Shown here piece after piece: positions 1 to 64,000 of a stretch of 64,000 nucleotides of DNA. Under the pieces are notes generated by a model. That model did no database searches and was not told the DNA's origin. It was given only the letters and a program-made list of their open reading frames with translations. A program made the translations under genes and the position numbers. This DNA is from Salinirussus salinus (GTDB lineage: Archaea > Halobacteriota > Halobacteria > Halobacteriales > Haloarculaceae), in NCBI RefSeq assembly GCF_009831455.1, contig NZ_WOWO01000003.1, positions 620,001 to 684,000 of the forward strand, in the 5' to 3' direction. Position 1 is the stretch's first letter. Each line of letters opens with the position of its first letter.

Positions 1-72
1 GCCCCGGTGATGGAGTCGTTCTACGCCCGGCTCGTGACGCTGGGATACCTGAAGTACCACGGCACCGAGTGA
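1..72 (+). CDS. C-terminal end of a protein (partial)
   Basis: An open frame enters from the left edge and ends with TGA at 70-72, giving 23 residues that finish YLKYHGTE. Codon use matches haloarchaeal coding sequence, but the fragment is too short to assign a family. It converges on the minus-strand metal transporter genes. Bases 73-178 between them show no further gene. Confidence 0.5.
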   Translation, partial: APVMESFYARLVTLGYLKYHGTE

Positions 73-178
73 CCTCGCGGCAGTCTCTCGCGACCACATC
101 GGTCCTGCCGACACGTTCGCCGCTTTCCCCGCTTCGGTCGCGACGGCCATCCGGCGAGTCGCCGTCACCCGGCGCCCG

Positions 179-1264
179 TCAGTCGCCCTCGGTCCCGGGT
201 GCGCCATCCGCGTCGCCGGCTCCGATGCTCTCCACGCCGGGCGGTTCCTGCTCGCCGCGGGCGGACTGGACCTTGCCCAGCACGACGGCGCCGACGTAGA
301 TCCCGACGGCGACGAGGACGATGACCCCGCCGGCCGTGACGCCGCCGTAGTAGGCGACGGCGATGCCCAGCAACACCGCAAGCTCCGCGAGGACGACGGA
401 GACGACCAGCGACTCGGAGAAACTCCGGGACACCTGCGTCGCCCCCGCTACCGGAACCACGAGCATCGCCGCGACGAGGATGACCCCCATGATCTGCATC
501 GCGCCGACGACGACCATCGCCGTCAGCATCACCATCACCCGGTTGTACCAGTTGACGGGGATACCGGAGACGGCGGCCGCAGTCTCGTCGAAGGTCACGT
601 ACAGGAGCTGGTTTCGCGTCACGGCCACCGTTCCGACGATGACGGCAAAGAGCACGAGGAGGATCGCCGCGCTCCGGGGCGACACCGTGGAGAGGTTGCC
701 AAAGAGGAACTGGTCGACGCCGACGGCGAGTCCGCCCGCGTTGAGGCTGATGAGCGTCGTCCCCAGCGCGAACCCCGTCGACAGAACGATCGCCATCGAG
801 ACGTCGTTGTAGGCATCGGTGACCTCGGAGATGAGTTCGATGAACAGCGCGGCGACCATCGCGACGACGACCGCGGTGAGGTACGGCGACACCCCGAGGT
901 CGATGACGGCGTTCAGGAACAGGCCGACGGCCACCCCGGCGAACGCGGTGTGGGCCAGCGCGTCCCCGATGAGCGCGAGCTGGCGGTGGACCAGAAAGGT
1001 CCCGATCAGCGGCGCCATCACGCCGACACAGAGCCCGACGAGTATCGCCCGGTGCATGTACCGGTAGTCCGGGTTCAGCATCTCCAGGCCCGTGACGTAG
1101 TAGACCCAGTCCATCAGCCAGTACCACTGCTCGAGGAGCCACAGGAGGGCGCCGAAGATGAGGTCGCCGATGGCGCCCGGCCCGGCCTGTAGCGGGAGCA
1201 CCACCGACGGGTCCACGGCGGCGAGGCCGCTCGCCGCGAGCGCGGGGCCCACGCCCGCGCTCAT
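179..1264 (-). CDS. Metal ABC transporter permease (ZnuB/MntB type)
   Basis: Integral membrane permease of a zinc/manganese-type ABC importer, 361 residues, with about eight hydrophobic segments starting near residue 75 (GLCVGVMAPLIGTFLVHRQ is a typical ABC-3 family segment). The first 70 residues form a longer, hydrophobic N-terminus than usual bacterial ZnuB (about 260-290 aa). Its ATG at 1262-1264 overlaps the stop of the upstream ATPase gene by four bases, so the two are translationally coupled. It is the last gene of a three-gene operon (binding protein, ATPase, permease). The metal cannot be read from sequence; zinc or manganese are both possible. Confidence 0.9.
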   Translation of the reverse strand: MSAGVGPALAASGLAAVDPSVVLPLQAGPGAIGDLIFGALLWLLEQWYWLMDWVYYVTGLEMLNPDYRYMHRAILVGLCVGVMAPLIGTFLVHRQLALIGDALAHTAFAGVAVGLFLNAVIDLGVSPYLTAVVVAMVAALFIELISEVTDAYNDVSMAIVLSTGFALGTTLISLNAGGLAVGVDQFLFGNLSTVSPRSAAILLVLFAVIVGTVAVTRNQLLYVTFDETAAAVSGIPVNWYNRVMVMLTAMVVVGAMQIMGVILVAAMLVVPVAGATQVSRSFSESLVVSVVLAELAVLLGIAVAYYGGVTAGGVIVLVAVGIYVGAVVLGKVQSARGEQEPPGVESIGAGDADGAPGTEGD

Positions 1265-2082
1265 CCGTCCGCCCCCGCGAGGATCCGCGCCTCGGTTCCA
1301 AAGGCCCGGGCCAGCGCGCCGCTGTCGACGAACTCGTCGGTCGGCCCGTCGAAGTAGACCTCGCGGTTCAGGCAGACGACCCGGTCGGCGCGTTCGACGA
1401 CCGCGCCCAGGTCGTGCTCGACGAGGAGGATGGTGATGCCCTCGGCGCTGAGCGTCGCCAGCAGGTCGTAGAAGGCGCCGACTGACTCGGCGTCGACGCC
1501 GACGGTCGGCTCGTCCAGGACGAGCAGGTCGGCCTCGCTCGCCAGCGCCCGTGCGATGAACGCGCGCTGGCGCTGGCCGCCCGAGAGTTCGGTGATACGG
1601 CGGTCGGCAAACGCGCTCATCCCGACGGTCGCGAGCGCGTCGTCGACGATGGCCCGGTCCTCGCTCGACAGCCGGCCGAAGCCGACGTGCGGGAACCGCC
1701 CCATCTTCACCACCTCGCGGACGGTGATCGGCATCTCCTTCGCGGCGTTTGCGTGCTGGGCGACATAGCCGACCCGCTCGCCGTCGTCGAACTCGCCTGC
1801 TGGCTCGCCGAACAGGCGGGCCGTGCCCGCGTCGGGCTCGAGCAGACCGACCATCAGCTGCATGAGCGTCGACTTCCCGGAGCCGTTCGGCCCCACGATG
1901 GCGAGGTACTCGCCCGGGTCGACGGTCAGCGAGACGCCCTCGACCACGGGCGTGGCCGTGTAACCGAAGGTGACGTCCGCGAGGTCGACGACCGGTCCGT
2001 CCGCCGCGGTGTCCGGGTCGGTTCCAGCAGTGGCCCGTCGGTCCGGCGCAGCCGTCGTCGGGTCGCTGTGTTGCTCGCTCAT
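1261..2082 (-). CDS. Metal ABC transporter ATP-binding protein (ZnuC/MntA type)
   Basis: Cytoplasmic ATPase of the metal importer, 273 residues. Visible motifs in order: Walker A GPNGSGKST, signature LSGGQRQR, Walker B LLVLDEPT and the switch histidine in LLVEHDLG. An acidic extension of about 40 residues (MSEQHSDPTTA onward) precedes the ATPase core. The ATG at 2080-2082 was chosen because it overlaps the stop codon of the upstream binding-protein gene (TGA at 2079-2081); the open frame continues further upstream but would run deep into that gene. Operon order is binding protein, ATPase, permease. Confidence 0.92.
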   Translation of the reverse strand: MSEQHSDPTTAAPDRRATAGTDPDTAADGPVVDLADVTFGYTATPVVEGVSLTVDPGEYLAIVGPNGSGKSTLMQLMVGLLEPDAGTARLFGEPAGEFDDGERVGYVAQHANAAKEMPITVREVVKMGRFPHVGFGRLSSEDRAIVDDALATVGMSAFADRRITELSGGQRQRAFIARALASEADLLVLDEPTVGVDAESVGAFYDLLATLSAEGITILLVEHDLGAVVERADRVVCLNREVYFDGPTDEFVDSGALARAFGTEARILAGADG

Positions 2083-3152
2083 ACCGGGTCGAAGTTCCGC
2101 CACTGCTCGAGCCAGCCCGCCGACGGGGCCGCTTCCCGGGGTGACTCGTTGCCGAGCACTATCTCGAACGTTGGCATATTGATGTTGTCGGCGATCTCCT
2201 CGTAGCCCCAGTTCTCCTCGACCCACTCCTCGCGGACGCCGGCGTACGGCGTCACCGGGAAGTACGCCTCCACGGCCGTCTCGCGGACGAGTTGCTGGGC
2301 CGGGCGCTGGGACTCGAAGACGCCGTTGGCGATGTACCTGATGTCGTTTTCGCGGATGGTCGTCACCGCCTCGCGGATGTCCACGGGCTTGACGTCGCCG
2401 CTCGCTGCGAGATTCGTCACCAGCGGCCGCATCCGCACGCCGTAGCGCACCCCGATGTACTGGAAGGCGTTGTGCGCGGCCAGCTGGACGATGTCGCGCT
2501 CGGCCCGGTCGAAGATGGCCTCGTAGTCCGAGTCGATCCGGTCGAGCACGTCGGCTTTGTAGGCCGCAGCGTTGTCCCGGAAGGTGTCGGCGTGTTCCGG
2601 CAGGAGGGCGGCGAACCCGTCGGCGATGTTGTCGACGGACCGTTTGGCGCGCCGGGGGTCCAGCCAGAAGTGGGGGTCCTGCCCGCGCTGTGCGCCGACC
2701 CCCTCCTCCTCGCGGTCGAGGGTCGCGGCCAGATCCACCAGGTCGATGCCCTTCCGGGCGTTGACGAGCGCCGTGTCGACGTCGTCGCCCTTGATCGTCT
2801 CGATGGCGCGGTCGGCCCAGGGCTGGAAGTCCTCCCCGACGTGGACGAACGCGTCCGCCTCGATGATCCGGCGAGTGATGCTGGCGTTTGGCTCCCAGCC
2901 GTGGCCGTGCAGCCCCGTCGGCACGAGATTCTCGACCGTCAACGGGGTCCTGTCGGCGACCTGCCGGCCGAAATCGAAGAAGGTGAAAAACGAGGCCACC
3001 GCGACCGGCCCGTCATCACTACCGCTTCCGGCCCGTCCCGGCGCGCTCGGCAATGCCGTGCACCCGGCCAACCCCGCCAGCGCCGCCACACCACCGGCTC
3101 GGAGCGCGCCCCGTCGCGTCACCGCCGGTCTGCCGTCTGACTCGGCCGTCAT
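2079..3152 (-). CDS. Metal-binding lipoprotein of the ABC importer (ZnuA/MntC type)
   Basis: Extracellular solute-binding protein, 357 residues, that would capture the metal ion and deliver it to the permease. The N-terminus has a twin-arginine signal (TRRGALRAGG) and a lipobox LAGC, so export by Tat and lipid anchoring are expected. The ZnuA fold is supported by the HGHGWEPNAS segment, the EDFQPWA and HFWLDPRRA motifs, and a C-terminal IANGVFESQ segment. It is the first gene of the operon. The ATG at 3150-3152 sits about 57 bases downstream of a strong TATA box, with a palindromic operator in between. A TTG four codons upstream is possible but less likely. Confidence 0.9.
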   Translation of the reverse strand: MTAESDGRPAVTRRGALRAGGVAALAGLAGCTALPSAPGRAGSGSDDGPVAVASFFTFFDFGRQVADRTPLTVENLVPTGLHGHGWEPNASITRRIIEADAFVHVGEDFQPWADRAIETIKGDDVDTALVNARKGIDLVDLAATLDREEEGVGAQRGQDPHFWLDPRRAKRSVDNIADGFAALLPEHADTFRDNAAAYKADVLDRIDSDYEAIFDRAERDIVQLAAHNAFQYIGVRYGVRMRPLVTNLAASGDVKPVDIREAVTTIRENDIRYIANGVFESQRPAQQLVRETAVEAYFPVTPYAGVREEWVEENWGYEEIADNINMPTFEIVLGNESPREAAPSAGWLEQWRNFDPV

Positions 3153-3172
3153 ATTATCCACCAAATTTCTAG

Positions 3173-3188
3173 ATTAGCCATGTCTAAT
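3173..3188. promoter_or_regulatory. Palindromic operator of the metal importer operon
   Basis: The 16 bases ATTAGCCATGTCTAAT form an inverted repeat in which seven of eight pairs match (half-sites ATTAG/CTAAT). It lies 21-36 bases upstream of the binding-protein ATG and about where transcription should start from the TATA box at 3209-3218. Position and shape suit a dimeric DtxR/MntR-type metalloregulator that blocks transcription when metal is plentiful. The regulator identity is inference. Confidence 0.65.
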
Positions 3189-3208
3189 AATTTGTCTGCT
3201 GGAGGCGT

Positions 3209-3218
3209 ATTTATATAT
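3209..3218 (-). promoter_or_regulatory. TATA box for the metal importer operon
   Basis: Read on the minus strand the bases are ATATATAAAT, an excellent archaeal TATA element in an otherwise GC-rich region. Transcription would start about 25-30 bases downstream, near 3185-3190, inside the palindrome. The rest of the 3219-3428 gap shows no gene. Confidence 0.6.
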
Positions 3219-3428
3219 TGTGCTAGCCGAAAAAGAGAGTCAGACGCGCGCCAGCCGGAGGGGGGAGCCGCTTTGTCGACACAGCCGCACGCGGTTCACG
3301 ACCACCCGCGGCAGGGCCGGGGAGGGCCTGTCGCTCCGGCCTCTTGGACGTGGGTGGGTCGGCTCCCGCCAGCGGTCCCGCGGCCGGGAGCGGCGGCCAA
3401 AACAGGTCTCGGACGCCCCCGTCCGCTG

Positions 3429-4382
3429 TCAGTCGTCGGCGGCCTGTGCCCGTCGCTGCTTGACGGCCGCCTCGATGTCGCTGACCCGGTCGAACCGGTC
3501 GGCGCCGATGTAGTCGACCGTGTCCTGGAGGAACTGCATCGTCCGCTCGTGGATCACCCACCCGTCGAAGCCGGGGTAGGCCTCGTCGATCGTGACGCCG
3601 TCAGCCTCGACGCGGTCGCCCGCGACGAGTTCGTGCTCGATGTAGGCCTCGATGCGGGGTTCGTACACCTCCTCCACCACGGAGGGTTCGGTCTCGGCGA
3701 GCTGGCGGAGCATCCACCGGCCGTTCTCGATGTGGCGGGTCTCGTCCTGACGGATCTTCCCGACCGCGGCCTGGTAGCCGGGCAGCACCGTCTCCCGCCC
3801 CATCTGGTCGGCCTTGATGTCGGCCATCTGGTCGAACGCGAGATAGCCCCGTCGTGCCCCCTGGGCTTCGACCATTCCCATGTACTCCAGGTAGGCATCA
3901 CCGAGGGTGTGGACCAGGGCCGTCCGGTCGCCGCCCCGCGCCGCGTCGATGAGGTCCTCGCCCTTTTCGTAGAGGTCCTTGATGCTGTAGGCGTCACCGT
4001 CCCCGTCGTCGTTGTACTGGTCGACGTCCTGCGTTTCGAACACTTCCTCGAAGTACCGGCTGAAGAAGTCCGTGTGCTTGGCCTCCTCGTAGACCTGCTG
4101 GGAGAGGTACATCTCCTCCTGCACCGGGTCGAAGGGGACCGCGTCGCGGTCGAGGCTGTCCAGGGCGTACATATAGGGGGAGAGCGTCCGGGTGACGTCC
4201 TCCTCGCCCTCGTAGAACCCCGACGCGATGGTCAGGAACAGTGCCTGCTCGCTGTCCGAGAACGCGGCCCAGTCCTCCTTGTCCTGTTCGAACTCGAAGT
4301 CGTCGGGGTCCCAGGTCCCTTCTCGTTTTCCCTTCCGGTACAGCTCGAAGGATTTCTCCCGCTGACTGTAGTCGACGGGCAT
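3429..4382 (-). CDS. R2-like ligand-binding oxidase (ribonucleotide-reductase R2 superfamily)
   Basis: A 317-residue ferritin-like four-helix protein. The metal ligands are visible as an acidic pair in FYEGEEDVT, the EEAKH motif (ExxH) and a second DETRHIENG motif, matching R2lox, which binds a mixed Mn/Fe centre and a fatty-acid ligand, rather than a canonical R2 that partners a large subunit. No nrdA-like gene is nearby. The ATG at 4380-4382 was chosen because MPVDYSQREKSFELY is the typical family start; upstream codons are low-complexity. Its position just upstream of a metal importer on the same strand suggests, as inference, that the importer may supply manganese for it. Confidence 0.75.
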   Translation of the reverse strand: MPVDYSQREKSFELYRKGKREGTWDPDDFEFEQDKEDWAAFSDSEQALFLTIASGFYEGEEDVTRTLSPYMYALDSLDRDAVPFDPVQEEMYLSQQVYEEAKHTDFFSRYFEEVFETQDVDQYNDDGDGDAYSIKDLYEKGEDLIDAARGGDRTALVHTLGDAYLEYMGMVEAQGARRGYLAFDQMADIKADQMGRETVLPGYQAAVGKIRQDETRHIENGRWMLRQLAETEPSVVEEVYEPRIEAYIEHELVAGDRVEADGVTIDEAYPGFDGWVIHERTMQFLQDTVDYIGADRFDRVSDIEAAVKQRRAQAADD

Positions 4383-4480
4383 GCTCACAGCAGAGGTGGG
4401 AAACGGTAATAAATCACACGCTGACGGGTCGCCAGCTCGTCGTAGCGTGGCCCTGTGTCCGAATCCCGCCACGGGCACGG

Positions 4481-6658
4481 CTACTCCAGGAGGTCGAGGA
4501 CGGCCTCGTAGCGCTCCCGAAGGTCGGCCGGCGCAGGGGGTCGCTCGCCCCCGGACCCGATGTGTGGCGGCCACTCCACCCCCGCCACCTCGCCGACCGT
4601 CAGCGCCATTTCCGCTCCGGACCTGTTTCCGTGTCCGTCGACGAGCCCTCCGGCCGGGACCGTCACCTCGTCCCCCGCCGCAACGCCGTCGACCGTCACG
4701 GTCCAGGCCTCCGCCGTCTCGTCCCAGGTCGCCTCGCGTGCCGTGCCGTCGACCACCACCGTGACCGTGCCGCCGGTGGGCTGCTGGGGGCGCGTCCTGA
4801 GGCTGCGGTCGGGGTCCGGCGGCGGGTTCTGTGCGACGACGGCCACCGTGGACTGCTCGGCCTTCGGCTCCAGGCGGATGCCCCGGACAAGGAGCCCCGT
4901 CGAGGGAACCACCTCGACGGGCGAACTCGCCACAGTGCCCCCCGCGGTCCGGATCCGGAGGCGATAGGTGCCGGTCGGGAGCCCCGGCGGCACGTCGTAC
5001 CGGGCGGTGTACGTCCCGGCCTCGTGCTCACGCCAGACGAACCCGATGTCCAGGTCCGTGGCTCCCTCCTCCCAAGAGTCCTCTTCCTCACGCTCGAGGA
5101 CAACGAGGGGCTCGCCGACGGGGCGGTCCTGTCCGGCAGGATCCCCTTCCCACCCGACGGTGACGGTCTCCATGCGCTCGACGGTTTCCGGGACGTCGTC
5201 AGCGAGAGTCGGTTCCGCACCAGACTGCCCGACGGGAGCTGGCGGCGACTCGGGCCCCGTGCCGGCACGGGTCGCGTCCCCGGCCTCCCCTGTAGTGAGG
5301 TCCCCGGCGAGGCCGACGAGTGCCTGCTCCATCGCCAGCGAGCTGTACTTGCCGAAGACCGTGTGCCCGCCCTCGTAGTGTTGCTGGTCGTACTCCTCGG
5401 GCGTCGTGAAGTAACCGCGGTAGCCGTTGGCGACGCCGACGACCGCCAGGTCCTCGACGCCGTCGGGGGCTGTCGTGGTCGCGGCCGCACAGACCCGACG
5501 GCCGGTCTCGACGGTCGGTTCGCCACCGTAGGCCAGCAGCAGCCGGTCGCCGACGCGGATAGCCTGGGCCGGCACCGCCGGCGGCCACGACCAGGGACCG
5601 TCCGCGCCGGCGACGAGTTTCCGCCCGTGGACCGGGTCCGCTTTTTCAGCCGGCAGCCGCAGGCCCTGCAGACCGGCGTCGAAGAACAGCGACGGGCCGT
5701 TCTCGCCGCCGCCGAAGAAGGGGAGTCCGAAGGCCGCCTCGTCGGCGACGCGCTTGCCGGGGGCGACCTCCTGCCCCTCGTAGGTGACGGTCGTGGCCCG
5801 CCCGGCAACCGGGACGTCCGTCGCGAGCTCCCCCGCGGCGTCGTCCCAGGCCTCTCGCATGCCGGAAGCGATGCGCCTGCCGGTCCGGTCGGCGACCGCG
5901 TGCATGTTGTGGTCGTCGTAGACCGGGATCATGTCGCCGAGGGGCCCGTTGGTGTGCATGGCGAGTGGCGTGTCGCCGTCGAACTCGGCGGCGAACCGGC
6001 GGACGGCCACGCCGGAGCAGTCCGCCGAGTAGGTCGTGTTGCGCGGGGTGTAGGCGGTGGGGTGGACGGGGAAGTGGGCCCAGGCGGCGACCGAGTCGCC
6101 GTCAAGTGTCTCGACCCGGAGCAGCCGGAGCGTCGTGTCGCGGGTGTGGTCGGGGCCCTCGGGGTCCAGGTCCGGCGTTGCCGTCCCGGGCTGGTGGTCC
6201 TGGCCGTGGTTCGCGAGGTGGGCCTCGACCGAGCGGCTGCGGTTGGCGGCATCGACGGTCGCCGTTCCCCACCCGGCCACGGCCGGGCGGGCACGCTCCG
6301 CGGCGGCCGCGACCGCGTCGCCGATCTGTGCGGCGACCCAGTCGCCCACGTCGTCGGGCCCGGCGTGGGTGTGAGTGCAGGCAAAGAGGAGCGTGTTCTC
6401 GTCGAACCCCAGCGGTCGGACGTACTCGAGGACTCGCTCGCGGACCTTCGGCGCGCCCAGGTCCGCCGAAACCAGCGCGACGCGCCCCCTGTCGGATCCG
6501 AGAACGAGTGCGCGGGCGAACAGCCGGAGCGAGACCCCCTCGGCGGTCTTGTCCGGCCGTGCGTACCCGAAGAACTGGTCGCCATTCGCGGGTGTGATAT
6601 CCCGGCCGGCGGCGCCGGCTCGCAGGCCCGGGCCGGGGTCGCTGTCGGTCCCGGTCAT
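4481..6658 (-). CDS. Neutral/alkaline ceramidase-like protein, catalytic motif altered
   Basis: A 725-residue protein whose first 400 residues resemble the N-terminal domain of neutral ceramidase: AAGRDITPANGDQFFGYARP at the start, then FACTHTHAGPDD with the zinc-ligand histidines. The family's GDVSPN box, which carries the catalytic serine, reads GDMIPV here (in NGPLGDMIPVYDD), so the usual nucleophile is absent. The C-terminal third (from about residue 530) has two beta-rich segments resembling the ceramidase C-terminal domain. No signal peptide is evident. The ATG at 6656-6658 gives MTGTDSDPGPG; the frame is open further upstream but runs through unrelated sequence. The substrate is unknown; hydrolysis of an amide lipid is not assured. 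Confidence 0.7.
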   Translation of the reverse strand: MTGTDSDPGPGLRAGAAGRDITPANGDQFFGYARPDKTAEGVSLRLFARALVLGSDRGRVALVSADLGAPKVRERVLEYVRPLGFDENTLLFACTHTHAGPDDVGDWVAAQIGDAVAAAAERARPAVAGWGTATVDAANRSRSVEAHLANHGQDHQPGTATPDLDPEGPDHTRDTTLRLLRVETLDGDSVAAWAHFPVHPTAYTPRNTTYSADCSGVAVRRFAAEFDGDTPLAMHTNGPLGDMIPVYDDHNMHAVADRTGRRIASGMREAWDDAAGELATDVPVAGRATTVTYEGQEVAPGKRVADEAAFGLPFFGGGENGPSLFFDAGLQGLRLPAEKADPVHGRKLVAGADGPWSWPPAVPAQAIRVGDRLLLAYGGEPTVETGRRVCAAATTTAPDGVEDLAVVGVANGYRGYFTTPEEYDQQHYEGGHTVFGKYSSLAMEQALVGLAGDLTTGEAGDATRAGTGPESPPAPVGQSGAEPTLADDVPETVERMETVTVGWEGDPAGQDRPVGEPLVVLEREEEDSWEEGATDLDIGFVWREHEAGTYTARYDVPPGLPTGTYRLRIRTAGGTVASSPVEVVPSTGLLVRGIRLEPKAEQSTVAVVAQNPPPDPDRSLRTRPQQPTGGTVTVVVDGTAREATWDETAEAWTVTVDGVAAGDEVTVPAGGLVDGHGNRSGAEMALTVGEVAGVEWPPHIGSGGERPPAPADLRERYEAVLDLLE

Positions 6659-6877
6659 CCCGCGACCCTCGTCAACAGCGGGAGAGTGTGGTTCCTCGGC
6701 GGCGTCCTGGCTGGCCGGAGGCGGCGAGTCGGACAGGTGCCGTTCATGCGAGCAGTGGTCGGGGGCGGCGGACGTAAACCTACGGACCCCCTGTGAGGTT
6801 TGACTGGAGACGCGTCGGCAATTCGGTGCCGCTCGTCCGTCCACATGGCTTTTGGCTCCCGATAGCAATGCAGGGGT

Positions 6878-7864
6878 ATGAGCGACTCCGAGGCCGGGAG
6901 CGGTGGGCCAAAACAGGTCGACGACCCCGATTACCACAGCGAGAACCACACCGCTGCCCAGACCTGCGGGTGGACGAAAAACGCGCTCCGGGGGGAGGGA
7001 AAATGTTACAAGTACATTTTCTATGGGATCGAGTCCCACCGCTGTATGCAGATGACGCCGGTGGTGAAGTGCAACGAGCGGTGTGTCTTCTGCTGGCGGG
7101 ACCACGCGGGCCACGCCTACGAGCTGGGCGACGTGGAGTGGGACGACCCCGCCGCAGTCGCGGACGCCTCGGTGCGCCTGCAGACCAAGCTACTCTCCGG
7201 GTTCGGCGGCAACGACCAGGTGCCCGACCAGGTCTTCGCGGAGGCGATGGAACCGCGTCACGTCGCTATCTCGCTGGACGGGGAACCCACGCTCTATCCG
7301 TACCTGCCCGAGCTCATCGAGGAGTTTCACGACCGCGACATCACCACCTTCCTGGTCTCCAACGGCACCAAGCCGGAGGTCCTCGCGGAGTGTGACCCGA
7401 CCCAGCTGTACGTCTCGGTCGACGCCCCGGACCGCGGAACCTTCGACGACACGGTGAAGGCCGTCGAGGACGACGCCTGGGACCGTCTTATCGACACGCT
7501 TGACGTCCTCGCAGAGAAGGAGGAGACCCGGACGGTACTCCGGACGACGCTCGTGGAGGGCCACAACATGCACCACCCCGAGTGGTACGCGGCGATGGCC
7601 GACCGGGCCGACGCCGACTTCGTCGAGCTGAAGGCGTACATGCACGTCGGCCACTCGCGGGGCCGGCTGGACCGCGAGTCGATGCCCGACCACGAGGACG
7701 TGCGGGCGTTCGCCGAGCGGATGCAGGCGTTCCTGCCGCACGACGTGCTCAAGGAGGTCGAACCCTCCCGGGTGGCGATGCTCGCCACCGAGGAGGAGAC
7801 GTGGGTTCCCAAGCTACAGAAGGGAAGCGAGTTCTGGGAGCGGGACCCGGTCGTGGAGTACTGA
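6878..7864 (+). CDS. twy1: tRNA 4-demethylwyosine synthase TYW1
   Basis: Radical-SAM enzyme that condenses pyruvate carbons onto N1-methylguanosine-37 of tRNA-Phe to form 4-demethylwyosine. The radical-SAM cysteines are C65, C69 and C72 (CNERCVFC). A second iron-sulfur cluster is predicted from C30, C43 and C56, spaced 13 residues apart as in characterised archaeal TYW1. The length, 328 residues, is normal for the archaeal form without a flavodoxin domain. The Trm5/Taw2-type methyltransferase at 41.6 kb would supply another step of the same pathway. The 6659-6877 gap upstream shows no other gene. Confidence 0.93.
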   Translation: MSDSEAGSGGPKQVDDPDYHSENHTAAQTCGWTKNALRGEGKCYKYIFYGIESHRCMQMTPVVKCNERCVFCWRDHAGHAYELGDVEWDDPAAVADASVRLQTKLLSGFGGNDQVPDQVFAEAMEPRHVAISLDGEPTLYPYLPELIEEFHDRDITTFLVSNGTKPEVLAECDPTQLYVSVDAPDRGTFDDTVKAVEDDAWDRLIDTLDVLAEKEETRTVLRTTLVEGHNMHHPEWYAAMADRADADFVELKAYMHVGHSRGRLDRESMPDHEDVRAFAERMQAFLPHDVLKEVEPSRVAMLATEEETWVPKLQKGSEFWERDPVVEY

Positions 7865-7899
7865 GGCGCTTCCGGAGAGTGTCGAGGAGCGGGCAGGAC

Positions 7900-8622
7900 C
7901 TACTCGGCGGTGGTCCGGTCACGGTCGGTCTGGGTCGTGACCCACGGCTCGTTGCTGGAGATGAGTACCATCCGGTCGGTGACGTCCTCCATGGCGTCGA
8001 GCAGACCGTCGAGCAGGAGCGCGAATTCGCGGTACAGCAGGGCCTCGGCTGCCGGTGCGTCGTCGAAGGCGGCCGCGACCGCGTCGTTCCGGAGTCGGTC
8101 ACAGGCGCTCTCGGACTCCCGGACCGCTTCGACCTCGTCGACGAGCGTCACCGAGTCCGCCGGGTCACACAGCGCCCGGACGAACGCGACCACTGCCCCG
8201 GCGAGCGCAGCCATCGCTTCTGTGGCGCGGTCGGCCATCTCGCGGAGCCGGTCGAAGGGTGCCCCGGTCGGTGGTCCGACTGTGAGCAGCTCCTCAGCGA
8301 CCTGCTCGGCCGCGTTAGCGACCTCGTCGAGCGTCTGGAACAGCGCGACGACCTGCGGGGAGTTGATGTGGACCCGGCTGTTCCGGAGGCCGACCTGCTC
8401 GGCGCTTGCGGTCGTGATGGCGGCACTGACCCGTCTGCCGGCGTGGTCGCACTCGCTTTCGAGCGTGCGGATCCGCTCTGCGGTCTCCCGGTACGGGCCG
8501 CCCTCGACGTAGCCCTCGAGCAACTCCGGGATCAGGGTCACGCACCCCTCGACACGCGAGACGTACCGCTCTGTCCCCGCGACGATCCGGTCACCGACGG
8601 TCGTGTCGGACCCATCTGTCAT
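7900..8622 (-). CDS. DUF47 / PhoU-like protein
   Basis: A 240-residue, all-helical acidic protein resembling the TIGR00153/DUF47 family: GYVEGGPYRETAERIRTLE near the start, then ESECDHAGRRVSAAI, and ESESACDRLRND later, the paired E-x-x-x-D helices typical of PhoU-like bundles. Members often regulate a PiT-type phosphate permease, but none is adjacent here. The ATG at 8620-8622 (MTDGSDTTVG) was chosen over an upstream in-frame start that would extend into the promoter. It converges with twy1. A role in phosphate control is inferred from family only. Confidence 0.75.
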   Translation of the reverse strand: MTDGSDTTVGDRIVAGTERYVSRVEGCVTLIPELLEGYVEGGPYRETAERIRTLESECDHAGRRVSAAITTASAEQVGLRNSRVHINSPQVVALFQTLDEVANAAEQVAEELLTVGPPTGAPFDRLREMADRATEAMAALAGAVVAFVRALCDPADSVTLVDEVEAVRESESACDRLRNDAVAAAFDDAPAAEALLYREFALLLDGLLDAMEDVTDRMVLISSNEPWVTTQTDRDRTTAE

Positions 8623-8819
8623 CGGTCCGGTGTCGGGCGCTTGACCGCAAGTAGATTGGTATGTGACGTATATAGGCCAAACCTGCCTCACCAAGGGTAC
8701 GTATCACGCCCGGGGCGGCTGCCGTTGCGGGCCCGTCCCCGCTGATCTCGAGGCCAACCCCGGCGAGCGGGCGGGAATCGACCGATACGCTTTAGCCGCC
8801 GCCGCACCCGGTGGGTGGT

Positions 8820-9980
<1,161 letters not shown>

Positions 9981-9998
9981 GCCGGGGTTGGACGACAG

Positions 9999-10550
9999 TC
10001 ACCGCAGCGACTTCTCGAAGTGGACGAGTCGGTAGCCCGCCTCGGTCGACTCGCCGACGGCCTCGTACCCCTCCTGGCGGTAGAACTCCACGGCGGCGGG
10101 CTGTGTCCGGGCGGTCGTCGCCAGAAGCGGGTCGAAGCCGGCCTCGCGTGCCCACTTCTCCAGCGCGTGGAGCAGCTCCCGGCCGTACCCCTCCCGCTGG
10201 TAGGCCGGTGCGACCCGCATCCGGTGGAGTTCGGCCGCGCCCGCGACCGACCGCTCGTCCTCGTGCCCGGCCTGGTTGGGCAGGACGCCTCCCATCGCCA
10301 CGAGCAGCCCGTCGCCGACTGTCGGTGTGTCCGTCCCCACGCCCGCATCCGCCCCCGGGAGCACGCCGACGAGGAACTCCCCGCCCGTCTCGAGGTACGC
10401 CCCCTCGACATCCCGGAGGTCCTCGGTTCCGGGGATGTCGTCGGGGTCGGTCGCGGTCGGCTCCATCGCCAGTTCGTGCAGCCGCCAGACCGCCGCCGCG
10501 TCCTGCTCGTCGTACCGCCGCAGACGGAGGTCCGAGCCCGGCGCTGTCAT
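9999..10550 (-). CDS. GNAT family N-acetyltransferase
   Basis: A 183-residue acetyl-CoA-dependent acyltransferase. The acetyl-CoA-binding loop is [17 protein letters not shown] (Q/R-x-x-G-x-G/A pattern) and the C-terminal [13 protein letters not shown] is a typical motif of the fold. The substrate cannot be predicted. It converges with trpB, 18 bases apart, and its start at 10550 is about 75 bases from the divergent cyclophilin gene. Confidence 0.85.
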
Positions 10551-10626
10551 CACCGCCGCAACGAACTCGGGCGGCTTGAGCGTTCCTACCGCCAGGGTTA
10601 TCCGCCGGCCAGCCCTCCCGGAGCAC

Positions 10627-11169
10627 ATGACACGAGTCACGCTGCACACCTCCGAGGGCGACATCACCGTCGAGCTGTTCGACGACCGCGCCCCCCGGAC
10701 CGTCGAGAACTTCCTGAATCTCGCCCGCCACGACCCGGCGGCCGACGCCGAGCCCGCCCCCGACACGGTCACCTGGGAGGACCCCGAGACCGGCGAGATA
10801 CGGGGGGATTCGCTGTACGAGGGCGCCGAGTTCCACCGCATCATCGAGGACTTCATGATCCAGGGCGGTGACCCGACCGGCACCGGCCGCGGCGGCCCCG
10901 GCTACGAGTTCGACGACGAGTTCCACGACGACCTCCGCCACGACTCCGCCGGGAAACTGTCGATGGCCAACTCCGGACCCGACACCAATGGCTCGCAGTT
11001 TTTCATCACGCTCGACGCCCAGCCCCACCTCGACGGGAAACACGCGGTCTTCGGCGAGGTGGCCGAGGGGATGGACGTCGTCGAGGCCATCGGCGCCAAA
11101 CCCACCGGCCGCGGCGACGAGCCGCTTGACGAGGTCGTCATCGAGTCGGTGACCGTCCACGAGGACTGA
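10627..11169 (+). CDS. Cyclophilin-type peptidyl-prolyl cis-trans isomerase
   Basis: A 180-residue cytoplasmic prolyl isomerase. Family motifs are [27 protein letters not shown] with the catalytic arginine, [17 protein letters not shown] and HAVFGEV. A 20-30 residue acidic insertion (about residues 38-60, rich in PAD/EP/DPE) is typical of halophilic orthologues. The gene overlaps the next one by one base (TGATG at the junction), suggesting co-transcription with the ferredoxin. Confidence 0.93.
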
Positions 11170-11504
11170 TGCCGGAGGAGCCGGTCGACCCCGCGGAGCT
11201 CGGCGAGCGCGACGCACCGCCGGTCGCGGAGAAGCCTTACAAAGTGGTCTTCGAGGCAAACGGCTGCATCGGGGCCGGCAAGTGCGCCGAAGTGTCTGAC
11301 AACTGGACGCTCGACCTCGCGACCGGCATCGCCAGCCCGGAGGCCTACTTCTTCGACGAGGAGCACCTGGAGCACAACGTCCGGGCGGCGGAGGTCTGCC
11401 CGGCCAAGAAGGGCCGGGGCGTGATCCACGTCATCGACCGGGAGACCGGCGAGGAACTCGCCCCCGACCCGGGGGGCGACGGCACCGTCTCCGTCGACTG
11501 GTGA
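11169..11504 (+). CDS. Small ferredoxin
   Basis: A 111-residue electron carrier with GCIGAGKCAEV and later AEVCPAKKG, giving three cysteines (C-x5-C and a distal CP) as in single-cluster [3Fe-4S]/[4Fe-4S] ferredoxins related to the P450-type family. An acidic N-terminal extension precedes the cluster region. Translation is coupled to the cyclophilin gene by a one-base overlap. The redox partner is unknown. Confidence 0.8.
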   Translation: MPEEPVDPAELGERDAPPVAEKPYKVVFEANGCIGAGKCAEVSDNWTLDLATGIASPEAYFFDEEHLEHNVRAAEVCPAKKGRGVIHVIDRETGEELAPDPGGDGTVSVDW

Positions 11505-11643
11505 GGGCTCCGTTCCCGGACCCGGCTCGCAGCCCACAGCCCGGTCCACGAGGCAACACATGTGGCAAAAAACGCACAGCTCTGGACGTTGTTCCCGGAT
11601 ACTCACCACTCGAATCCCCCGAAAGTGAACGTCGAGTTACAAT

Positions 11644-11653
11644 CACATATATA
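11644..11653 (+). promoter_or_regulatory. TATA box of the peptide ABC operon
   Basis: CACATATATATG lies about 25-30 bases before the ATG at 11678, so the transcript is probably leaderless, as is common in haloarchaea. The flanking bases 11505-11677 hold no gene. Confidence 0.55.
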
Positions 11654-11677
11654 TGCGTATGGCGACGGGGGGTATAT

Positions 11678-13672
11678 ATGGCGACGGAAGACACCGACGC
11701 CGACAGTCGTGTAAGTTCAGTGCGGCGCCGAATGCTCGGCGCTCTTGGCGCTGCAGGGGTTACCACGCTCGCCGGCTGTCCGGGGGGCGGTGGGAACGGA
11801 GACGGCGACGGTGACGGGGACGGCGGCGGCGGGGGAACCCAGACCCAGGCCCAGCAACAGACTGCGACCCCCTCGGAGGTGGACGAAATCGTCGAGGGCG
11901 GCACGCTGAACGTCGGACTCACGTCGAACCCGAGTTCCTTCGACCCGCCGTACAGCAGCGGTGTTCCGTCGACGCTCGTCCAGAACTACTTCTTCGAGTC
12001 GCTGGTCGCCTCCGACCAGCAGGGGAACCTCTATCCGTGGCTCGCCGAGAGCTACGAGGTCGCAGAGGTCCAGGAAATCGAGCGGACGGCCTACGAGGAC
12101 TACATGACGACCGCACCGGTCACGACCAACGAGGACGACGTGCCGGTCATCGACACTCCCGAGCAGGTCGTCGTCCAGCACCCCGACGACAGCCTCGAAC
12201 CCGGAAGCGACGTTCGGGTGCTCCTGCGTGATGGCGCGTCTCAGGCCGCCTCCGACGGCGTCTTCGGGATGCGCCTGCGGTACAACCTCCACGAGGGGGT
12301 CACCTTCACCAACGGCGAGGAGATGACGTCCGAGCACGTCGTCCGGTCCTACGACCGCGTCGAGAACTCCCAGATCTCCGCGCAGTATTTCAACACCCTT
12401 CTGGCCGCCGAGGCGGTCGACGAGTACACTGTCGACCTGTACGCACAGGTCCCCGACGCCGAGGCCGAGCGCGCACTGCCCTACTACGTCTTCTCGCTGG
12501 AGCAGGTCGACCTCGCCGGCGGGGACCTGGACCCCCGGCAGGGCAACGAGCCGATCGGTACCGGCGCCTGGAACTTCGAGAGCTTCGAGGACGGCTCCTC
12601 GTTCACTGTCTCCCGGCGCGACGACTACTGGATGGACGACGTGGGCGTCGAGAACAAGGAGTGGTTCGATGGGCCCGAGGGATTCCCGAACGGGCCGGTC
12701 GTTGACGAGGTCAACCACCGGTTCATCTCGGAAGACGCCCAGCGTGCTGCGGCACTTCAGGAGAACGAGGTCGACGTCGCACACGGGCTGACGGCCAGCG
12801 CACAGACCAACTTCCAGGAATCCTCGGACTTCCAGACCAAGGCCATCGAGACTGGCGGCTACCTGTTCATGCAGTATCCGGTCGAAGTCGAGCCCTTCGA
12901 CCAGCAGGACGTCCGCCGGGCCGTCAACCACTTGATCCCGCGCCAGCGGATGGTCGACAACATCGAGCAGGGCTGGGCACGGCCGGCGTGGACGCCGCTG
13001 CCGGAGCTGGCCTACGGTGCCGGGACGACCGACCCCGAGGCTCTCGAGGAGAACCTGCGGCCGATGAACGAGTACGACCCACAGCGGGCCCAGGAGCTGA
13101 TCAACAACGCGGACGTCGAGACGCCCATCGAGGTCCAGATCGAGACCAACTCCGACAACCAGAACCGGGTCCAGAAGGTCCAGGCCATCGCCCAGGCGAT
13201 GAACGCCACCGACCTCTTCGAGGTCAACGTCGAGACCTTCGAGTTCGGCGACTTCGTGGGGCGGATCCTCGACCCGAACTACTACCAGGAGGGACACATC
13301 GCCGTCATCGGCCTCTCGGGGACGTTCAACCCCGGGAGCTTCGTGGACGCCACCCACGACTTCGCGAACTTCGCGCAGTGTTGTAACTTCCAGCGGATCA
13401 ATTTCGAGTCGATCAACGAGGGGATCGAGAACGCACGGTTCGACAGCGCCGTCGTCGGCGACCAGCAGGAGCGGGCCTCCCGGTACGACGAGCTCTGGCA
13501 GGAGGTCGTCGAGCTCAGCGCCAACTCCTACCTCGATATCGACCTGACGGTCGGGGTCCACAACAACGACGTCAACGGATTCGACGCCTATCCGTTCCCG
13601 GAGGGGATGTACGACTACGCGCTGTACGCCCCCTACTCACAGCAGATCACTTACATCGATCGCGACTCATAG
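11678..13672 (+). CDS. Peptide/nickel-type ABC transporter substrate-binding lipoprotein
   Basis: A 664-residue SBP family 5 (DppA/OppA-like) protein. The N-terminus carries a twin-arginine motif (RRRMLGALGAAGV) and lipobox LAGC, followed by a Gly/Asp-rich linker that would hold the protein away from the membrane. GGTLNVGLTSNPSSFDPPYS is the typical family start of the mature domain, and GVTFTNGEEMTSEHV matches the conserved Opp segment. It is the first of five co-directional genes that form a complete importer. The ATG at 11678 was chosen because the TATA box lies just upstream and the signal peptide begins here. The ligand (peptide, sugar or other) cannot be told from sequence. Confidence 0.92.
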   Translation: MATEDTDADSRVSSVRRRMLGALGAAGVTTLAGCPGGGGNGDGDGDGDGGGGGTQTQAQQQTATPSEVDEIVEGGTLNVGLTSNPSSFDPPYSSGVPSTLVQNYFFESLVASDQQGNLYPWLAESYEVAEVQEIERTAYEDYMTTAPVTTNEDDVPVIDTPEQVVVQHPDDSLEPGSDVRVLLRDGASQAASDGVFGMRLRYNLHEGVTFTNGEEMTSEHVVRSYDRVENSQISAQYFNTLLAAEAVDEYTVDLYAQVPDAEAERALPYYVFSLEQVDLAGGDLDPRQGNEPIGTGAWNFESFEDGSSFTVSRRDDYWMDDVGVENKEWFDGPEGFPNGPVVDEVNHRFISEDAQRAAALQENEVDVAHGLTASAQTNFQESSDFQTKAIETGGYLFMQYPVEVEPFDQQDVRRAVNHLIPRQRMVDNIEQGWARPAWTPLPELAYGAGTTDPEALEENLRPMNEYDPQRAQELINNADVETPIEVQIETNSDNQNRVQKVQAIAQAMNATDLFEVNVETFEFGDFVGRILDPNYYQEGHIAVIGLSGTFNPGSFVDATHDFANFAQCCNFQRINFESINEGIENARFDSAVVGDQQERASRYDELWQEVVELSANSYLDIDLTVGVHNNDVNGFDAYPFPEGMYDYALYAPYSQQITYIDRDS

Positions 13673-13702
13673 CGCGAGTAGCCCCACGCCAACGTACTCG
13701 CC

Positions 13703-14653
13703 ATGAGCCTGCGACGATTCATTGTCCGGCGGTTGCTGTCGATCATCCCGATACTGCTGGGTGTCTCGCTGGTCACCTTCGGGCTCGCGAACCTCGCACC
13801 CGGTGACGCCATCGACCTGCTGGTTTCCTTCAACCCGAACATCAGCCCGACGGAGATCGCCCAGATCAAAGCGCGGTACAACCTCGACGAGCCGGTGTGG
13901 TCGCGGTATCTCATCTGGCTCACCAACGCACTCCAGGGCGATTTCGGAGTCGTGATCTCGAGCAACCAACCGGTCGCTGACGTCGTCGTGTCCCGGCTGC
14001 CACCGACCGTCGTACTCGGGTTCCTCGGGTGGCTGATCGCCCTGATCATCGCCATCCCGACCGGGATCTACGCGGCGGTGAACAAGGACCAGCTCGGCGA
14101 CGACGTCAGCCGCGTGTTGGCGCTGTCGGGCATCTCGATCCCGAACTTCTGGCTCGGGCTGATGCTCATCCTGATCTTCGCCGTCTGGCTGAACTTCTTC
14201 CCGGTGCTCTCGCCACAGGAACCCCTGTTGAGTCCGGACATGCTGTGGTTTCTGATCCTCCCGGGGATCACCATCGGGACCGCGGCTTCGGCGACGCTGA
14301 TGCGGATCATGCGGTCGTCGATGGCCGAGGAGCTCAACAAGGAGTACGTCACGGCCGCGCGGGCGAAGGGGTTGCCCGAGCGGACGGTCATCCTCAAACA
14401 CGTCCTCAGGAACTCGCTCATCTCGGTGACGACGGTCGCGGCCTTCCTGACGGCGAACATCCTCGCCGGGTCGGTCGTCGTCGAGACGGTCTTCGGCTGG
14501 CCCGGGCTGGGCAGGGAGCTCGTCCGGGCGGTGGTCGGCCGGGAGATCAACCTCATCATGGCGATCACGCTGTTTACCGGGCTGGCGCTCATCATCGCGA
14601 ACCTGCTCGCGGACATCGCGTACGCAGTGCTCGACCCGCGGATCAGATACTAA
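13703..14653 (+). CDS. ABC transporter permease (DppB/OppB type)
   Basis: A 316-residue inner permease with an N-terminal transmembrane segment (RRLLSIIPILLGVSLVTFGL) and five more. The EAA loop that contacts the ATPases reads EYVTAARAKGLPERTVILKH. It starts 30 bases after the binding-protein gene and is followed after three bases by the second permease. Confidence 0.95.
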   Translation: MSLRRFIVRRLLSIIPILLGVSLVTFGLANLAPGDAIDLLVSFNPNISPTEIAQIKARYNLDEPVWSRYLIWLTNALQGDFGVVISSNQPVADVVVSRLPPTVVLGFLGWLIALIIAIPTGIYAAVNKDQLGDDVSRVLALSGISIPNFWLGLMLILIFAVWLNFFPVLSPQEPLLSPDMLWFLILPGITIGTAASATLMRIMRSSMAEELNKEYVTAARAKGLPERTVILKHVLRNSLISVTTVAAFLTANILAGSVVVETVFGWPGLGRELVRAVVGREINLIMAITLFTGLALIIANLLADIAYAVLDPRIRY

Positions 14654-14656
14654 ACT

Positions 14657-15697
14657 ATGTCAACACAACGAGGCCGTATCCGTATCACGGGCTTTGACCC
14701 GACGCGCGTCGACGAACGCGACGCGCTCTCGGACTGGGTAGAGGAGGGCGAGACGGAGCCGGAGAGCCGCTGGCGGCGGGCCTGGCGGCGGTTCAGGCGC
14801 AACCGAAGCGCGATGCTCGGCGTGGTCGTGGTCGCGGTGTTGACGCTGCTCGCGCTGCTTGCCCGCCCCATCGAACTGTTCGGCGTCGCCGTCCAGCCCT
14901 TTGCGATCACCCCCTTCGAGCCGGACACGATCCTGTATCTCATGCCGGAGTACGCCGACATCGGGCCGTACTCGCCGCCCTCCTCGACCACGCCGCTGGG
15001 CACCGACGGGACCGGTCGCGACATCCTCTCACGGCTGCTGTACGGCGGCCGGTACAGCCTCTCGATCGGCTTCATCGTCGTGTTCATCACGGCGGTCATC
15101 GGCATCATCTACGGCTCGATTTCGGGGTACTACGGCGGGCTCGTCGACGAGGTCATGATGCGTGTGCTCGACGTCATCTTCGCGTTCCCGGGGCTGGTGC
15201 TGGCGCTGGTCATCGTCGCCACGCTGGGCGGCGGCTACTGGCAGCTCGTGCTCGCGTTCACCGTCTTCGGGTGGGCGGGCTACGCCCGCCTCATCCGCGG
15301 GGAGATCCTGAAAGTCAAACAGAACGAGTACGTGATGGCCGCGCGGGCGCTGGGCGCGAGAGACCGGAAGGTGATCTTCAGACACATCGTCCCGAACGCG
15401 CTGGCGCCGGTGATCGTCCAGGCCTCGCTGTCGATCGGGACGGTCGTCATCGGCGTCGCCGCGCTCGGCTTCCTGGGGGTCGGGCTCGACCCGACGACCG
15501 CCGAGTGGGGGACGATGCTCAACGCCGCACGGAGCACGCTCATCCAGGGGCCCGGCGCGACGCTGCCCTGGTGGGCGACGGTGTTCCCAGGGGTGGCCAT
15601 CTTCCTGTTCGTGATGGCGATGAACCTGATCGGTGACGGGATCAACGACGCGCTGGACGCCCAGGATACCACCGTCGCCCAGGGGGGTGGCGGCTGA
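14657..15697 (+). CDS. ABC transporter permease (DppC/OppC type)
   Basis: A 346-residue second permease. The cytoplasmic N-terminus RFRRNRSAMLGVVVV leads into the first membrane segment. STTPLGTDGTGRDILSRLLY is the DppC hallmark in the first external loop, and EYVMAARALGARDRKVIFRH is the EAA loop. Its stop overlaps the start of the first ATPase gene by one base. Confidence 0.95.
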   Translation: MSTQRGRIRITGFDPTRVDERDALSDWVEEGETEPESRWRRAWRRFRRNRSAMLGVVVVAVLTLLALLARPIELFGVAVQPFAITPFEPDTILYLMPEYADIGPYSPPSSTTPLGTDGTGRDILSRLLYGGRYSLSIGFIVVFITAVIGIIYGSISGYYGGLVDEVMMRVLDVIFAFPGLVLALVIVATLGGGYWQLVLAFTVFGWAGYARLIRGEILKVKQNEYVMAARALGARDRKVIFRHIVPNALAPVIVQASLSIGTVVIGVAALGFLGVGLDPTTAEWGTMLNAARSTLIQGPGATLPWWATVFPGVAIFLFVMAMNLIGDGINDALDAQDTTVAQGGGG

Positions 15698-16770
15698 TGG
15701 CCCTGCTCGAGGTCAACGACCTCACCGTCGAGTTCTACACCGAGGACGGCGTGGTCACCGCTGCCGACGAGCTCAGTTTCACCGTCGAGAGCGGCGAGAA
15801 GTTCGGCGTCGTCGGCGAGAGCGGGGCCGGCAAGAGCGTCACCGCACTCTCGCTGATGCGGCTGATCGAGGAACCCGGACAGATCACCGACGGTGAGATC
15901 CTGTTCAAGGGTGAGGACATCCTGGAGATGAGCGAGTCGGAGGTCCGGAGCATCCGGGGCAACGAGATCGCGATGATCTTCCAGGACGCACAGACCGCGC
16001 TCAACCCCGTCTACACCGTCGGCGAGCAGATATCCGAGGCGATCCGCCACCACCTCGACTACAGCGAGTCCGACGCCCGCGACCGCGCGGTCCAGCTGAT
16101 GGACGACGTCGGCATCCCAGAGCCCGACGCGCGCTACGACGACTACCCCCACCAGTTCTCCGGGGGGATGCAACAACGGGTGGTCATCGCGACGGCGCTG
16201 TCGTGTGACCCCGACCTGCTGATCGCCGACGAGCCGACGACCGCGCTGGACGTCACCATCGAGGCCAAGATCCTCGACCTGATCGAGAACCTCGCCGACG
16301 AGTACGACACTGCCGTCCAGCTGATCACCCACGACCTGGGGGTGATCGCGGAGGTCTGTGACCGGGTGATGGTGATGTACGCCGGCAAGCCGGTCGAGAA
16401 GGCGCCGGTCGACGACCTCTACTACGACCCCAAACACCCCTACACGGTCGGGCTGATGAGTTCGATCCCGCGGGTCGGGGAGAAACGCGACCGGCTCCAG
16501 ACCATCCCCGGGACGATGCCGGACCTGGTGGAGCTGCCCTCCGGGTGTAGCTTCCATCCGCGGTGTCCGTTCGCCGAGGACGCCTGCACGAAAAAAGAAC
16601 CCCCGCTGGTCGACCACGAGACCGGGGAGGCGGCCGCCGGGAGTACCGACCAGCACGTCGCCGCGTGTCTGGAGTACACCGGCGACCTCGTCGAGGGACT
16701 TGACTACGAAGTGAACGTCGACGGCGCCGACCCCGACGCGGAGTCGGCGGCCGGCCGGGGGGACGACTAG
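15697..16770 (+). CDS. ABC transporter ATP-binding protein (DppD/OppD type)
   Basis: A 357-residue ATPase. Motifs in order are Walker A GESGAGKSV, Q-loop MIFQDAQTALNP, signature FSGGMQQRV, Walker B LLIADEPT and the switch ITHDLGVI. The C-terminal oligopeptide-transporter extension contains CSFHPRCPFAEDAC, whose cysteines usually hold an iron-sulfur cluster. It overlaps its neighbours by single bases on both sides. Confidence 0.95.
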   Translation: MALLEVNDLTVEFYTEDGVVTAADELSFTVESGEKFGVVGESGAGKSVTALSLMRLIEEPGQITDGEILFKGEDILEMSESEVRSIRGNEIAMIFQDAQTALNPVYTVGEQISEAIRHHLDYSESDARDRAVQLMDDVGIPEPDARYDDYPHQFSGGMQQRVVIATALSCDPDLLIADEPTTALDVTIEAKILDLIENLADEYDTAVQLITHDLGVIAEVCDRVMVMYAGKPVEKAPVDDLYYDPKHPYTVGLMSSIPRVGEKRDRLQTIPGTMPDLVELPSGCSFHPRCPFAEDACTKKEPPLVDHETGEAAAGSTDQHVAACLEYTGDLVEGLDYEVNVDGADPDAESAAGRGDD

Positions 16771-18125
16771 TGTCCCGAACCGAACCGATCCTCCGGGCGG
16801 AGAACCTGACCAAGTACTTCGACGACAGCGAGGGCTTCATCGACTCGCTTCTGGGCCGGAGTCAGTGGGTGAAAGCCGTCGACGGGGTGGACCTCGAACT
16901 GTACGAGGGCGAGACTCTGGGCGTCGTCGGTGAGTCCGGCTGCGGGAAGACGACCCTGGGGCGGACGCTGCTCCAGTTGCTCGAGCCCACCGAGGGCTCG
17001 GTCTACTACAACCGGACCGACGGGGCCGGTGGGCGCGAGCAGGTCGACCTGACGGAGGTTTCCTCCTCGCGGCTGCGGTCGCTGCGGACCGACCTCCAGT
17101 ACATCTTCCAGGACCCGTTCTCGAGTCTCAACCCGCGGCTGACCGTTGGCGACATCATCGGCGAACCGCTCGATATTCACAATCTGGCCTCGGGCGCCGA
17201 GCGCACCGACCGGATCTACGAGCTGCTGGAGCTCGTGGGGTTGAACCCCAGCCACGCCCAGCGGTACCCCCACGAGTTCTCCGGCGGCCAGCGCCAGCGG
17301 ATCGGGATCGCCCGCGCGCTGGCGGTCGACCCGGACGTCATCGTCTGTGACGAGCCGGTCAGTGCGCTCGACGTCTCGGTCCAGGCCCAGATCCTCAACC
17401 TCCTGGAGGACCTCCAGGAGGAGCTGGGGCTGTCCTACATCTTCATCGCCCACGACCTGAGCGTCGTCGAGCACATCTCAGACCGGATCGGCGTGATGTA
17501 CCTCGGGGAGTTCGCCGAGGTCGGCACCACCGAGGAGGTGTTCTCGCCGCCGTATCACCCCTACACCGAGGCGCTGCTGTCGGCGATCCCGGAGCCGGAC
17601 CCACAGTGGCAGGGCGACCGCATCCTGCTTTCGGGGAACGTCCCCTCGCCGCTCAACCCGCCCTCGGGCTGTCGCTTCCACACCCGGTGTCCGCGGGTCA
17701 TCCAGCCCGAGGGGTTCGACCTCGACCAGGAGGTCTGGCGGTCGTTGATGGACTTCAAACAGCGCCTGCTCGAGGAGGAGCACGTCGGGGCGGTGACGGC
17801 CGTCGAGGAGGACATCGACGTCGAGGACGCCTCCCGGGCGGAACTCGAGGAGCTCGTCCGGGCGGAGTTCGACCTGCCCGACCGGTTCGACGGCGAGGCC
17901 GAGCAGGTCTTCGCCGAGACGGTCGACGACCTCCACGGCGGCGACGTCCAGGCAGCCGAGGCGACTATCTCGGAGGCCTTCGTCTCCCCCTGCGAGGAGA
18001 CCCATCCCGAACTGTACGCGGAGACCGGAACCCACGAGATCGCCTGCCTGCTGTACGACGACGAGCATCCTGACCCGACGGACTTCGTCGGCGACACCAG
18101 AAGCGACGCAGCCGCCGACGACTGA
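16770..18125 (+). CDS. ABC transporter ATP-binding protein (DppF/OppF type) with long C-terminal insert
   Basis: A 451-residue ATPase that pairs with the previous protein. Walker A is GESGCGKTT, the signature FSGGQRQRI and the switch IAHDLSVV. The C-terminal cysteine motif is split: [10 protein letters not shown] is followed by an acidic insertion of about 90 residues (roughly residues 310-405) before the last cysteines in CEETHPEL and IACLLY. Usual DppF is about 330 residues, so this insert is the odd feature. The start is GTG at 16770, overlapping the previous stop codon. Confidence 0.93.
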
Positions 18126-18182
18126 CCGCACTCCGGCCCGCCGACCAAACGTTTTAGCTCGCGTCTCCCCGAGTAGACAGTA

Positions 18183-18725
18183 ATGCGACGGATCTACGAG
18201 TCGGACGCGCTCTACCGGGACGACGACGAGCCCGGGGCCCCGCGGGAGCGCCAGCGCGAGACGCGCCCGCAGGCGCTCCGGTCGGTCCCCAGCGGCTCGC
18301 TCAGCCGGTGGCTCGTCCCCGACCGCGTGCGCTACTGGGGGCTCTCGCTGGAGGTCGAGACGCCGCGGGCGGAGTTCCGGGTGGGCGAGCACGTCCCCTT
18401 CCTGGTGACCATGAAAAACAGCCTCCCGTTCCCGGTCACCATCGCTACGCGGTCCCCGCTGTTGTGGACCTGGCACGTCGACGACCATCGAGGAGCCTCC
18501 AAGCTCCCGTCCGAGGGTCCACCCGAGGAAGAACGGGGCTTCCAGTTCGAGCGCGGCGAGCGCAAGCGCTTCCGGAAGCGGTGGGACGGGATGTTCAAGG
18601 TCGCCGCCGCGGAGTGGGAGCGGGCGCCGCCCGGCGAGTACACCATTGGCGCCAGCCTCAACGTCGACGGGGCCGTCGAGAAGGGGCTGTACAGCGAGAC
18701 GACGGTGACGCTGCGGCCGGAGTGA
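18183..18725 (+). CDS. Hypothetical protein with a predicted beta-sandwich domain
   Basis: A 180-residue soluble protein of a type found in haloarchaea. The core (residues 55-180) alternates short hydrophobic strands (FLVTMKNSLPFPVTIATRS, GEYTIGASLNVDGAVEKGLYSETTVTL) and looks like the BsuPI/immunoglobulin-like sandwich of intracellular inhibitors. The function is unknown. It follows the ABC operon by 57 bases and could be a separate unit. Confidence 0.6.
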   Translation: MRRIYESDALYRDDDEPGAPRERQRETRPQALRSVPSGSLSRWLVPDRVRYWGLSLEVETPRAEFRVGEHVPFLVTMKNSLPFPVTIATRSPLLWTWHVDDHRGASKLPSEGPPEEERGFQFERGERKRFRKRWDGMFKVAAAEWERAPPGEYTIGASLNVDGAVEKGLYSETTVTLRPE

Positions 18726-18770
18726 GCGCCAGCCAGGTCTCGACCCCCAGTGCCGATTGCCGGCCTGCGG

Positions 18771-19679
18771 TCAGGGCGTGATCCCCTTCATGCTGTGTTC
18801 GGGGCCGACCCGGGCGTGGTCGAACTCCCGGAGGCGGCGCTCACAGCCCTCGCAGGCGACCGTCTTGACCTGGTGGGTTCCACAGCAGGATTCCAGGACC
18901 TCCTCGCCGAGGGCCACCGCGCCGCCACAGAGCGGGCAGCGTTCCTGAAAGCCACGCAGCGACTCGAGGATCTCGCGGCGCTGTCCCGGCGGCACCTCGC
19001 GCCAGCGGTCGGTCGCCTCCGCCAGCGCGCGGTCGGTGGCGACGTCGGCGGTCAGCGCGGCCACCGAGGGCCACTTGCGAACCTGGATGCCCACCTCGAC
19101 GGCCGGGTACTCCCGGTCAAGCGGCGTCACCTCGTCGGGGTCGACGCCGAAGATGGCCGCGATGGCCTCGACGTCGTCGGCCACCGTCCGGGCCTCGCTG
19201 TTGGCAGCGACCCGCTCGGCGAAGCCGTCGGTCAGGCAGAACTCCTTCCCGTCCGCACAGAGTTCGATGGCCCCCACGTCCTGGAGGAATTCGGAGGCCT
19301 CGACACTCTCTTGTCGGCGGCGCTCGACCCGCTCGAACACCTCGAGGTCGTCGGGGTCCGCGCCGACCGACTCCTCCCGTTCCCCTTCCTCCTCCAGGGT
19401 CGTCCCCGCGGTCGGGTGCTTCCCGAACAGCCGGAGGACGCTCGCCGGCAGGTACCGCTCGGTGAGTTCGGGCGTGCCGGGGACGAGATACCCCCGGAGG
19501 GCGATGGCGAGCACCGAGAGCGCGAAGACGCCGGCGGCGGCCGGGAGCGACAGGAGCGCGACGGCCCCGGCGAGGAGGGCGGCGACGAGGAGGTTGACGA
19601 GCGTGCAGGGGAGACAGCGGTTGTCGCCGGTGTACTCGGGCTGGCGGAGGCGTCCGAGCAGCGACTCGCGTTCCGACAT
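18771..19679 (-). CDS. Membrane protein with C-terminal zinc ribbon
   Basis: A 302-residue protein, function unknown. Residues 25-65 form two hydrophobic segments (LVNLLVAALLAGAVALLSL and AGVFALSVLAIALRGYLV). A charged central region follows, and the C-terminus has a four-cysteine zinc ribbon: CPLCGG, CCGTHQ and CEGC. The ATG at 19677-19679 (MSERESLLGRL) begins just before the first membrane helix. It lies divergent from tRNA-Leu. Confidence 0.7.
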   Translation of the reverse strand: MSERESLLGRLRQPEYTGDNRCLPCTLVNLLVAALLAGAVALLSLPAAAGVFALSVLAIALRGYLVPGTPELTERYLPASVLRLFGKHPTAGTTLEEEGEREESVGADPDDLEVFERVERRRQESVEASEFLQDVGAIELCADGKEFCLTDGFAERVAANSEARTVADDVEAIAAIFGVDPDEVTPLDREYPAVEVGIQVRKWPSVAALTADVATDRALAEATDRWREVPPGQRREILESLRGFQERCPLCGGAVALGEEVLESCCGTHQVKTVACEGCERRLREFDHARVGPEHSMKGITP

Positions 19680-19768
19680 CGACGGCCATTCGGTGGCTGC
19701 GTACAAATACCTGGTCCGTCCGGGTGGACCGAAAGGGCCATTCCGCGGACGGACCGAGTGCGTGACGC

Positions 19769-19853
19769 GCGAGGGTGGCTGAGCTAGGCCAAAGGCGGCG
19801 GGCTTAAGACCCGCTCCCGTAGGGGTTCGAGGGTTCGAATCCCTCCCCTCGCA
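19769..19853 (+). tRNA. tRNA-Leu (anticodon TAA)
   Basis: An 85-base cloverleaf: acceptor GCGAGGG pairs with CCCTCGC, the anticodon stem GCGGG/CCCGC encloses loop CTTAAGA giving anticodon TAA, a long variable arm (class II) is present and the T-arm reads GGTTCGAATCC. CCA is not encoded. Confidence 0.97.
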
Positions 19854-20010
19854 TCTGCGACGAACGGACGTGAGGAGCGAGTCGTTCGGGATTCGAACCC
19901 TACCAGCCGCAGGCCCGGAACGGCGCGTAGCGCCGCACGCCCGGAACGTCTGGTTCCGGTTCGAATCCCTCCCCTCGCATCTGCGACGAACGGACGTGAG
20001 GAACGAGTCG
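19832..20010. repeat. Direct repeat of the tRNA-Leu 3' end
   Basis: Bases 19832-19884 (T-arm, acceptor end and 31 bases of flank) recur at 19958-20010 with one mismatch in 53. The repeats are 126 bases apart, with no gene between. Such copies of a tRNA 3' end are what a site-specific integration and loss leaves behind, though a simple tandem duplication would look the same. Confidence 0.8.
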
Positions 20011-20060
20011 AGCGGCCCGGAGCGGGGAGTTTTTGCCCCGAGACCTCCTACCGGACGGCA

Positions 20061-20570
20061 ATGACTGAGGAGCTGCCAGAGAGCGCCGCCCGGGCGTTCG
20101 AGGCTCACGACGCCTTCGAGCGGGACGGGGATGGATTCCGGCTGACGACGAGCCGGTTCGGGGGGCGCGTGACTGCGGTCGACCTCGGCGGCGGGGTCGC
20201 GTACACGCTGACCGTCCGGGTGCCGACACTCGATGCTGCGACCGCTGACGAGGTGGGCGAGGCCGTCGCCTCGGGGTGGTTCGACACGATGCGCCGGCGG
20301 CTGGAGGACGCGCCCAAGGCCACCCGCGCGGACGTCGCGCTGTCGGGATTCGACCTCGAGGAGGACGGCGACGAGGCCGTCGTCACCTTCCAGTTCGAGT
20401 GGGACGACCCGGACCGCGCCGCCGCCATCGCGAAGACCTTCGCCGAGTACGTCGAGGGGACCTACGTGGAGAGCGTCGTCCCGGGCTACGACTACGAGGG
20501 CGTTGTGGGGGAACTGCTCCAGGGTGCAAGCCAGGGCGAGGGCGGCCGGAAGGGTGGGACGCCACTGTAG
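20061..20570 (+). CDS. DUF5813-like haloarchaeal protein
   Basis: A 169-residue acidic soluble protein that fits the haloarchaeal DUF5813 family: alpha/beta fold with FRLTTSRFGGRVTAVDLGGG and a later FQFEWDDPDRAAAIAKTF. The function is unknown. It starts 51 bases after the tRNA repeat. The final residues EGGRKGGTPL are basic and low-complexity. Confidence 0.65.
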   Translation: MTEELPESAARAFEAHDAFERDGDGFRLTTSRFGGRVTAVDLGGGVAYTLTVRVPTLDAATADEVGEAVASGWFDTMRRRLEDAPKATRADVALSGFDLEEDGDEAVVTFQFEWDDPDRAAAIAKTFAEYVEGTYVESVVPGYDYEGVVGELLQGASQGEGGRKGGTPL

Positions 20571-20737
20571 CGCGCTGGCGAGCACACAACAGGGCCAGGC
20601 GCGCGTTCAATCGCGCGCCGACGGGGGAGGGCAGGCCGGCCACCAGCATCCGCGGCGCGGAGCGCCGCGGTTCCCTGCGAGCGCTCTACCGAGCGCGAGC
20701 AGCCTTTTTCACTATGTTTTTGCAAGGAGTGGTCCGC

Positions 20738-20756
20738 CGCGCGCCGAAGGCGCGCG
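20738..20756. repeat. Perfect GC hairpin in the 20571-20786 gap
   Basis: The gap between DUF5813 and the RAM gene contains no ORF with haloarchaeal coding character. It contains a perfect 8-base stem (CGCGCGCC/GGCGCGCG) with a three-base GAA loop at 20738-20756, after a T-rich stretch (20704-20721). Function unknown; it may be a dispersed intergenic repeat or a transcript end. Confidence 0.5.
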
Positions 20757-20786
20757 TGCGAGACCCGACGCAGCAAAAAGTAGCGT

Positions 20787-21017
20787 CTAGTCCATCGCGA
20801 TGTACGTCTGGGTGTCCTCGACGCCGTCGACCCCCTGGATGTGGGTGGCGGCGACGTCTTTCACGTCGGCGGGCGAGGGGACGTCGACGGTGGCGATGAG
20901 GTCGACGTCGCCGGCGACGATGTGCGCCGAGTCGACGCCCTCGACGGCCTCGATGCTCTCCCTGAGTCGGTCGGCTTCGCCGGTGTTCGCTTTGACCATG
21001 ACGTACGCTTTGACCAT
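20787..21017 (-). CDS. Lrp/AsnC ligand-binding (RAM) domain protein
   Basis: A 76-residue stand-alone RAM domain: VKAYVMVKANTGEADRL, VDSAHIVAGDVDLIATVDV and a C-terminal TQTYIAMD. It lacks a DNA-binding domain, so it probably acts as a ligand-sensing or oligomerisation partner. Its gene is one base downstream of the TrkA-type gene in the same direction. A close paralogue lies at 21798, on the other side of that gene. The ATG at 21015-21017 was chosen; a GTG three codons upstream is possible. Confidence 0.85.
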   Translation of the reverse strand: MVKAYVMVKANTGEADRLRESIEAVEGVDSAHIVAGDVDLIATVDVPSPADVKDVAATHIQGVDGVEDTQTYIAMD

Positions 21018-21018
21018 G

Positions 21019-21702
21019 TCAGGCACCTCCGAGTGCGGCCGCGCCGGTGTCGCCGGCGACGATCTCCCGGACGTCCCCGAGCGTGTCGAACGCCGCGAGG
21101 ACGACCAGCCGGTCGCCGGTCGCCAGCGACTCGTCGGGGTCGGGGATCCCGAACGCCCCGTCCGCCTTCCCGAACGCCAGCAACCGCGACTCGCCGGGGA
21201 GTTCGAGTTCGCTCAGCGTGTAGCCACGCATCGGCGAGGCCTCCGTGATCGTGAATTCGACGAGCTGGAGGTCCTGAGCGATATCGGCGATGGCGCGGAT
21301 GTTGCCCCCCAGCAGGGCGTTTTTCGCGACGATGGCGCCCAGCCGTTCGGGGTGGACCACCTCGTCGACGTCGTCGGCGTACTTCCGGTAGATCCCCTCG
21401 CGGTAGCCCTCGTCGACGCGCATGACAGTCCGGCAGCCCCGCTGTTTGGCGATCATGCAGGCGACGAAGTTGTCGTTGAGGTCGCTGGTCAGCGCCCCGA
21501 GCGCGTCGGCCGTGTCGACCCCCGCCTCGACGAGTGTCTCCTCGACGGCGCCGTCGCCGACGACGACCTCGAACCCCTCCTCGCGGGCGACGGCTGCGAC
21601 TGTCTCCCCGCGCTCGACCAGAACCACCTCGTGGCCGCTGTCCGCCAGGGCGCGCGCGGTCCGCATCCCCACGCGACCTGCACCCACGATAACAAATCGC
21701 AT
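21019..21702 (-). CDS. TrkA family potassium uptake regulator
   Basis: A 227-residue cytoplasmic regulator of K+ transport. It has a Rossmann RCK-N domain starting MRFVIVGAGRVGMRTARAL with the NAD(H)-binding GxGxxG, and an RCK-C domain from about residue 140 (SPMRGYTLSELELPGESRL). No Trk membrane subunit is adjacent. The ATG at 21700-21702 is the natural start, immediately before the first strand. It is flanked by two RAM-domain genes, one downstream and one divergent. Confidence 0.9.
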   Translation of the reverse strand: MRFVIVGAGRVGMRTARALADSGHEVVLVERGETVAAVAREEGFEVVVGDGAVEETLVEAGVDTADALGALTSDLNDNFVACMIAKQRGCRTVMRVDEGYREGIYRKYADDVDEVVHPERLGAIVAKNALLGGNIRAIADIAQDLQLVEFTITEASPMRGYTLSELELPGESRLLAFGKADGAFGIPDPDESLATGDRLVVLAAFDTLGDVREIVAGDTGAAALGGA

Positions 21703-21797
21703 ACAGGGACTAACGGGGACAGGGGCATAAACTTGTTCTCGCCGGCTTCCTGTCGCGTGGGCAACCTTTATGCGCGTGTGAGACAGTACCACACGCC

Positions 21798-22028
21798 ATG
21801 GTCCGTGCGTTCATTCTGGTGAAGACGAGCCCAGGGGAGGCGGCGGCCGTCGCGAAAGCGGTCCACGACCAGGCCGCCGTCGAGGAGGCGCACGTCGTCG
21901 CCGGCCAGTACGACGTCATCGTCGAGGCGGTCGGCGAGGAAGTCTATGATGTTATCGACGGCGTCGCGACCGGGCTGCGGGACGTAACTGGCGTGGCCGA
22001 CACGCGGACCTACATCTGTCTCGAGTAG
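21798..22028 (+). CDS. Lrp/AsnC ligand-binding (RAM) domain protein, paralogue
   Basis: A 76-residue RAM-only protein (MVRAFILVKTSPGEAAAVAK, VVAGQYDVIVEAVGEEVYDV, TRTYICLE). It has the same length and fold as the protein at 20787, with moderate identity. It is divergent from the TrkA gene, sharing a 95-base promoter region. A TATA-like CCTTTATG precedes the gene at about 21764. Confidence 0.87.
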   Translation: MVRAFILVKTSPGEAAAVAKAVHDQAAVEEAHVVAGQYDVIVEAVGEEVYDVIDGVATGLRDVTGVADTRTYICLE

Positions 22029-22086
22029 CTGTTGAGGCACGGCCACGCGCCGACACGCCAAAGGCCGTCGAGCCCCAACCGCGTGT

Positions 22087-22434
22087 ATGGCCACATCGCT
22101 GGAACTGCTGGGGCTGTTGTTCATCGTCCTGGTGAACACGGCGGCGACGGCACTCGCGACCCGCTTTTTCCGTGTCCGGCTGAAGACCGGGTGGGGGAGC
22201 GCGGTCTACACCGCCCTCCTCGTCCCGGTGTTGCTGGTCGTGCTCACGCTCGCAATCGGCAGCCTCGGCGTCGGCCCCGACCTGGGCAGCGCGGCGGCGG
22301 TGTTCGGGGTGACCGTCATCCTCCCGATGGCTGTCGGGGTCGCCTTCGACTACTTCTGGATGCCCGCCCCCGACGAGGTGGACCTGCCGGAGCAGTACCG
22401 CGACCGGGACAGCCAGCCCCGCCGGTCGCGGTAG
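22087..22434 (+). CDS. Small membrane protein
   Basis: A 115-residue protein with three hydrophobic segments (LLGLLFIVLVNTAATALAT, AVYTALLVPVLLVVLTLAIG and VFGVTVILPMAVGVAFDYF) and an acidic/basic C-terminal tail. It resembles conserved haloarchaeal hypothetical membrane proteins; the function is unknown. Confidence 0.7.
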   Translation: MATSLELLGLLFIVLVNTAATALATRFFRVRLKTGWGSAVYTALLVPVLLVVLTLAIGSLGVGPDLGSAAAVFGVTVILPMAVGVAFDYFWMPAPDEVDLPEQYRDRDSQPRRSR

Positions 22435-22446
22435 CCAGGGCCCCTC

Positions 22447-23034
22447 CTAGAGTTCGCCGGCCACGACCTCGCGGACCCGGTCGGTAACGCGTTCGAGTGG
22501 CTGTGTCGCGTCGACCCGGACGAACCGGTCGGGCGCTCCCTCGATGAGTCGCTCGTAGTTCTCGCGGACGTCCGCGAGGTAGTCGGCCGTCTCGAACTTG
22601 TTGGTCGCGCCGGCCCGCTCGGCCGCCGTTTCGGGGTCGACGTCGAGATAGACCGTCAGGTCCGGCGGTCGCGTCCAGGGCCGGTGGACCGACCGGACGA
22701 ACGCCAGCGCGTCCTCGAACCGGCCGGAAAGCGTCGCCCCCTGGTAGGCGTACCGCGAGTCGGAGTAGCGGTCGGAGACGACGGGGTCGCCCCGCTCCAG
22801 TGCCGGCCCGACGGTGTCGGCGAGGTGGGCAGCGTGGTCGGCAGTGTAGAGGAACAGTTCCGCCAGCGGGTCGGCGTCGCCGTCGGCAAGCGAGCGCCGG
22901 ACCGCGTCCCCGTACCAGGAGCCGGTCGGCTCCCGGGTGAACGTGGTTTCCGCCGGGACCGCGTCGTGCGCCCGGAGTGCCTCGATGCAGGAGGTCTTCC
23001 CGCTGCCGTCGAGTCCCTCCAGCGTGACGAGCAT
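22447..23034 (-). CDS. tmk: Thymidylate kinase
   Basis: A 195-residue dTMP kinase that makes dTDP for DNA synthesis. The P-loop is [10 protein letters not shown], the DRx motif [13 protein letters not shown], and the substrate motif [14 protein letters not shown]-like region with [12 protein letters not shown] follows. Length is normal. It converges with the small membrane protein gene. Confidence 0.95.
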
Positions 23035-23180
23035 ACCCGCCTCTGGCAGGGGCGACAGGTAAGTCGGTCGGTCGGCCGGCTGTCTCCCTGCCCGTGGGTC
23101 CGCTCGGGAACCGCGAACTCCGCGTCCCGGCCGGGACGGAGTCGGTTAGCTTTACCTGTCAGCCGCCCCGAGGGGTAGAC

Positions 23181-24089
23181 ATGGATATCCTGGTGGCAGG
23201 CGGCAGCGGATTCATCGGCCGACACCTGTGTGAACGGCTGGTCGAACGGGGCCACGACGTAACGGCGCTCTCCCGGGACCCCGACCCCGGCGCGCTCCCC
23301 GAGGGTGTGGAGACGGCGATGGGCGACGTGACCGCCTACGACTCCATCGAGGCCCACTTCGAGGGCCGGGACGCCGCCGTGAATCTGGTGGCACTCTCGC
23401 CACTGTTCGAGCCGAAAGGCGGGGACCGGCGCCACGACGAGGTCCACCGCGGCGGGACCGAGAACTGCGTGCGGGCCGCCGAGGAGCACGGAGTCGACCG
23501 GTTCGTTCAGCTGTCGGCGCTGGGTGCGGACCCCGAGGGTGACACCCACTACATCCGCGCGAAGGGACGGGCGGAGCAGGCCGTCCGCGACTCGGAGCTT
23601 GAGTGGGTCATCTTCCGGCCCTCCGTGGTCTTCGGCGAGGGCGGCGAGTTCGTCTCCTTCACCAAGCGCCTGAAAGGGATGTTCGCACCCGGCCTCCCGT
23701 TGTACCCGCTTCCCGGAGGCGGCCGGAAGACCCGCTTTCAGCCCATCTGGGTCGGGGACATCGCGGGAATGATCGCGGAGGCGACCGTCGAAGAGGGTCA
23801 CCCCGGCGAGACCTACGAGGTCGGCGGGCCGGAGGTGCTCACGCTCCGGGAGATCACCGAGATGGTCTACGAGAGCGAAGGGAAATCGGTCCGGATCGTG
23901 GGGCTCCCGATGGGGCTCGCCGGCGTCGGGCTGAAGACGCTGGGGGTCGTCCCCGGGTTCCCGATGGGCGGCGACCAGTACCGCTCGCTGAAATTCGACA
24001 ACACGACCGACGACAACGACGTCGACGCCTTCGGCCTCGGCGTCGAAGACCTCACCAGGCTCGGCTCGTATCTCGGCGTCGAGGGGTAA
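23181..24089 (+). CDS. NAD(P)-dependent epimerase-like protein (complex I NDUFA9 subfamily)
   Basis: A 302-residue Rossmann protein. MDILVAGGSGFIGRHLCERL is the dinucleotide-binding start, and HYIRAKGRAEQAVRDSELEW contains the YxxxK-like segment (Y-I-R-A-K). The subfamily usually lacks a defined catalytic role. The ATG at 23181 follows GGGGTAGAC; upstream in-frame codons are promoter. A paralogous type occurs at 36829. Confidence 0.85.
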   Translation: MDILVAGGSGFIGRHLCERLVERGHDVTALSRDPDPGALPEGVETAMGDVTAYDSIEAHFEGRDAAVNLVALSPLFEPKGGDRRHDEVHRGGTENCVRAAEEHGVDRFVQLSALGADPEGDTHYIRAKGRAEQAVRDSELEWVIFRPSVVFGEGGEFVSFTKRLKGMFAPGLPLYPLPGGGRKTRFQPIWVGDIAGMIAEATVEEGHPGETYEVGGPEVLTLREITEMVYESEGKSVRIVGLPMGLAGVGLKTLGVVPGFPMGGDQYRSLKFDNTTDDNDVDAFGLGVEDLTRLGSYLGVEG

Positions 24090-24222
24090 GCCGGTCCTAC
24101 GGGCGACCGCCGTAGCCGGCTCTCGGGCTGTGAAACCGGGGTTCGAGCGGCGTCTCCGATTCTCGATTTCGATTCGTGGGCAAAAGACTTATTCGTCCAA
24201 TCGAACACACCCTTCTTAAGAC

Positions 24223-25404
24223 ATGAAACTCGCGATGATCGGCTTCGGGCAGGCCGGCGGGAAAATTGTCGACAAATTTCTGGAGTACGACCAGCGGACG
24301 GGCAGTCAGATCGTCCGGTCGGCAGTCGCGGTGAACACGGCGAAGGCGGACCTGCTGGGCCTGGAGCAGATCCCCCAGGAGAACCGCGTGCTCATCGGGC
24401 AGGCACGCGTCAAGGGCCACGGGGTCGGCGCCGACAACGAGCTCGGCGCCGAGATCGCCGAAGAGGATATCGACGAGATCCAGGGGGCAATCGACAACAT
24501 CCCGGTCCACGAGGTCGACGCCTTCCTGATCGTCGCCGGCCTGGGCGGGGGGACCGGCTCGGGCGGGTCGCCGGTCGTCGCGAAACACCTCAAACGCATC
24601 TACACCGAGCCGGTCTACGGGCTGGGCGTGCTTCCCGGCAGCGACGAGGGCGGTATCTACACGCTCAACGCCGCCCGCTCCTTCCAGACGTTCGTCCGCG
24701 AGGTGGACAACCTCCTCGTCTTCGACAACGACGCCTGGCGCAAGACCGGCGAGTCCGTCGAGGGCGGCTACGAGGAGATAAACGAGGAGATCGTCCGCCG
24801 CTTCGGCGTGCTCTTCGGCGCCGGGGAGGTCGAGGCCGGCGACAACGTCGCCGAGAGCGTCGTCGACTCCTCGGAGATCATCAACACGCTGGGCGGCGGC
24901 GGCGTCTCCACCGTGGGCTACGCCACCGAGTCCGTCGAGCTGGGAAACTCCGGCGGCGGCGGCCTGCTCTCGCGATTCAAGAGCGACGGCCAGGACGACG
25001 GGATCGAGAGCGCGAACACCACCAACCGGGTCACCTCGCTGGTCCGGAAGGCCGCGCTGGGCCGGCTGACCCTGCCCTGCGAGATCGAGGGCGCCGAGCG
25101 GGCGCTGCTGGTGCTCTCGGGGCCGCCCCAGTACCTCAACCGCAAGGGGATCGAGCGCGGGCGCAAGTGGCTGGAGGAGCAGACCGGCAGCATGGAAGTC
25201 CGGGGCGGCGACTACCCGAAAAACGACCCCAACGTCGCCGCCGCCGTCCTGCTCTCGGGCGTCCACAACGTCCCCCGGATCAAGGAGCTCCAGCAGGTGG
25301 CCATCGAGGCCCAGGACAACATCGACGAGATCCGCCAGGAGAGCGAGGACAACCTGGAGACGCTGGTCGAGGACGAGGAGGATGAACTCGACCCCCTCTT
25401 CTGA
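24223..25404 (+). CDS. cetZ1: CetZ tubulin/FtsZ-superfamily cytoskeletal protein
   Basis: A 393-residue GTPase of the archaeal CetZ family, which controls cell shape and motility. The tubulin signature is GGGTGSGGSP near residue 107, and MKLAMIGFGQAGGKIVDKFL is the typical CetZ start. The C-terminus ends with the acidic tail EDEEDELDPLF. The gene order cetZ, cofC, cofG is the one known around Haloferax volcanii CetZ1, which supports the subfamily assignment. A possible TATA (GACTTATTC) precedes it by about 35 bases. Confidence 0.93.
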   Translation: MKLAMIGFGQAGGKIVDKFLEYDQRTGSQIVRSAVAVNTAKADLLGLEQIPQENRVLIGQARVKGHGVGADNELGAEIAEEDIDEIQGAIDNIPVHEVDAFLIVAGLGGGTGSGGSPVVAKHLKRIYTEPVYGLGVLPGSDEGGIYTLNAARSFQTFVREVDNLLVFDNDAWRKTGESVEGGYEEINEEIVRRFGVLFGAGEVEAGDNVAESVVDSSEIINTLGGGGVSTVGYATESVELGNSGGGGLLSRFKSDGQDDGIESANTTNRVTSLVRKAALGRLTLPCEIEGAERALLVLSGPPQYLNRKGIERGRKWLEEQTGSMEVRGGDYPKNDPNVAAAVLLSGVHNVPRIKELQQVAIEAQDNIDEIRQESEDNLETLVEDEEDELDPLF

Positions 25405-25480
25405 CACGGCGATACGCCATCCAGCGGGCGCGGTCGCGGGCGCCGGGCGGCGCTCACAGCGGGGGTCGGACGACCGGTAG

Positions 25481-26128
25481 ATGCGCGTCGTCGTCCCGTT
25501 CGACGCCCGCGACCCGAACACGCGTCTCGAACCCGCCCTCGACGCCGACGAGCGCCGCGCCCTCGCGCGGGCGATGCTCGCGGACGTGCTCGCGGCCCTG
25601 CGCGGGACCGACCGCGACCTCGAGGTCCGGGTGCTCGCGACCGGCCCGGTGGATGTCGACGCCGCCGTCACCGTCGACGACCGCCCGCTCACGCCCGCCG
25701 TCAACGCCACGCTGGCAGCCACTGAAGAGCCCGTCGCGGTCGTGATGGCCGACCTCCCGCTGGCGACGCCGGAGGCCGTGGGGCGGCTGCTCGGGCCCGA
25801 GCCGGGCGGCACCGACGACCCGAACGAGGCGGCCGGCGTGGTGCTCGCGCCCGGGCTGGGTGGCGGCACCAACGCCCTGCTCGCTCGCCACCCCGATTTC
25901 CGGGTCGACTACCACGGCGTCTCCTACCGCGACCACCGCGAGGCCGCCGCCGCGGTCGGCGCGGCGGTGCGGACGGTCGACTCCTTCCGGCTCGCGCTCG
26001 ACGTCGACGACCCCGCGGACCTGGCCGAGGTCCTCCTCCATTCGGAGGGCGAGGCGGCGGCGTGGCTCCGCGAGGCCGGCTTCGCCGTCTCGGCGGCGGA
26101 CGGCCAGATGAGGGTCGAGCGGGAGTAG
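25481..26128 (+). CDS. cofC: 2-phospho-L-lactate guanylyltransferase CofC
   Basis: A 215-residue nucleotidyltransferase that activates phospholactate with GTP for coenzyme F420 assembly. [20 protein letters not shown] is the family N-terminus, [16 protein letters not shown] carries the metal-binding aspartate, and [16 protein letters not shown] is the substrate loop. It lies between cetZ and cofG. Confidence 0.92.
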
Positions 26129-26181
26129 GAAGGCCCCCGGACTCCCGAACGGTTTTGACCCTCGGGCCCGGATTCCGGGCC

Positions 26182-27396
26182 GTGATCCCGGACGCCGAGG
26201 CCTACGACGTCGACCTCTCGCTTCCCGGTTCCGAGTCGGCCGTATCGGAGCTGCTCGCGGTCCGGCCCGCGGACGTGGAGCCGGCCGAGCACCTCTCCTT
26301 CTGCCGGAACGTCTTCGTCCCGCTGACGACCGCCTGCCGGTACACCTGCACCTACTGCACCTACTACGACCCGCCGGGGCAGGCCGAGCTGATGAGCCCC
26401 GAGGACGTCCGCGAGGTCGTCCGGACCGGCGCCGACGCCGGCTGCACGGAGGCCCTCTTTACCTTCGGGGATGACCCCGACGACCGCTACACGGAGGTCC
26501 ACGACCAGCTCGCCGAGTGGGGCTTCGACTCCATCCACGAGTACCTCCGGCGGGCCTGCGAGATCGCCCTGGAAGAGGGGCTGCTCCCCCACGCCAACCC
26601 CGGCGACCAGACCCGCGAGCAGATGGCCACCGTCGCCGACTGCAACGCCTCGATGGGCGTGATGCTCGAGACCACGGCCGAGGTCCAGGCCCACGGTGGG
26701 CCTCGCGCGAAGTCGCCGGGCCAGCGCCTCGCGACGATCCGCACGGCGGGGGAGCTCGGTGTCCCCTTCACCACGGGCATCCTGGTGGGCATCGGCGAGG
26801 AGTGGGCCGACCGGGCCCGGAGTCTGCTGGCCATCCGCGAGATGCACGAGCGCTACGGCCACATCCAGGAGGTGATCGTCCAGCCGGTCGCCGAGAACGA
26901 GCGCTGGCGGGGTCCCACGCCGGACCTGGAGACGCTGCGCCGGGCGGTGGCGATGGCCCGGTCAGCCCTGCCCGAGGAGGTGTCGCTGCAGGTCCCGCCC
27001 AACCTGGCTCCGGCCGGCGAGGTGGTCGACTGTGGCATCGACGACCTCGGCGGGGTCTCTCCGGTGACCGACGACCACATCAACCCGGACTACGCCTGGC
27101 CGGGGCTCGATGTCCTCCGCGATATCGCCGACGGCGCGGACGTCCCGCTACGCGAGCGGCTGCCCGTCTACGAGCGGTACCTGCCCGGGGACCTCCGCAG
27201 CGAGGGGTTCGAGGGGACGCCCGCGCGGGCGCCAGCGACGGACGGCGGGGACGGTGGAGACGGCCCCCGGCGACCGGGTGACCCGGAGTCTCCGGCCGGG
27301 GACGAGTGGGTGTCCGAGCGGATCCAGGCGGCGCTCCGTGCCGAGACCGACGCCGGCCGTCGGTTCCGGACAGTACTCCGGGACGAGTCGCTCTAG
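26182..27396 (+). CDS. cofG: 7,8-didemethyl-8-hydroxy-5-deazariboflavin synthase subunit CofG
   Basis: A 404-residue radical-SAM enzyme. Together with CofH it makes the Fo chromophore from tyrosine and a flavin precursor. The cluster cysteines are in CRYTCTYC (CxxxCxxC). GTG at 26182 (protein start MIPDAEAYDVDLSL) was preferred because CofG usually begins with this segment; the frame is open upstream into cofC. A C-terminal Gly/Asp/Pro-rich insertion (about residues 345-375) precedes the last helix. The gene overlaps the convergent regulator gene by four bases. Confidence 0.92.
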   Translation: MIPDAEAYDVDLSLPGSESAVSELLAVRPADVEPAEHLSFCRNVFVPLTTACRYTCTYCTYYDPPGQAELMSPEDVREVVRTGADAGCTEALFTFGDDPDDRYTEVHDQLAEWGFDSIHEYLRRACEIALEEGLLPHANPGDQTREQMATVADCNASMGVMLETTAEVQAHGGPRAKSPGQRLATIRTAGELGVPFTTGILVGIGEEWADRARSLLAIREMHERYGHIQEVIVQPVAENERWRGPTPDLETLRRAVAMARSALPEEVSLQVPPNLAPAGEVVDCGIDDLGGVSPVTDDHINPDYAWPGLDVLRDIADGADVPLRERLPVYERYLPGDLRSEGFEGTPARAPATDGGDGGDGPRRPGDPESPAGDEWVSERIQAALRAETDAGRRFRTVLRDESL

Positions 27397-28052
27397 CGAA
27401 CCAGCTGGGCGAAGACCCGGCTCTCGACCTTTCGGAGGTGTTCGCCGACGGTGCTCGGGGCGGCGTCGACCTCCCGTGCGACGTCCTCGTGGGTCGCGGC
27501 CCGGGGGTCGTCGTAGTAGCCGAGTTCGACGGCCGCCTCGAGCACCTCCCGCTGGCGGTCGGTCAGCGAGAGAAACAGGTCGTCGAGGTCGGGGGTGTGC
27601 TCGCCGGTCTCCAGCACCTCCATCTCGTAGCCCGGGTCGTCGGCCCGCATCGCCTCGGCGAAGGCGCCCTCCGGGCCGACGAGCGTGACCACCATCGCGC
27701 CGCCGGGCTCGACCTCGATCGGCATCTCCATCGCGAGCCCGAGGTCGTACCGCACCCCGAGCATCCGCTCGGTGACCTCCGTGGGCTCGAAGTGGGTGTA
27801 GGAGTACCACCACCCCTCCTCCGTTTCCCCCGCGATGCTGAAATCGAGGACGTGCTCTGACGATTCGAGGATCTCGCGGTAGCGGCCGCGGTCGCCGCGG
27901 GCCTCCGCCAGCAGTAGCCCGGTCCCGTCGTCGAGCAGGTCGACCCGGTAGATCTTCCCCCGTTCGACCCCGGGGTCGGCGGACAGCTTCTCACCCAGCG
28001 GGTGAAACCCTTCGCCCTCGGCCGGCCGGACGCGAAGCCGCGCGTACCGCAT
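27393..28052 (-). CDS. Bacterio-opsin-activator-type HTH_10 regulator
   Basis: A 219-residue transcription factor. The C-terminal HTH_10 domain contains LTDRQREVLEAAVELGYYDD and STVGEHLRKVESRVF. The N-terminal two thirds are a sensor-like domain of unknown ligand. This regulator family is expanded in haloarchaea. It is convergent with cofG and divergent from the small membrane gene at 28138. Confidence 0.9.
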   Translation of the reverse strand: MRYARLRVRPAEGEGFHPLGEKLSADPGVERGKIYRVDLLDDGTGLLLAEARGDRGRYREILESSEHVLDFSIAGETEEGWWYSYTHFEPTEVTERMLGVRYDLGLAMEMPIEVEPGGAMVVTLVGPEGAFAEAMRADDPGYEMEVLETGEHTPDLDDLFLSLTDRQREVLEAAVELGYYDDPRAATHEDVAREVDAAPSTVGEHLRKVESRVFAQLVR

Positions 28053-28137
28053 GGCAGGGGATGCTCGGCCCCGCCTCATAAATCCGCCGCGAAAGCCCGG
28101 CTCAAGTGTCTTCACCCAGTCACGGCTACGGCCACAC

Positions 28138-28461
28138 ATGCTCGGACTCGGTCCCCGTGCACTCCAGTGGCTCGGCGCCGGCGCGCTCGTGACGCTGCTC
28201 GGTGTGCTCATCAAGTACGCCGGCTGGACGTGGTTGCTGGCGGGCTACAGTGAATCGACGTCGCCGGTCCCGGACGAGGTGGTCCGGGACATCGCGGGCA
28301 ACACCGTATTGCGCATCGGCATCGCCCTCCTCGGGGTCGGCGCGCTCGCTGCCGTCACGGACCTCCCGTCCTCGGTCGGTCCCGTCGTCGCGGCCGTGGT
28401 CGTGCTGGCCGTTGCCAGGCTCATCTACCGGCTGAACACGTGGTCACCCCAGAACAGTTGA
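28138..28461 (+). CDS. Small membrane protein
   Basis: A 107-residue protein with three hydrophobic segments (LQWLGAGALVTLLGVLIKYA, NTVLRIGIALLGVGALAAV and PVVAAVVVLAVARLIY). The function is unknown. It sits between the HTH_10 regulator and convergent cofH. Confidence 0.7.
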   Translation: MLGLGPRALQWLGAGALVTLLGVLIKYAGWTWLLAGYSESTSPVPDEVVRDIAGNTVLRIGIALLGVGALAAVTDLPSSVGPVVAAVVVLAVARLIYRLNTWSPQNS

Positions 28462-28511
28462 CACGCCACGCCGGCACGGCTGCCCGGACGGCCCGGACGC
28501 ACAGCGTCGGC

Positions 28512-29867
28512 CTACTCGACGAGCGGGCTCCCGTCGGCGCGGGGGCCGAGTTCGGGGCCATGGGGAGTGTCGTCGGGGTCGACCCGCCGGCGCTCGGTGT
28601 AGTCGGTCGAGCGCTCGACGGGCACCCGGCCGACCGCGGTGATCATCTCGACGTACTCCGCGACCGAGCGCGCCTCGCCGTAGTCACCGCCGGCGCGTTT
28701 GGTGATCTCCTCGCTCAGGATGGTGCCCATGAAGTCGTCGGCGCCACAGGAGAGCATCTTCAGCCCCTGTTCGTCGCCGTATTTCACCCAGGAGGACTGG
28801 ATGTGGTCGATATTGTCCAGATACAGCCGCGAGACGGCGATCATCAACTCGTCCTCGTGGGCGGAAGCGCCGGTCTCGACCATCCCGCGCTCGTGGAGCG
28901 GGGTGTCGGGGTGGATGAAGGAGAGAGGGACGAACTCGGTGATGTTGTCGGTGCGGTCCTGCAGGCGGCGGATGACGTCGAGGTGTTCGACGCGGTGGCG
29001 CTCGTTCTCGACGTGGCCGTACATGATAGTCGCGGTGGTGGGGAGCCCGACCTCGGCGGCGCCCTCCATCGCTTCGACCCACTCGCCGGTGTCGATCTTT
29101 CCCGGGCAGATCACGTCCCGGACCTCGTCGACGAGTATCTCCGCGGCGGTGCCCGGCACCGAATCGAGTCCGGCCTCGGCCAGCCGGCCGTAGACCTCCT
29201 CGTAGGACCAGTCGGTCCCCCGGCGGGCGTGGTACCCCTCCTCGGGAGTCATCGAGTGGACGTGGAGGTCGTCGACGCTCATCGCCCGCATCTGCTCGAC
29301 GTAGGTCCCGGGGTCGACCTCGTAGCGGTCCGGGGACTTGTAGTTGAGGTCGCCGCGGTCGCTGGCCTCCAGCAGTTCGCGGTGCTCTTCGTCCAGCGCG
29401 AAGGCGGGATGCAGCCCGGAGACGGAGGTCACCTCGTAGATGCCACGGTCGACCGCCTCGGCGACGATCCGGCGGGACTCCTCGGGCGTCTTGGTGAAGC
29501 CGCCGTGGTCGCCGTCGTGCTCGTCGAGGAACTGCTCGGAGCGGTCCTTGAAGTTACAGAACAGACAGCCCGTGTTGCACGCGGTGGTGACGTTGTTGTT
29601 GAGGTTGGCGACGAAGGTGACCTCGTCGCCGACCACCTCCGCGCGGCGGCGGTCGGCGGCCTCGAGGACGAGCTCCTTGCGCTCGAGGTCGATCCCATCG
29701 CGGTCGGTTCCGGTGGTGAGGAGTTCGACACCGTCGGCGACCGAGAGGCGCTCGCCCGCGCGGGCCTTCGCCAGCGCGTTCTCGAAGGACTGGTCCGTCT
29801 CCGGCCGGTACTCGAAGGAGAACTGCTCGCGGGGGACGTTCGGACGTACCCGGGACGGAGTGGCCAT
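28512..29867 (-). CDS. cofH: Fo synthase subunit CofH
   Basis: A 451-residue radical-SAM enzyme acting with CofG to make Fo. ACNTGCLFCNF provides the CxxxCxxC cluster ligands, and MYGHVENERHR is a conserved CofH motif. The ATG at 29865-29867 (MATPSRVRPNV) was chosen as a typical start. It lies 1.1 kb from cofG on the opposite strand, separated by the regulator and a small membrane gene. Confidence 0.93.
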   Translation of the reverse strand: MATPSRVRPNVPREQFSFEYRPETDQSFENALAKARAGERLSVADGVELLTTGTDRDGIDLERKELVLEAADRRRAEVVGDEVTFVANLNNNVTTACNTGCLFCNFKDRSEQFLDEHDGDHGGFTKTPEESRRIVAEAVDRGIYEVTSVSGLHPAFALDEEHRELLEASDRGDLNYKSPDRYEVDPGTYVEQMRAMSVDDLHVHSMTPEEGYHARRGTDWSYEEVYGRLAEAGLDSVPGTAAEILVDEVRDVICPGKIDTGEWVEAMEGAAEVGLPTTATIMYGHVENERHRVEHLDVIRRLQDRTDNITEFVPLSFIHPDTPLHERGMVETGASAHEDELMIAVSRLYLDNIDHIQSSWVKYGDEQGLKMLSCGADDFMGTILSEEITKRAGGDYGEARSVAEYVEMITAVGRVPVERSTDYTERRRVDPDDTPHGPELGPRADGSPLVE

Positions 29868-29990
29868 CACCGGTGAAACGGCGGTCCGGAATAAAAACAC
29901 ACGGGTCCCTGCGGAACTGGCCGGCCTCTGGGACGGAGCGGGGCGGATGGACGGCCCGACGGCGGGACGCCAGTCGCCGTCGGTCGAGGG

Positions 29991-31283
29991 TCAGTCGCCG
30001 GCCGCCGGGATTCCGGCGGCGTCGGTGACGGTCTCGCCGACCTGGGTGTAGACGAGCACGAGCCCCGCGGCCCCGCCGAGGGTGGCGACCACGAAGGGGG
30101 TCGCGAAGCCGAAGCCGACCAGAATGCCCGAAAAGAGCGTCCCGAAGGCGATCCCGAGGCCGAAGCCCATCGTCAGCAGCGACAGCGTCGAGCCGGACTG
30201 CCCCTCCTTCGCGAGGTCGCCCGCGAGCGCTAGCGAGGGGGCAAAGACCGCCGCCACCGCGACCCCCTGGACGAACCGCAACAGGACCATCAGTTCCGAG
30301 GAAGTCACGAAACCCTGCGCGAGCGTCGCCGGCAACAACAGGACGAACCCGCCGAGCAGGAACGGCCGGCGGCCGTAGCGGTCGCTGAGCCGGCCAAGCG
30401 GGAGCTGGAAGAGCACGTTCGCCAGCACCGTGGCCCCGAACTGGACGGCGAAGAGGAAGTCACTCTGGCCGAGCCGGGCGTTGATCGCGTTGGCGAGGGG
30501 GGCGAAGATGGCGAAGCTGAGCGCCATCACCGCCGTCGCGAGCCCGAGGGCGAACACCGGGTCCAGCCCTGGACCGTCGGGGTTGCGGACGGCAAGCGAG
30601 AGGTCCTCGCCGGCCTCGGCCTCGGCCTGCTCGGGGTCCTCGATGAGGAGGGTGACCAGCGCGAAGCTGCCGAGTGCGCCGACCACGGCGACGAGGAAGG
30701 CGGCGTCGAACCCCGAAACGTCGACGCCCGCCAGCCGGTATGGACCGGCCGCGAGGACGACTCCCGCGACGAGCGGGCCAGTGCCGAAACCCAGCAGCCG
30801 GAAGGTGTTGTACAGCCCGAAGTTCCCCCCGCGCTGGTCCGCCTCGGAGTACTCGTTGACCAGCGCGACCGTCATTGGGACGGTGAACGCGGCCCCGATA
30901 CCCTGCAGCGCGCGCAGCGCCAGGATCGAGACGTAGTCGGTGAGGAAGATGTAGCCGGCACTGCCGACCGCGACCAGCGCCAGCCCGAAGAGCAGGTAGA
31001 CCTTCCGCTTGCCGGTCCGGTCGGAGAGCCGGCCGGTGAAGGGCTGGCCGAGGCTATTGAGGAAGCCAAACAGCGAGAGCACGACGCCGATGAGCAGCGC
31101 GGAGGTCAGCGAGAACTCGACGGGGCCAAGCGTTATCGTCCCGCCAATGAAGGCCGGAAGGTCGACGACCCGCTCGATGTACAGCGGGAGCACGACCACG
31201 AGAAAGGAGTTGGCGACCGCGTCGACCATCCGCGCCAGCGCCAGCGTCAGGATCCGCGCGTCGAGGTCGAAGTCCAACGCCAT
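29991..31283 (-). CDS. MFS transporter
   Basis: A 430-residue carrier with 12 predicted membrane segments. The conserved A-loop after helix 2 reads GRLSDRTGKRKVYLL, and the equivalent loop of the second half GRLSDRYGRRPFLLGG. The substrate is unknown. ATG at 31281-31283; a GTG immediately upstream is also in frame. Confidence 0.93.
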   Translation of the reverse strand: MALDFDLDARILTLALARMVDAVANSFLVVVLPLYIERVVDLPAFIGGTITLGPVEFSLTSALLIGVVLSLFGFLNSLGQPFTGRLSDRTGKRKVYLLFGLALVAVGSAGYIFLTDYVSILALRALQGIGAAFTVPMTVALVNEYSEADQRGGNFGLYNTFRLLGFGTGPLVAGVVLAAGPYRLAGVDVSGFDAAFLVAVVGALGSFALVTLLIEDPEQAEAEAGEDLSLAVRNPDGPGLDPVFALGLATAVMALSFAIFAPLANAINARLGQSDFLFAVQFGATVLANVLFQLPLGRLSDRYGRRPFLLGGFVLLLPATLAQGFVTSSELMVLLRFVQGVAVAAVFAPSLALAGDLAKEGQSGSTLSLLTMGFGLGIAFGTLFSGILVGFGFATPFVVATLGGAAGLVLVYTQVGETVTDAAGIPAAGD

Positions 31284-31415
31284 CACCCCGATCCAGGGCG
31301 TTCTCCCGTATCAGCGTGTCCACTCCGGTCCGCCCAGCGACGCTGACACGAGGGGACGGGGCGCCAGCGGCCACGAGACAGCACGCTCTTGTCGACGGCC
31401 GCCCAGGGGCTCACC

Positions 31416-33038
31416 ATGATACACCAGCACGGGGGGCGCCCCTACGAGTGGGTCGGCTCGCTGAGCGAGCGGCGGGCGCAGCTCTCGCCGGACCGGGTCG
31501 GGCTCGTCGACGCCGACACCGGGACGGAGTACACCTACGCCGAACTCGACCGGCGGGCCAACCGAACGGTCCGGCTGCTCCGCGAGCGCGGCGTCGGGAA
31601 GGGCGACCGGGTCGCCGCGGTCTCCCGGAACCGGCCGGCGATGGTGGACCTGTACTTCGCGACCGGGAAAGTCGGCGCGGTGCTGGCCCCGCTCTCCCAC
31701 CGGCTCGCACCCCCCGAACTCGGGGCGATGCTCGACGACGTGGAGCCGGCGGCGCTGGTCGTCGAGGAGCCCTTCGAGAACGAGGTCCGCGAGGCACTGA
31801 CCGGCGAGGAGTACACCGCCGACGTGCCGCCGCTGGTCGGCCTCCCGGCCGACGGGAGCTCCACCGGCGACGACACCGGCGCTGCCGCCGCGTTCGCCGA
31901 CCCGGTCGACGGCGAGGGCTGGACGCCCTACGCGGAGGCACGCCCCGCCGACGACAGCCCCGTCGAGACCGTCGAGGTGGCGCTGGAGGACCCCCACCTC
32001 TTTCTTCATACTGGCGGGTCGACCGGCCTGCCGAAGGAGGTCGTCCAGACCCACGGGGGGATCGCCTGGAACGCGTTCAACACGGTGCTGTCGTGGGGGT
32101 TGCGCCCCGACGACGTGACTCCGATGGTGTTCCCGATGTTCCACACCGGGGGCTGGAACGTCCTGACGATCCCCTTCTTCCATCTCGGCGGGACGGTCAT
32201 CATCTCCCGGGACTTCGACCCCGGCGAGGTGCTTGACCTGGTCGACAGCCGGGACTGTTCGGTGCTCGTGGCCGTCCCCGCCGTCCTCCGCTTCATGGTC
32301 GAGGACGACGACTGGGAGGCGACCGATCTCTCCTCGATCCGCTTCGCGAAGAGCGGCGGCGGCCCCTGCCGGGACAGCATCATCGAGGCCTGGGCCGACC
32401 GCGGCGTCGACCTCTCGCAGGGGTACGGGCTGACCGAGTGTGGCCCAAACAACTTCGCGATGCCCGACGACTTCGACCGCGAGAAGACCGCGAGCATCGG
32501 GATGCCCGGCCTCTACGTCGACGCCCGCGTGGTCGACGACGAGGGGAGCGAACTCCCCGCGGGTGAGGTCGGCGAACTCGAACTCGCCAGCCCCCACGCC
32601 GGCGACGGCTACTGGAACAACCCCGAGGAGACTGCGGAGGCCTTCGGCACCGAAGAGGAGACCGACGCGTGGGTCTCGACTGGGGACCTGGCTCGGGTCG
32701 ACGGGGAGGGGTACTACTACATCGAGGGGCGCAAGAAGAACATGTTCGTCTCCGGCGGCGAGAACGTCTACCCGCCGGAGGTCGAGAACGTCCTCGCCGG
32801 CCACCCGAAGGTCGAGGAGGTGGTCGTCGTCCCCGTCGACGACGAGACCTGGGGGCAGGTCGGGAAGGCCGTCGTCCAGGGCGACGACTCCCTGACGCTG
32901 GAGGAACTTCAGGAGTACGCCGAGGGGCGTCTGGCCGGGTTCAAGACTCCCCGGCACCTGGCCTTCGTCGACGAGATGCCCACCAGCGGCCCCTCGAAGA
33001 TCGACCGCGGGGCCATCGAGGAGGCATACGGCGACTAG
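31416..33038 (+). CDS. Acyl-CoA synthetase (AMP-dependent)
   Basis: A 540-residue adenylate-forming enzyme that activates a carboxylic acid to its CoA ester. The P-loop motif is the variant LHTGGSTGLPKEV, in place of the usual TSGTTGxPKG; the A5 motif is GYGLTECGPN; and the A8-A10 region is STGDLARVDGEGYYYIEGR and PTSGPSKIDR with the catalytic lysine. A TTG nine codons upstream could be the start, but ATG at 31416 is more likely. Confidence 0.92.
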   Translation: MIHQHGGRPYEWVGSLSERRAQLSPDRVGLVDADTGTEYTYAELDRRANRTVRLLRERGVGKGDRVAAVSRNRPAMVDLYFATGKVGAVLAPLSHRLAPPELGAMLDDVEPAALVVEEPFENEVREALTGEEYTADVPPLVGLPADGSSTGDDTGAAAAFADPVDGEGWTPYAEARPADDSPVETVEVALEDPHLFLHTGGSTGLPKEVVQTHGGIAWNAFNTVLSWGLRPDDVTPMVFPMFHTGGWNVLTIPFFHLGGTVIISRDFDPGEVLDLVDSRDCSVLVAVPAVLRFMVEDDDWEATDLSSIRFAKSGGGPCRDSIIEAWADRGVDLSQGYGLTECGPNNFAMPDDFDREKTASIGMPGLYVDARVVDDEGSELPAGEVGELELASPHAGDGYWNNPEETAEAFGTEEETDAWVSTGDLARVDGEGYYYIEGRKKNMFVSGGENVYPPEVENVLAGHPKVEEVVVVPVDDETWGQVGKAVVQGDDSLTLEELQEYAEGRLAGFKTPRHLAFVDEMPTSGPSKIDRGAIEEAYGD

Positions 33039-33093
33039 TCGGGCGCCGCGGCCGGGCCGAGCGCTGCAGTCAGGACGAGCGCCGCGACCCCGG

Positions 33094-34155
33094 TCAGGCG
33101 CCGTGGTGTCGCGTGACCAGGTAGAGCACGAACGACGAGAGCCAGTGGGCGCCGTCGTAGTCGTCGGTGAAAGCCTCCCGTAGCCCCGCTTCGGCGTGGT
33201 CGCGCGCGCTCGCTTCCAGCACCGTCGCCGTCGGACCGTCGAGTGCGACCGCCAGGTCCGCGAGACACCACGCCCGCGCGAGGTTCAGGCCGACGAAATG
33301 TAGCGCGACGCCGTCTTCGTCGTCCTCGACCGCGACCGGTTCCGGCAGCGCCTCGCGGGGGCGTTCGGCCACGTCGGGCAGGAAGCTCTCGAACCACGGC
33401 TCGAACTCCCCGTCGTCGAGCACCCGCTGCATCAGACTCGCTTCGGTCAGCGCCGGCGAGAGGAAGTCCCAGCTCAGCGGCTCGTACCCGAGCGGGTAGT
33501 CGGTGTCCTCGGCGTAGAACCGCCGGGCAGTCTCCCGTGTTTCCGCGGCCAGGTCGCCGTCGCCGACCCCCGTCGCGTAGTCAAGCACCGCCCCGAGTGC
33601 GAACGCGGAGTTGTGGTGGGTGCCGACCCGGAACGGGCGCTCCTGAGTGAGAAATTCCGAGCGGGTGAGGTCGCGGATCCGCTCCTCGAGCGGCGCGAGG
33701 GTCGCCCGCCACTCCGCTCCCTGCGGGTCGTCCCAGGCGTCGAGTTCGGCGGCCAGACGCAGGAACCACGCCCAGCCGTAAGGGTTCTCGAAGCCGCCGC
33801 CCTCGAACTGTTCGAGTTCCGTCTCGACGTTGGCCGCCGTCACTCTGTCGTCGATGCTCCGGCGGATTTCGGCCCCGTCGGGGTGGCCGTCGAACAGCCG
33901 GAGCTGGCGGACCAGACACCAGTGGCTGTGGACCGCGGAGTGCCAGTCGTAACAGCCATAGAAGACCGGCGACCGCTCGGCCGGTCGGGGGTTGCCCTCC
34001 GGCGAGTCGACGGCCCGCCCGTGGTGGGGGAACTCGGTGTCGACCGACTCCAGCGGGTACCGTGCGAGCGTCTCGACCACCTCGGACGTGAGCCAGCCGC
34101 CCCTCCCCGAGAGCAGCGTCTCCGTGTCGGTGACCTCGAGTGGATTCACGGGCAT
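33094..34155 (-). CDS. DUF2891 family protein
   Basis: A 353-residue protein. FYGCYDWHSAVHSHWCLVR is the family hallmark, and the fold is an alpha/alpha toroid similar to glycoside hydrolases and squalene cyclases. SWDFLSPALTEASLMQRVL is a second conserved box. The activity is unknown. ATG at 34153-34155. Confidence 0.87.
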   Translation of the reverse strand: MPVNPLEVTDTETLLSGRGGWLTSEVVETLARYPLESVDTEFPHHGRAVDSPEGNPRPAERSPVFYGCYDWHSAVHSHWCLVRQLRLFDGHPDGAEIRRSIDDRVTAANVETELEQFEGGGFENPYGWAWFLRLAAELDAWDDPQGAEWRATLAPLEERIRDLTRSEFLTQERPFRVGTHHNSAFALGAVLDYATGVGDGDLAAETRETARRFYAEDTDYPLGYEPLSWDFLSPALTEASLMQRVLDDGEFEPWFESFLPDVAERPREALPEPVAVEDDEDGVALHFVGLNLARAWCLADLAVALDGPTATVLEASARDHAEAGLREAFTDDYDGAHWLSSFVLYLVTRHHGA

Positions 34156-34255
34156 ACTGGCGACCGCCCGGTATTTTATGCTGTGGTTGCCCGACTCACG
34201 GTGACGAACGGCGCGGAGCCGACTGCTTTTGGTCGCGCGGCCCCGAGAGGGGAGT

Positions 34256-34873
34256 ATGCGCCGGTCCCCGGTCCTCGAGACCCTGGCGGTGATGCTCGCG
34301 GTCTTCGTCCTCCAGGTCGCGCTGGGCGTGCTCGGGCAGGCGGGTGCACTCGCGGCGAGCGCGGTCACCGTCGTGGCCGAGCCCTGGACGCTCGCCACGA
34401 GCGTCTACGCCCACGCGGGGCCGGGCCACCTGGTGGCGAACGCGGTCGCGCTGGCGGTCGTCGGCCCGCTGGTGGCCCGCCGGACGACCCGCGCCCGGTT
34501 CCACGCCTTCTTCCTCGCGACCGGGATGGCGGCGGTGCTCGCGGAGCTTGCCGTCGGCGGGGTGTGGGGGCAGCCGCCGGTCGTGCTTGGGGCCAGCGGT
34601 GCGGTGTTCGCGCTCGTGGGTTACCTGCTCACGGGCAACCGGCTTGCGGGCGCCGTCCTCGACTGGGTCGACCTCTCCCCGAGGGCGAAGCTGCTCGGGC
34701 TGGCCGTCCTGGTCGTCGGCCTGACGCTCGTTACGGGCTCGTCACGGGCCGCGCTGGTGGCCCACGCTGCCGGGCTGACGCTGGGGCTGGTCGCCGGCCG
34801 GCTGGGCGTGCTCGACAGCCGTCGCGGAGCCGACCGGGGGTCACAGCAGGTCCGCGACCTCCAGCGGGACTGA
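34256..34873 (+). CDS. Rhomboid-family intramembrane serine protease
   Basis: A 205-residue protein with about six membrane segments. GASGAVFALVG has the catalytic serine (GxSG), AHAGPGHLVANAVAL is the conserved loop 1, and the catalytic histidine lies in ALVAHAAGLTLG. The substrates are unknown. Its last 33 bases overlap the end of the convergent DUF5784 gene. Confidence 0.88.
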   Translation: MRRSPVLETLAVMLAVFVLQVALGVLGQAGALAASAVTVVAEPWTLATSVYAHAGPGHLVANAVALAVVGPLVARRTTRARFHAFFLATGMAAVLAELAVGGVWGQPPVVLGASGAVFALVGYLLTGNRLAGAVLDWVDLSPRAKLLGLAVLVVGLTLVTGSSRAALVAHAAGLTLGLVAGRLGVLDSRRGADRGSQQVRDLQRD

Positions 34874-35830
34874 GCCGCGGGTGTACCCCGAGAGGCTCCC
34901 GTCGGGCCGGTAGCGGTAGACCACTGTCGGCTCGTAGCCCACGGCCGGGCGCTCGCCCATCACCGCCGACCACTCGTCGTCACGGAAGGAGGTACAGTCC
35001 ACGAGCAGCGTCGCCCCCTCGTGGGCACGGAGCTGGTCGCTGGTCTTGCCGTCGACGGTCTCCCGGAGGGCGGCGGCGGGCGTGCCCGCCCGGCGGTTCC
35101 CGGGGGGCTGGGGCCGGGTCACCTCCACGAGCGTGTGGCCGTCGACCCGGAAGTCCAGGGCGTGCCCGGAGTCGAGTTCGACCTCGGGCGCGAGGTCGTG
35201 ACCGGCATCGTCCAGGAGCTTCGCGGCGTCGAACTCGCCCATGGTCGCCCGCATGCGCGTGCGGTCGAACTGCTCGCTGGTGCCCAGTTTGGTCGCCATC
35301 GTGTACCGGTAGTCGTCGAGCAGCCCCGTCGCCAGCAGGTCGTCGTAGAAGGTCACTCCCTCCTCGCGGCCGGCGTCGGGGAAGCCGGCGGCGTCCTCGG
35401 CGAAAAAGCGGCGGGTGACCTCCCGGCCGTCCTTCGAGAAGAAGACCGGCAGAAAGAACCACGAGAGCACCTCGTAGTCGGCCAGCCAGGGGTCCTCGAC
35501 CTCCAGTGTGGCGAGCAGCTCGCGCTGTGCCCACTCGGCCACTTCGTCGGGGGCCTCCTCGAAGCTGTACTTCTCGGTCTTCCAGAGCGTCTTGGGCGTC
35601 TCGGTGTTGCCGAGCCACCACGCTCCGTCGCCGTTTTCGGCCCAGGCAAAGAGCGCGAGGTCGCCGTTGTCCATCTCCAGCCGCCGGGCGTCGTGTCCAG
35701 CCGGGGGGGCGAACCACGGGCTGGCGAGGTCGGCCCCGAAGCGGCCGTCGAGCGGGTTGTAGAGGGCGTTCCGGACGCGGTCGAGGTGCCAGCGGTCGGT
35801 CGCGCGCCGGAAGCGGATCGGGCCTGCCAC
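34841..35830 (-). CDS. DUF5784-like haloarchaeal protein
   Basis: A 329-residue acidic soluble protein matching the haloarchaeal family DUF5784: FRRATDRWHLDRVRNALYNP near the start. Function unknown. GTG at 35828-35830 was chosen because conserved sequence begins here (MAGPIRFRRATD). It overlaps the convergent rhomboid gene by 33 bases, tail to tail. Confidence 0.75.
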   Translation of the reverse strand: MAGPIRFRRATDRWHLDRVRNALYNPLDGRFGADLASPWFAPPAGHDARRLEMDNGDLALFAWAENGDGAWWLGNTETPKTLWKTEKYSFEEAPDEVAEWAQRELLATLEVEDPWLADYEVLSWFFLPVFFSKDGREVTRRFFAEDAAGFPDAGREEGVTFYDDLLATGLLDDYRYTMATKLGTSEQFDRTRMRATMGEFDAAKLLDDAGHDLAPEVELDSGHALDFRVDGHTLVEVTRPQPPGNRRAGTPAAALRETVDGKTSDQLRAHEGATLLVDCTSFRDDEWSAVMGERPAVGYEPTVVYRYRPDGSLSGYTRGSVPLEVADLL

Positions 35831-35954
35831 ACTCTCCGTACGCGGGCGGGACGGGAGAGGCTTGCGCTTGGTGGCGTTTCGGGACCAGCCCCTGTCGTCT
35901 GCCCCCACCGTTAGATTGATACTTACCAGCCGGTAAGCGTGAGTGTGGTAACCA

Positions 35955-36125
35955 ATGTCGATGGGCTCATATGACGAAGCGGAGCACGAGCGCCGCGAAC
36001 GGAAAAACAGCGAAGTCGACGCCAACTTCGACGACGAGCGGGCGGAACACGACGGCCAGGTCGAGTACGAGGGTGGCGAGTCGGCCGAGGAGCTTCTCGA
36101 CCAGTTCAAGCGGATTCAGTCCTGA
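35955..36125 (+). CDS. DUF5786-like small acidic protein
   Basis: A 56-residue protein starting MSMGSYDEAEHERRERKNS and ending AEELLDQFKRIQS. It fits a small, highly conserved haloarchaeal family (DUF5786) of unknown function. It overlaps the convergent membrane protein gene by 10 bases. Confidence 0.8.
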   Translation: MSMGSYDEAEHERRERKNSEVDANFDDERAEHDGQVEYEGGESAEELLDQFKRIQS

Positions 36126-36832
36126 CCGCGCGAGAGCAGTATCGCGAGGCCGGTGACCGCCGACACCGCCAGCACGTGTCCGACGACGGCCGCAAGCAGG
36201 ACCGGCTGGCCGAGGACGAACGGGACCAGCGCCAGCTGCGTGAGGCCGAAGCCGAGCGTCCCCAGATCCGCCCGCAGGAGCTGACGGCGCGTCTCGTCGT
36301 CGAAGCGAAACCGGACCGACCGCCACAGCGCGACCACGCTTGCCCACCAGCCCGTCCCGATCCGGTAGCAGACGTCCCACAGCACCAGCAGCGTGAGATA
36401 GACGACCAGCACGGGCGGTTCCGGGCCGAACAGCGTCCCCACCAGCGACGCTCCCCCCATCTGCGGGTCGTAGACGAACAGGTGGGTCACGAGCGCGACG
36501 TAGGCCAGCACCGAGAGGACGACCTCGACGTTCGAGCCAAAGAGCAGCCGGCGGTAGGCCTCGGGGACGTCGGCCTCGCGGGTCTGGCGGGCGATCCGCA
36601 GCATCTCCGCGCTGCCCAGCGTCGCGACGACCACAGCGACCGTCCCCGCGACGGCGGCCGTCCAGAGCCCGTAGACCCACGCCAGAAGGAGGATGGCGCC
36701 CTCGAAGACGGTGAACTGGATGGCAAGCGCCAGCCCCGGCGAGACGTCCACGCCCGGGAGCGCGCCGATGATCCCTTCGTAGACCCAGGTCTCCCCGTAC
36801 CGCGTCCCCGGGGACTCCCCCCCAGCGGTCAC
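36116..36832 (-). CDS. Multi-pass membrane protein
   Basis: A 238-residue protein with about six membrane segments (for example FTVFEGAILLLAWVYGLWT and VVYLTLLVLWDVCYRIG). Found in haloarchaea, function unknown. GTG at 36830-36832 overlaps the stop of the upstream NAD-binding gene by four bases, so the two are probably co-translated. Confidence 0.75.
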   Translation of the reverse strand: MTAGGESPGTRYGETWVYEGIIGALPGVDVSPGLALAIQFTVFEGAILLLAWVYGLWTAAVAGTVAVVVATLGSAEMLRIARQTREADVPEAYRRLLFGSNVEVVLSVLAYVALVTHLFVYDPQMGGASLVGTLFGPEPPVLVVYLTLLVLWDVCYRIGTGWWASVVALWRSVRFRFDDETRRQLLRADLGTLGFGLTQLALVPFVLGQPVLLAAVVGHVLAVSAVTGLAILLSRGQD

Positions 36833-37752
36833 GGCGAGGCCCCCACCTCCGCGAGCGGGCGGTAGTCCTCGACCGTGAGAGCCCGGCGGACCGCCTCGTC
36901 GTAGGGTGTCAGGTCCACGTCGACGAGGTCGGTGATCGCGTCGTCGCCGACGACGACGGGGTTTTTCAGCCCGTCGATCAGCGGCCGGGCGACGTGGAAG
37001 TCCACGTCGGTCACCAGCCCGACCCAGTAGGAGGACAGCCGGGGGGTCAGGACGGGCACCGAGATGATGAACGGTTCGCGCCGGCCCATGACGCGGGCGG
37101 TGGTCCGGAGGATCTGCTCGTAGGTGAGCACGTCCGGTCCACCGACCTCGAAGGTCCCGCCGGCGGTCTCGGGGGCGTCGAGGACGCCCACCAGATAGGC
37201 GAGCACGTCGTCGATAGCGATGGGCTGGCACTCGTTGCGGACCCACCGCGGGGTGACCATCACCGGGAGCCGGCTGGCGAGCTGGCGGATCATGTCGAAG
37301 CTGGCCGACCCGTCGCCGATTATCACTGCCGCCCGCAGCGTCGTCAGCTCGTACTCCCCGGCGGCGAGGACCGACTCGACCTCCCGTCTGGATTCCAGGT
37401 GATGGGAGAGGTCCTCGCCCTCCTCGCCGAGCCCGCCCAGGTAGACCACGCGCTCGACGCCGGCGGCGTCGGCCGCGTCCCGGAAGTTCGCGGCCGCGCG
37501 CCGGTCGCGCTCGGCGAAGTCTTCGCCGGCCCGCATCGAGTGGATCAGGTAGTAGGCGGCCTCGACGCCCTCGAGACAGTCCTCGAAGCTCCCGGGCTCG
37601 AGCACGTCGCCCTCACAGACCGTCACGCCGTCGGGGGCGTCGTACCGGCCGGCGTCCCGGACCAGCGCCCGCACGTCGTGACCCGCCTCGAGGAGCGCCG
37701 GGACCAGCCGCCCGCCGACGAAGCCCGTCGCTCCCGTGACCAGTACGCGCAT
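36829..37752 (-). CDS. NAD(P)H-binding SDR-like protein (atypical, NmrA/YwnB-like)
   Basis: A 307-residue Rossmann protein. MRVLVTGATGFVGGRLVPAL binds the dinucleotide, and ERVVYLGGLGEEGEDLSHHL replaces the usual YxxxK. The C-terminal half has FEVGGPDVLTYEQIL as in quinone-/NADH-dehydrogenase-associated epimerase-like proteins. It heads a two-gene unit with the membrane protein. Confidence 0.87.
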   Translation of the reverse strand: MRVLVTGATGFVGGRLVPALLEAGHDVRALVRDAGRYDAPDGVTVCEGDVLEPGSFEDCLEGVEAAYYLIHSMRAGEDFAERDRRAAANFRDAADAAGVERVVYLGGLGEEGEDLSHHLESRREVESVLAAGEYELTTLRAAVIIGDGSASFDMIRQLASRLPVMVTPRWVRNECQPIAIDDVLAYLVGVLDAPETAGGTFEVGGPDVLTYEQILRTTARVMGRREPFIISVPVLTPRLSSYWVGLVTDVDFHVARPLIDGLKNPVVVGDDAITDLVDVDLTPYDEAVRRALTVEDYRPLAEVGASP

Positions 37753-37849
37753 ACCTGTCTCTCGTGGTCAGCAGTCTTACGGGTTGTGCCGGACCCGTCC
37801 CCGCCGGCACGCCCGGAAACCCCTTGCCGCTGGGGTCCGGAGGGCAACC

Positions 37850-38065
37850 ATGGCACGCCAGCCGTGTGACGGGTGCGGGAAGCAGGTCTCTATCGCCGGC
37901 GGCATCGCGAACCTCTGGACGCTGGAGGCCGACGAGACCGGCGGGATCCAGCTCGAACTCGCCGACGGCAGCGACCACTTTCTCTGTTACGAGTGCATGG
38001 AGCGGCTGCCCGACGACCGCGAGCCGACCGCCGAGGACGTCGAGGCGCTTCCCGGCGCGGAGTGA
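37850..38065 (+). CDS. Small zinc-ribbon protein
   Basis: A 71-residue protein with CDGCGKQV and CYECMERL, two CxxC knuckles that should bind one zinc. Found in haloarchaea, function unknown. It precedes the helicase gene by 42 bases in the same direction. Confidence 0.75.
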   Translation: MARQPCDGCGKQVSIAGGIANLWTLEADETGGIQLELADGSDHFLCYECMERLPDDREPTAEDVEALPGAE

Positions 38066-38107
38066 CCGAGCGGGGGACTTATCTCCGGCCCGGTCCCCGG
38101 AACGTGT

Positions 38108-39874
38108 GTGGACCCCAGCCGCATCCACGAGGCGTTCCCCGCCCCCGAGTACCGCGGCAACCAGGAGGGGGCCCTCGACCGGATACGGGCGGCCTTCGAG
38201 GCCGGTAACGACGTGGTGCTGGTGCGCGCGCCGACGGGCAGCGGCAAGTCCCTGCTGGCCCGGGCGGTGGCCGGCTGTGCCCGCCAGGCCAGCGCCGACG
38301 ACCCCACGAAGCCGGTCGGGGCCTACTACACCACCCCGCAGGTCTCCCAGCTTGAGGATGTGGCCGCCGACCCGCTGCTCGAGGACCTGAGCGTCATCCG
38401 CGGGAAGAACAACTACGACTGCATTCTCCCCGGCGAGACCGACACGCCCGTGAACCAGGCGCCCTGCGCCCGGGAGCGCGGCTTCGACTGCCAGGTCAAA
38501 CACCGGTGTCCGTACTTCTCGGACCGGACCATCGCCGCCAACCGCCCGGTCGCGGCGATGACGCTCGCCTATTTCATGCAGACCGCCGGCTCGGACGTGT
38601 TCGGCCAGCGGGACGTGGTCGTGGTCGACGAGGCCCACGGGCTGGGCGACTGGGCGGAGATGTACGCCACCATCGACCTCGGGCCCGACACGGTCCCCGT
38701 CTGGTCGGCCGCGGACGTCCCTGCGGTCGAGGGTCTCGAGGACGCCGCCGACTTTTCGGACTATCTGACGACGCTCGCGGAGCGCCGGCTGGACCAGCTG
38801 CGCGGCCGACCGGAACTCGGCCCCGAGGAAGCCGCCGAGCGCGACCGGCTGCAGGAGCTACGCGGGGACCTCTCCTGGTTCGCCGAGGAGTACCGCGACC
38901 CCGAGAGCCCGACCACCTGGGTCGTCGACCAGCCCGACGGCGCCGGCACCCGCGTCACGGTCAAGCCTCTCGCTCCCGAGCGCTATCTCAAACACACCGT
39001 CTGGGAACGGGGCCGGAAGTTCGCGCTGCTGTCGGCGACCATCCTCGACAAGGACGCCTTCTGTGCCGGGGTCGGCCTGGACCCGGCCGATGTCGCCCTC
39101 GTCGACGTCGCCCACACCTTCCCCGTCGAGCACCGTCCGCTGTACGACGTCACGCGCGGGAAGATGACCTACGAACACCGCGAGGAGACCCTGCCTGCGG
39201 TCGCCCGGGCGCTGGTGCGGGTGATGCAACGCCACCCCGACGAGAAGGGGCTGGTCCACTGTCACTCCTACGCGATCCAGGAGCAACTCGGGGAGTTGCT
39301 CGCGGACTTCGGCGTCGGGTCCCGGGTCCGGAGCCACGACAGCGACGACCGCGACGGGCAGCTCGCGGCCTGGAAGCGCCACGAGGGGGCCGACGTCTTC
39401 CTCTCGGTGAAGATGGAGGAGGCGCTGGACCTGGAGGGCGAGCTCTGCCGGTGGCAGGTGCTCTGCAAGGCCCCCTACCCGAACACGCGGGACTCGCGGG
39501 TCGCCCAGCGCCTGGAGGACGGGCAGTGGGGCTGGTACTACCGGGCGGCGCTGCGGACGGTCATCCAGGCCTGCGGCCGGGTCGTCCGGGCGCCCGACGA
39601 CCACGGCGCCACGTATCTCGCCGATTCCTCGCTACTGGACCTGTTCGAGCGCGCCCGGACGGACATGCCCGACTGGTTCGCCGACCAGGTCGACCGCCTC
39701 AGCGAGCCCGACCTGCCGGACTTTGCGCCCGGGGAAGCGCTCGGTGGGGATACGAGCCAGCGGGCGGGTGGAGGGTCGCGCGGGCGGGGCCGTAGCCGCA
39801 ACCGCAGTCGCGGACGCAGCCGCGGCCGCTCGCGCTCGAGCAATGACCACCCGCTCTCGGACGTGTGGGACTGA
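38108..39874 (+). CDS. XPD/Rad3-like superfamily 2 helicase with Fe-S motif
   Basis: A 588-residue ATP-dependent DNA helicase. Walker A is APTGSGKS, the DEAH box VVVDEAHG, and four cysteines between them (YDCIL, APCARERGFDCQ and HRCPYF) fit the XPD-type iron-sulfur cluster. Motif VI reads QACGRVVRAPDD. The extreme C-terminus (about residues 550-580) is a repetitive Arg/Ser/Gly tail that is strongly basic, unusual for a halophile, and might bind nucleic acid. GTG start at 38108. Confidence 0.88.
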   Translation: MDPSRIHEAFPAPEYRGNQEGALDRIRAAFEAGNDVVLVRAPTGSGKSLLARAVAGCARQASADDPTKPVGAYYTTPQVSQLEDVAADPLLEDLSVIRGKNNYDCILPGETDTPVNQAPCARERGFDCQVKHRCPYFSDRTIAANRPVAAMTLAYFMQTAGSDVFGQRDVVVVDEAHGLGDWAEMYATIDLGPDTVPVWSAADVPAVEGLEDAADFSDYLTTLAERRLDQLRGRPELGPEEAAERDRLQELRGDLSWFAEEYRDPESPTTWVVDQPDGAGTRVTVKPLAPERYLKHTVWERGRKFALLSATILDKDAFCAGVGLDPADVALVDVAHTFPVEHRPLYDVTRGKMTYEHREETLPAVARALVRVMQRHPDEKGLVHCHSYAIQEQLGELLADFGVGSRVRSHDSDDRDGQLAAWKRHEGADVFLSVKMEEALDLEGELCRWQVLCKAPYPNTRDSRVAQRLEDGQWGWYYRAALRTVIQACGRVVRAPDDHGATYLADSSLLDLFERARTDMPDWFADQVDRLSEPDLPDFAPGEALGGDTSQRAGGGSRGRGRSRNRSRGRSRGRSRSSNDHPLSDVWD

Positions 39875-39920
39875 AAGCGCTCGGGGCTTTCTTGTTGTCC
39901 TGCATTCCGGTCGCTCTAGA

Positions 39921-40088
39921 TCACCAGTCACGACGCCGGTCGTCGGTGTCCCGGCGTGCGGCGCGTTCGGCGGTCCGCCGGTCCATCTCCCGCTGCTTTC
40001 CGTGTTCCGCCCTGACCAGCAGGTACAGCAGCAGGCCGCCCCCGACGCCGAGCGCCAGGAACGCGAAGAGGACTGCGGCGACCGACAT
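39921..40088 (-). CDS. Small single-pass membrane protein
   Basis: A 55-residue protein: one N-terminal hydrophobic segment (SVAAVLFAFLALGVGGGLLL) followed by a highly charged tail rich in Arg and Asp ending DDRRRDW. It starts immediately after the stop codon of the zinc-ribbon gene, in the same direction. Function unknown. Confidence 0.6.
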   Translation of the reverse strand: MSVAAVLFAFLALGVGGGLLLYLLVRAEHGKQREMDRRTAERAARRDTDDRRRDW

Positions 40089-40328
40089 CTACCCCAGGAA
40101 GACGTCCACGATGTCGCTGCTCCCGGGTGTGTCGTCGCGGTACAGCTCGGAGTAGCCACACTGCGTGCAGGAGACGACCTTGAAGGAGTTGGTCTGGATG
40201 TCGAACATCTTGCTGAGACCGTCGCCGGTCGTGGAGATGCTGCCGACCTCTGTTTCCGTGTGACCGCACTTCGGACAGCCCCGCTGCTCGCGGGGAGTGG
40301 ATGGAGGGCTCACGGTCGGGCGTTCCAC
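40089..40328 (-). CDS. Zinc-ribbon protein
   Basis: Up to 79 residues. CPKCGHTETEV and CTQCGYSELY form a zinc ribbon of the nucleic-acid-binding type; FKVVSCTQCGYSELY is typical of a conserved archaeal family. GTG at 40326-40328 or at 40311-40313 could be the start. It is directly followed by the 55-residue membrane protein gene. Confidence 0.75.
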   Translation of the reverse strand: MERPTVSPPSTPREQRGCPKCGHTETEVGSISTTGDGLSKMFDIQTNSFKVVSCTQCGYSELYRDDTPGSSDIVDVFLG

Positions 40329-40354
40329 GCCCTCGGTAAAGAACGTGACGGCGA

Positions 40355-40441
40355 CTAAAACACCGAGGCCAGCCCGTAGACGACCGAGGAGCCGACCATC
40401 AGGAGCACGAAGAAGATGGCGAGTATCTGCTGGCGGTCCAT
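40355..40441 (-). CDS. Very small membrane protein
   Basis: A 28-residue open frame (MDRQQILAIFFVLLMVGSSV then VYGLASVF) that is a single transmembrane helix. It sits just upstream of the zinc-ribbon gene in the same direction and has clean haloarchaeal codon use. Plausible but short. Confidence 0.45.
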   Translation of the reverse strand: MDRQQILAIFFVLLMVGSSVVYGLASVF

Positions 40442-40516
40442 ACCCGCCCTTCGCGGGCCGACGTGTTAGGCGTTTCGCGCTGGCCGGGTCCCCGGGGTCA
40501 TGGGGCCGCGACGCGC

Positions 40517-41551
40517 TCAGTAGAGGTCCCGCGATGAACCGATATCGAGCGTCCCGTCCCTCCGGATCCGGAATCCGAGCGACTCCGACTGCGCGTACGT
40601 CTCGGACCTGTCGACCCCGAGGCTGTCGATACGGACGTCAACCTGGAACGTCGTGCCGGGTAGTCCGACCGTCCCGATGCGATTCCACCGACCGCGGGCC
40701 GAGACGGGAAAACTGCTGTCGACACGCTTCTCTCCGTCGGCAGTGAGCTCCATCTCCACCGTCACGTCCTCCTCGCGGTCGTTGGCGATGCCCGCTCTCA
40801 GAAACGAGAGCGGTCCGTCAGTCGAGTCGAAGTGGAGGCGGGTCTGCTGCGCGTGGTTGTAGCTGACACAGGCGACGTCTAGCTCCGCTGCCGGTCGCTC
40901 GACTTCGATCAGCGAGTACAGCCCCGCCGGGACCTGCGGTCCGCCGTAGGGACGCTTCCGGTAACCGTGGAGGTGCAGCGTGCCACCCGAGGCCTCGACG
41001 CGCGCCCATCCCTGCCCGGAGGTCGGCATCCCGCAGCAGTCGCCGACGAACACCAGCACCGACTCGGAGAAGTCAGTGTCCTCGACCCGCCGGCGAATCA
41101 GGTCGCCGAACTCGCCGGTCTCCACGGAAGGCTCGGCGTCCTCGCTGTCGAGCACGTCGGCGACGTACGAGGAGTCTCCCGATATCCAGTTAGTCTCCCT
41201 GACTGCCCGTGTGGTCGTCTCGAAGGGGACGGACGGCTCTGTCGCAATCCCCTCACCCAGGTAGTCCGCGTTCCACTCCGCCGCAGTGTCCGCGTCGGGG
41301 TGTTCGATGGCACCCGCGTTTGGCGGGAGGTCACACCGCTCCCACTGGCGAGCGTGGCGGTTAGCCCGCCTGTCGTCGATGACGTGCGTCTCGACCGGTT
41401 CCGTCTCCGCCCACCGGTCTTCTGAGCGGCAGACGACGCCTCCGCGCGGCCGGTCCGTCGCGGTCGCCGGCTCGCTGTCCGAGGCGAGACAGCCGGCGAG
41501 TGACCCGGAGAGGGCGAACCCGGCGGTCGCAAGTACATCACGGCGGCGCAT
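40517..41551 (-). CDS. Exported lipoprotein of unknown function
   Basis: A 344-residue Tat-type lipoprotein: MRRRDVLATAGFALSGSLAGC shape with RRR and lipobox LAGC. The rest is beta-rich without a recognised domain. A CC pair (GDCCGMPTSG) near residue 175 is notable for a halophile protein with few cysteines. Probably anchored on the outside of the cell. Confidence 0.7.
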   Translation of the reverse strand: MRRRDVLATAGFALSGSLAGCLASDSEPATATDRPRGGVVCRSEDRWAETEPVETHVIDDRRANRHARQWERCDLPPNAGAIEHPDADTAAEWNADYLGEGIATEPSVPFETTTRAVRETNWISGDSSYVADVLDSEDAEPSVETGEFGDLIRRRVEDTDFSESVLVFVGDCCGMPTSGQGWARVEASGGTLHLHGYRKRPYGGPQVPAGLYSLIEVERPAAELDVACVSYNHAQQTRLHFDSTDGPLSFLRAGIANDREEDVTVEMELTADGEKRVDSSFPVSARGRWNRIGTVGLPGTTFQVDVRIDSLGVDRSETYAQSESLGFRIRRDGTLDIGSSRDLY

Positions 41552-41595
41552 GTATCTGTCACTTGTTGGGAACGTGCTAAGTCTTCTGGCGGCAC

Positions 41596-42612
41596 TTACT
41601 CCACCCGCGCGTCGACGACGAGGTGGCGGACGCCCTCGCTGTACCCCTTCACATCCCGGACCTCCAGCACCTCGACGGCCCGGCCCGCACGGTCGGCAGC
41701 ATCCTCCAGGCGCCCGACGGGCCGGTCGGGCACCAGCGCCTCGGGGGTGGCCTCGTGCATGTGGAGGACGCCCCCCGACGCGAGCGCGGGGAGGACAGTG
41801 TCGAGATACTCGTGGGCCTCGTAGTACCCCATGACCGCGCGGTCGAAGTCCCTGTCGAGCGCGGGGACGACCTCGCGGTTGTCCCCGCGGTAGGCCTCGA
41901 CCCGGTCGGTCGCGCCGTTTCGCATCGCGTTCTCAAGCAGGTACTCGAAGGCGTCGGGGTTGCGCTCGACCGCGGTCACGCGGGCGCCGGCGCGAGCCAT
42001 CGGCAGCGTGAAATAGCCCACGCCGGCGAAGGCGTCCAGCACGCGCTCGCCGTCCGAAACGACCTCGCCCATCCGGGCGCGCTCGGCCTTGTTGCCCGGC
42101 GAGAACATCACCTCTGCCAGGTCCAGGGCGTACTCGGTGCCGTGCTCGCGGTGGACGGTCTCGGTATCGCCCTCGCCGGCGACGACCTCGACGCTGGGCT
42201 CGCGGTGCTCGCCCTCGACCCCCTCGCGGGCGAGGACGGTGTCGGCGCCGCCGTGCATCGCCAGCAGCGCCTCGCCGACCTCCACGGCGTCCTCCGCGGA
42301 GAGGTCCCCGAGGTCGACGAGGACGACGCTGCCGACGACCGCCCACGACCCCGGCGCCCGCTCCAGGTCGTCGTCGCTCCAGCCCCGCTGGCGGAGGTGG
42401 TCATCGAGGGTCCGCAGCCGTGGCTCGCCGGCCTGGCGGGCCACCTCGAGCACCTCGGTCTCGACGGGCGGCTCGGTAACGGGGATAGCGACCGTCTCGC
42501 CGCCGGCCTCGACGGTCGAGCGACTGTCGTCGTAGACGCCCTCTGCTCGCAGGGAACCGATGGCCGCCTGGGCGCGCGGTTTCTCGACGACCGCCACGAG
42601 GTCCTCGCTCAT
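41596..42612 (-). CDS. tRNA wyosine/m1G37 methyltransferase family (Trm5/Taw2)
   Basis: A 338-residue class I SAM-dependent enzyme. VLDAFAGVGYFTLPMA is the SAM motif I, TAVERNPDAFEYL the acidic ribose-binding loop, and AVMGYYEAHEYLDTVLPAL replaces the NPP-type Trm5 motif. This and HMHEATPEAL favour Taw2, the aminocarboxypropyl transferase of wyosine synthesis, over Trm5. With TYW1 at 6.9 kb it points to a wyosine pathway. ATG at 42610-42612 (MSEDLVAVVEKPRA). Confidence 0.8.
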   Translation of the reverse strand: MSEDLVAVVEKPRAQAAIGSLRAEGVYDDSRSTVEAGGETVAIPVTEPPVETEVLEVARQAGEPRLRTLDDHLRQRGWSDDDLERAPGSWAVVGSVVLVDLGDLSAEDAVEVGEALLAMHGGADTVLAREGVEGEHREPSVEVVAGEGDTETVHREHGTEYALDLAEVMFSPGNKAERARMGEVVSDGERVLDAFAGVGYFTLPMARAGARVTAVERNPDAFEYLLENAMRNGATDRVEAYRGDNREVVPALDRDFDRAVMGYYEAHEYLDTVLPALASGGVLHMHEATPEALVPDRPVGRLEDAADRAGRAVEVLEVRDVKGYSEGVRHLVVDARVE

Positions 42613-42775
42613 CGGCTCCCGTTCGGTGACGGGGCGGTTTATGTTCCCCGGGACGGAGGGGGAGGGCAGGGTGGCCTGTCTCCTCCGGCCGTTGCGGCCG
42701 CGGCGCTCGTGGCGCCGCTCCGGGCCCGCGGGTAATCTGCACATTCTTTCGGGTGTCGCGAGTCTCGGTGGACAC

Positions 42776-43309
42776 ATGAACAGACGGACACGGCGAGCCG
42801 TTCTCGCGACACTCGGGGTCACCGCCGCCGCCGGCCTGGCAGGCTGTGGCGGTGGCGACGGAGACGGTGACGGAACGGGCGACGGGGCCAGCGGCCGTCT
42901 CCAGGGCGAGGACTACCCCGCCATCGACGAGTGGCTCACCGAGACCGAGGTCGGGGACAGCGCCGACAACTACGACGGTCAGCTCAGCGACCGGCGGGGT
43001 CGGAGCCGCGTCTCCGTCAACGTCGGAGCCAGCGGGAACGGCGGCGACTTCGCGTTCGCCCCGGCGGCGTTCGTCGTCGACGCCGGGACCGAGGTCCGGT
43101 GGTCGTGGACCGGCCGGGGCGGTCTGCACAACGTCGAGGCCGAACCCGACGACCAGATCGGGGAGTCTGACTACGAGTTCAGCTCCGGTGATGCCATCGA
43201 CGCCGAGGGCGTCCAGTTCACACAGACGCTGCCCGACACCGGCGTCGCACTGTACCACTGCGAGCCACATCTCTCGGTCGGCATGAAAGGCGGGATCGCC
43301 GTCGAGTGA
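42776..43309 (+). CDS. Halocyanin (blue copper protein)
   Basis: A 177-residue membrane-anchored electron carrier. The N-terminus has the Tat motif RRTRRAVLATLG and lipobox LAGC, then a Gly/Asp linker. The copper ligands are the histidine of GLHNVEAE and Cys, His and Met of YHCEPHLSVGM. It would shuttle electrons at the outer membrane face. ATG at 42776. Confidence 0.92.
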   Translation: MNRRTRRAVLATLGVTAAAGLAGCGGGDGDGDGTGDGASGRLQGEDYPAIDEWLTETEVGDSADNYDGQLSDRRGRSRVSVNVGASGNGGDFAFAPAAFVVDAGTEVRWSWTGRGGLHNVEAEPDDQIGESDYEFSSGDAIDAEGVQFTQTLPDTGVALYHCEPHLSVGMKGGIAVE

Positions 43310-43420
43310 TAATCCGGGGATACCCGACGCCGCGAGCGGGTCCGCCCGCCGGCGAGCCGTACTTCCGCCGTGCCGGTAACTGGGATATACCAATGCCCGT
43401 CGGCGGGGAAGTGACAGCCG

Positions 43421-43855
43421 ATGCAACGACAGAACAACCCCTTCGCGGACCTGGAGCGGATGTTCGAGCGGATGACCGACCAGTTCGACGACGCTGCCGA
43501 GTGGTGGACCGAGGAGGGCCGCCCCGGAACCGGAGTACGCCCCGCGGCCGACGTCGTCGACCACGCCGACGAGATAGTGGTCACCGTCGACGTGCCCGGC
43601 TTCACGAGCGAGGAGGTCGACATCCGGGTCTCCGACCGGACCCTGCGTGTCGAAGCCGACCACAGCGAAACGGCGGAGGAACACGATGGGGACTACGTCC
43701 GGCGGGAGCGTCACCACGCCACGGCGACCCGGTCGTTGCGTCTCCCCGCAGAGGTCGACCCCGACGCTGCCAGCGCGACACTCACAAACGGCGTCCTGAC
43801 GGTCACGCTCCCGAAAAGCGAGGCAGAGGAGACACGCCGCATCGACATCGACTGA
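43421..43855 (+). CDS. Hsp20/alpha-crystallin small heat-shock protein
   Basis: A 144-residue chaperone. The alpha-crystallin domain spans about residues 42-135 (ADEIVVTVDVPGFTSEEVDI to NGVLTVTLPK, whose GVLTVTLPK is the family signature). The N-terminal FADLERMFERM is the amphipathic arm. Confidence 0.92.
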   Translation: MQRQNNPFADLERMFERMTDQFDDAAEWWTEEGRPGTGVRPAADVVDHADEIVVTVDVPGFTSEEVDIRVSDRTLRVEADHSETAEEHDGDYVRRERHHATATRSLRLPAEVDPDAASATLTNGVLTVTLPKSEAEETRRIDID

Positions 43856-43896
43856 CGGTATTCCGCACACACGACCCTCACGTCTGTTCGGGTCGG

Positions 43897-43922
43897 GAAG
43901 TGCGCCGGCCGGGAATTGGACC
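43897..43922. repeat. Partial copy of the tRNA-Gly 3' end
   Basis: GAAGTGCGCCGGCCGGGAAT and following bases recur at 44005-44030, where they are the T-arm and acceptor end of tRNA-Gly (minus strand). One mismatch. A short fragment of the other tRNA end (CCACCGGCGCTCAC) also recurs at about 44136-44149. Bases 43856-44008 hold no gene. Confidence 0.7.
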
Positions 43923-44008
43923 CGATGGCAAATCCTCGCTACCGCTCGGATTTGCGTGGTTCAATTCCCTCTGGCGACTTCGCTCGTCACGTCCATTCCT
44001 CGCAGAAG

Positions 44009-44079
44009 TGCGCCGGCCGGGAATTGAACCCGGGCTATGAGCTTGGGAAGCTCATGTCCTACCACTAGACCACCGGCGC
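44009..44079 (-). tRNA. tRNA-Gly (anticodon CCC)
   Basis: A 71-base cloverleaf on the minus strand. Acceptor GCGCCGG pairs with CCGGCGC, the anticodon stem TGAGC/GCTCA encloses TTCCCAA (anticodon CCC) and the T-arm has GGTTCAATTCC. CCA is not encoded. Confidence 0.95.
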
Positions 44080-44259
44080 TCACTCGCTTCGCTCCTCGCG
44101 CGCCGAGGCTCGCAAATCCGACGGATCCGCTTACCACCGGCGCTCACCTTTTGTTTCCCGGGTGTCCCACTTGAGTGTAGCGCTTCGGGAAATTCGACGC
44201 GCGTCCACCCTCGCCGCGCCGTCAGGACCTATTAGTCCGTCCAGCCCCTCACAGTGGGT

Positions 44260-45105
44260 ATGTCCAGCACGACGACGGAGCGGTCTTTGGACCTCTCGCT
44301 CTCCGAGTCCGAACTGGAGCGTCACCGCGAGCACATCACCGACTTCATCGCCGCGCAGGCCGACGCCGCCGGCGTCGACACCGGGATCATCGCCCTCTCG
44401 GGCGGGATCGACAGCACGCTCACCGCCTACCTCGCCGTCGAGGCGCTGGGGGCGGATTCGGTGTACGGGCTTGTCCTTCCCAGCGAGGTCAACCGCGAGG
44501 GCAACATGAGCGACGCGGAGCGGGTCGCGAGCGAACTGCTTGATGTCGAGTACGACGTGGTCGGGATCAACCCGATCGTCGACGCCGTTCTGGAGGCCCA
44601 CCCTGGCGCTGAGCCCGGCGGCGAGCCGGCCGACGAGACCGAGAAGGTGGCCGTCGGGAACCTCCGGGCGCGGGTCCGGACCGTCCTGAACTACTTCGCG
44701 GCCAACCGCCGGGGCGGGCTCGTTCTCGGGACCGGCAACAAGTCGGAGGCGCTGGTGGGCTACTTCACGAAGTACGGCGACGGCGCCGTGGACTGTCTGC
44801 CCATCGCGAACCTCTACAAACAGCAGGTCCGCCAGCTTGCCCGCCACGTCGGCGTCCCCGAGGACCTGGCCGGCAAGACCGCGAGCGCGGAGCTGTGGAC
44901 TGACCAGACCGACGAGGAGGAACTCGGCCTCGACTACGACACGCTGGACGCCGTCCTCGCCCTCCACGTCGACGGGCCGCTCTCGGTCTCGGCGACGGCC
45001 CGTCACCTGCGCGTCGAGGAGTCGGTCGTCGAGCGCGTCCGCGGGATGTACGAGCGAAGCGCTCACAAGCGGGCGTTCCCGCCGGGACCCGACCCCCTCT
45101 ACTGA
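44260..45105 (+). CDS. nadE: NAD+ synthetase
   Basis: A 281-residue amidotransferase-type ligase making NAD from nicotinate adenine dinucleotide with ATP and ammonia. The PP-loop is ALSGGIDST, GTGNKSEALVGYFTKYGD is the family motif, and no glutaminase domain is present, so it is the ammonia-dependent form. ATG at 44260; a GTG two codons upstream is possible. Confidence 0.95.
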   Translation: MSSTTTERSLDLSLSESELERHREHITDFIAAQADAAGVDTGIIALSGGIDSTLTAYLAVEALGADSVYGLVLPSEVNREGNMSDAERVASELLDVEYDVVGINPIVDAVLEAHPGAEPGGEPADETEKVAVGNLRARVRTVLNYFAANRRGGLVLGTGNKSEALVGYFTKYGDGAVDCLPIANLYKQQVRQLARHVGVPEDLAGKTASAELWTDQTDEEELGLDYDTLDAVLALHVDGPLSVSATARHLRVEESVVERVRGMYERSAHKRAFPPGPDPLY

Positions 45106-45159
45106 ACGCCGAGGTGGGCCGTTCACCGGGGCCGGGAGTTGCCGGTCAGGAGCCGCCTG

Positions 45160-45795
45160 TCAGGAACTGTCCGTCCGGACCACGACCCGGATGTGGTCGC
45201 CCTGCTCGGCGGCACTCGCCGAGGACGCCCCCTGGATGACGTACTCGCTCGGGTCGACGGGCTCGCCGTTCACTTCCACGACGACCTCCGTTCCGGGGTC
45301 GCTCGCGCGGTAGGTCGTCCCGTCGACGGTGACGCTGTCCTCGCTGACCTCGATCCCGTGGACGCCCAGGGCGTACTCGAGGGTCACGCCGGTGGCGTGT
45401 TTGTGCCAGACCGCCGTTCCGCCCTCGAAGTGAAAGCGGCTGTTCCCGGTCTGGGTGACCTGGTACCGCTCTTGGCTGAAGTCGACCGTCCGTCCGTCGA
45501 TGGTGACGTTGATCGTCCCGTGTTCGTGGGCGGTCCCGGCCTGGCCGACGTCGGCGGCGCCCGTCCCGCTGCCCATAAAGAGGGTCACGTAGACGACGAG
45601 CAACACGGCCACCCCGAAGACGACTCCGAGCACCAGCGGCCCCGTCGGGAGGCCGTCGTCCCCACGGTCGGACTCGTACCCCTCGACGCGCCGGCGGTCG
45701 ATGGCGCTCAGCTCCCTCTCGTGCTCGTCCGCGAGGTGGGCGAGATACCCCTCCTCGTCGTCGAACGACTGCCCGCAGTACGAACACTCCTCCAT
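45160..45795 (-). CDS. Zinc-finger membrane protein
   Basis: A 211-residue protein. The N-terminus is a C2H2-type finger (CSYCGQSFDDEEGYLAHLADEH), followed by one membrane segment at about residues 53-73 (VLGVVFGVAVLLVVYVTLF) and an external beta-rich domain. The arrangement, a cytoplasmic finger and an extracellular domain, recurs in haloarchaea. Function unknown. Confidence 0.7.
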   Translation of the reverse strand: MEECSYCGQSFDDEEGYLAHLADEHERELSAIDRRRVEGYESDRGDDGLPTGPLVLGVVFGVAVLLVVYVTLFMGSGTGAADVGQAGTAHEHGTINVTIDGRTVDFSQERYQVTQTGNSRFHFEGGTAVWHKHATGVTLEYALGVHGIEVSEDSVTVDGTTYRASDPGTEVVVEVNGEPVDPSEYVIQGASSASAAEQGDHIRVVVRTDSS

Positions 45796-45950
45796 TCACC
45801 CCCGCTCGGTTGCCGGCCCACTCAGCCGTTTCGGTTCCAGGCGAGAGTCGTTCGCGGACGCCCGGACCGGGGCCGAGACCCGCCCCCGCTGTGACCGGGC
45901 CGGGTGGCGTTTCCAAAGGTCTTTGCCCCTGCCGACCCAACACATGACCG

Positions 45951-46619
45951 ATGCAGGAAGCGGCGGCGGTGCGTCGGGCAGCGCTCGGGGCTGTCGAGGA
46001 TATCGACCCCGTCAGGCTCCGCGAGCGCCTCGAGGAGCAGCTCTCCGCCGGGTCATCGATACCTGGCGTGCTCACGCTCCGGAGTGTCGAAGCGGTGACC
46101 GACCGGGCAGTCGAGCCCGAGGAGCCCGCGCTCGACCCGGTTACCCGGCGTGCGGCCGGCGTCCAGCTCATCTACGAGGGCCTCGCCCTCACCCGCCAGC
46201 TCGCACGCGAGGAACCCTGGGAGACCGGCGACCGCGACGAGGGCGACCTCGCCATCCTCACGGCCGACGTCCTCGTCGCGCGTGGGTTCTACCTCCTCGC
46301 GCGCACCGAGGCGGCCGACGCCGCCGTCGAGACGGTCCGTGCCTTCGGCCGCGACCAGACCGTCCGCCGGGAAACCGACGACCCCGGCCTCGACCGGAAC
46401 CTCGAGGCGGACGTGCTCGAACTCGCCGTCGTCGCAGGGACGACCGCCGCGGGCGGGCACGCCACGCCCCGGCTCCGGGAGTTCGCGGCTGACCTCGCCG
46501 ACGGGGCCGGGTTCCCGCCGGTCGACCAGTTCTTCGCCGAGCGGGTCGGCGACTCGCTCCGGACACTCGCTGGCGATGCCCCCGCCAGCGAGGGCGTCCC
46601 CACCTCGGTCGACGACTGA
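45951..46619 (+). CDS. Conserved haloarchaeal protein (DUF7114-like)
   Basis: A 222-residue all-helical protein reminiscent of a degenerate polyprenyl-synthase fold (LIYEGLALTRQLAREEPW). It lacks DDxxD motifs, so catalysis is unlikely. It is the last chromosomal gene before tRNA-Thr. Confidence 0.55.
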   Translation: MQEAAAVRRAALGAVEDIDPVRLRERLEEQLSAGSSIPGVLTLRSVEAVTDRAVEPEEPALDPVTRRAAGVQLIYEGLALTRQLAREEPWETGDRDEGDLAILTADVLVARGFYLLARTEAADAAVETVRAFGRDQTVRRETDDPGLDRNLEADVLELAVVAGTTAAGGHATPRLREFAADLADGAGFPPVDQFFAERVGDSLRTLAGDAPASEGVPTSVDD

Positions 46620-46672
46620 GCACCGGACCGGATCGAAACCCCTAAAGACGATTCGTGGCAACCCCAGAGTGC

Positions 46673-46744
46673 GCCTGGGTAGCTTAGCGGTAAAGCGCGT
46701 CCTTGGTAAGGACGAGAGCCCGGGTTCAAATCCCGGCCTAGGCT
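46673..46744 (+). tRNA. tRNA-Thr (anticodon GGT), integration target
   Basis: A 72-base cloverleaf: acceptor GCCTGGG pairs with CCTAGGC (one G-U), the anticodon stem CGTCC/GGACG encloses TTGGTAA (anticodon GGT), and the T-arm has GGTTCAAATCC. The mobile element starts right behind its 3' end, and its integrase gene is the first in that direction, so the tRNA 3' end is the likely attachment site. Confidence 0.96.
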
Positions 46745-46881
46745 CTCTTTGGCTGTTACGTCCGGTAGTTACCGGGTTCTTCGTCGGTGAAACAATGTCC
46801 ACCGCGCAAGAACGAGTACCCGGTACCAAATCTGGTACCCCGACGCCGTCACGCGTTTTCGAAGAAAAGACAGGCATACTA

Positions 46882-46927
46882 CATTATACATTTAAAACTT
46901 GCCGAGCAAAACGTCTAGTTTCTAGAC
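46882..46927 (+). promoter_or_regulatory. Integrase promoter with palindromic operator
   Basis: TTTAAAAC at 46891-46898 is a TATA element about 45 bases before the integrase ATG. GTCTAG-TTT-CTAGAC at 46913-46927 is a perfect inverted repeat (6-base arms, 3-base spacer) where transcription should start. Further upstream TACCGGGT (46770-46777) and ACCCGGTA (46818-46825) form an inverted pair, and GGTACC occurs at 46822 and 46834. These could be integrase arm or repressor sites. Confidence 0.55.
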
Positions 46928-46940
46928 AGAGGATCGAACT

Positions 46941-48065
46941 ATGACGTACAGCAGTGAAAACAAGGTTGACGGGATCGTCCTCGTCACCGAAGACGCACAA
47001 GAATACCTGAACCCAAGACAAGAAGTCACATACCGCGAACACCGCCGCAACCTGGCAGAATGGATGCTCGGCCTCGGCAAAAACCCGGAGAAAGCCGAAG
47101 GCTACAGCCACTCTACCGCCAAAAACCGGATGAACCGTTTAGACCTCTTCTACCGGTTCGTCTGGGACAGGAAAGGCCGGTTCGTCCAGGAACTATCCAC
47201 GGACGACGCCGACGACTGGATGCGCCACCTCGCACGCCAGGAAATGAAAGAATCCACGAAGAACCACTACCAGAAAGCCGCGAAAACCCTGTTCAAGTGG
47301 AAAAGAGAAGCCCGCAACAAAAACGTCGAATGGCAACCCGAGATCAAGTACAGCGACCCCTCTACAACCTACACGCCTCGGGACTACCTAACCAAAGACG
47401 ACCGCCGGAAAATGCGGGAAGCCGCAATGAGCTACGGCTCGGTACCCCACTACAACTCCGTAACCCCGAGTGAACGCGATAGATGGAAGACGTATCTCTC
47501 TCAGCGACTTCAGAAGCCGAAGGAGGAAATCACGATGAAGGACTGGGAGCGGGCAAACAGCTTCAAGTACACCTCTATGATCCACGTCGCCTTGGATGCG
47601 GGCCTACGTCCTATCGAGATTAAGCGAAGTAATGTTCACTGGGTCGACACCGAAAACGGCGTACTGAGAATACCCAGAGAAGAAAGCAGTAAGAACCGGG
47701 AAAACTGGATAGTCGCACTCAAAGAAGAAACCAGTCAAATCCTCAAACGCTGGCTCGACGAACGCGAAACACGCGAGAAGTACGACGGCCGAGACGCACT
47801 CTGGCTCACAATGTACGAGAACAGGTACGACAAAGACTCTTTCCGGGACGTCTTCCGCAAGATCGCGTCCGAAGCTGGCCTCGACCTCGAAAACCGAGAC
47901 CTAACACCGTACAGCATTCGACACAGTACTGCGACCTACGTAGCCGAAGAGGAAGGACTTGCAGTCGCCGCCCAACAATGCCGTCACAAGTCGAAGCGGA
48001 CGACGGAGAAGTACGAGCACAGTAGTACGACCCGGCAGCAGGACGCGGTCAACAACATAGACTAA
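46941..48065 (+). CDS. Tyrosine recombinase (integrase)
   Basis: A 374-residue site-specific recombinase. The N-terminal core-binding domain spans about residues 25-150. In the catalytic domain, LDAGLRPIEIKRS supplies the first arginine, TPYSIRHSTATY the second arginine (its preceding residue is Tyr rather than the usual His), QCRHKSKRTTEKY the box III histidine and the presumed nucleophilic tyrosine. The gene lies directly downstream of tRNA-Thr. ATG at 46941 follows the palindromic promoter. Confidence 0.92.
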   Translation: MTYSSENKVDGIVLVTEDAQEYLNPRQEVTYREHRRNLAEWMLGLGKNPEKAEGYSHSTAKNRMNRLDLFYRFVWDRKGRFVQELSTDDADDWMRHLARQEMKESTKNHYQKAAKTLFKWKREARNKNVEWQPEIKYSDPSTTYTPRDYLTKDDRRKMREAAMSYGSVPHYNSVTPSERDRWKTYLSQRLQKPKEEITMKDWERANSFKYTSMIHVALDAGLRPIEIKRSNVHWVDTENGVLRIPREESSKNRENWIVALKEETSQILKRWLDERETREKYDGRDALWLTMYENRYDKDSFRDVFRKIASEAGLDLENRDLTPYSIRHSTATYVAEEEGLAVAAQQCRHKSKRTTEKYEHSSTTRQQDAVNNID

Positions 48066-48263
48066 ACCCCTCTCACCCCTCCTCTTCCTTCCTGTCGCTC
48101 CCTGGAAACCCGTATACGGTAGTAAGTCGTTCGAGTTTAGAACCTGATTCAAACCTTTCTGTCGAACCAGGAGGAAGTGAGTAAGACCTGTTTCAGACCT
48201 GTCTTTGTGCCCCTGGTATATTGTTCGGGGCTGTTTCCGGTGCTGGTTTTCCGTACCTGTCTG
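48066..48263. other. Intergenic, no gene seen
   Basis: About 200 bases between the integrase stop and the convergent small gene. A pyrimidine-rich start (CCCCTCTCACCCCTCCTCTTCC) may act in termination. AACCTGATTCAAACC and TAAGACCTGTTTCAGACCTG are similar short direct repeats at 48141-48200. Nothing else recognised. Confidence 0.4.
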
Positions 48264-48590
48264 CTATAGGTTGGTGATTGCTTCCTCGATGTTGTTTCTC
48301 GCGTTGACCACTTTCTGTATCTGTTCCTGGTTGTCGCCTTCGTATTGTGTGAGGGTTTGTTCGAGTTCGTCGGAGATATCGATTAGTTGCTCTGCTAAAG
48401 CAGTGTCCGGGTTGTAGGCGATGATGTAGTCCTCTACTTCTTCAGGAGGTTTGCTGTCCTGGTAGCTGAGGTGGTATTTTTCGGTTTCATTTTCTGCGCA
48501 GCCTCGGCATATTGGTACGACGTCGCTGTCTGCGTGGGGTTTGATCCAGAGGTCGTGTTGTTGTTCGCAGTTTCCAAATGCACATTTCAT
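48264..48590 (-). CDS. Small zinc-finger-like protein
   Basis: A 108-residue protein of unknown function. The N-terminus has MKCAFGNCEQQH and CRGCAENE, a four-cysteine plus histidine cluster likely to bind zinc. The C-terminal half is helical and acidic. It is divergent from the gene at 48690, with A/T-rich promoter sequence between. Similar small proteins are frequent in haloarchaeal viruses and plasmids. Confidence 0.65.
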   Translation of the reverse strand: MKCAFGNCEQQHDLWIKPHADSDVVPICRGCAENETEKYHLSYQDSKPPEEVEDYIIAYNPDTALAEQLIDISDELEQTLTQYEGDNQEQIQKVVNARNNIEEAITNL

Positions 48591-48689
48591 TGTGTTTTGA
48601 TTTTGTATCAGTTTTTAAATATTTAAGGCAGGACACCTGTCGAAGTGTAAGATACTTATTTAAAAGTTGTAGACAATATGTAAGATAAG

Positions 48690-49016
48690 GTGATTGGATT
48701 GGAATCGGAGCACGGGATAACCTGCAAATGCGGTCAAACCTTCAAAACCAGCGAAGAACACACCAAGCACGTCGCAATCCGGGAAGTACTGGCAGAGGTG
48801 AAGCGTATCGGCGGAGAAAAGTTCCACCAGGTCGCCAAGCAGTGGGAGGACGACGCACACAGCGGAGACCTACGGGACTTCGCCGCCACCCACGACCTCA
48901 AACTACGGCCAGAGAACGCCACCCAGATAGCGAAGAAGGAAATCATCTACATGATTCACCACTACGAAGAAATCCGAGTCGACGGGTACCAAGACGCCGA
49001 AGGTGGTACGGAGTGA
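48690..49016 (+). CDS. Small putative zinc-binding protein
   Basis: A 108-residue protein with CKCGQTFKTSEEHTKH near the start, a possible C2H2-type knuckle (CxC and HxxxH). The rest is helical. A TATA-like ACTTATTTAAAAG at about 48654-48666 precedes the GTG start at 48690. The last bases overlap the next start (GTGA), so translation is coupled with the RadC-like gene. Confidence 0.65.
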   Translation: MIGLESEHGITCKCGQTFKTSEEHTKHVAIREVLAEVKRIGGEKFHQVAKQWEDDAHSGDLRDFAATHDLKLRPENATQIAKKEIIYMIHHYEEIRVDGYQDAEGGTE

Positions 49017-49447
49017 AGCAGGAGCTCGGTAACCTCACAGTCAAAGCCGAGGTAGAGGAACAGGACCCGGACACCGTAAAATCGCTTCACGACGTCACCC
49101 GGCGATACGAATCCCTGAAATACGAGCAGAAAGAGCACCTGTACGCCGTCTTCCTCACCAACAGCAACCGTTTCATCGGAGACAAAATAATCGGTGTAGG
49201 AAGCCGCGACACCGTGGAAATGGACATACAGGACGTGGTCAGGACTGCCGCCGTCACCAACGCCGGCGCAGTCATCCTTGTACACAACCACCCCTCCGGC
49301 AGCTCAGGAGCAACAAGAAAAGACATCGAAGTCACCAGGCAAGCCTACGAAGTACTGGAGAAGATCAACGTCGAACTACTCGACCACGTCATCATCTCCA
49401 AAACCGAGAGCTACAGTATGAGGCGGTCAAACGATGGACCATTCTAA
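49013..49447 (+). CDS. RadC-like JAB-domain protein
   Basis: A 144-residue protein with the JAMM/JAB fold: VILVHNHPSGSSGATRKD carries the metal-binding HxHPSG motif and downstream Asp. RadC-like proteins are common on plasmids and integrated elements; their role is not DNA repair in general and is unsettled. The start is GTG at 49013, four bases into the end of the previous gene. Confidence 0.82.
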   Translation: MKQELGNLTVKAEVEEQDPDTVKSLHDVTRRYESLKYEQKEHLYAVFLTNSNRFIGDKIIGVGSRDTVEMDIQDVVRTAAVTNAGAVILVHNHPSGSSGATRKDIEVTRQAYEVLEKINVELLDHVIISKTESYSMRRSNDGPF

Positions 49448-49535
49448 ACACTCTCTTCTTTCTTCCCTATCTCTAGATCTGCCGCCAGTGAGTTTCTCTA
49501 ATAAAAATCAATCCTCCAACTACATCCATAGCAGG

Positions 49536-49766
49536 ATGAACACAACGGAGGTACTGGAAGAGTACGGGTTGACACGCGAAACAGCAGCCCGGTACGTCGA
49601 CGCGATCACCCGAAGCAACCAGACACAGACCGCAGAAGAACTCGACGTCAGCAGGGACACAATCAACCGCTACAAGAACGCCTTCGCGGAAATGGACGCG
49701 CAAGAACGCCTACTTCTCATCTCCACATTAACCCAGGAAAAACTCCTTGACCAAGCCACAGAGTGA
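49536..49766 (+). CDS. Small helix-turn-helix protein
   Basis: A 76-residue DNA-binding candidate: TQTAEELDVSRDTINRYKNA is a homeodomain-like helix-turn-helix. ATG at 49536 was preferred to an earlier in-frame ATG inside the previous gene. It overlaps the next gene by 20 bases. Probably regulates the element. Confidence 0.7.
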   Translation: MNTTEVLEEYGLTRETAARYVDAITRSNQTQTAEELDVSRDTINRYKNAFAEMDAQERLLLISTLTQEKLLDQATE

Positions 49767-50007
49767 TTCAACCATCGCGCAGGCATACCAGAAAGGCGAC
49801 CAGGTCAAACTCATACTTGACAAAGAACTTGGGCCAGACAATCATCTCCACGGCAGGACCGGAGAGATCATCGACGTAGATTTTGACGATGCCGCGTCAG
49901 TAACCGGAGACAGCGAAGACAACTTCATCTACACCGTCAAACTCGACAACGGCGACGTACCAGACATCCACTTCAGAAGACACGACCTGAAGAAAGTAGA
50001 GGAATAA
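49747..50007 (+). CDS. Small SH3/KOW-like protein
   Basis: An 86-residue beta-rich protein. GRTGEIIDVDFDDAASV and FIYTVKLDNGDVPDIHF suggest a KOW/SH3-like barrel. No ATG is suitable; TTG at 49747 gives MTKPQSDST. It overlaps the previous gene and is followed by the toxin-antitoxin pair after 50 bases, where CTTAAATAAG looks like a promoter. Confidence 0.55.
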   Translation: MTKPQSDSTIAQAYQKGDQVKLILDKELGPDNHLHGRTGEIIDVDFDDAASVTGDSEDNFIYTVKLDNGDVPDIHFRRHDLKKVEE

Positions 50008-50057
50008 TTGTAATCTTAAATAAGTTTCTTACCATAGTATTACCGTGGTGATATTTT

Positions 50058-50303
50058 GTGGCTTCGTTGACGATCAAGCTACCCGATGACCAGAAAAGCG
50101 AGATAGAGGCAGTAGCTGAGAGGAAAAACTACAACAGCGTCTCAGAGTACGTCCGAGAAGCACTTCGGGATAAAGTCGAGGAAGACCTTGTGCTGCGGCC
50201 TGAAGTAGCGGAGAAGCTTCGGAAACGTGTTAAAGAGTACGAGGAAGGCGAATCTGAAGGCTACACCTTGGAAGAGCTGGATGAAGAACTCGGGTTGTCC
50301 TGA
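50058..50303 (+). CDS. Ribbon-helix-helix antitoxin
   Basis: An 81-residue CopG/RHH protein: ASLTIKLPDDQKSEIEAVAE gives the beta strand and first helix, NYNSVSEYVREALRDKV the rest of the fold. The acidic C-terminus would bind the toxin. GTG at 50058. Its stop is immediately followed by the toxin ATG. It likely represses its own operon. Confidence 0.87.
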   Translation: MASLTIKLPDDQKSEIEAVAERKNYNSVSEYVREALRDKVEEDLVLRPEVAEKLRKRVKEYEEGESEGYTLEELDEELGLS

Positions 50304-50597
50304 ATGAAGCTTGATATCCGGGAAGGAGCCGTTGAAGACCTGAAACAGTTCGATAAGGAAATCCAGAAGCTGGTCAGAGACAGGATCGAGGAATTGCGAA
50401 GTAGTCCCTTAGGTAAAAATACGTCGCTGCTTAACAAGCAAGGCCTGGAGATCTTCCGACTGAAGCTGAAAACCGATGAATTAGACCATAGAGTGTTCTT
50501 CGACCTCAACGGTGACACAGTCGTAGTACTTGGAGTAGAGCACCGGGACCAAGCCTACACACCTGAATCAATCAAGAAGATCAAGTCCCGGAGATAA
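50304..50597 (+). CDS. RelE/ParE-family toxin
   Basis: A 97-residue protein with the RelE fold: KQFDKEIQKLVRDRIEEL, GLEIFRLKLKTDELDHRVFF and VVVLGVEHRDQAY with the typical C-terminal H/Y. It begins directly after the antitoxin stop. RelE acts as a ribosome-dependent mRNA nuclease and ParE on gyrase; which applies is not visible. Such pairs stabilise mobile elements. Confidence 0.87.
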   Translation: MKLDIREGAVEDLKQFDKEIQKLVRDRIEELRSSPLGKNTSLLNKQGLEIFRLKLKTDELDHRVFFDLNGDTVVVLGVEHRDQAYTPESIKKIKSRR

Positions 50598-50613
50598 CGC
50601 CCAGTCCGGCTTG

Positions 50614-50778
50614 CTACAGTTTAGAGAGTTCCTCGGCTAACTCCTCAGCCTGGTTCAGTTGTTCTCTGGATTCTTGGACGGTTTCAGCGGCTTTCTGACC
50701 GATCTTTTCTTTGAGCTCTTCAACCCCTATTTCGTCAATAAGATAGTTTTGTACAGCTTCACGTTTCGACTGGTCCAT
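50614..50778 (-). CDS. Small acidic coiled-coil protein
   Basis: A 54-residue open frame (MDQSKREAVQNYLIDEIG, ending AEELAEELSKL) with an amphipathic, coiled-coil pattern. It is convergent with the toxin gene. An AT-rich region upstream (50779-50830) could hold the promoter. Function unknown. Confidence 0.5.
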   Translation of the reverse strand: MDQSKREAVQNYLIDEIGVEELKEKIGQKAAETVQESREQLNQAEELAEELSKL

Positions 50779-50866
50779 TCGGACTATGTTTTGGGATTGT
50801 CAGGATATATTGATTTCTGAAGATTCCAGAGATTCAAAAGCCCCGGAATACGTCTCTTTCCTGTAG

Positions 50867-51571
50867 ATGCGTCTCGGGGTTATTTCGGATGTTCACGCGA
50901 ATCTTCCTGCGTTGGAGGCGGTGTTAGAGGATATGCCGTGTGTTGATGTTTTGATCTGCCTGGGCGACGTCATCGGGTACAACCCGTTTCCTTCCGGTTG
51001 TGTTGACCTGGTTCGGAGGGAGTGTGATCTTGTTTTGCAGGGGAATCACGACCGGGAACTCAGGGATCCGGAGCAGTACAGAGGCAACAAAGGTGCTTAC
51101 GCCGGTTTGAAACTGGCCAGGCAAGAACTCGGTAGCCAAGAGATCGAGTACCTCCAAAGCCTTCCTGAGAAACGAGAGGTAAGGGGTACAGGACTCTACG
51201 CCGTCCACAGCCATCCCAAGGCTACGGACAGGTACGTGATGCCGGATCAGTTCGAGAACTTGAAACAGTACCTCGACGGGTACACCGGTTTGCTTCTCGG
51301 CCACACTCACGTCCAGCACGTCGAACACTTCGACGAAGGCATAATCTTGAATCCTGGAAGTGTCGGTCAACCGCGAGACGATGATCCAAGAGCAGCTTAC
51401 GCAGTAGTCGATACCGAATCCTTAGACGTGGAACTGAGACGTGTAGGATACGACCTCTGGACTGTTATCGACGAAATACACGACAAAGACCTTCCAGACA
51501 GGACGGCTCAAAGACTACTCCCTGATTCTGTGGGGAACACCAGAGAGGAGAACCCCCATTGTAGGCGCTGA
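50867..51571 (+). CDS. Calcineurin-like metallophosphoesterase (YfcE/MJ0936 type)
   Basis: A 234-residue metal-dependent phosphodiesterase. Motifs in order: MRLGVISDVHAN (D-x-H), ICLGDVIGYN (GD), LQGNHDREL (GNHD), HSHPKATDRY and LLGHTHVQH (GHTH). The family includes enzymes acting on 2',3'- or 3',5'-phosphodiesters. It lies nine bases from the convergent CARF-like gene. A role in turning off a nucleotide signal is an attractive guess only. Confidence 0.88.
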   Translation: MRLGVISDVHANLPALEAVLEDMPCVDVLICLGDVIGYNPFPSGCVDLVRRECDLVLQGNHDRELRDPEQYRGNKGAYAGLKLARQELGSQEIEYLQSLPEKREVRGTGLYAVHSHPKATDRYVMPDQFENLKQYLDGYTGLLLGHTHVQHVEHFDEGIILNPGSVGQPRDDDPRAAYAVVDTESLDVELRRVGYDLWTVIDEIHDKDLPDRTAQRLLPDSVGNTREENPHCRR

Positions 51572-51579
51572 TAGAGAAA

Positions 51580-52488
51580 CTACTGGGTTAGTTTGCCGGG
51601 ATTGTCTTTTGGATGGGTGTTGACCCAGAGTTCTCCAACAGTATCTAAAGTGGGTTTGTGCCTGTTCTTCTCTTTCTCTATCTTTACGAATCCCTTGTCT
51701 TCTAACTGGTTGACGTTGTACTGCACCTTGCTTTTGAACGAGTCCGGGTCTGTATTATCATTGAGATGTTCCGCCAGTTGCTTAGCTAGATCTGAGATGG
51801 AATCAGCGGTTCCAATATCGTCAAGGAAATGAAGGAGTGTTTTTTCGAAGTCGTGGAGGTCCGAGGAGGGTATAGTGGGGAATTCGACGTGAAGTCCTCC
51901 GTTCATTTTAGCTGCGCCTTTAGTCACGCCGCTGGTGTCTATCTGATCGACTGTCTCTGATATCTTATTGTACCGTTCTTCGAACTCGTCTCCTTTGTCC
52001 CGGTGCTTTTCGAGGAATTCTTTTTCTTCTCGGAACTGTTCGATCATTTCAGTGACGAGGTAGTCCTCGGGTGAGACGTAGTACGTGTGTATCTGGTTTC
52101 TGTAGTCGTTGTTTTCGACGAGTAGGCTGTTTGCTGCTGTGGCGAAGGCAAATGCGACTGTACGGGGCATAGAGGAGATGTTGACCCATACCTCGTTTCC
52201 TTTCTTGACTTCTTTCTCGATCCTGTCGTATGCGTAGGGGTAGAGGTTCTCGAAGTCGAAAATATTCTCGACGACCTCGGTTTCAACGTTTATACCGAGA
52301 ACAGTATCGAATGTTCTCTCCAGTTCGGCAAGCATATTTTCTGCAAGTCTACGTGCTTCTTCGTCGCTTTCTTCTCTTGATGAATGTAGGAGGTATACTT
52401 TGTCGGCATCGAGTTTTCCTTGTGAAATCGGCTGAAAGAGGCGTTCGTAGTCGAACCCCACCGGGATGATATGGACTTTCTCAGTCAT
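51580..52488 (-). CDS. CARF-like/winged-helix regulator (HFX_2341 type, DUF6293)
   Basis: A 302-residue protein. The N-terminal Rossmann-like domain (MTEKVHIIPVGFDYERLFQP, VYLLHS, VWVNISSMPRTVAFAFATAA) resembles the HFX_2341 CARF-type ligand-binding domain described for haloarchaeal regulators. A central coiled segment follows, then a C-terminal winged helix (ISDLAKQLAEHLNDN, VQYNVNQLEDKGFVKIEKE). CARF domains bind cyclic or linear oligonucleotides. It is divergent from the nucleotidyltransferase cluster with 173 bases between. The ATG at 52486-52488 follows GAGGAG; upstream codons are promoter. No Cas gene is present. Confidence 0.75.
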   Translation of the reverse strand: MTEKVHIIPVGFDYERLFQPISQGKLDADKVYLLHSSREESDEEARRLAENMLAELERTFDTVLGINVETEVVENIFDFENLYPYAYDRIEKEVKKGNEVWVNISSMPRTVAFAFATAANSLLVENNDYRNQIHTYYVSPEDYLVTEMIEQFREEKEFLEKHRDKGDEFEERYNKISETVDQIDTSGVTKGAAKMNGGLHVEFPTIPSSDLHDFEKTLLHFLDDIGTADSISDLAKQLAEHLNDNTDPDSFKSKVQYNVNQLEDKGFVKIEKEKNRHKPTLDTVGELWVNTHPKDNPGKLTQ

Positions 52489-52661
52489 TTTCCGTCTCCT
52501 CTGTATTGTTAGTACTAGTGGTGCTTGTAAAAGGGAAGGGATACTCTGTGAGTTCGTAGAAATTATTTTGTACGATTTCCCATTTTGAGCAACAGCGGAT
52601 TTATAACTCTTGGGTGCATACGAAACGATGTACCGAACCAAAATTTCAGGTGGAACTCAAT
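52489..52661. promoter_or_regulatory. Divergent promoter region of the signalling cluster
   Basis: 173 bases between the CARF-like gene and the TGT-like gene. It contains TAGTACTA, an 8-base perfect palindrome at 52510-52517, close to the CARF-like start and a candidate operator, and TTATAACT at about 52601, a TATA-like element for the plus-strand genes. Confidence 0.4.
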
Positions 52662-53480
52662 ATGGATCCCAGAGAAAAACACCAGGGCTCCCAGCAATCG
52701 AAGCCTTCAGGCGTCATACCTCGAACCGAGCGTCAGACCAGACACGAGAAGTTCTACAACGGCTTCTCCGGCGTAGACACAGTGATGCTGCCTATCGACC
52801 ACGCAGAGAGGCTTCTCCGCCAAGGTCTGACAGCATCCAGCTATACCGATAAGGCAGTCATCACCACTACAACGATACCAGATGAGGATTTGAAAGACTT
52901 CGGCTGGGAGAAAGAGCGAGATATTGTGGAAGCGTTCCAGCCAACGTATCATATTCCTACGGACTACTGGGTATACGGCGATATGGACCCTGAAGACCGG
53001 GTTCAAAATATTGAGCTATTGATGGAAGGTACCGAGTGGATGTATGAGCAGATGAAAGGGGTTTCTACTGAGATTATCCCGCTGGTGAAGGGTTACTCAC
53101 CGCAGGAGCGAGCGATTTGCTACAGGACCCTGGACAAGCTCGGCACCGATTATGTGGCATTCTACGGGTCGCAGTACTTCGGCGGGAAAAACGGTGGGAT
53201 AAACGCTCTAAATGAGGATGTAAGAGATATAGTCTCTGAGTATAGTCCTTCGCGCGTCCTTCTCATAGGCTGTCAGTCTGAAAACTATATGGAGAGACTG
53301 CCTCCCGAAGTTGAGGCGGTTGCAGGCCAGCGATGGATCCGCAAATCGAAGCTACGGGATGTCTCAATCCCGAAAGCACGGGTAAAATACCTTGAGTGGA
53401 AACAGGAGGTAACTGCTGGCCTCGGCTCAGGTCAGACCACGCTGGGCTCCTTCGAGACTTCTACAGAGGTGACTGCCTGA
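52662..53480 (+). CDS. TGT-like TIM-barrel protein (possible Cap10/DpdA relative)
   Basis: A 272-residue protein. VDTVMLPIDHAERLL, then STEIIPLVKGYSPQERAICY, LGTDYVAFYGSQYFGG and SRVLLIGCQSENYME follow the strand-by-strand plan of tRNA-guanine transglycosylases (a P-V-x-G-type strand, then Y-V-A-x-G, then L-x-G). It is shorter than real TGT (about 370-490 aa) and I see no TGT zinc-binding Cys/His set. TGT homologues occur in type IV CBASS (Cap10) and in DNA 7-deazaguanine modification (DpdA). ATG at 52662 follows AGGTGG; a GTG at 52614 is possible. The next gene begins two bases after its stop. Confidence 0.6.
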   Translation: MDPREKHQGSQQSKPSGVIPRTERQTRHEKFYNGFSGVDTVMLPIDHAERLLRQGLTASSYTDKAVITTTTIPDEDLKDFGWEKERDIVEAFQPTYHIPTDYWVYGDMDPEDRVQNIELLMEGTEWMYEQMKGVSTEIIPLVKGYSPQERAICYRTLDKLGTDYVAFYGSQYFGGKNGGINALNEDVRDIVSEYSPSRVLLIGCQSENYMERLPPEVEAVAGQRWIRKSKLRDVSIPKARVKYLEWKQEVTAGLGSGQTTLGSFETSTEVTA

Positions 53481-53482
53481 TT

Positions 53483-54580
53483 ATGGGCAGCAATCGCTCA
53501 ACGCCCACGCCGAGACGTGATGGAGGCGGAGGTGCCGCTGCTGCTTCTGGAGGACGGAGGCCTGGGAGTCAGCGACAGATCGGCTCCAGCAGCGATAGTG
53601 ACTCTCCTCGTGAAGCTGAAGAAGAGATCGAGGAGTCGCATCAGGAGCACGCCGAGAGTGCACAGATCACCGACCGACAGGGCCGTAGGATGGAGGAACG
53701 GAAAGAGACCGTTGTCGGTCATCTGGATGATGACGGGTTCCATATAAAGGAAAGCAGTATCTACGGTTCTGTTCTTCAGGGCACCGCTACCCGCCCTCTC
53801 GATAACGAAACAGATGTTGATATTCTCGTAGTTCTGGACGAAGAAGAGCACGGTGAGTGGGCTAAAGACGGCAAAGGGACACGTAACGCTCTCCGTGCGG
53901 TAAAACGCACCCTTGAGAAGAAGTATCCGAATCAGAACGTCTACATCGACAGGAGTGTTGTCGCTGTTGAGTTCAGCGATTTCAAGGTAGAAGTGACTCC
54001 GGCGTTTGAGTACTCTGCTGCTCAGAACCCGGAGGAGCCTGGTGATCCGGCTACTGTTGGAGGAATCGAGCTGCCTTTCCATCCTGGAAGTCGAGACAAC
54101 CCGAATCAAGGATATGTGATTCCCGACACCTATGGAGAGGAGTCTTGGAGAGGGACAAATCCCCGTCGCTTCCAGTCGATGTACGAGGCGGTGGATCAGA
54201 ATAATAACGGGAAGCTTCAGCAGGTTGCAGTTACGGCGAAGAAATGGAACGAGAAGAACGGGAAACCGGTTTCATCGTTCCATATGGTGAATATGGCGTA
54301 TCAGTACTTCAGGGAAGATGCCCCCGCTAATGCTTCTACTACTGAGCATATGCACCGGTTCTTCAGACGCCTTCCGGATTATATGCAGAGTGAGACGCGG
54401 GAACCGGTATATCAGGAACGGCTGGACAAAGGGATGAGCAGCGAGGAGAAGAGAAGAGCTGCTAAAAAAGCGTATAATGCTCAGGAGAAGCTGAGACAGG
54501 CGAAGCAGCTTCAGGAGCAGGGAAAAACCGAGGAAGCCAAAGAAAAATACCGTGAGGTCTACGGAGACGAGTTCAACTGA
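53483..54580 (+). CDS. CD-NTase-like nucleotidyltransferase with low-complexity N-terminus
   Basis: A 365-residue protein. The nucleotidyltransferase core reads IYGSVLQGTATRPL (G95-S96), DVDILVVL (D111, D113) and FKVEVTPAF (E170 as third acidic residue), the GS-D-x-D-D/E pattern of CD-NTases. An all-helical C-terminal domain follows. The first 60 residues are Gly/Ala/Ser/Arg-rich then acidic and look disordered. The C-terminal 30 residues are a charged helix (EKLRQAKQLQEQGKTEEAKE). ATG at 53483 lies two bases after the TGT-like stop. The product would be a cyclic oligonucleotide, a linear nucleotide, or tRNA modification; the first is favoured by the neighbours. Confidence 0.75.
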   Translation: MGSNRSTPTPRRDGGGGAAAASGGRRPGSQRQIGSSSDSDSPREAEEEIEESHQEHAESAQITDRQGRRMEERKETVVGHLDDDGFHIKESSIYGSVLQGTATRPLDNETDVDILVVLDEEEHGEWAKDGKGTRNALRAVKRTLEKKYPNQNVYIDRSVVAVEFSDFKVEVTPAFEYSAAQNPEEPGDPATVGGIELPFHPGSRDNPNQGYVIPDTYGEESWRGTNPRRFQSMYEAVDQNNNGKLQQVAVTAKKWNEKNGKPVSSFHMVNMAYQYFREDAPANASTTEHMHRFFRRLPDYMQSETREPVYQERLDKGMSSEEKRRAAKKAYNAQEKLRQAKQLQEQGKTEEAKEKYREVYGDEFN

Positions 54581-54590
54581 GGTAGTTTGT

Positions 54591-55178
54591 ATGACGGGAA
54601 ATGATCTGGACGTTGACTTTCGGAACCGGATATACAATCGGGCTCTAGAAGAGCAAAACAGCAATCTGTGGAATTTTAAACGATACTACACCGCAGCGAG
54701 TTTCTGGTCTGTAGTTGACGTGGGAACAGACGCCTATATGGCGCTCGCTGGTGGTGTAATAACCTATGGACTGGCTTGGAGGAAAGTCCCAGTCTGGGTT
54801 ATGGCACTACTCTCGTTGTCCGTCGCAGCCATCTCCATTTTCAAAGGGAACAGAAAACCAGGCAAGCGAGCTGAGAAAATACACACCCTGGGGAGAAATT
54901 ACCAAGAGCTCTACGATGAGATCCAGGACTTCATAGAGTTAGATCTTAAGGACGGGGATAGAGAGAAGGAGTGGATTCGTGATCGTTTTGATGAGCTGGC
55001 TTCAGAACGCCACGATTTGAAAGCTGAGGCCACGCTAAGCGGTTTTTGGTACCGCTGGTTGAAATGGCGGCGCGGCGACGAGATCTATGAAGAGGCGGCT
55101 ACGACTGAGGAAGAACGAGAGCTGCTTGATCCAGAAGGATTCGAAAAAGAACAATCAGAGGAGGAAGGGGAAGAATGA
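54591..55178 (+). CDS. SLATT-domain two-membrane-segment protein (putative effector)
   Basis: A 195-residue protein. Residues 40-62 and 67-85 are the two hydrophobic helices (YMALAGGVITYGLAW and VWVMALLSLSVAAISIF), followed by a long amphipathic helical region (NYQELYDEIQDFIELDL). This is the SLATT plan: two membrane helices with a cytoplasmic coiled part, predicted pore-forming effectors that open on a nucleotide signal and damage the cell membrane. It starts 10 bases after the first nucleotidyltransferase and its stop overlaps the second one (ATGA). Confidence 0.75.
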   Translation: MTGNDLDVDFRNRIYNRALEEQNSNLWNFKRYYTAASFWSVVDVGTDAYMALAGGVITYGLAWRKVPVWVMALLSLSVAAISIFKGNRKPGKRAEKIHTLGRNYQELYDEIQDFIELDLKDGDREKEWIRDRFDELASERHDLKAEATLSGFWYRWLKWRRGDEIYEEAATTEEERELLDPEGFEKEQSEEEGEE

Positions 55179-56083
55179 GTATACCTGACAGCCAGCTAGA
55201 AACGTGGAGTAACCCAGGGGCAGATGACTCGGCCACGAAGACCTACAACCGAGTCAAGAACGTAATGGAGGACGACAACTCAATACCAAACCAGAAGGAC
55301 AAGAACTTCGAAGTTTACCTTCAAGGCTCGTATCGGAACTCCACGAACATCTACGCTGATAGTGACGTCGACTTAGTCGTTCAGCTGAATTCCTCGTTCA
55401 GACGCAATCTTTCCCGTCTTAATTCCACTCAGAAGTCCAGATACAAGGACTCGTTCTCCAGTGCAAGCTATGGATTGAGCGACTTTCATCAGGATGTAGT
55501 AGATACTCTTAGAGACCATTACGGTAGAAGCTCGGTCAGTGTAGAAGACCGAGCATTGGTTTTGGATAGTGATTCGCTACCTCTGCCCGCGGATATTGTT
55601 GTTTGCCAGCAGTATCGACGTTACAACCGCTTCCAGAGTTATTCTGACCAAGATTACGATGAGGGTATCCGTTTCAAAGATCAATCAACTGGAGAAGAGA
55701 TAATCAGCTATCCCAAAATCCATTACCAGAATGGAGCTGATAAGAACCAATCTGTCCACAGCAGATATCGGGAAACCATCCGAATAATCAAGAATGCCCG
55801 GTCATACCTGGTTGAGAAAGACGAAATAGAAGAAGGACTGGCTCCGTCCTATTGTATCGAGTGTTTGTTATATAATGTTCCTTCAGACGAGTATACCAAT
55901 GATTTACAGGAACGATACAGGAACGTCGTTGACTGGCTCGTGGAAGCAAGAATAGACGAGTTTGATTGCCAGAACGAGATTCAGGCTTTGTTCGGGAGCA
56001 AATCTACTCAGTGGTCTACTTCTGACGCGGATGAGTTCATTCGAAAGCTCGTGGATCTCTGGAATAACTGGTATGACTACTGA
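55175..56083 (+). CDS. CD-NTase-like nucleotidyltransferase (SLATT partner)
   Basis: A 302-residue protein. VYLQGSYRNSTNIYADSDVD provides G51-S52, D64 and D66, and LPADIVVCQQYRRY the third aspartate D140. This GSYxN-T-N-I plus PADIVVC type is a widespread CD-NTase form that often pairs with SLATT proteins. The C-terminal helical region includes RYRETIRIIKNARSYLV. It differs clearly from the previous nucleotidyltransferase, so the locus has two enzymes of different clades. The four-base ATGA overlap with the SLATT gene indicates a coupled pair. Confidence 0.82.
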   Translation: MSIPDSQLETWSNPGADDSATKTYNRVKNVMEDDNSIPNQKDKNFEVYLQGSYRNSTNIYADSDVDLVVQLNSSFRRNLSRLNSTQKSRYKDSFSSASYGLSDFHQDVVDTLRDHYGRSSVSVEDRALVLDSDSLPLPADIVVCQQYRRYNRFQSYSDQDYDEGIRFKDQSTGEEIISYPKIHYQNGADKNQSVHSRYRETIRIIKNARSYLVEKDEIEEGLAPSYCIECLLYNVPSDEYTNDLQERYRNVVDWLVEARIDEFDCQNEIQALFGSKSTQWSTSDADEFIRKLVDLWNNWYDY

Positions 56084-56144
56084 GTATCTGTTCTCGGAAG
56101 CGTAAGAAAGAATCTAGTGTCTTCAGCGGCTTTTCTCCTTGTAT

Positions 56145-56447
56145 ATGAGCGGAGACCAGTTATTGGATGAGGATGGTTTGCCGAAGCCGTATGAGATGGT
56201 GAGTGTCCTCGAAAAGGCTGTTGAACAGGGCGAGGTTCAGCGTGACTTGTTCAGGGAACTGGATGCCTTGGATGAGTACGGTTTGCAGTATCGGAAGGCG
56301 GTGGAGAGGATATGTCTTGAATTGGTGCTTTTCCTGGGAGAAGAGGACGCGGAGAGGTTGAAGCGTTCTCTCTGGGACTACGATTTTGATTCTGCTTACC
56401 AGTTGCTGGATAAGGAGTGGAGTAGGTCAGTGGATCAGTTCTTCTAA
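56145..56447 (+). CDS. Small hypothetical protein
   Basis: A 100-residue acidic, helical protein (MSGDQLLDEDGLPKPYEMVS, VERICLELVLFLGEEDAERL). It is co-directional with the cluster, 61 bases behind it, and a TATA-like TTTTCTCCTTGTATATG immediately upstream suggests its own promoter. No family recognised. Confidence 0.55.
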   Translation: MSGDQLLDEDGLPKPYEMVSVLEKAVEQGEVQRDLFRELDALDEYGLQYRKAVERICLELVLFLGEEDAERLKRSLWDYDFDSAYQLLDKEWSRSVDQFF

Positions 56448-56472
56448 GGGTTTGAATTCCGGTGGAAGAGAG

Positions 56473-56703
56473 TTATTCAATACTTCTCTGGACCTGTTCT
56501 CGGAACACTTCGAACTTCTGCTTCAGGTCCTCTAATTGGTTTTCGAGTCTGTGGGTTTTCTCGACGAGTTCCCGGTGGCTCAGGTTCTCGTATTCGTCCA
56601 GTGGTTCTGTGTCGGCTTGTTCGAGGTGTTGTTCCCCTTTCTTTGTGAGTTCTGCCTGTTTTGGGTGTTGGAAGACCCGTTTCTGTCCGTCGATCACTCT
56701 CAA
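56473..56703 (-). pseudogene. Truncated copy of the winged-helix gene
   Basis: Up to 76 residues from a TTG start. It repeats the C-terminal part of the protein at 57339-57746 (GQKRVFQHPKQAELT, EQADTEPLDEYENLSHRELV) but lacks the N-terminal winged helix entirely. The break is at RVIDGQ. It may be a dead fragment or a small coiled-coil interfering form. Confidence 0.7.
56549..56688. repeat. 140-bp direct repeat, copy 1 (copy 2 at 57412-57551)
   Basis: The 140 bases match 57412-57551 at all but two positions and in the same orientation, 863 bases apart. Such identity between non-functional and functional copies means a recent duplication. The A/T-rich membrane protein gene lies between them. 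Confidence 0.85.
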
Positions 56704-56705
56704 AC

Positions 56706-57302
56706 TTAAGAACTCAGGAAAAGAGAGATGAGTCCGGCTATCAAGAAGATTGCTTCAGCTATGAAGATTCCCGTTCTGAGTTTCTTGTTTTCAGACTTCA
56801 CCCACCCTATTGAGGCAATAAATCCAAAAATACCACTAATCCCGAATAGAGGGATTGAGAGGGTAATCAAAAATAGGTCAAATTCCCTATTCAATACTCG
56901 AATATTATACTCACGGGTCTCGGAGATAGTAATAGATCTGTTTATCTGCCTCTCTAAGTCTATTATTTGCTCCTTGGAATCATTGAGAGAGTTATTTAAT
57001 TCCTTGATTGTGTTGTTGGAATTGGCTAAAGCGGCATTAGTGTCTTTGATTTCTTCTTCAAGTTCCTCCACCTCTCCGACATAGTACGACCTTTTTTGCC
57101 CACAATTATTGTATTTCTGATACAGATCCGATGCGTTCTGGCGGGCGTCGGTGAGGTTAGCTATACAGGTGTCGTATTTCCCTTCCACCTCCAATAATGC
57201 TTTATTATTCAATAAATATCCAAAAATGAATCCTAAACATAGAGCGAAGACAACAATTAATGCAATAAATATGTGTTTCGTATTTACTGAATCGAATTCC
57301 AC
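56706..57302 (-). CDS. A/T-rich coiled-coil membrane protein
   Basis: A 198-residue protein. TM1 is at residues 10-30 (IFIALIVVFALCLGFIFGYLL), a long coiled coil of about 90 residues follows (EEIKDTNAALANSNNTIKEL), then two C-terminal membrane segments (LFLITLSIPLFGISGIFGFI and TGIFIAEAIFLIAGLISLFL). It has markedly lower GC than even the surrounding element and lies exactly between the two direct repeats. GTG start at 57302. Function unknown. Confidence 0.65.
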   Translation of the reverse strand: MEFDSVNTKHIFIALIVVFALCLGFIFGYLLNNKALLEVEGKYDTCIANLTDARQNASDLYQKYNNCGQKRSYYVGEVEELEEEIKDTNAALANSNNTIKELNNSLNDSKEQIIDLERQINRSITISETREYNIRVLNREFDLFLITLSIPLFGISGIFGFIASIGWVKSENKKLRTGIFIAEAIFLIAGLISLFLSS

Positions 57303-57338
57303 GGCCGAAATAGCGTGATTAATAATTAAATCTTTAAT

Positions 57339-57746
57339 TCACAGTTCCCGGTGTACCTGTTCTCGGAACGTATTGAATTTCTGTTCTAATTCTTCTATTT
57401 GGGTTTCAAGCCTGTGGGTTTTCTCGACGAGTTCCCGGTGGCTCAGGTTCTCGTATTCGTCCAGTGGTTCTGTGTCGGCTTGTTCGAGGTGTTGTTCCCC
57501 TTTGTCTGTGAGTTCTGCCTGTTTTGGGTGTTGGAAGACCCGTTTCTGTCCTTCTATTACTCGCTCCACCGTTCCGTCTGGTTTTGATACGGTGAGTAGT
57601 CCGTGTTGTTCGAGTTTTTCGAAGGCGTAGGTGACGTGGTGGTTTTCGAGTGTGGTGGCGGAGGTGATTTTTTGGACGTCGTCGTTGCCACTGTCGATCT
57701 GTTGGAGTATGATTTGTTCTTTGTCTCTGAGTTCTGGTTCAGTCAT
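57339..57746 (-). CDS. Winged-helix regulator of the transfer operon
   Basis: A 135-residue protein. The N-terminal winged helix (DKEQIILQQIDSGNDDVQKI, TLENHHVTYAFEKLEQHGLL) is followed by a C-terminal coiled coil. ATG at 57744-57746 overlaps the VirD4-like gene stop by eight bases; it is the last gene of the operon. It may control operon expression. The C-terminus is duplicated at 56473. Confidence 0.75.
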   Translation of the reverse strand: MTEPELRDKEQIILQQIDSGNDDVQKITSATTLENHHVTYAFEKLEQHGLLTVSKPDGTVERVIEGQKRVFQHPKQAELTDKGEQHLEQADTEPLDEYENLSHRELVEKTHRLETQIEELEQKFNTFREQVHREL

Positions 57747-59655
57747 CACTCGTTGTTAGGACGCATTGGGTTTCGAGTGCGGAGCAGAATCCGGAGTCGT
57801 CTCTGTAGAGGCAGAAGTTTTCGAGGTCGTCGCGTTGGTTGTGATCCAGTTCTGGGCATTCGTCCTCGATTTCTTCGTGTTCCTCTAACGTGTCTCCAGC
57901 TAACTCTAGGACGCGGTATTCGGCTTGTTTTAGTTCGTCTATCTGGGTGATGGGTTCGCCGTCTACGGTGTAGTAGTTGTACGTCCCGTTTTCGTCTTCG
58001 TGCTCTGAGCCGCGGCGGTTGACGGGGTCGGAGACGATGTTTTCCAGTTTCGCGGCTTTCCCTTCCTCGACGACGTAGAAGATTTCCCGGTCTTCTTCGA
58101 CGCCACGTCTCAGGTTTTTCAGGACTTTTCCTGGCTTCGACAAGGTGGAGTTCTCTGCTTCGAGGTGTGCGACTTCCTGGTTGGGTAGGTGGACGTGGCC
58201 GTCCGGTTTCTCTTCTTCTTGGCCCTGGTACAGCAGGTTGACGTGGAATCCTCTTTCTTCTAGGTCTTGTTTGGCTGCTGCGAGGAGTTCTTGGTGTGTT
58301 TCCCCGCCGGCGTTGGCCTGGTTTCCGAGGCTTTGCGTAAGCTGGACCTGGGTTTTGTTGCTGGTTCGGGCGGCGGCTTTCTCCTGTTTGATTTTGTCGA
58401 CGTCGCTGTAGTCGGCTTCCCAGGGCGGGTACGTGTTGAAGAGCACTGCGTTTCTCTGATTCTCTTCTGAGGGTTTCTGGACTGCGGCGCGGTACTTGCC
58501 CAATGAGGTTAACGTGGTTTTGTCGACGCCTTGAAGCATTCCTGCGATTTGGGACGTGTTTTCGCTGCCGCTGGGGTTGAACACGATTTTGCTGCGGCAG
58601 TTGTTGGAGACGGCCCGCTTCATCTCCGGTGCGAGTTGTTGGAGGTACTGTGTTGCGAGCCAGCAACCTAAACGGTATTCTCGTGCTTCGCTGAGGATCT
58701 TGGTGAAGTTGCTGCCTTCGCCGGCGAAGTTCTGGAGTTCGTCGACGTACAGGTAGAAGGGCTGTCTTTCTTCGAATGGTTGGGTGATGCGGCTTTGTGC
58801 TGCTGCCCAGATCTTTGTGATTACAATCGAGCCGACGAGTTCTGAGACTGTGCCGCCGACCTCTCCTTTCTGGATGTCGACGAGCACGATTTTTCCGTTG
58901 TTGACTGCTTTTCTGAAGTCTAATCCGCTTTCTTCTGCGCCGATGACTCTCCGGATGGTCGGGTTCATCACGAAGTCGTTCAATCGCCGCTGCAACGGCT
59001 CCATCTCATACGAAGTCATATCCTCCTTGACTCGGACGAGTTGTTCTCGGATGACGGAGTCCTGGGTCTGGTCTATGAGTTCGCTCAGGGGTTCGTCTTG
59101 GATGACGCAGCGGAAGACGTCGACCAAGGTCTTCGATTCGTTTTGTTTGATGTTGAGGTCGAGGTGTGCTCTGAGTAGTGTTTCGAGGACTCGTCCGAAC
59201 TGGTCTCCCCAGTTCTCGCTTTGGCGTTTGAAGAGGTCGATGAGGTCGGAGACGATGATTTCTTTCTGGTTCTCCCTCTGTGCTGTGTTCATTTCGTCCG
59301 TGATCTGGGGTTCGAGGACGTTGATCGGGGTGACGGGTTCACTGGCGGGGTTGATGTAGACTACGTCGTCCAGCCGGTTTTCAGGTAGTTTAGCGATGAC
59401 CTCGTCGATCATACTGCCTTTCGGGTTGACTATGCAGAGGCCGTGGTCTTTCTCGGCGTCCTGCAGTGCGACGTGGGTCAGCAACTGGGATTTGCCGTAG
59501 CCGGTCGGCCCGATGTTCAGGACGTGGGTCATCCTGTAGTCGTCGCTGAGGCCGACGTTTTCCTCGACTCCTAACTGGCTTTCGCGGAAGCCGAGGTAGG
59601 TCGTGTTCAGGTGTTCGGTGCTTTCGATCAGGGTACGGGTTTCTTCCGGGTTCAT
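57739..59655 (-). CDS. VirD4/TraD-like DNA-transfer ATPase
   Basis: A 638-residue ATPase. Walker A is GPTGYGKSQLL (about residue 49), and Walker B LYVDELQNF. AREYRLGCWLATQYLQQL is the conserved sensor region of coupling proteins. N-terminal membrane helices are absent, unlike VirD4. The C-terminus has four cysteines (CPEL, FCLYRDDSGFC, TQC) that could bind zinc. It would bring DNA to the secretion channel. ATG at 59653-59655 overlaps the previous stop by four bases. Confidence 0.85.
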   Translation of the reverse strand: MNPEETRTLIESTEHLNTTYLGFRESQLGVEENVGLSDDYRMTHVLNIGPTGYGKSQLLTHVALQDAEKDHGLCIVNPKGSMIDEVIAKLPENRLDDVVYINPASEPVTPINVLEPQITDEMNTAQRENQKEIIVSDLIDLFKRQSENWGDQFGRVLETLLRAHLDLNIKQNESKTLVDVFRCVIQDEPLSELIDQTQDSVIREQLVRVKEDMTSYEMEPLQRRLNDFVMNPTIRRVIGAEESGLDFRKAVNNGKIVLVDIQKGEVGGTVSELVGSIVITKIWAAAQSRITQPFEERQPFYLYVDELQNFAGEGSNFTKILSEAREYRLGCWLATQYLQQLAPEMKRAVSNNCRSKIVFNPSGSENTSQIAGMLQGVDKTTLTSLGKYRAAVQKPSEENQRNAVLFNTYPPWEADYSDVDKIKQEKAAARTSNKTQVQLTQSLGNQANAGGETHQELLAAAKQDLEERGFHVNLLYQGQEEEKPDGHVHLPNQEVAHLEAENSTLSKPGKVLKNLRRGVEEDREIFYVVEEGKAAKLENIVSDPVNRRGSEHEDENGTYNYYTVDGEPITQIDELKQAEYRVLELAGDTLEEHEEIEDECPELDHNQRDDLENFCLYRDDSGFCSALETQCVLTTSDD

Positions 59656-60623
59656 GGTTCTGCGTTGACGATGTTTTCCTGCTCGATACTGGGCAGCGAC
59701 AGCAAGGCTGCAAGCTCTGGAACCGAGGTCTGGAACCTGTGGCTCCACGAGCCGAAGCGGCGGTGAGCAACTGTTTCCGCGAAGTTGAGGATCTGGTTTT
59801 CTCGTAGGGATTTGACGGTGACTGTGTCGAGGTACTGGCCGGTATCCGGGTTTTCGAAGGTGTTGTAGCCGCCGCTGAGTTCCTTCACCCGGCTCTGCGT
59901 GTAGTCGTCGGCTCCGATCACCAGGAAACGGATGCTGGTGTAGAACCGGTTGGTACCGGCCTTCTCCTCTATCGCATCGGCCTGACGTTTCTCACGAGGT
60001 GTAGGACTCCGGCTTCCCCACAGCTTCTCCTTCTCTTTTCGGAGGTAGCCGATTCTCTGGTACGCCCGTTTCCGCCAGTACCACCGCTTCAGTGGTTTTC
60101 CTATGACGGGTTGGAACAGGATTTGCACGACGAACTTGGTGTCCCGCATCGCGTGCCTGTGCAAGGCCGAGACAACGGAATTGATTGGAGGCTTGTCGAA
60201 GTCGTGTTTCAGCGGGTACCAGTCATTTCTTCCCGTGGTCAGGATTCCGCCGCCGACCGTGTCCTCCGAGGTAACCGGGATTCCTTCGACACCGGTATTG
60301 AACCGGATTCCTGGCACCTGGTTCGTAAGGTGTGTCCTGAGTTTCCTTCCCAGGCGGATCGTCGGTACGGAGAACTGGATTTTGATTTTGTCAGGGTGGC
60401 TTCTCCTGATCTCGAATGCGGCGACCGGCGACGTATTCACAAATCCCAGCCACTTTGACTGGAGCTCTGTAACCGCCTTCACCAGGTTCACCGGAACCGG
60501 CGGAACATCTCCGTTCCTCGGCGTCCTGACCTCGATGCTGTGGCACCTTTGCACCGGGTTCCGAAGTCTTTCAGCTTCCTCTTCGGTTGGCGTGGCTGTG
60601 TAGTATCGGAGTCGGTCGATCAT
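59652..60623 (-). CDS. Transfer-operon protein of unknown function
   Basis: A 323-residue mixed alpha/beta protein without recognised motifs. KPLKRWYWRKRAYQRIGYLRK is a basic stretch. No membrane helix is obvious. It lies between the VirB4-like and VirD4-like genes with four-base overlaps on both sides, so it very likely works in the same machine, perhaps as an N-terminal half of a split ATPase. Confidence 0.65.
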   Translation of the reverse strand: MIDRLRYYTATPTEEEAERLRNPVQRCHSIEVRTPRNGDVPPVPVNLVKAVTELQSKWLGFVNTSPVAAFEIRRSHPDKIKIQFSVPTIRLGRKLRTHLTNQVPGIRFNTGVEGIPVTSEDTVGGGILTTGRNDWYPLKHDFDKPPINSVVSALHRHAMRDTKFVVQILFQPVIGKPLKRWYWRKRAYQRIGYLRKEKEKLWGSRSPTPREKRQADAIEEKAGTNRFYTSIRFLVIGADDYTQSRVKELSGGYNTFENPDTGQYLDTVTVKSLRENQILNFAETVAHRRFGSWSHRFQTSVPELAALLSLPSIEQENIVNAEP

Positions 60624-62749
60624 TGGTTTTCACCGTGGTTGATGATTCTGTGTTCGATGTCGGTGGATTCTATCCGGGTCCGGGTGTCCAGTTTTCCGGA
60701 GATTTTCAGGATTGCTTCGCTGTACTCGGCGTCGGTGCCGGTTTTGAGTTCGTAGAGTTCCTGTCGTTCGCGTTCCGACATTTGGAAGTAGTCGACGACG
60801 GAGTCCGGCACCCGGTCGTGCCGCATAAACACCTTGCCGGGGACATTGTCCAGGATTTCACGTCCTTCCCGGCAGTAGGTGAAGTGGGAAGCGTTCTGCG
60901 TAACCAGTGTGACAGCGGTGTTGGTGTCCCGGCCTTCGAGGACGAACTGGTTCAATACCTGACGGCCTTCCTCGTCGTTCATCAGGATACGGGCCTCGTC
61001 GATCAACACCAGTGTCTTCCGCTGGTCTTGGCTGACGTAGCTGTAGATCTCTCTGACCAGTTCGACAAGCTGGTGGACGTTTTGTTCCTGGCCTCGGTTC
61101 TCTACCTGGAAGCAGACGTGGCCTTCCGGGAAGCTGTAGTCACTGTTTCCGTCCAGGTACTGTACGGTGCCGCCGAGAGCTTTGATTACGTGTCTGTACT
61201 CTTGTTTCGGGTCGACGGCGATGATCTGTAGGTCGTTGTAGACGACGGCGGAGCGCAGCAGTTCGATTTTTGCTGCGTAGCTTTTTCCGGAGCCGACCAT
61301 TCCCATTCGGACCATTGAGTGGGAGGACCACTGGAACCGGTCTGCGAGGATGGGTGCTTGGTCGCTGGTATCGACGCCGTAGATAACTCCGTTGTCTCTG
61401 CGGGTGCTTTGGGTGCCGAATGGGAATCCTGCTGCTGCGCTGGTGGATGGGACTAACTGGGTTTCGTGTAGTGCGTCTCCGTACCCTGGGTGGTCGGTTT
61501 TGAAGGCCTGGTCGGTTCTGAGAACCGGTTTCGTGTACTGGATTTGCAGGGTGTCCAGCCGGTTCTGTATCTGCCGGTAGGTCTGGATGCAGTCTTCTCT
61601 GGTGTTGCCTTTGGCGGTGATGTAGACGCCGTAGTCAACTGCTGTGCTTCGGCGTTCGGCCAGTAGGTCGAGTATCCATTCCGTGTCTTCGAGCAGTGTT
61701 TCGAGTTTGTTGGTGCCTCTGTAGCCGTGTGCCAGGATGGAGTCGATTTCCGCGTTCAGCTTTTCGGCGAGTCTTTGAAGCTTGTTCGAGGCTTTCGGGC
61801 TTTTCCGTGGTTCGATGACCTGTGTTACGTCGACGAGGCCGTCGGTACGTAGCAGTTGCAGAGGCCAACCGAGTTCGACGGTGGAAGGGTACTCGGAGAT
61901 GTACAGCGTCTTCCTGTACCCGCGCAGGGTCGTTTTCTTGCCTTGTGTCGTCCAGTTCGGGGCTATCCCAGGGTCTCCGTTGACGTACCGTATTGACTTG
62001 TCTTTGAGTTCGCTTCCTGTGACTCGTTCTGCCTGGAGTTCCGCTGAGTTGACGGCGTCGATGACCTCGTTGCAGCGGCTGTCCAGTTCCTCTGTCAACG
62101 GTTTCTCGCCGGTTCCTTCGTCGGTGAGCTGTAGGAAGTCCGGGAGCAGGGTATCGGCGTTTTTCTCTGCGTAGATCTTGATGTAGTGGGTGGTGTAGGA
62201 CAGGTCTTGCTCGGTGAACTCCCGGCACCGCAGCATATACTCGTGGCGGAGGTCATCCCGGATGTCGCCGGGTTCATCCAGTTTCTGGATGTAGTCGTCT
62301 AGATCCAGGTGGTTCTGCCGGGAGACAACGTGGACAGGATAGTTCACCGTGTCCAGAAGACGGCGGTACAGGTTGTGTAGCGCCTTTCTCTCGTCCTCGG
62401 TCTTCATATCGAGATTGGTCGGTGTGACCTTGACGTAGGCCGCAGCTCTGTCGTCACTCATTCGGATGACCTTGGTAAACGGGGTCGCGTTGTCCTCGAA
62501 GTCGATCTTCTTTCGGTGAGTCCTGTATCTGACCAGGTTGTACAGCAGGGTGTCCAGGTGCTGGCCGTACACGGTGAGCCAGTACCAGGCCCCTCCAAGT
62601 ACTGCGGCGAGGATGAAGCCGGGTATGGAGGGTGCGAAGATGTACACCAGTCCTGAAGGGGTCAGTAACCGGAGCAGGTCTTTCACTGTGAACTGGCCGA
62701 AGAACTTGGTGGAGACCTCCAGTTTACCGGGGAAGCGGATTCCGGTCAA
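60620..62749 (-). CDS. VirB4/TraC-like conjugation ATPase with N-terminal membrane segment
   Basis: A 709-residue ATPase. The first 60 residues contain FGQFTVKDLLRLLTPSGLVY and two membrane helices (YIFAPSIPGFILAAVLGGAW, then YWLTVY), resembling the PrgI/VirB3 subunit fused to VirB4. Walker A GMVGSGKSYAAK is near residue 485, and Walker B TLVLIDEARIL near 580. VTQNASHF is the conserved sensor. It powers assembly or substrate passage in type IV secretion. It overlaps both neighbours by four bases. Confidence 0.88.
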   Translation of the reverse strand: MTGIRFPGKLEVSTKFFGQFTVKDLLRLLTPSGLVYIFAPSIPGFILAAVLGGAWYWLTVYGQHLDTLLYNLVRYRTHRKKIDFEDNATPFTKVIRMSDDRAAAYVKVTPTNLDMKTEDERKALHNLYRRLLDTVNYPVHVVSRQNHLDLDDYIQKLDEPGDIRDDLRHEYMLRCREFTEQDLSYTTHYIKIYAEKNADTLLPDFLQLTDEGTGEKPLTEELDSRCNEVIDAVNSAELQAERVTGSELKDKSIRYVNGDPGIAPNWTTQGKKTTLRGYRKTLYISEYPSTVELGWPLQLLRTDGLVDVTQVIEPRKSPKASNKLQRLAEKLNAEIDSILAHGYRGTNKLETLLEDTEWILDLLAERRSTAVDYGVYITAKGNTREDCIQTYRQIQNRLDTLQIQYTKPVLRTDQAFKTDHPGYGDALHETQLVPSTSAAAGFPFGTQSTRRDNGVIYGVDTSDQAPILADRFQWSSHSMVRMGMVGSGKSYAAKIELLRSAVVYNDLQIIAVDPKQEYRHVIKALGGTVQYLDGNSDYSFPEGHVCFQVENRGQEQNVHQLVELVREIYSYVSQDQRKTLVLIDEARILMNDEEGRQVLNQFVLEGRDTNTAVTLVTQNASHFTYCREGREILDNVPGKVFMRHDRVPDSVVDYFQMSERERQELYELKTGTDAEYSEAILKISGKLDTRTRIESTDIEHRIINHGENQ

Positions 62750-63831
62750 TCGTCGTCACCTCCGAAGTCGAATTTCTTGCTTCCCGTGGATGCGCGGCGT
62801 TTCCTCCGGTTTTCACGTAGCCGCTGCTTCTGATCCTCGTCCAGCATTTTAGCGAACTCGCCTTCTCTGTCGTCGCTGGAGTTCATCCGCTTCTTCACGC
62901 CACTGGAGGCGGCGTAGCTCAGTCCGACTGCGGCCTGTGAAGCGTCCCAGATTTGTTTTGACACCAACAGGATCATAACGGGAAACGAAACGCCGAGAAT
63001 CCAGTTCGATACTCCCTGGAAGACGGTGTTTCCCTGTCCGCTGAAGAGTGCGAAGGAGAACTTCAGCACCAGCATGTCCAGTGGTGCGATCAGGAGTGCG
63101 GCGAACCATCCGGCTATGAACGTGTCTGCGTATCGTTTGACTCGTGGCAGGCTCCAGCCCAGTGCCAGTAATGGGGAGATGGCGGCGACGAACAGGATGT
63201 AGACGTTCCTGATGTAGAACAGGATGGCAATTGCCAGTAGCAGGATGGCCTGGATAACGTAGGCCAGGACAAGTCCTGTGGAAAGACCCAGTCTTTGCTG
63301 GAACGTGGTTTCGAAGAGCTGTGGTTCGAAGGCGGTGGTCAGTGCGCGTGTGAACTCAATGCTGAGCTGAAGCAAGGGCAGGGAGACAGTGGCGAAGATC
63401 AGTGCAACGACGACTCGTGGAAGGATCTGCCGGACCTCACGGTAACTGACGCCGAGAATCGGGCCGACCATATGGAGTATACCGGCCACAATGAACGCGA
63501 GGGTGGACAGCAGGAATGTCACCAGCAGTACGTCGCTGTGAACGTCTTCTACTGCAGGGTTCCCGTCGACAGAAGGAGTGGCGGTGAGCATCCGGATAAC
63601 GGACGCCCACAACGCTTCACCTAGCTCAATGAATGGCTGGAACAGGACTGACTGAAGAATCTCTGTAAGCGACTTTCCCTCCGTGAAATCCTCTAGGGTC
63701 TCGATTAGTTCACCGAGGAATCCGGTTTGCCGTTCTTCCTCTGTTTCGTGGTCTGCTGCGGCCGGAGCGACGAAGACCGTGCTGAGGACCAACAGGGTCA
63801 ACGCCGCGGCTACGAGTTTTCCCCAGTTCAT
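62746..63831 (-). CDS. VirB6/TrbL-like polytopic membrane protein
   Basis: A 361-residue protein. A Sec-type signal (LVAAALTLLVLSTVFVAPAA then AADHE) is followed by an external segment and about six membrane helices (VLLVTFLLSTLAFIVAGIL, IYILFV-type, FAALLIAPLDMLVLKFSF), then a basic/acidic tail ending FDFGGDDD. This matches channel components of type IV secretion. ATG at 63829-63831 or GTG at 63841-63843 is the start. The gene is coupled to the VirB4-like gene. Confidence 0.8.
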   Translation of the reverse strand: MNWGKLVAAALTLLVLSTVFVAPAAADHETEEERQTGFLGELIETLEDFTEGKSLTEILQSVLFQPFIELGEALWASVIRMLTATPSVDGNPAVEDVHSDVLLVTFLLSTLAFIVAGILHMVGPILGVSYREVRQILPRVVVALIFATVSLPLLQLSIEFTRALTTAFEPQLFETTFQQRLGLSTGLVLAYVIQAILLLAIAILFYIRNVYILFVAAISPLLALGWSLPRVKRYADTFIAGWFAALLIAPLDMLVLKFSFALFSGQGNTVFQGVSNWILGVSFPVMILLVSKQIWDASQAAVGLSYAASSGVKKRMNSSDDREGEFAKMLDEDQKQRLRENRRKRRASTGSKKFDFGGDDD

Positions 63832-63835
63832 TTTT

Positions 63836-64000
63836 TCAGGCACAGATGTTCGCCCCCAGTTGAGCGACGAGGTACGAGGTGATCATATTCGCAGACAGGA
63901 GCAGGATAGCCCCGATCAACCCGTTCTTAGCTATCTTCTTTCCCAGGCGCGTGTAGTCCTGTCCCGGCAGGATCAGGCAGATACCGGCGACCACGAACGT
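63836..64000 (-). CDS. Small membrane protein, VirB2/VirB3-like (partial)
   Basis: The 54-residue C-terminal part of a protein running in from the right edge. TFVVAGICLILPGQDYTRLG and NGLIGAILLLSANMITSYLV are two hydrophobic helices separated by a short basic loop, as in small pilin-like or PrgI-like proteins that precede VirB6-type genes. Stop TGA at 63836-63838. The N-terminus is outside the window. Confidence 0.65.
   Translation of the reverse strand, partial: TFVVAGICLILPGQDYTRLGKKIAKNGLIGAILLLSANMITSYLVAQLGANICA

Follow-up and report, generated by a model that had tools for sequence, protein, structure and literature searches.

A CARF and winged-helix protein divergent from TGT cassettes in haloarchaea, a candidate dedicated regulator

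Described systems and their relation to the locus

CARF proteins have chiefly been described as sensors of messengers made by CRISPR systems, and a classification of them was given by Makarova et al. 2020. In the literature searched, which lay apart from that classification, a CARF regulator dedicated to TGT cassettes was not found described. HFX_2341 (crr) of Haloferax mediterranei, covered by NF051475 and PF19810, has the same domain order and pocket floor as the CARF protein analysed here. It is a vertically inherited core gene for a global, mostly repressing regulator (PMC11434293), whereas the CARF protein sits with TGT cassettes and here on mobile DNA. Csa3 is alike in its CARF domain and MarR-like winged helix-turn-helix (wHTH), in GF(D/N) of motif 1 and (D/N)x(S/T)xxx(R/K) of motif 2, and in a palindrome upstream of BRE/TATA. 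The present protein differs from it by Met107 in place of Gly96, by the lack of CRISPR/Cas10, by other neighbours and by a longer helical linker. CapW, the WYL regulator of CBASS (PMC9122588), is comparable as a ligand domain joined to a DNA-binding domain for local control of a CBASS operon, but it is a repressor with WYL in place of CARF and an unrelated fold. Type IV CBASS with Cap9/Cap10 (PMC11996544; PMC13279940) has in common the TGT-like Cap10 and a CD-NTase with an N-terminal MG tail. Here a QueC-like Cap9 was found neither in the operon nor clearly in the genome, and a SLATT effector, a second cyclase of CdnE type and the CARF regulator are added. The CARF-wHTH protein and the CBASS operon are known parts, standing here in a conserved combination for which no description was found in the papers searched.

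The regulator and its divergent operon

The window, i.e. the whole stretch of 64,000 nucleotides of Salinirussus salinus DNA analysed, codes for the regulator on the minus strand at 51580-52488 (ATG at 52488, product of 302 aa). It is composed of a CARF domain (residues 1-142), a helical linker and a winged-helix domain (204-296), and represents an accessory HFX_2341-type paralogue. The sequence-only reading had named it an HFX_2341-type CARF-like/wHTH protein, and this was borne out by PF19810 (HFX_2341_N; 1.9e-25, 90 bits, cut-off 30), by the near full-length match to PADLOC CARF3 model PDLC01846 (1.2e-106, residues 4-292) and by the matches of the predicted fold. DUF7776 and DUF6293_C were also matched weakly, and the HFX_2341 equivalog NF051475 gave 252 bits, under its cut-off of 500. 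Searching PDB sequences with the protein or its profile gave no CARF match, so a fold comparison was needed. An AlphaFold2 (AF2) model was built from 46 relatives (mean pLDDT 89.8). The N-terminal part, which had been suspected to be CARF-like, matched CARF folds at Z 14-15 when residues 1-142 were compared, with Can2 8bao at Z 14.7 (rmsd 1.8 over 113 residues), Can1 6sce at Z 14.4 and Csa3 6wxq at Z 13.8; Csm6 was matched as well. The modelled domain has the Rossmann-like fold of the CARF superfamily. Residues 204-296 of the model resemble the winged helix of RosR 6qfd (Z 12.2) and MarR (Z 11.5), and provide the C-terminal MarR-like wHTH also found in Csa3. The CRISPR association of Csa3 was not found, as neither Cas1 nor the Cas10 palm was matched in the whole Salinirussus salinus genome, in agreement with the earlier statement that no cas gene is present. 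A YfcE-like metallophosphoesterase gene (50867-51571) is situated tail to tail with the regulator gene, and a nucleotide signal could be its substrate.

The immediate neighbour of the regulator gene is a divergent TGT gene (52662-53480, plus strand), whose 272-aa TGT-like (Cap10-like) product matches PADLOC TGT at 2.6e-88 and 294 bits. Its AF2 model (pLDDT 90.7) has the fold of the TGT of Zymomonas mobilis with a TM of about 0.65, while the TGT profile gave no meaningful sequence match in PDB and no direct match to the Cap10 structure. Directly after the TGT stop begins the first CD-NTase (53483-54580, plus strand), a CdnD-like SMODS protein (NF041117, 221 bits, cut-off 200; 6p82) with the N-terminus MGSNRSTPTPRRDGGGG, which starts with MGSN and forms a long Gly/Ser-rich tail. 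It is followed by a SLATT / 2TM effector (54591-55178, plus strand; probable start at the ATG of MTGNDL) with a PADLOC 2TM effector match of 9.6e-9 and a match to NF033632 (2.1e-13, 50 bits) slightly under the cut-off of 55. The second CD-NTase (55175-56083, plus strand), overlapping the SLATT gene by 4 bases, is CdnE-like (NF053871 DS2_2; 7.9e-73 to 6e0k). The two candidate cyclases described earlier as divergent from the regulator were recovered in these CdnD-like and CdnE-like genes; the TGT gene lying between had gone unmentioned. A second cyclase of CdnE type was not seen among the other CARF-linked TGT operons examined.

TGT-CdnD-SLATT-CdnE is a type IV-like CBASS operon. It possesses a CD-NTase (53483-54580), a Cap10 of the TGT family according to PADLOC and fold, and an N-terminal glycine acceptor on the CD-NTase in its MGSN start. 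In type IV CBASS the protein described as the target of nucleobase conjugation carries MGGS, and QatB carries MGTS (PMC13279940; PMC11996544). No QueC-family Cap9 was found in the operon, and the genome holds one partial PF06508 match (26.9 bits, 58 residues). Among 42 genomes that carry a TGT cassette or an accessory CARF copy, seven gave no clear QueC (PF06508), Salinirussus salinus being one of these seven, so the published Cap9-type conjugation would have no obvious local enzyme in these genomes.

The CARF/CBASS locus sits on an integrative element of about 48 kb at tRNA-Thr (46673-46745, plus strand). The last 43 bp of this tRNA gene (46702-46744) recur exactly 48.3 kb downstream and represent the att sites. 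The element has a tyrosine integrase (46941-48065, plus strand) and a TraG/TrwB-like coupling ATPase, a conjugation gene (57739-59655, minus strand, the searched part of the 57739-59748 ORF), and is probably conjugative. It also carries a RadC-like gene and a RelB-like antitoxin gene accompanied by a partner of the size of a toxin (50058-50597).

Pairing with TGT across haloarchaeal genomes

Nearly all haloarchaeal genomes carry one core HFX_2341, and 352 of the 391 genomes analysed matched the CARF query at E 1e-40. The CARF protein shares about 40% identity with the core HFX_2341 of its own genome. A peptide-pattern scan of genome contigs gave only 3 relatives. An accessory set of 22 copies, each scoring above every core copy, was chosen by CARF score alone; their neighbourhoods were fetched and genes were called. 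The TGT gene was adjacent and divergent to CARF in 21 of them, the exception being G367:C1, while none of eight core copies analysed with 1.5-kb flanks had a TGT. Two further accessory copies, which were found through TGT, are likewise paired with it, and another one lies on a short contig where no TGT was called. In a tree of 53 sequences all 28 core copies fell on one side of a branch of length 1.89 with an SH-aLRT of 100, the tree having been made by a quick method and showing long branches for the accessory copies. By these sequence comparisons, the CARF protein is assigned to an accessory group separate from the chromosomal HFX_2341 regulator. Cas10 was not matched in any of the 24 genomes with accessory copies. 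A CARF regulator that goes together with TGT/Cap10 cassettes where Cas10 is lacking is a case of this sensor in use outside CRISPR.

Behind TGT in the 21 score-selected loci, CdnD-SLATT was found in seven, a small protein in 11 and a DsbA/Thioredoxin_5-like protein in three. Searches with two cyclase profiles made for this analysis detected no cyclase in 14 of these 21 CARF/TGT neighbourhoods, which argues that CARF travels with TGT and not with a nucleotide synthase. The small protein ends in a YGDIV...SHLRD domain, for which three members searched gave no Pfam or PADLOC match. The small-protein and DsbA-like partners start with Gly-containing tails (MGNRV..., MPRKGGG..., MGDGTT...), the N-terminal tail being Gly-rich in the DsbA-like ones. 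At TGT loci that lack CARF two more partners were found, a ThsB-like TIR protein and CdnE, each with an MG tail. Taken together, the Gly-tailed partners behind TGT (Cap10-like) genes are of at least five kinds, namely CdnD, CdnE, ThsB-like TIR, DsbA/thioredoxin-like and the unnamed YGDIV...SHLRD domain. This diversity suggests that nucleobase tagging extends beyond CBASS and points to partners of Cap10-like proteins other than CD-NTases.

Many TGT-CdnD-SLATT operons do without a CARF regulator, and the system thus does not depend on it. In two such CdnD loci a divergent TrmB regulator, confirmed by Pfam, takes the place of CARF, and several more look alike by eye; the presence of TrmB regulators in this position supports a regulatory role for CARF. 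Three CARF-TGT loci from different genera and two families are near-identical, which indicates recent transfer. On the Salinigranum rubrum plasmid NZ_CP026312, the place of one of the 21 pairs, a CARF-TGT-CdnD-SLATT locus runs across the origin of the record, and its TGT and CdnD are broken into pieces by frameshifts or stops.

Ligand pocket, candidate operator and TGT leader

Motif 1 (PVGFD..RL..P) and motif 2 (NISSMPR) of the pocket are conserved in both the accessory and the core group and are (nearly) invariant in 46 sequences. The CARF domain motif (D/N)x(S/T)xxx(R/K) (PMC8844856), placed after beta4 in the superfamily, is represented by N103-I-S-S-M-P-R109, of which N103, M107, P108 and R109 are invariant in all 46 sequences. 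The CARF protein is likely to have a ligand. In Csa3, motif 2 holds Gly96, and G96A abolished cA4 binding (PMC8844856). In the motif register of that work this position is occupied by Met107, a methionine in 46 of 46 sequences, and binding of cA4 in the Csa3 pose is therefore unlikely. The cA4 of type III CRISPR had been considered as CARF ligand and was dropped since no Cas10 was matched. The backbone-binding residues of the pocket floor are common to the CARF protein and the near-universal core HFX_2341, which points to a ligand not made by the TGT operon only. The beta2-alpha2 loop, which in Csa3 contacts adenine and reads bases, hardly varies within the core group but does vary among the accessory copies, so a ligand common to both groups is not assured. 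For the core protein c-di-AMP was suggested as ligand. The product of the local cyclases is one candidate among several, and a cell-wide nucleotide is no less likely than this product, because the CARF-TGT pairing occurs without a cyclase and the pocket floor is common with the core regulator.

The divergent promoter region (52489-52661) was aligned with that of Halonotius terrestris L139, whose CARF is 78% identical. It contains a candidate operator at 52554-52575, a 22-bp inverted repeat TCGTAGAAA-TTAT-TTTGTACGA which reads TCGTAGAAATTATTTTGTACGA and pairs 8 of 9 positions of its arms. At the same place L139 has a perfect 9-bp inverted repeat (9/9). Arms of at least 8/9 were found in 14% of shuffles, which is not significant for the present repeat, and 9/9 arms as in L139 in 1.2%, so the operator is supported by its conserved place and letters and not by the repeat alone. 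When up to 3 mismatches were allowed, the genome held no second site like the palindrome. At more distant loci only its right half is visible, and inverted repeats upstream of TGT did not reach significance when each locus was taken singly. The palindrome lies between two divergent putative TATA boxes and upstream of both, namely the TATA region of the CARF promoter at 52525-52533 (minus strand, TTGTAAAAG as read on the plus strand) and TTTATAA of the TGT operon at 52600-52606 (plus strand). The palindrome of Csa3a is situated directly upstream of BRE/TATA (PMC8699464), and the similar position of the candidate operator, upstream of both TATA boxes, leans towards activation.

The predicted fold, the domain order, the pocket motifs, the divergent TGT pairing and the split from the core clade are results of computation. 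In the reading which we prefer, with a probability of roughly 0.7, CARF is a transcription regulator that works as a dimer, responds to a nucleotide and is dedicated to the TGT (Cap10-like) defence cassette encoded divergently from it. A small ligand of nucleotide type would be bound by the CARF domains across the axis of the dimer, and the bound ligand would move the winged helices as in Csa3. The most likely binding site would be the 22-bp palindrome at 52554-52575. Its position speaks for activation of TGT-CdnD-SLATT-CdnE in dependence on the ligand, along with autoregulation. Repression, the main effect described for the core HFX_2341 (PMC11434293), would be the alternative sign. The sequence-only reading had proposed that the protein reads the nucleotide of the adjacent cyclases and controls their operon. 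The second half of this proposal is supported, as a dedicated regulator is likely from the CARF fold, pocket motifs, wHTH, absence of detected CRISPR and conserved divergent arrangement, while the first half finds no support in that form, with 14 of 21 loci lacking a cyclase. Since CARF is almost always placed back-to-back with TGT, with or without signal-making enzymes, control of the TGT cassette is its probable role, more so than a simple readout of neighbouring cyclases.

Sensing of a cyclic nucleotide from the operon's own CdnD or CdnE, with transcriptional feedback on CBASS, appears unlikely, although solved structures show CARF domains binding cyclic oligonucleotides (PMC8844856, PMC8699464), the model has the CARF fold and pocket, and the divergent operon includes a CD-NTase here and at eight other loci. 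The cyclase-free majority of score-selected loci, the pocket floor common with the near-universal core HFX_2341 and the change of Csa3 Gly96 to Met argue against it. Somewhat less probable still is that CARF senses a nucleobase or nucleotide of the TGT chemistry, such as a 7-deazaguanine derivative. TGT is the constant partner while three kinds of protein follow it in CARF-bearing loci, and Cap10 of type IV CBASS binds a 7-amido-7-deazaguanine-modified N-terminus (PMC11996544). However, the pockets of CARF domains have a two-fold symmetry that suits cyclic oligonucleotides, no TGT lies beside the core regulator, which has the same pocket floor, and without a clear QueC in the genome a de novo supply of 7-deazaguanine is doubtful.

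A chance neighbourhood, in which the element took up a mobile copy of a global regulator without specific link to the operon, would fit the location on an integrative element and the global role of core HFX_2341 (PMC11434293). It is highly improbable and already contradicted by the comparative data, as 21 of 22 accessory copies from several families and many genera lie beside TGT in the same divergent orientation, and the tree sets these copies apart from the core clade. The preferred reading of a dedicated regulator may be extended, tentatively and with considerable doubt, to CARF regulators as dedicated switches, under the control of a nucleotide, for a broad family of TGT (Cap10-like) cassettes in haloarchaea, whose TGT serves Gly-tailed partners well beyond CBASS (CdnD, CdnE, ThsB-like TIR, DsbA-like and the unnamed domain), where a small-molecule signal would set the expression of a nucleobase-to-protein tagging module. 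The CARF-TGT pairs offer a testable system for the ligand of orphan haloarchaeal CARF regulators, a question left by the HFX_2341 paper (PMC11434293).

The 5' end of TGT contains an imperfect hairpin GGATCCC-AGAGAAAAACACCA-GGGCTCC (52664-52691, plus strand), and similar hairpins were observed at the 5' end or leader of TGT in twelve other loci. The stem is variable and covarying with 5-7 bp, and the loop is near CANNGAAAACCA. The leaders of 11 CARF-linked TGT genes have a common hairpin with a loop of 14-17 nt, and in six of its seven stem pairs both bases are changed. Rfam matched neither the TGT leader nor any part of the operon. A covariance model made from the 11 CARF-linked hairpins gave no convincing hairpin in other TGT loci because the stem letters differ between groups. 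A looser search for stem and GAAA-type loop matched the sense strand of 21 of 51 TGT 5' regions, two of these matches appearing spurious. The opposite strand gave 3, and shuffled sequences 4.5 on average. As only this looser pattern links the groups, a wider hairpin family is a lead and not a result. In the CBASS group the hairpin extends over the TGT start codons, and conservation of the peptide could account for part of it there; the hairpin may act as DNA or as RNA. The hairpin occurs with and without CARF and hence belongs to TGT and not to the regulator.
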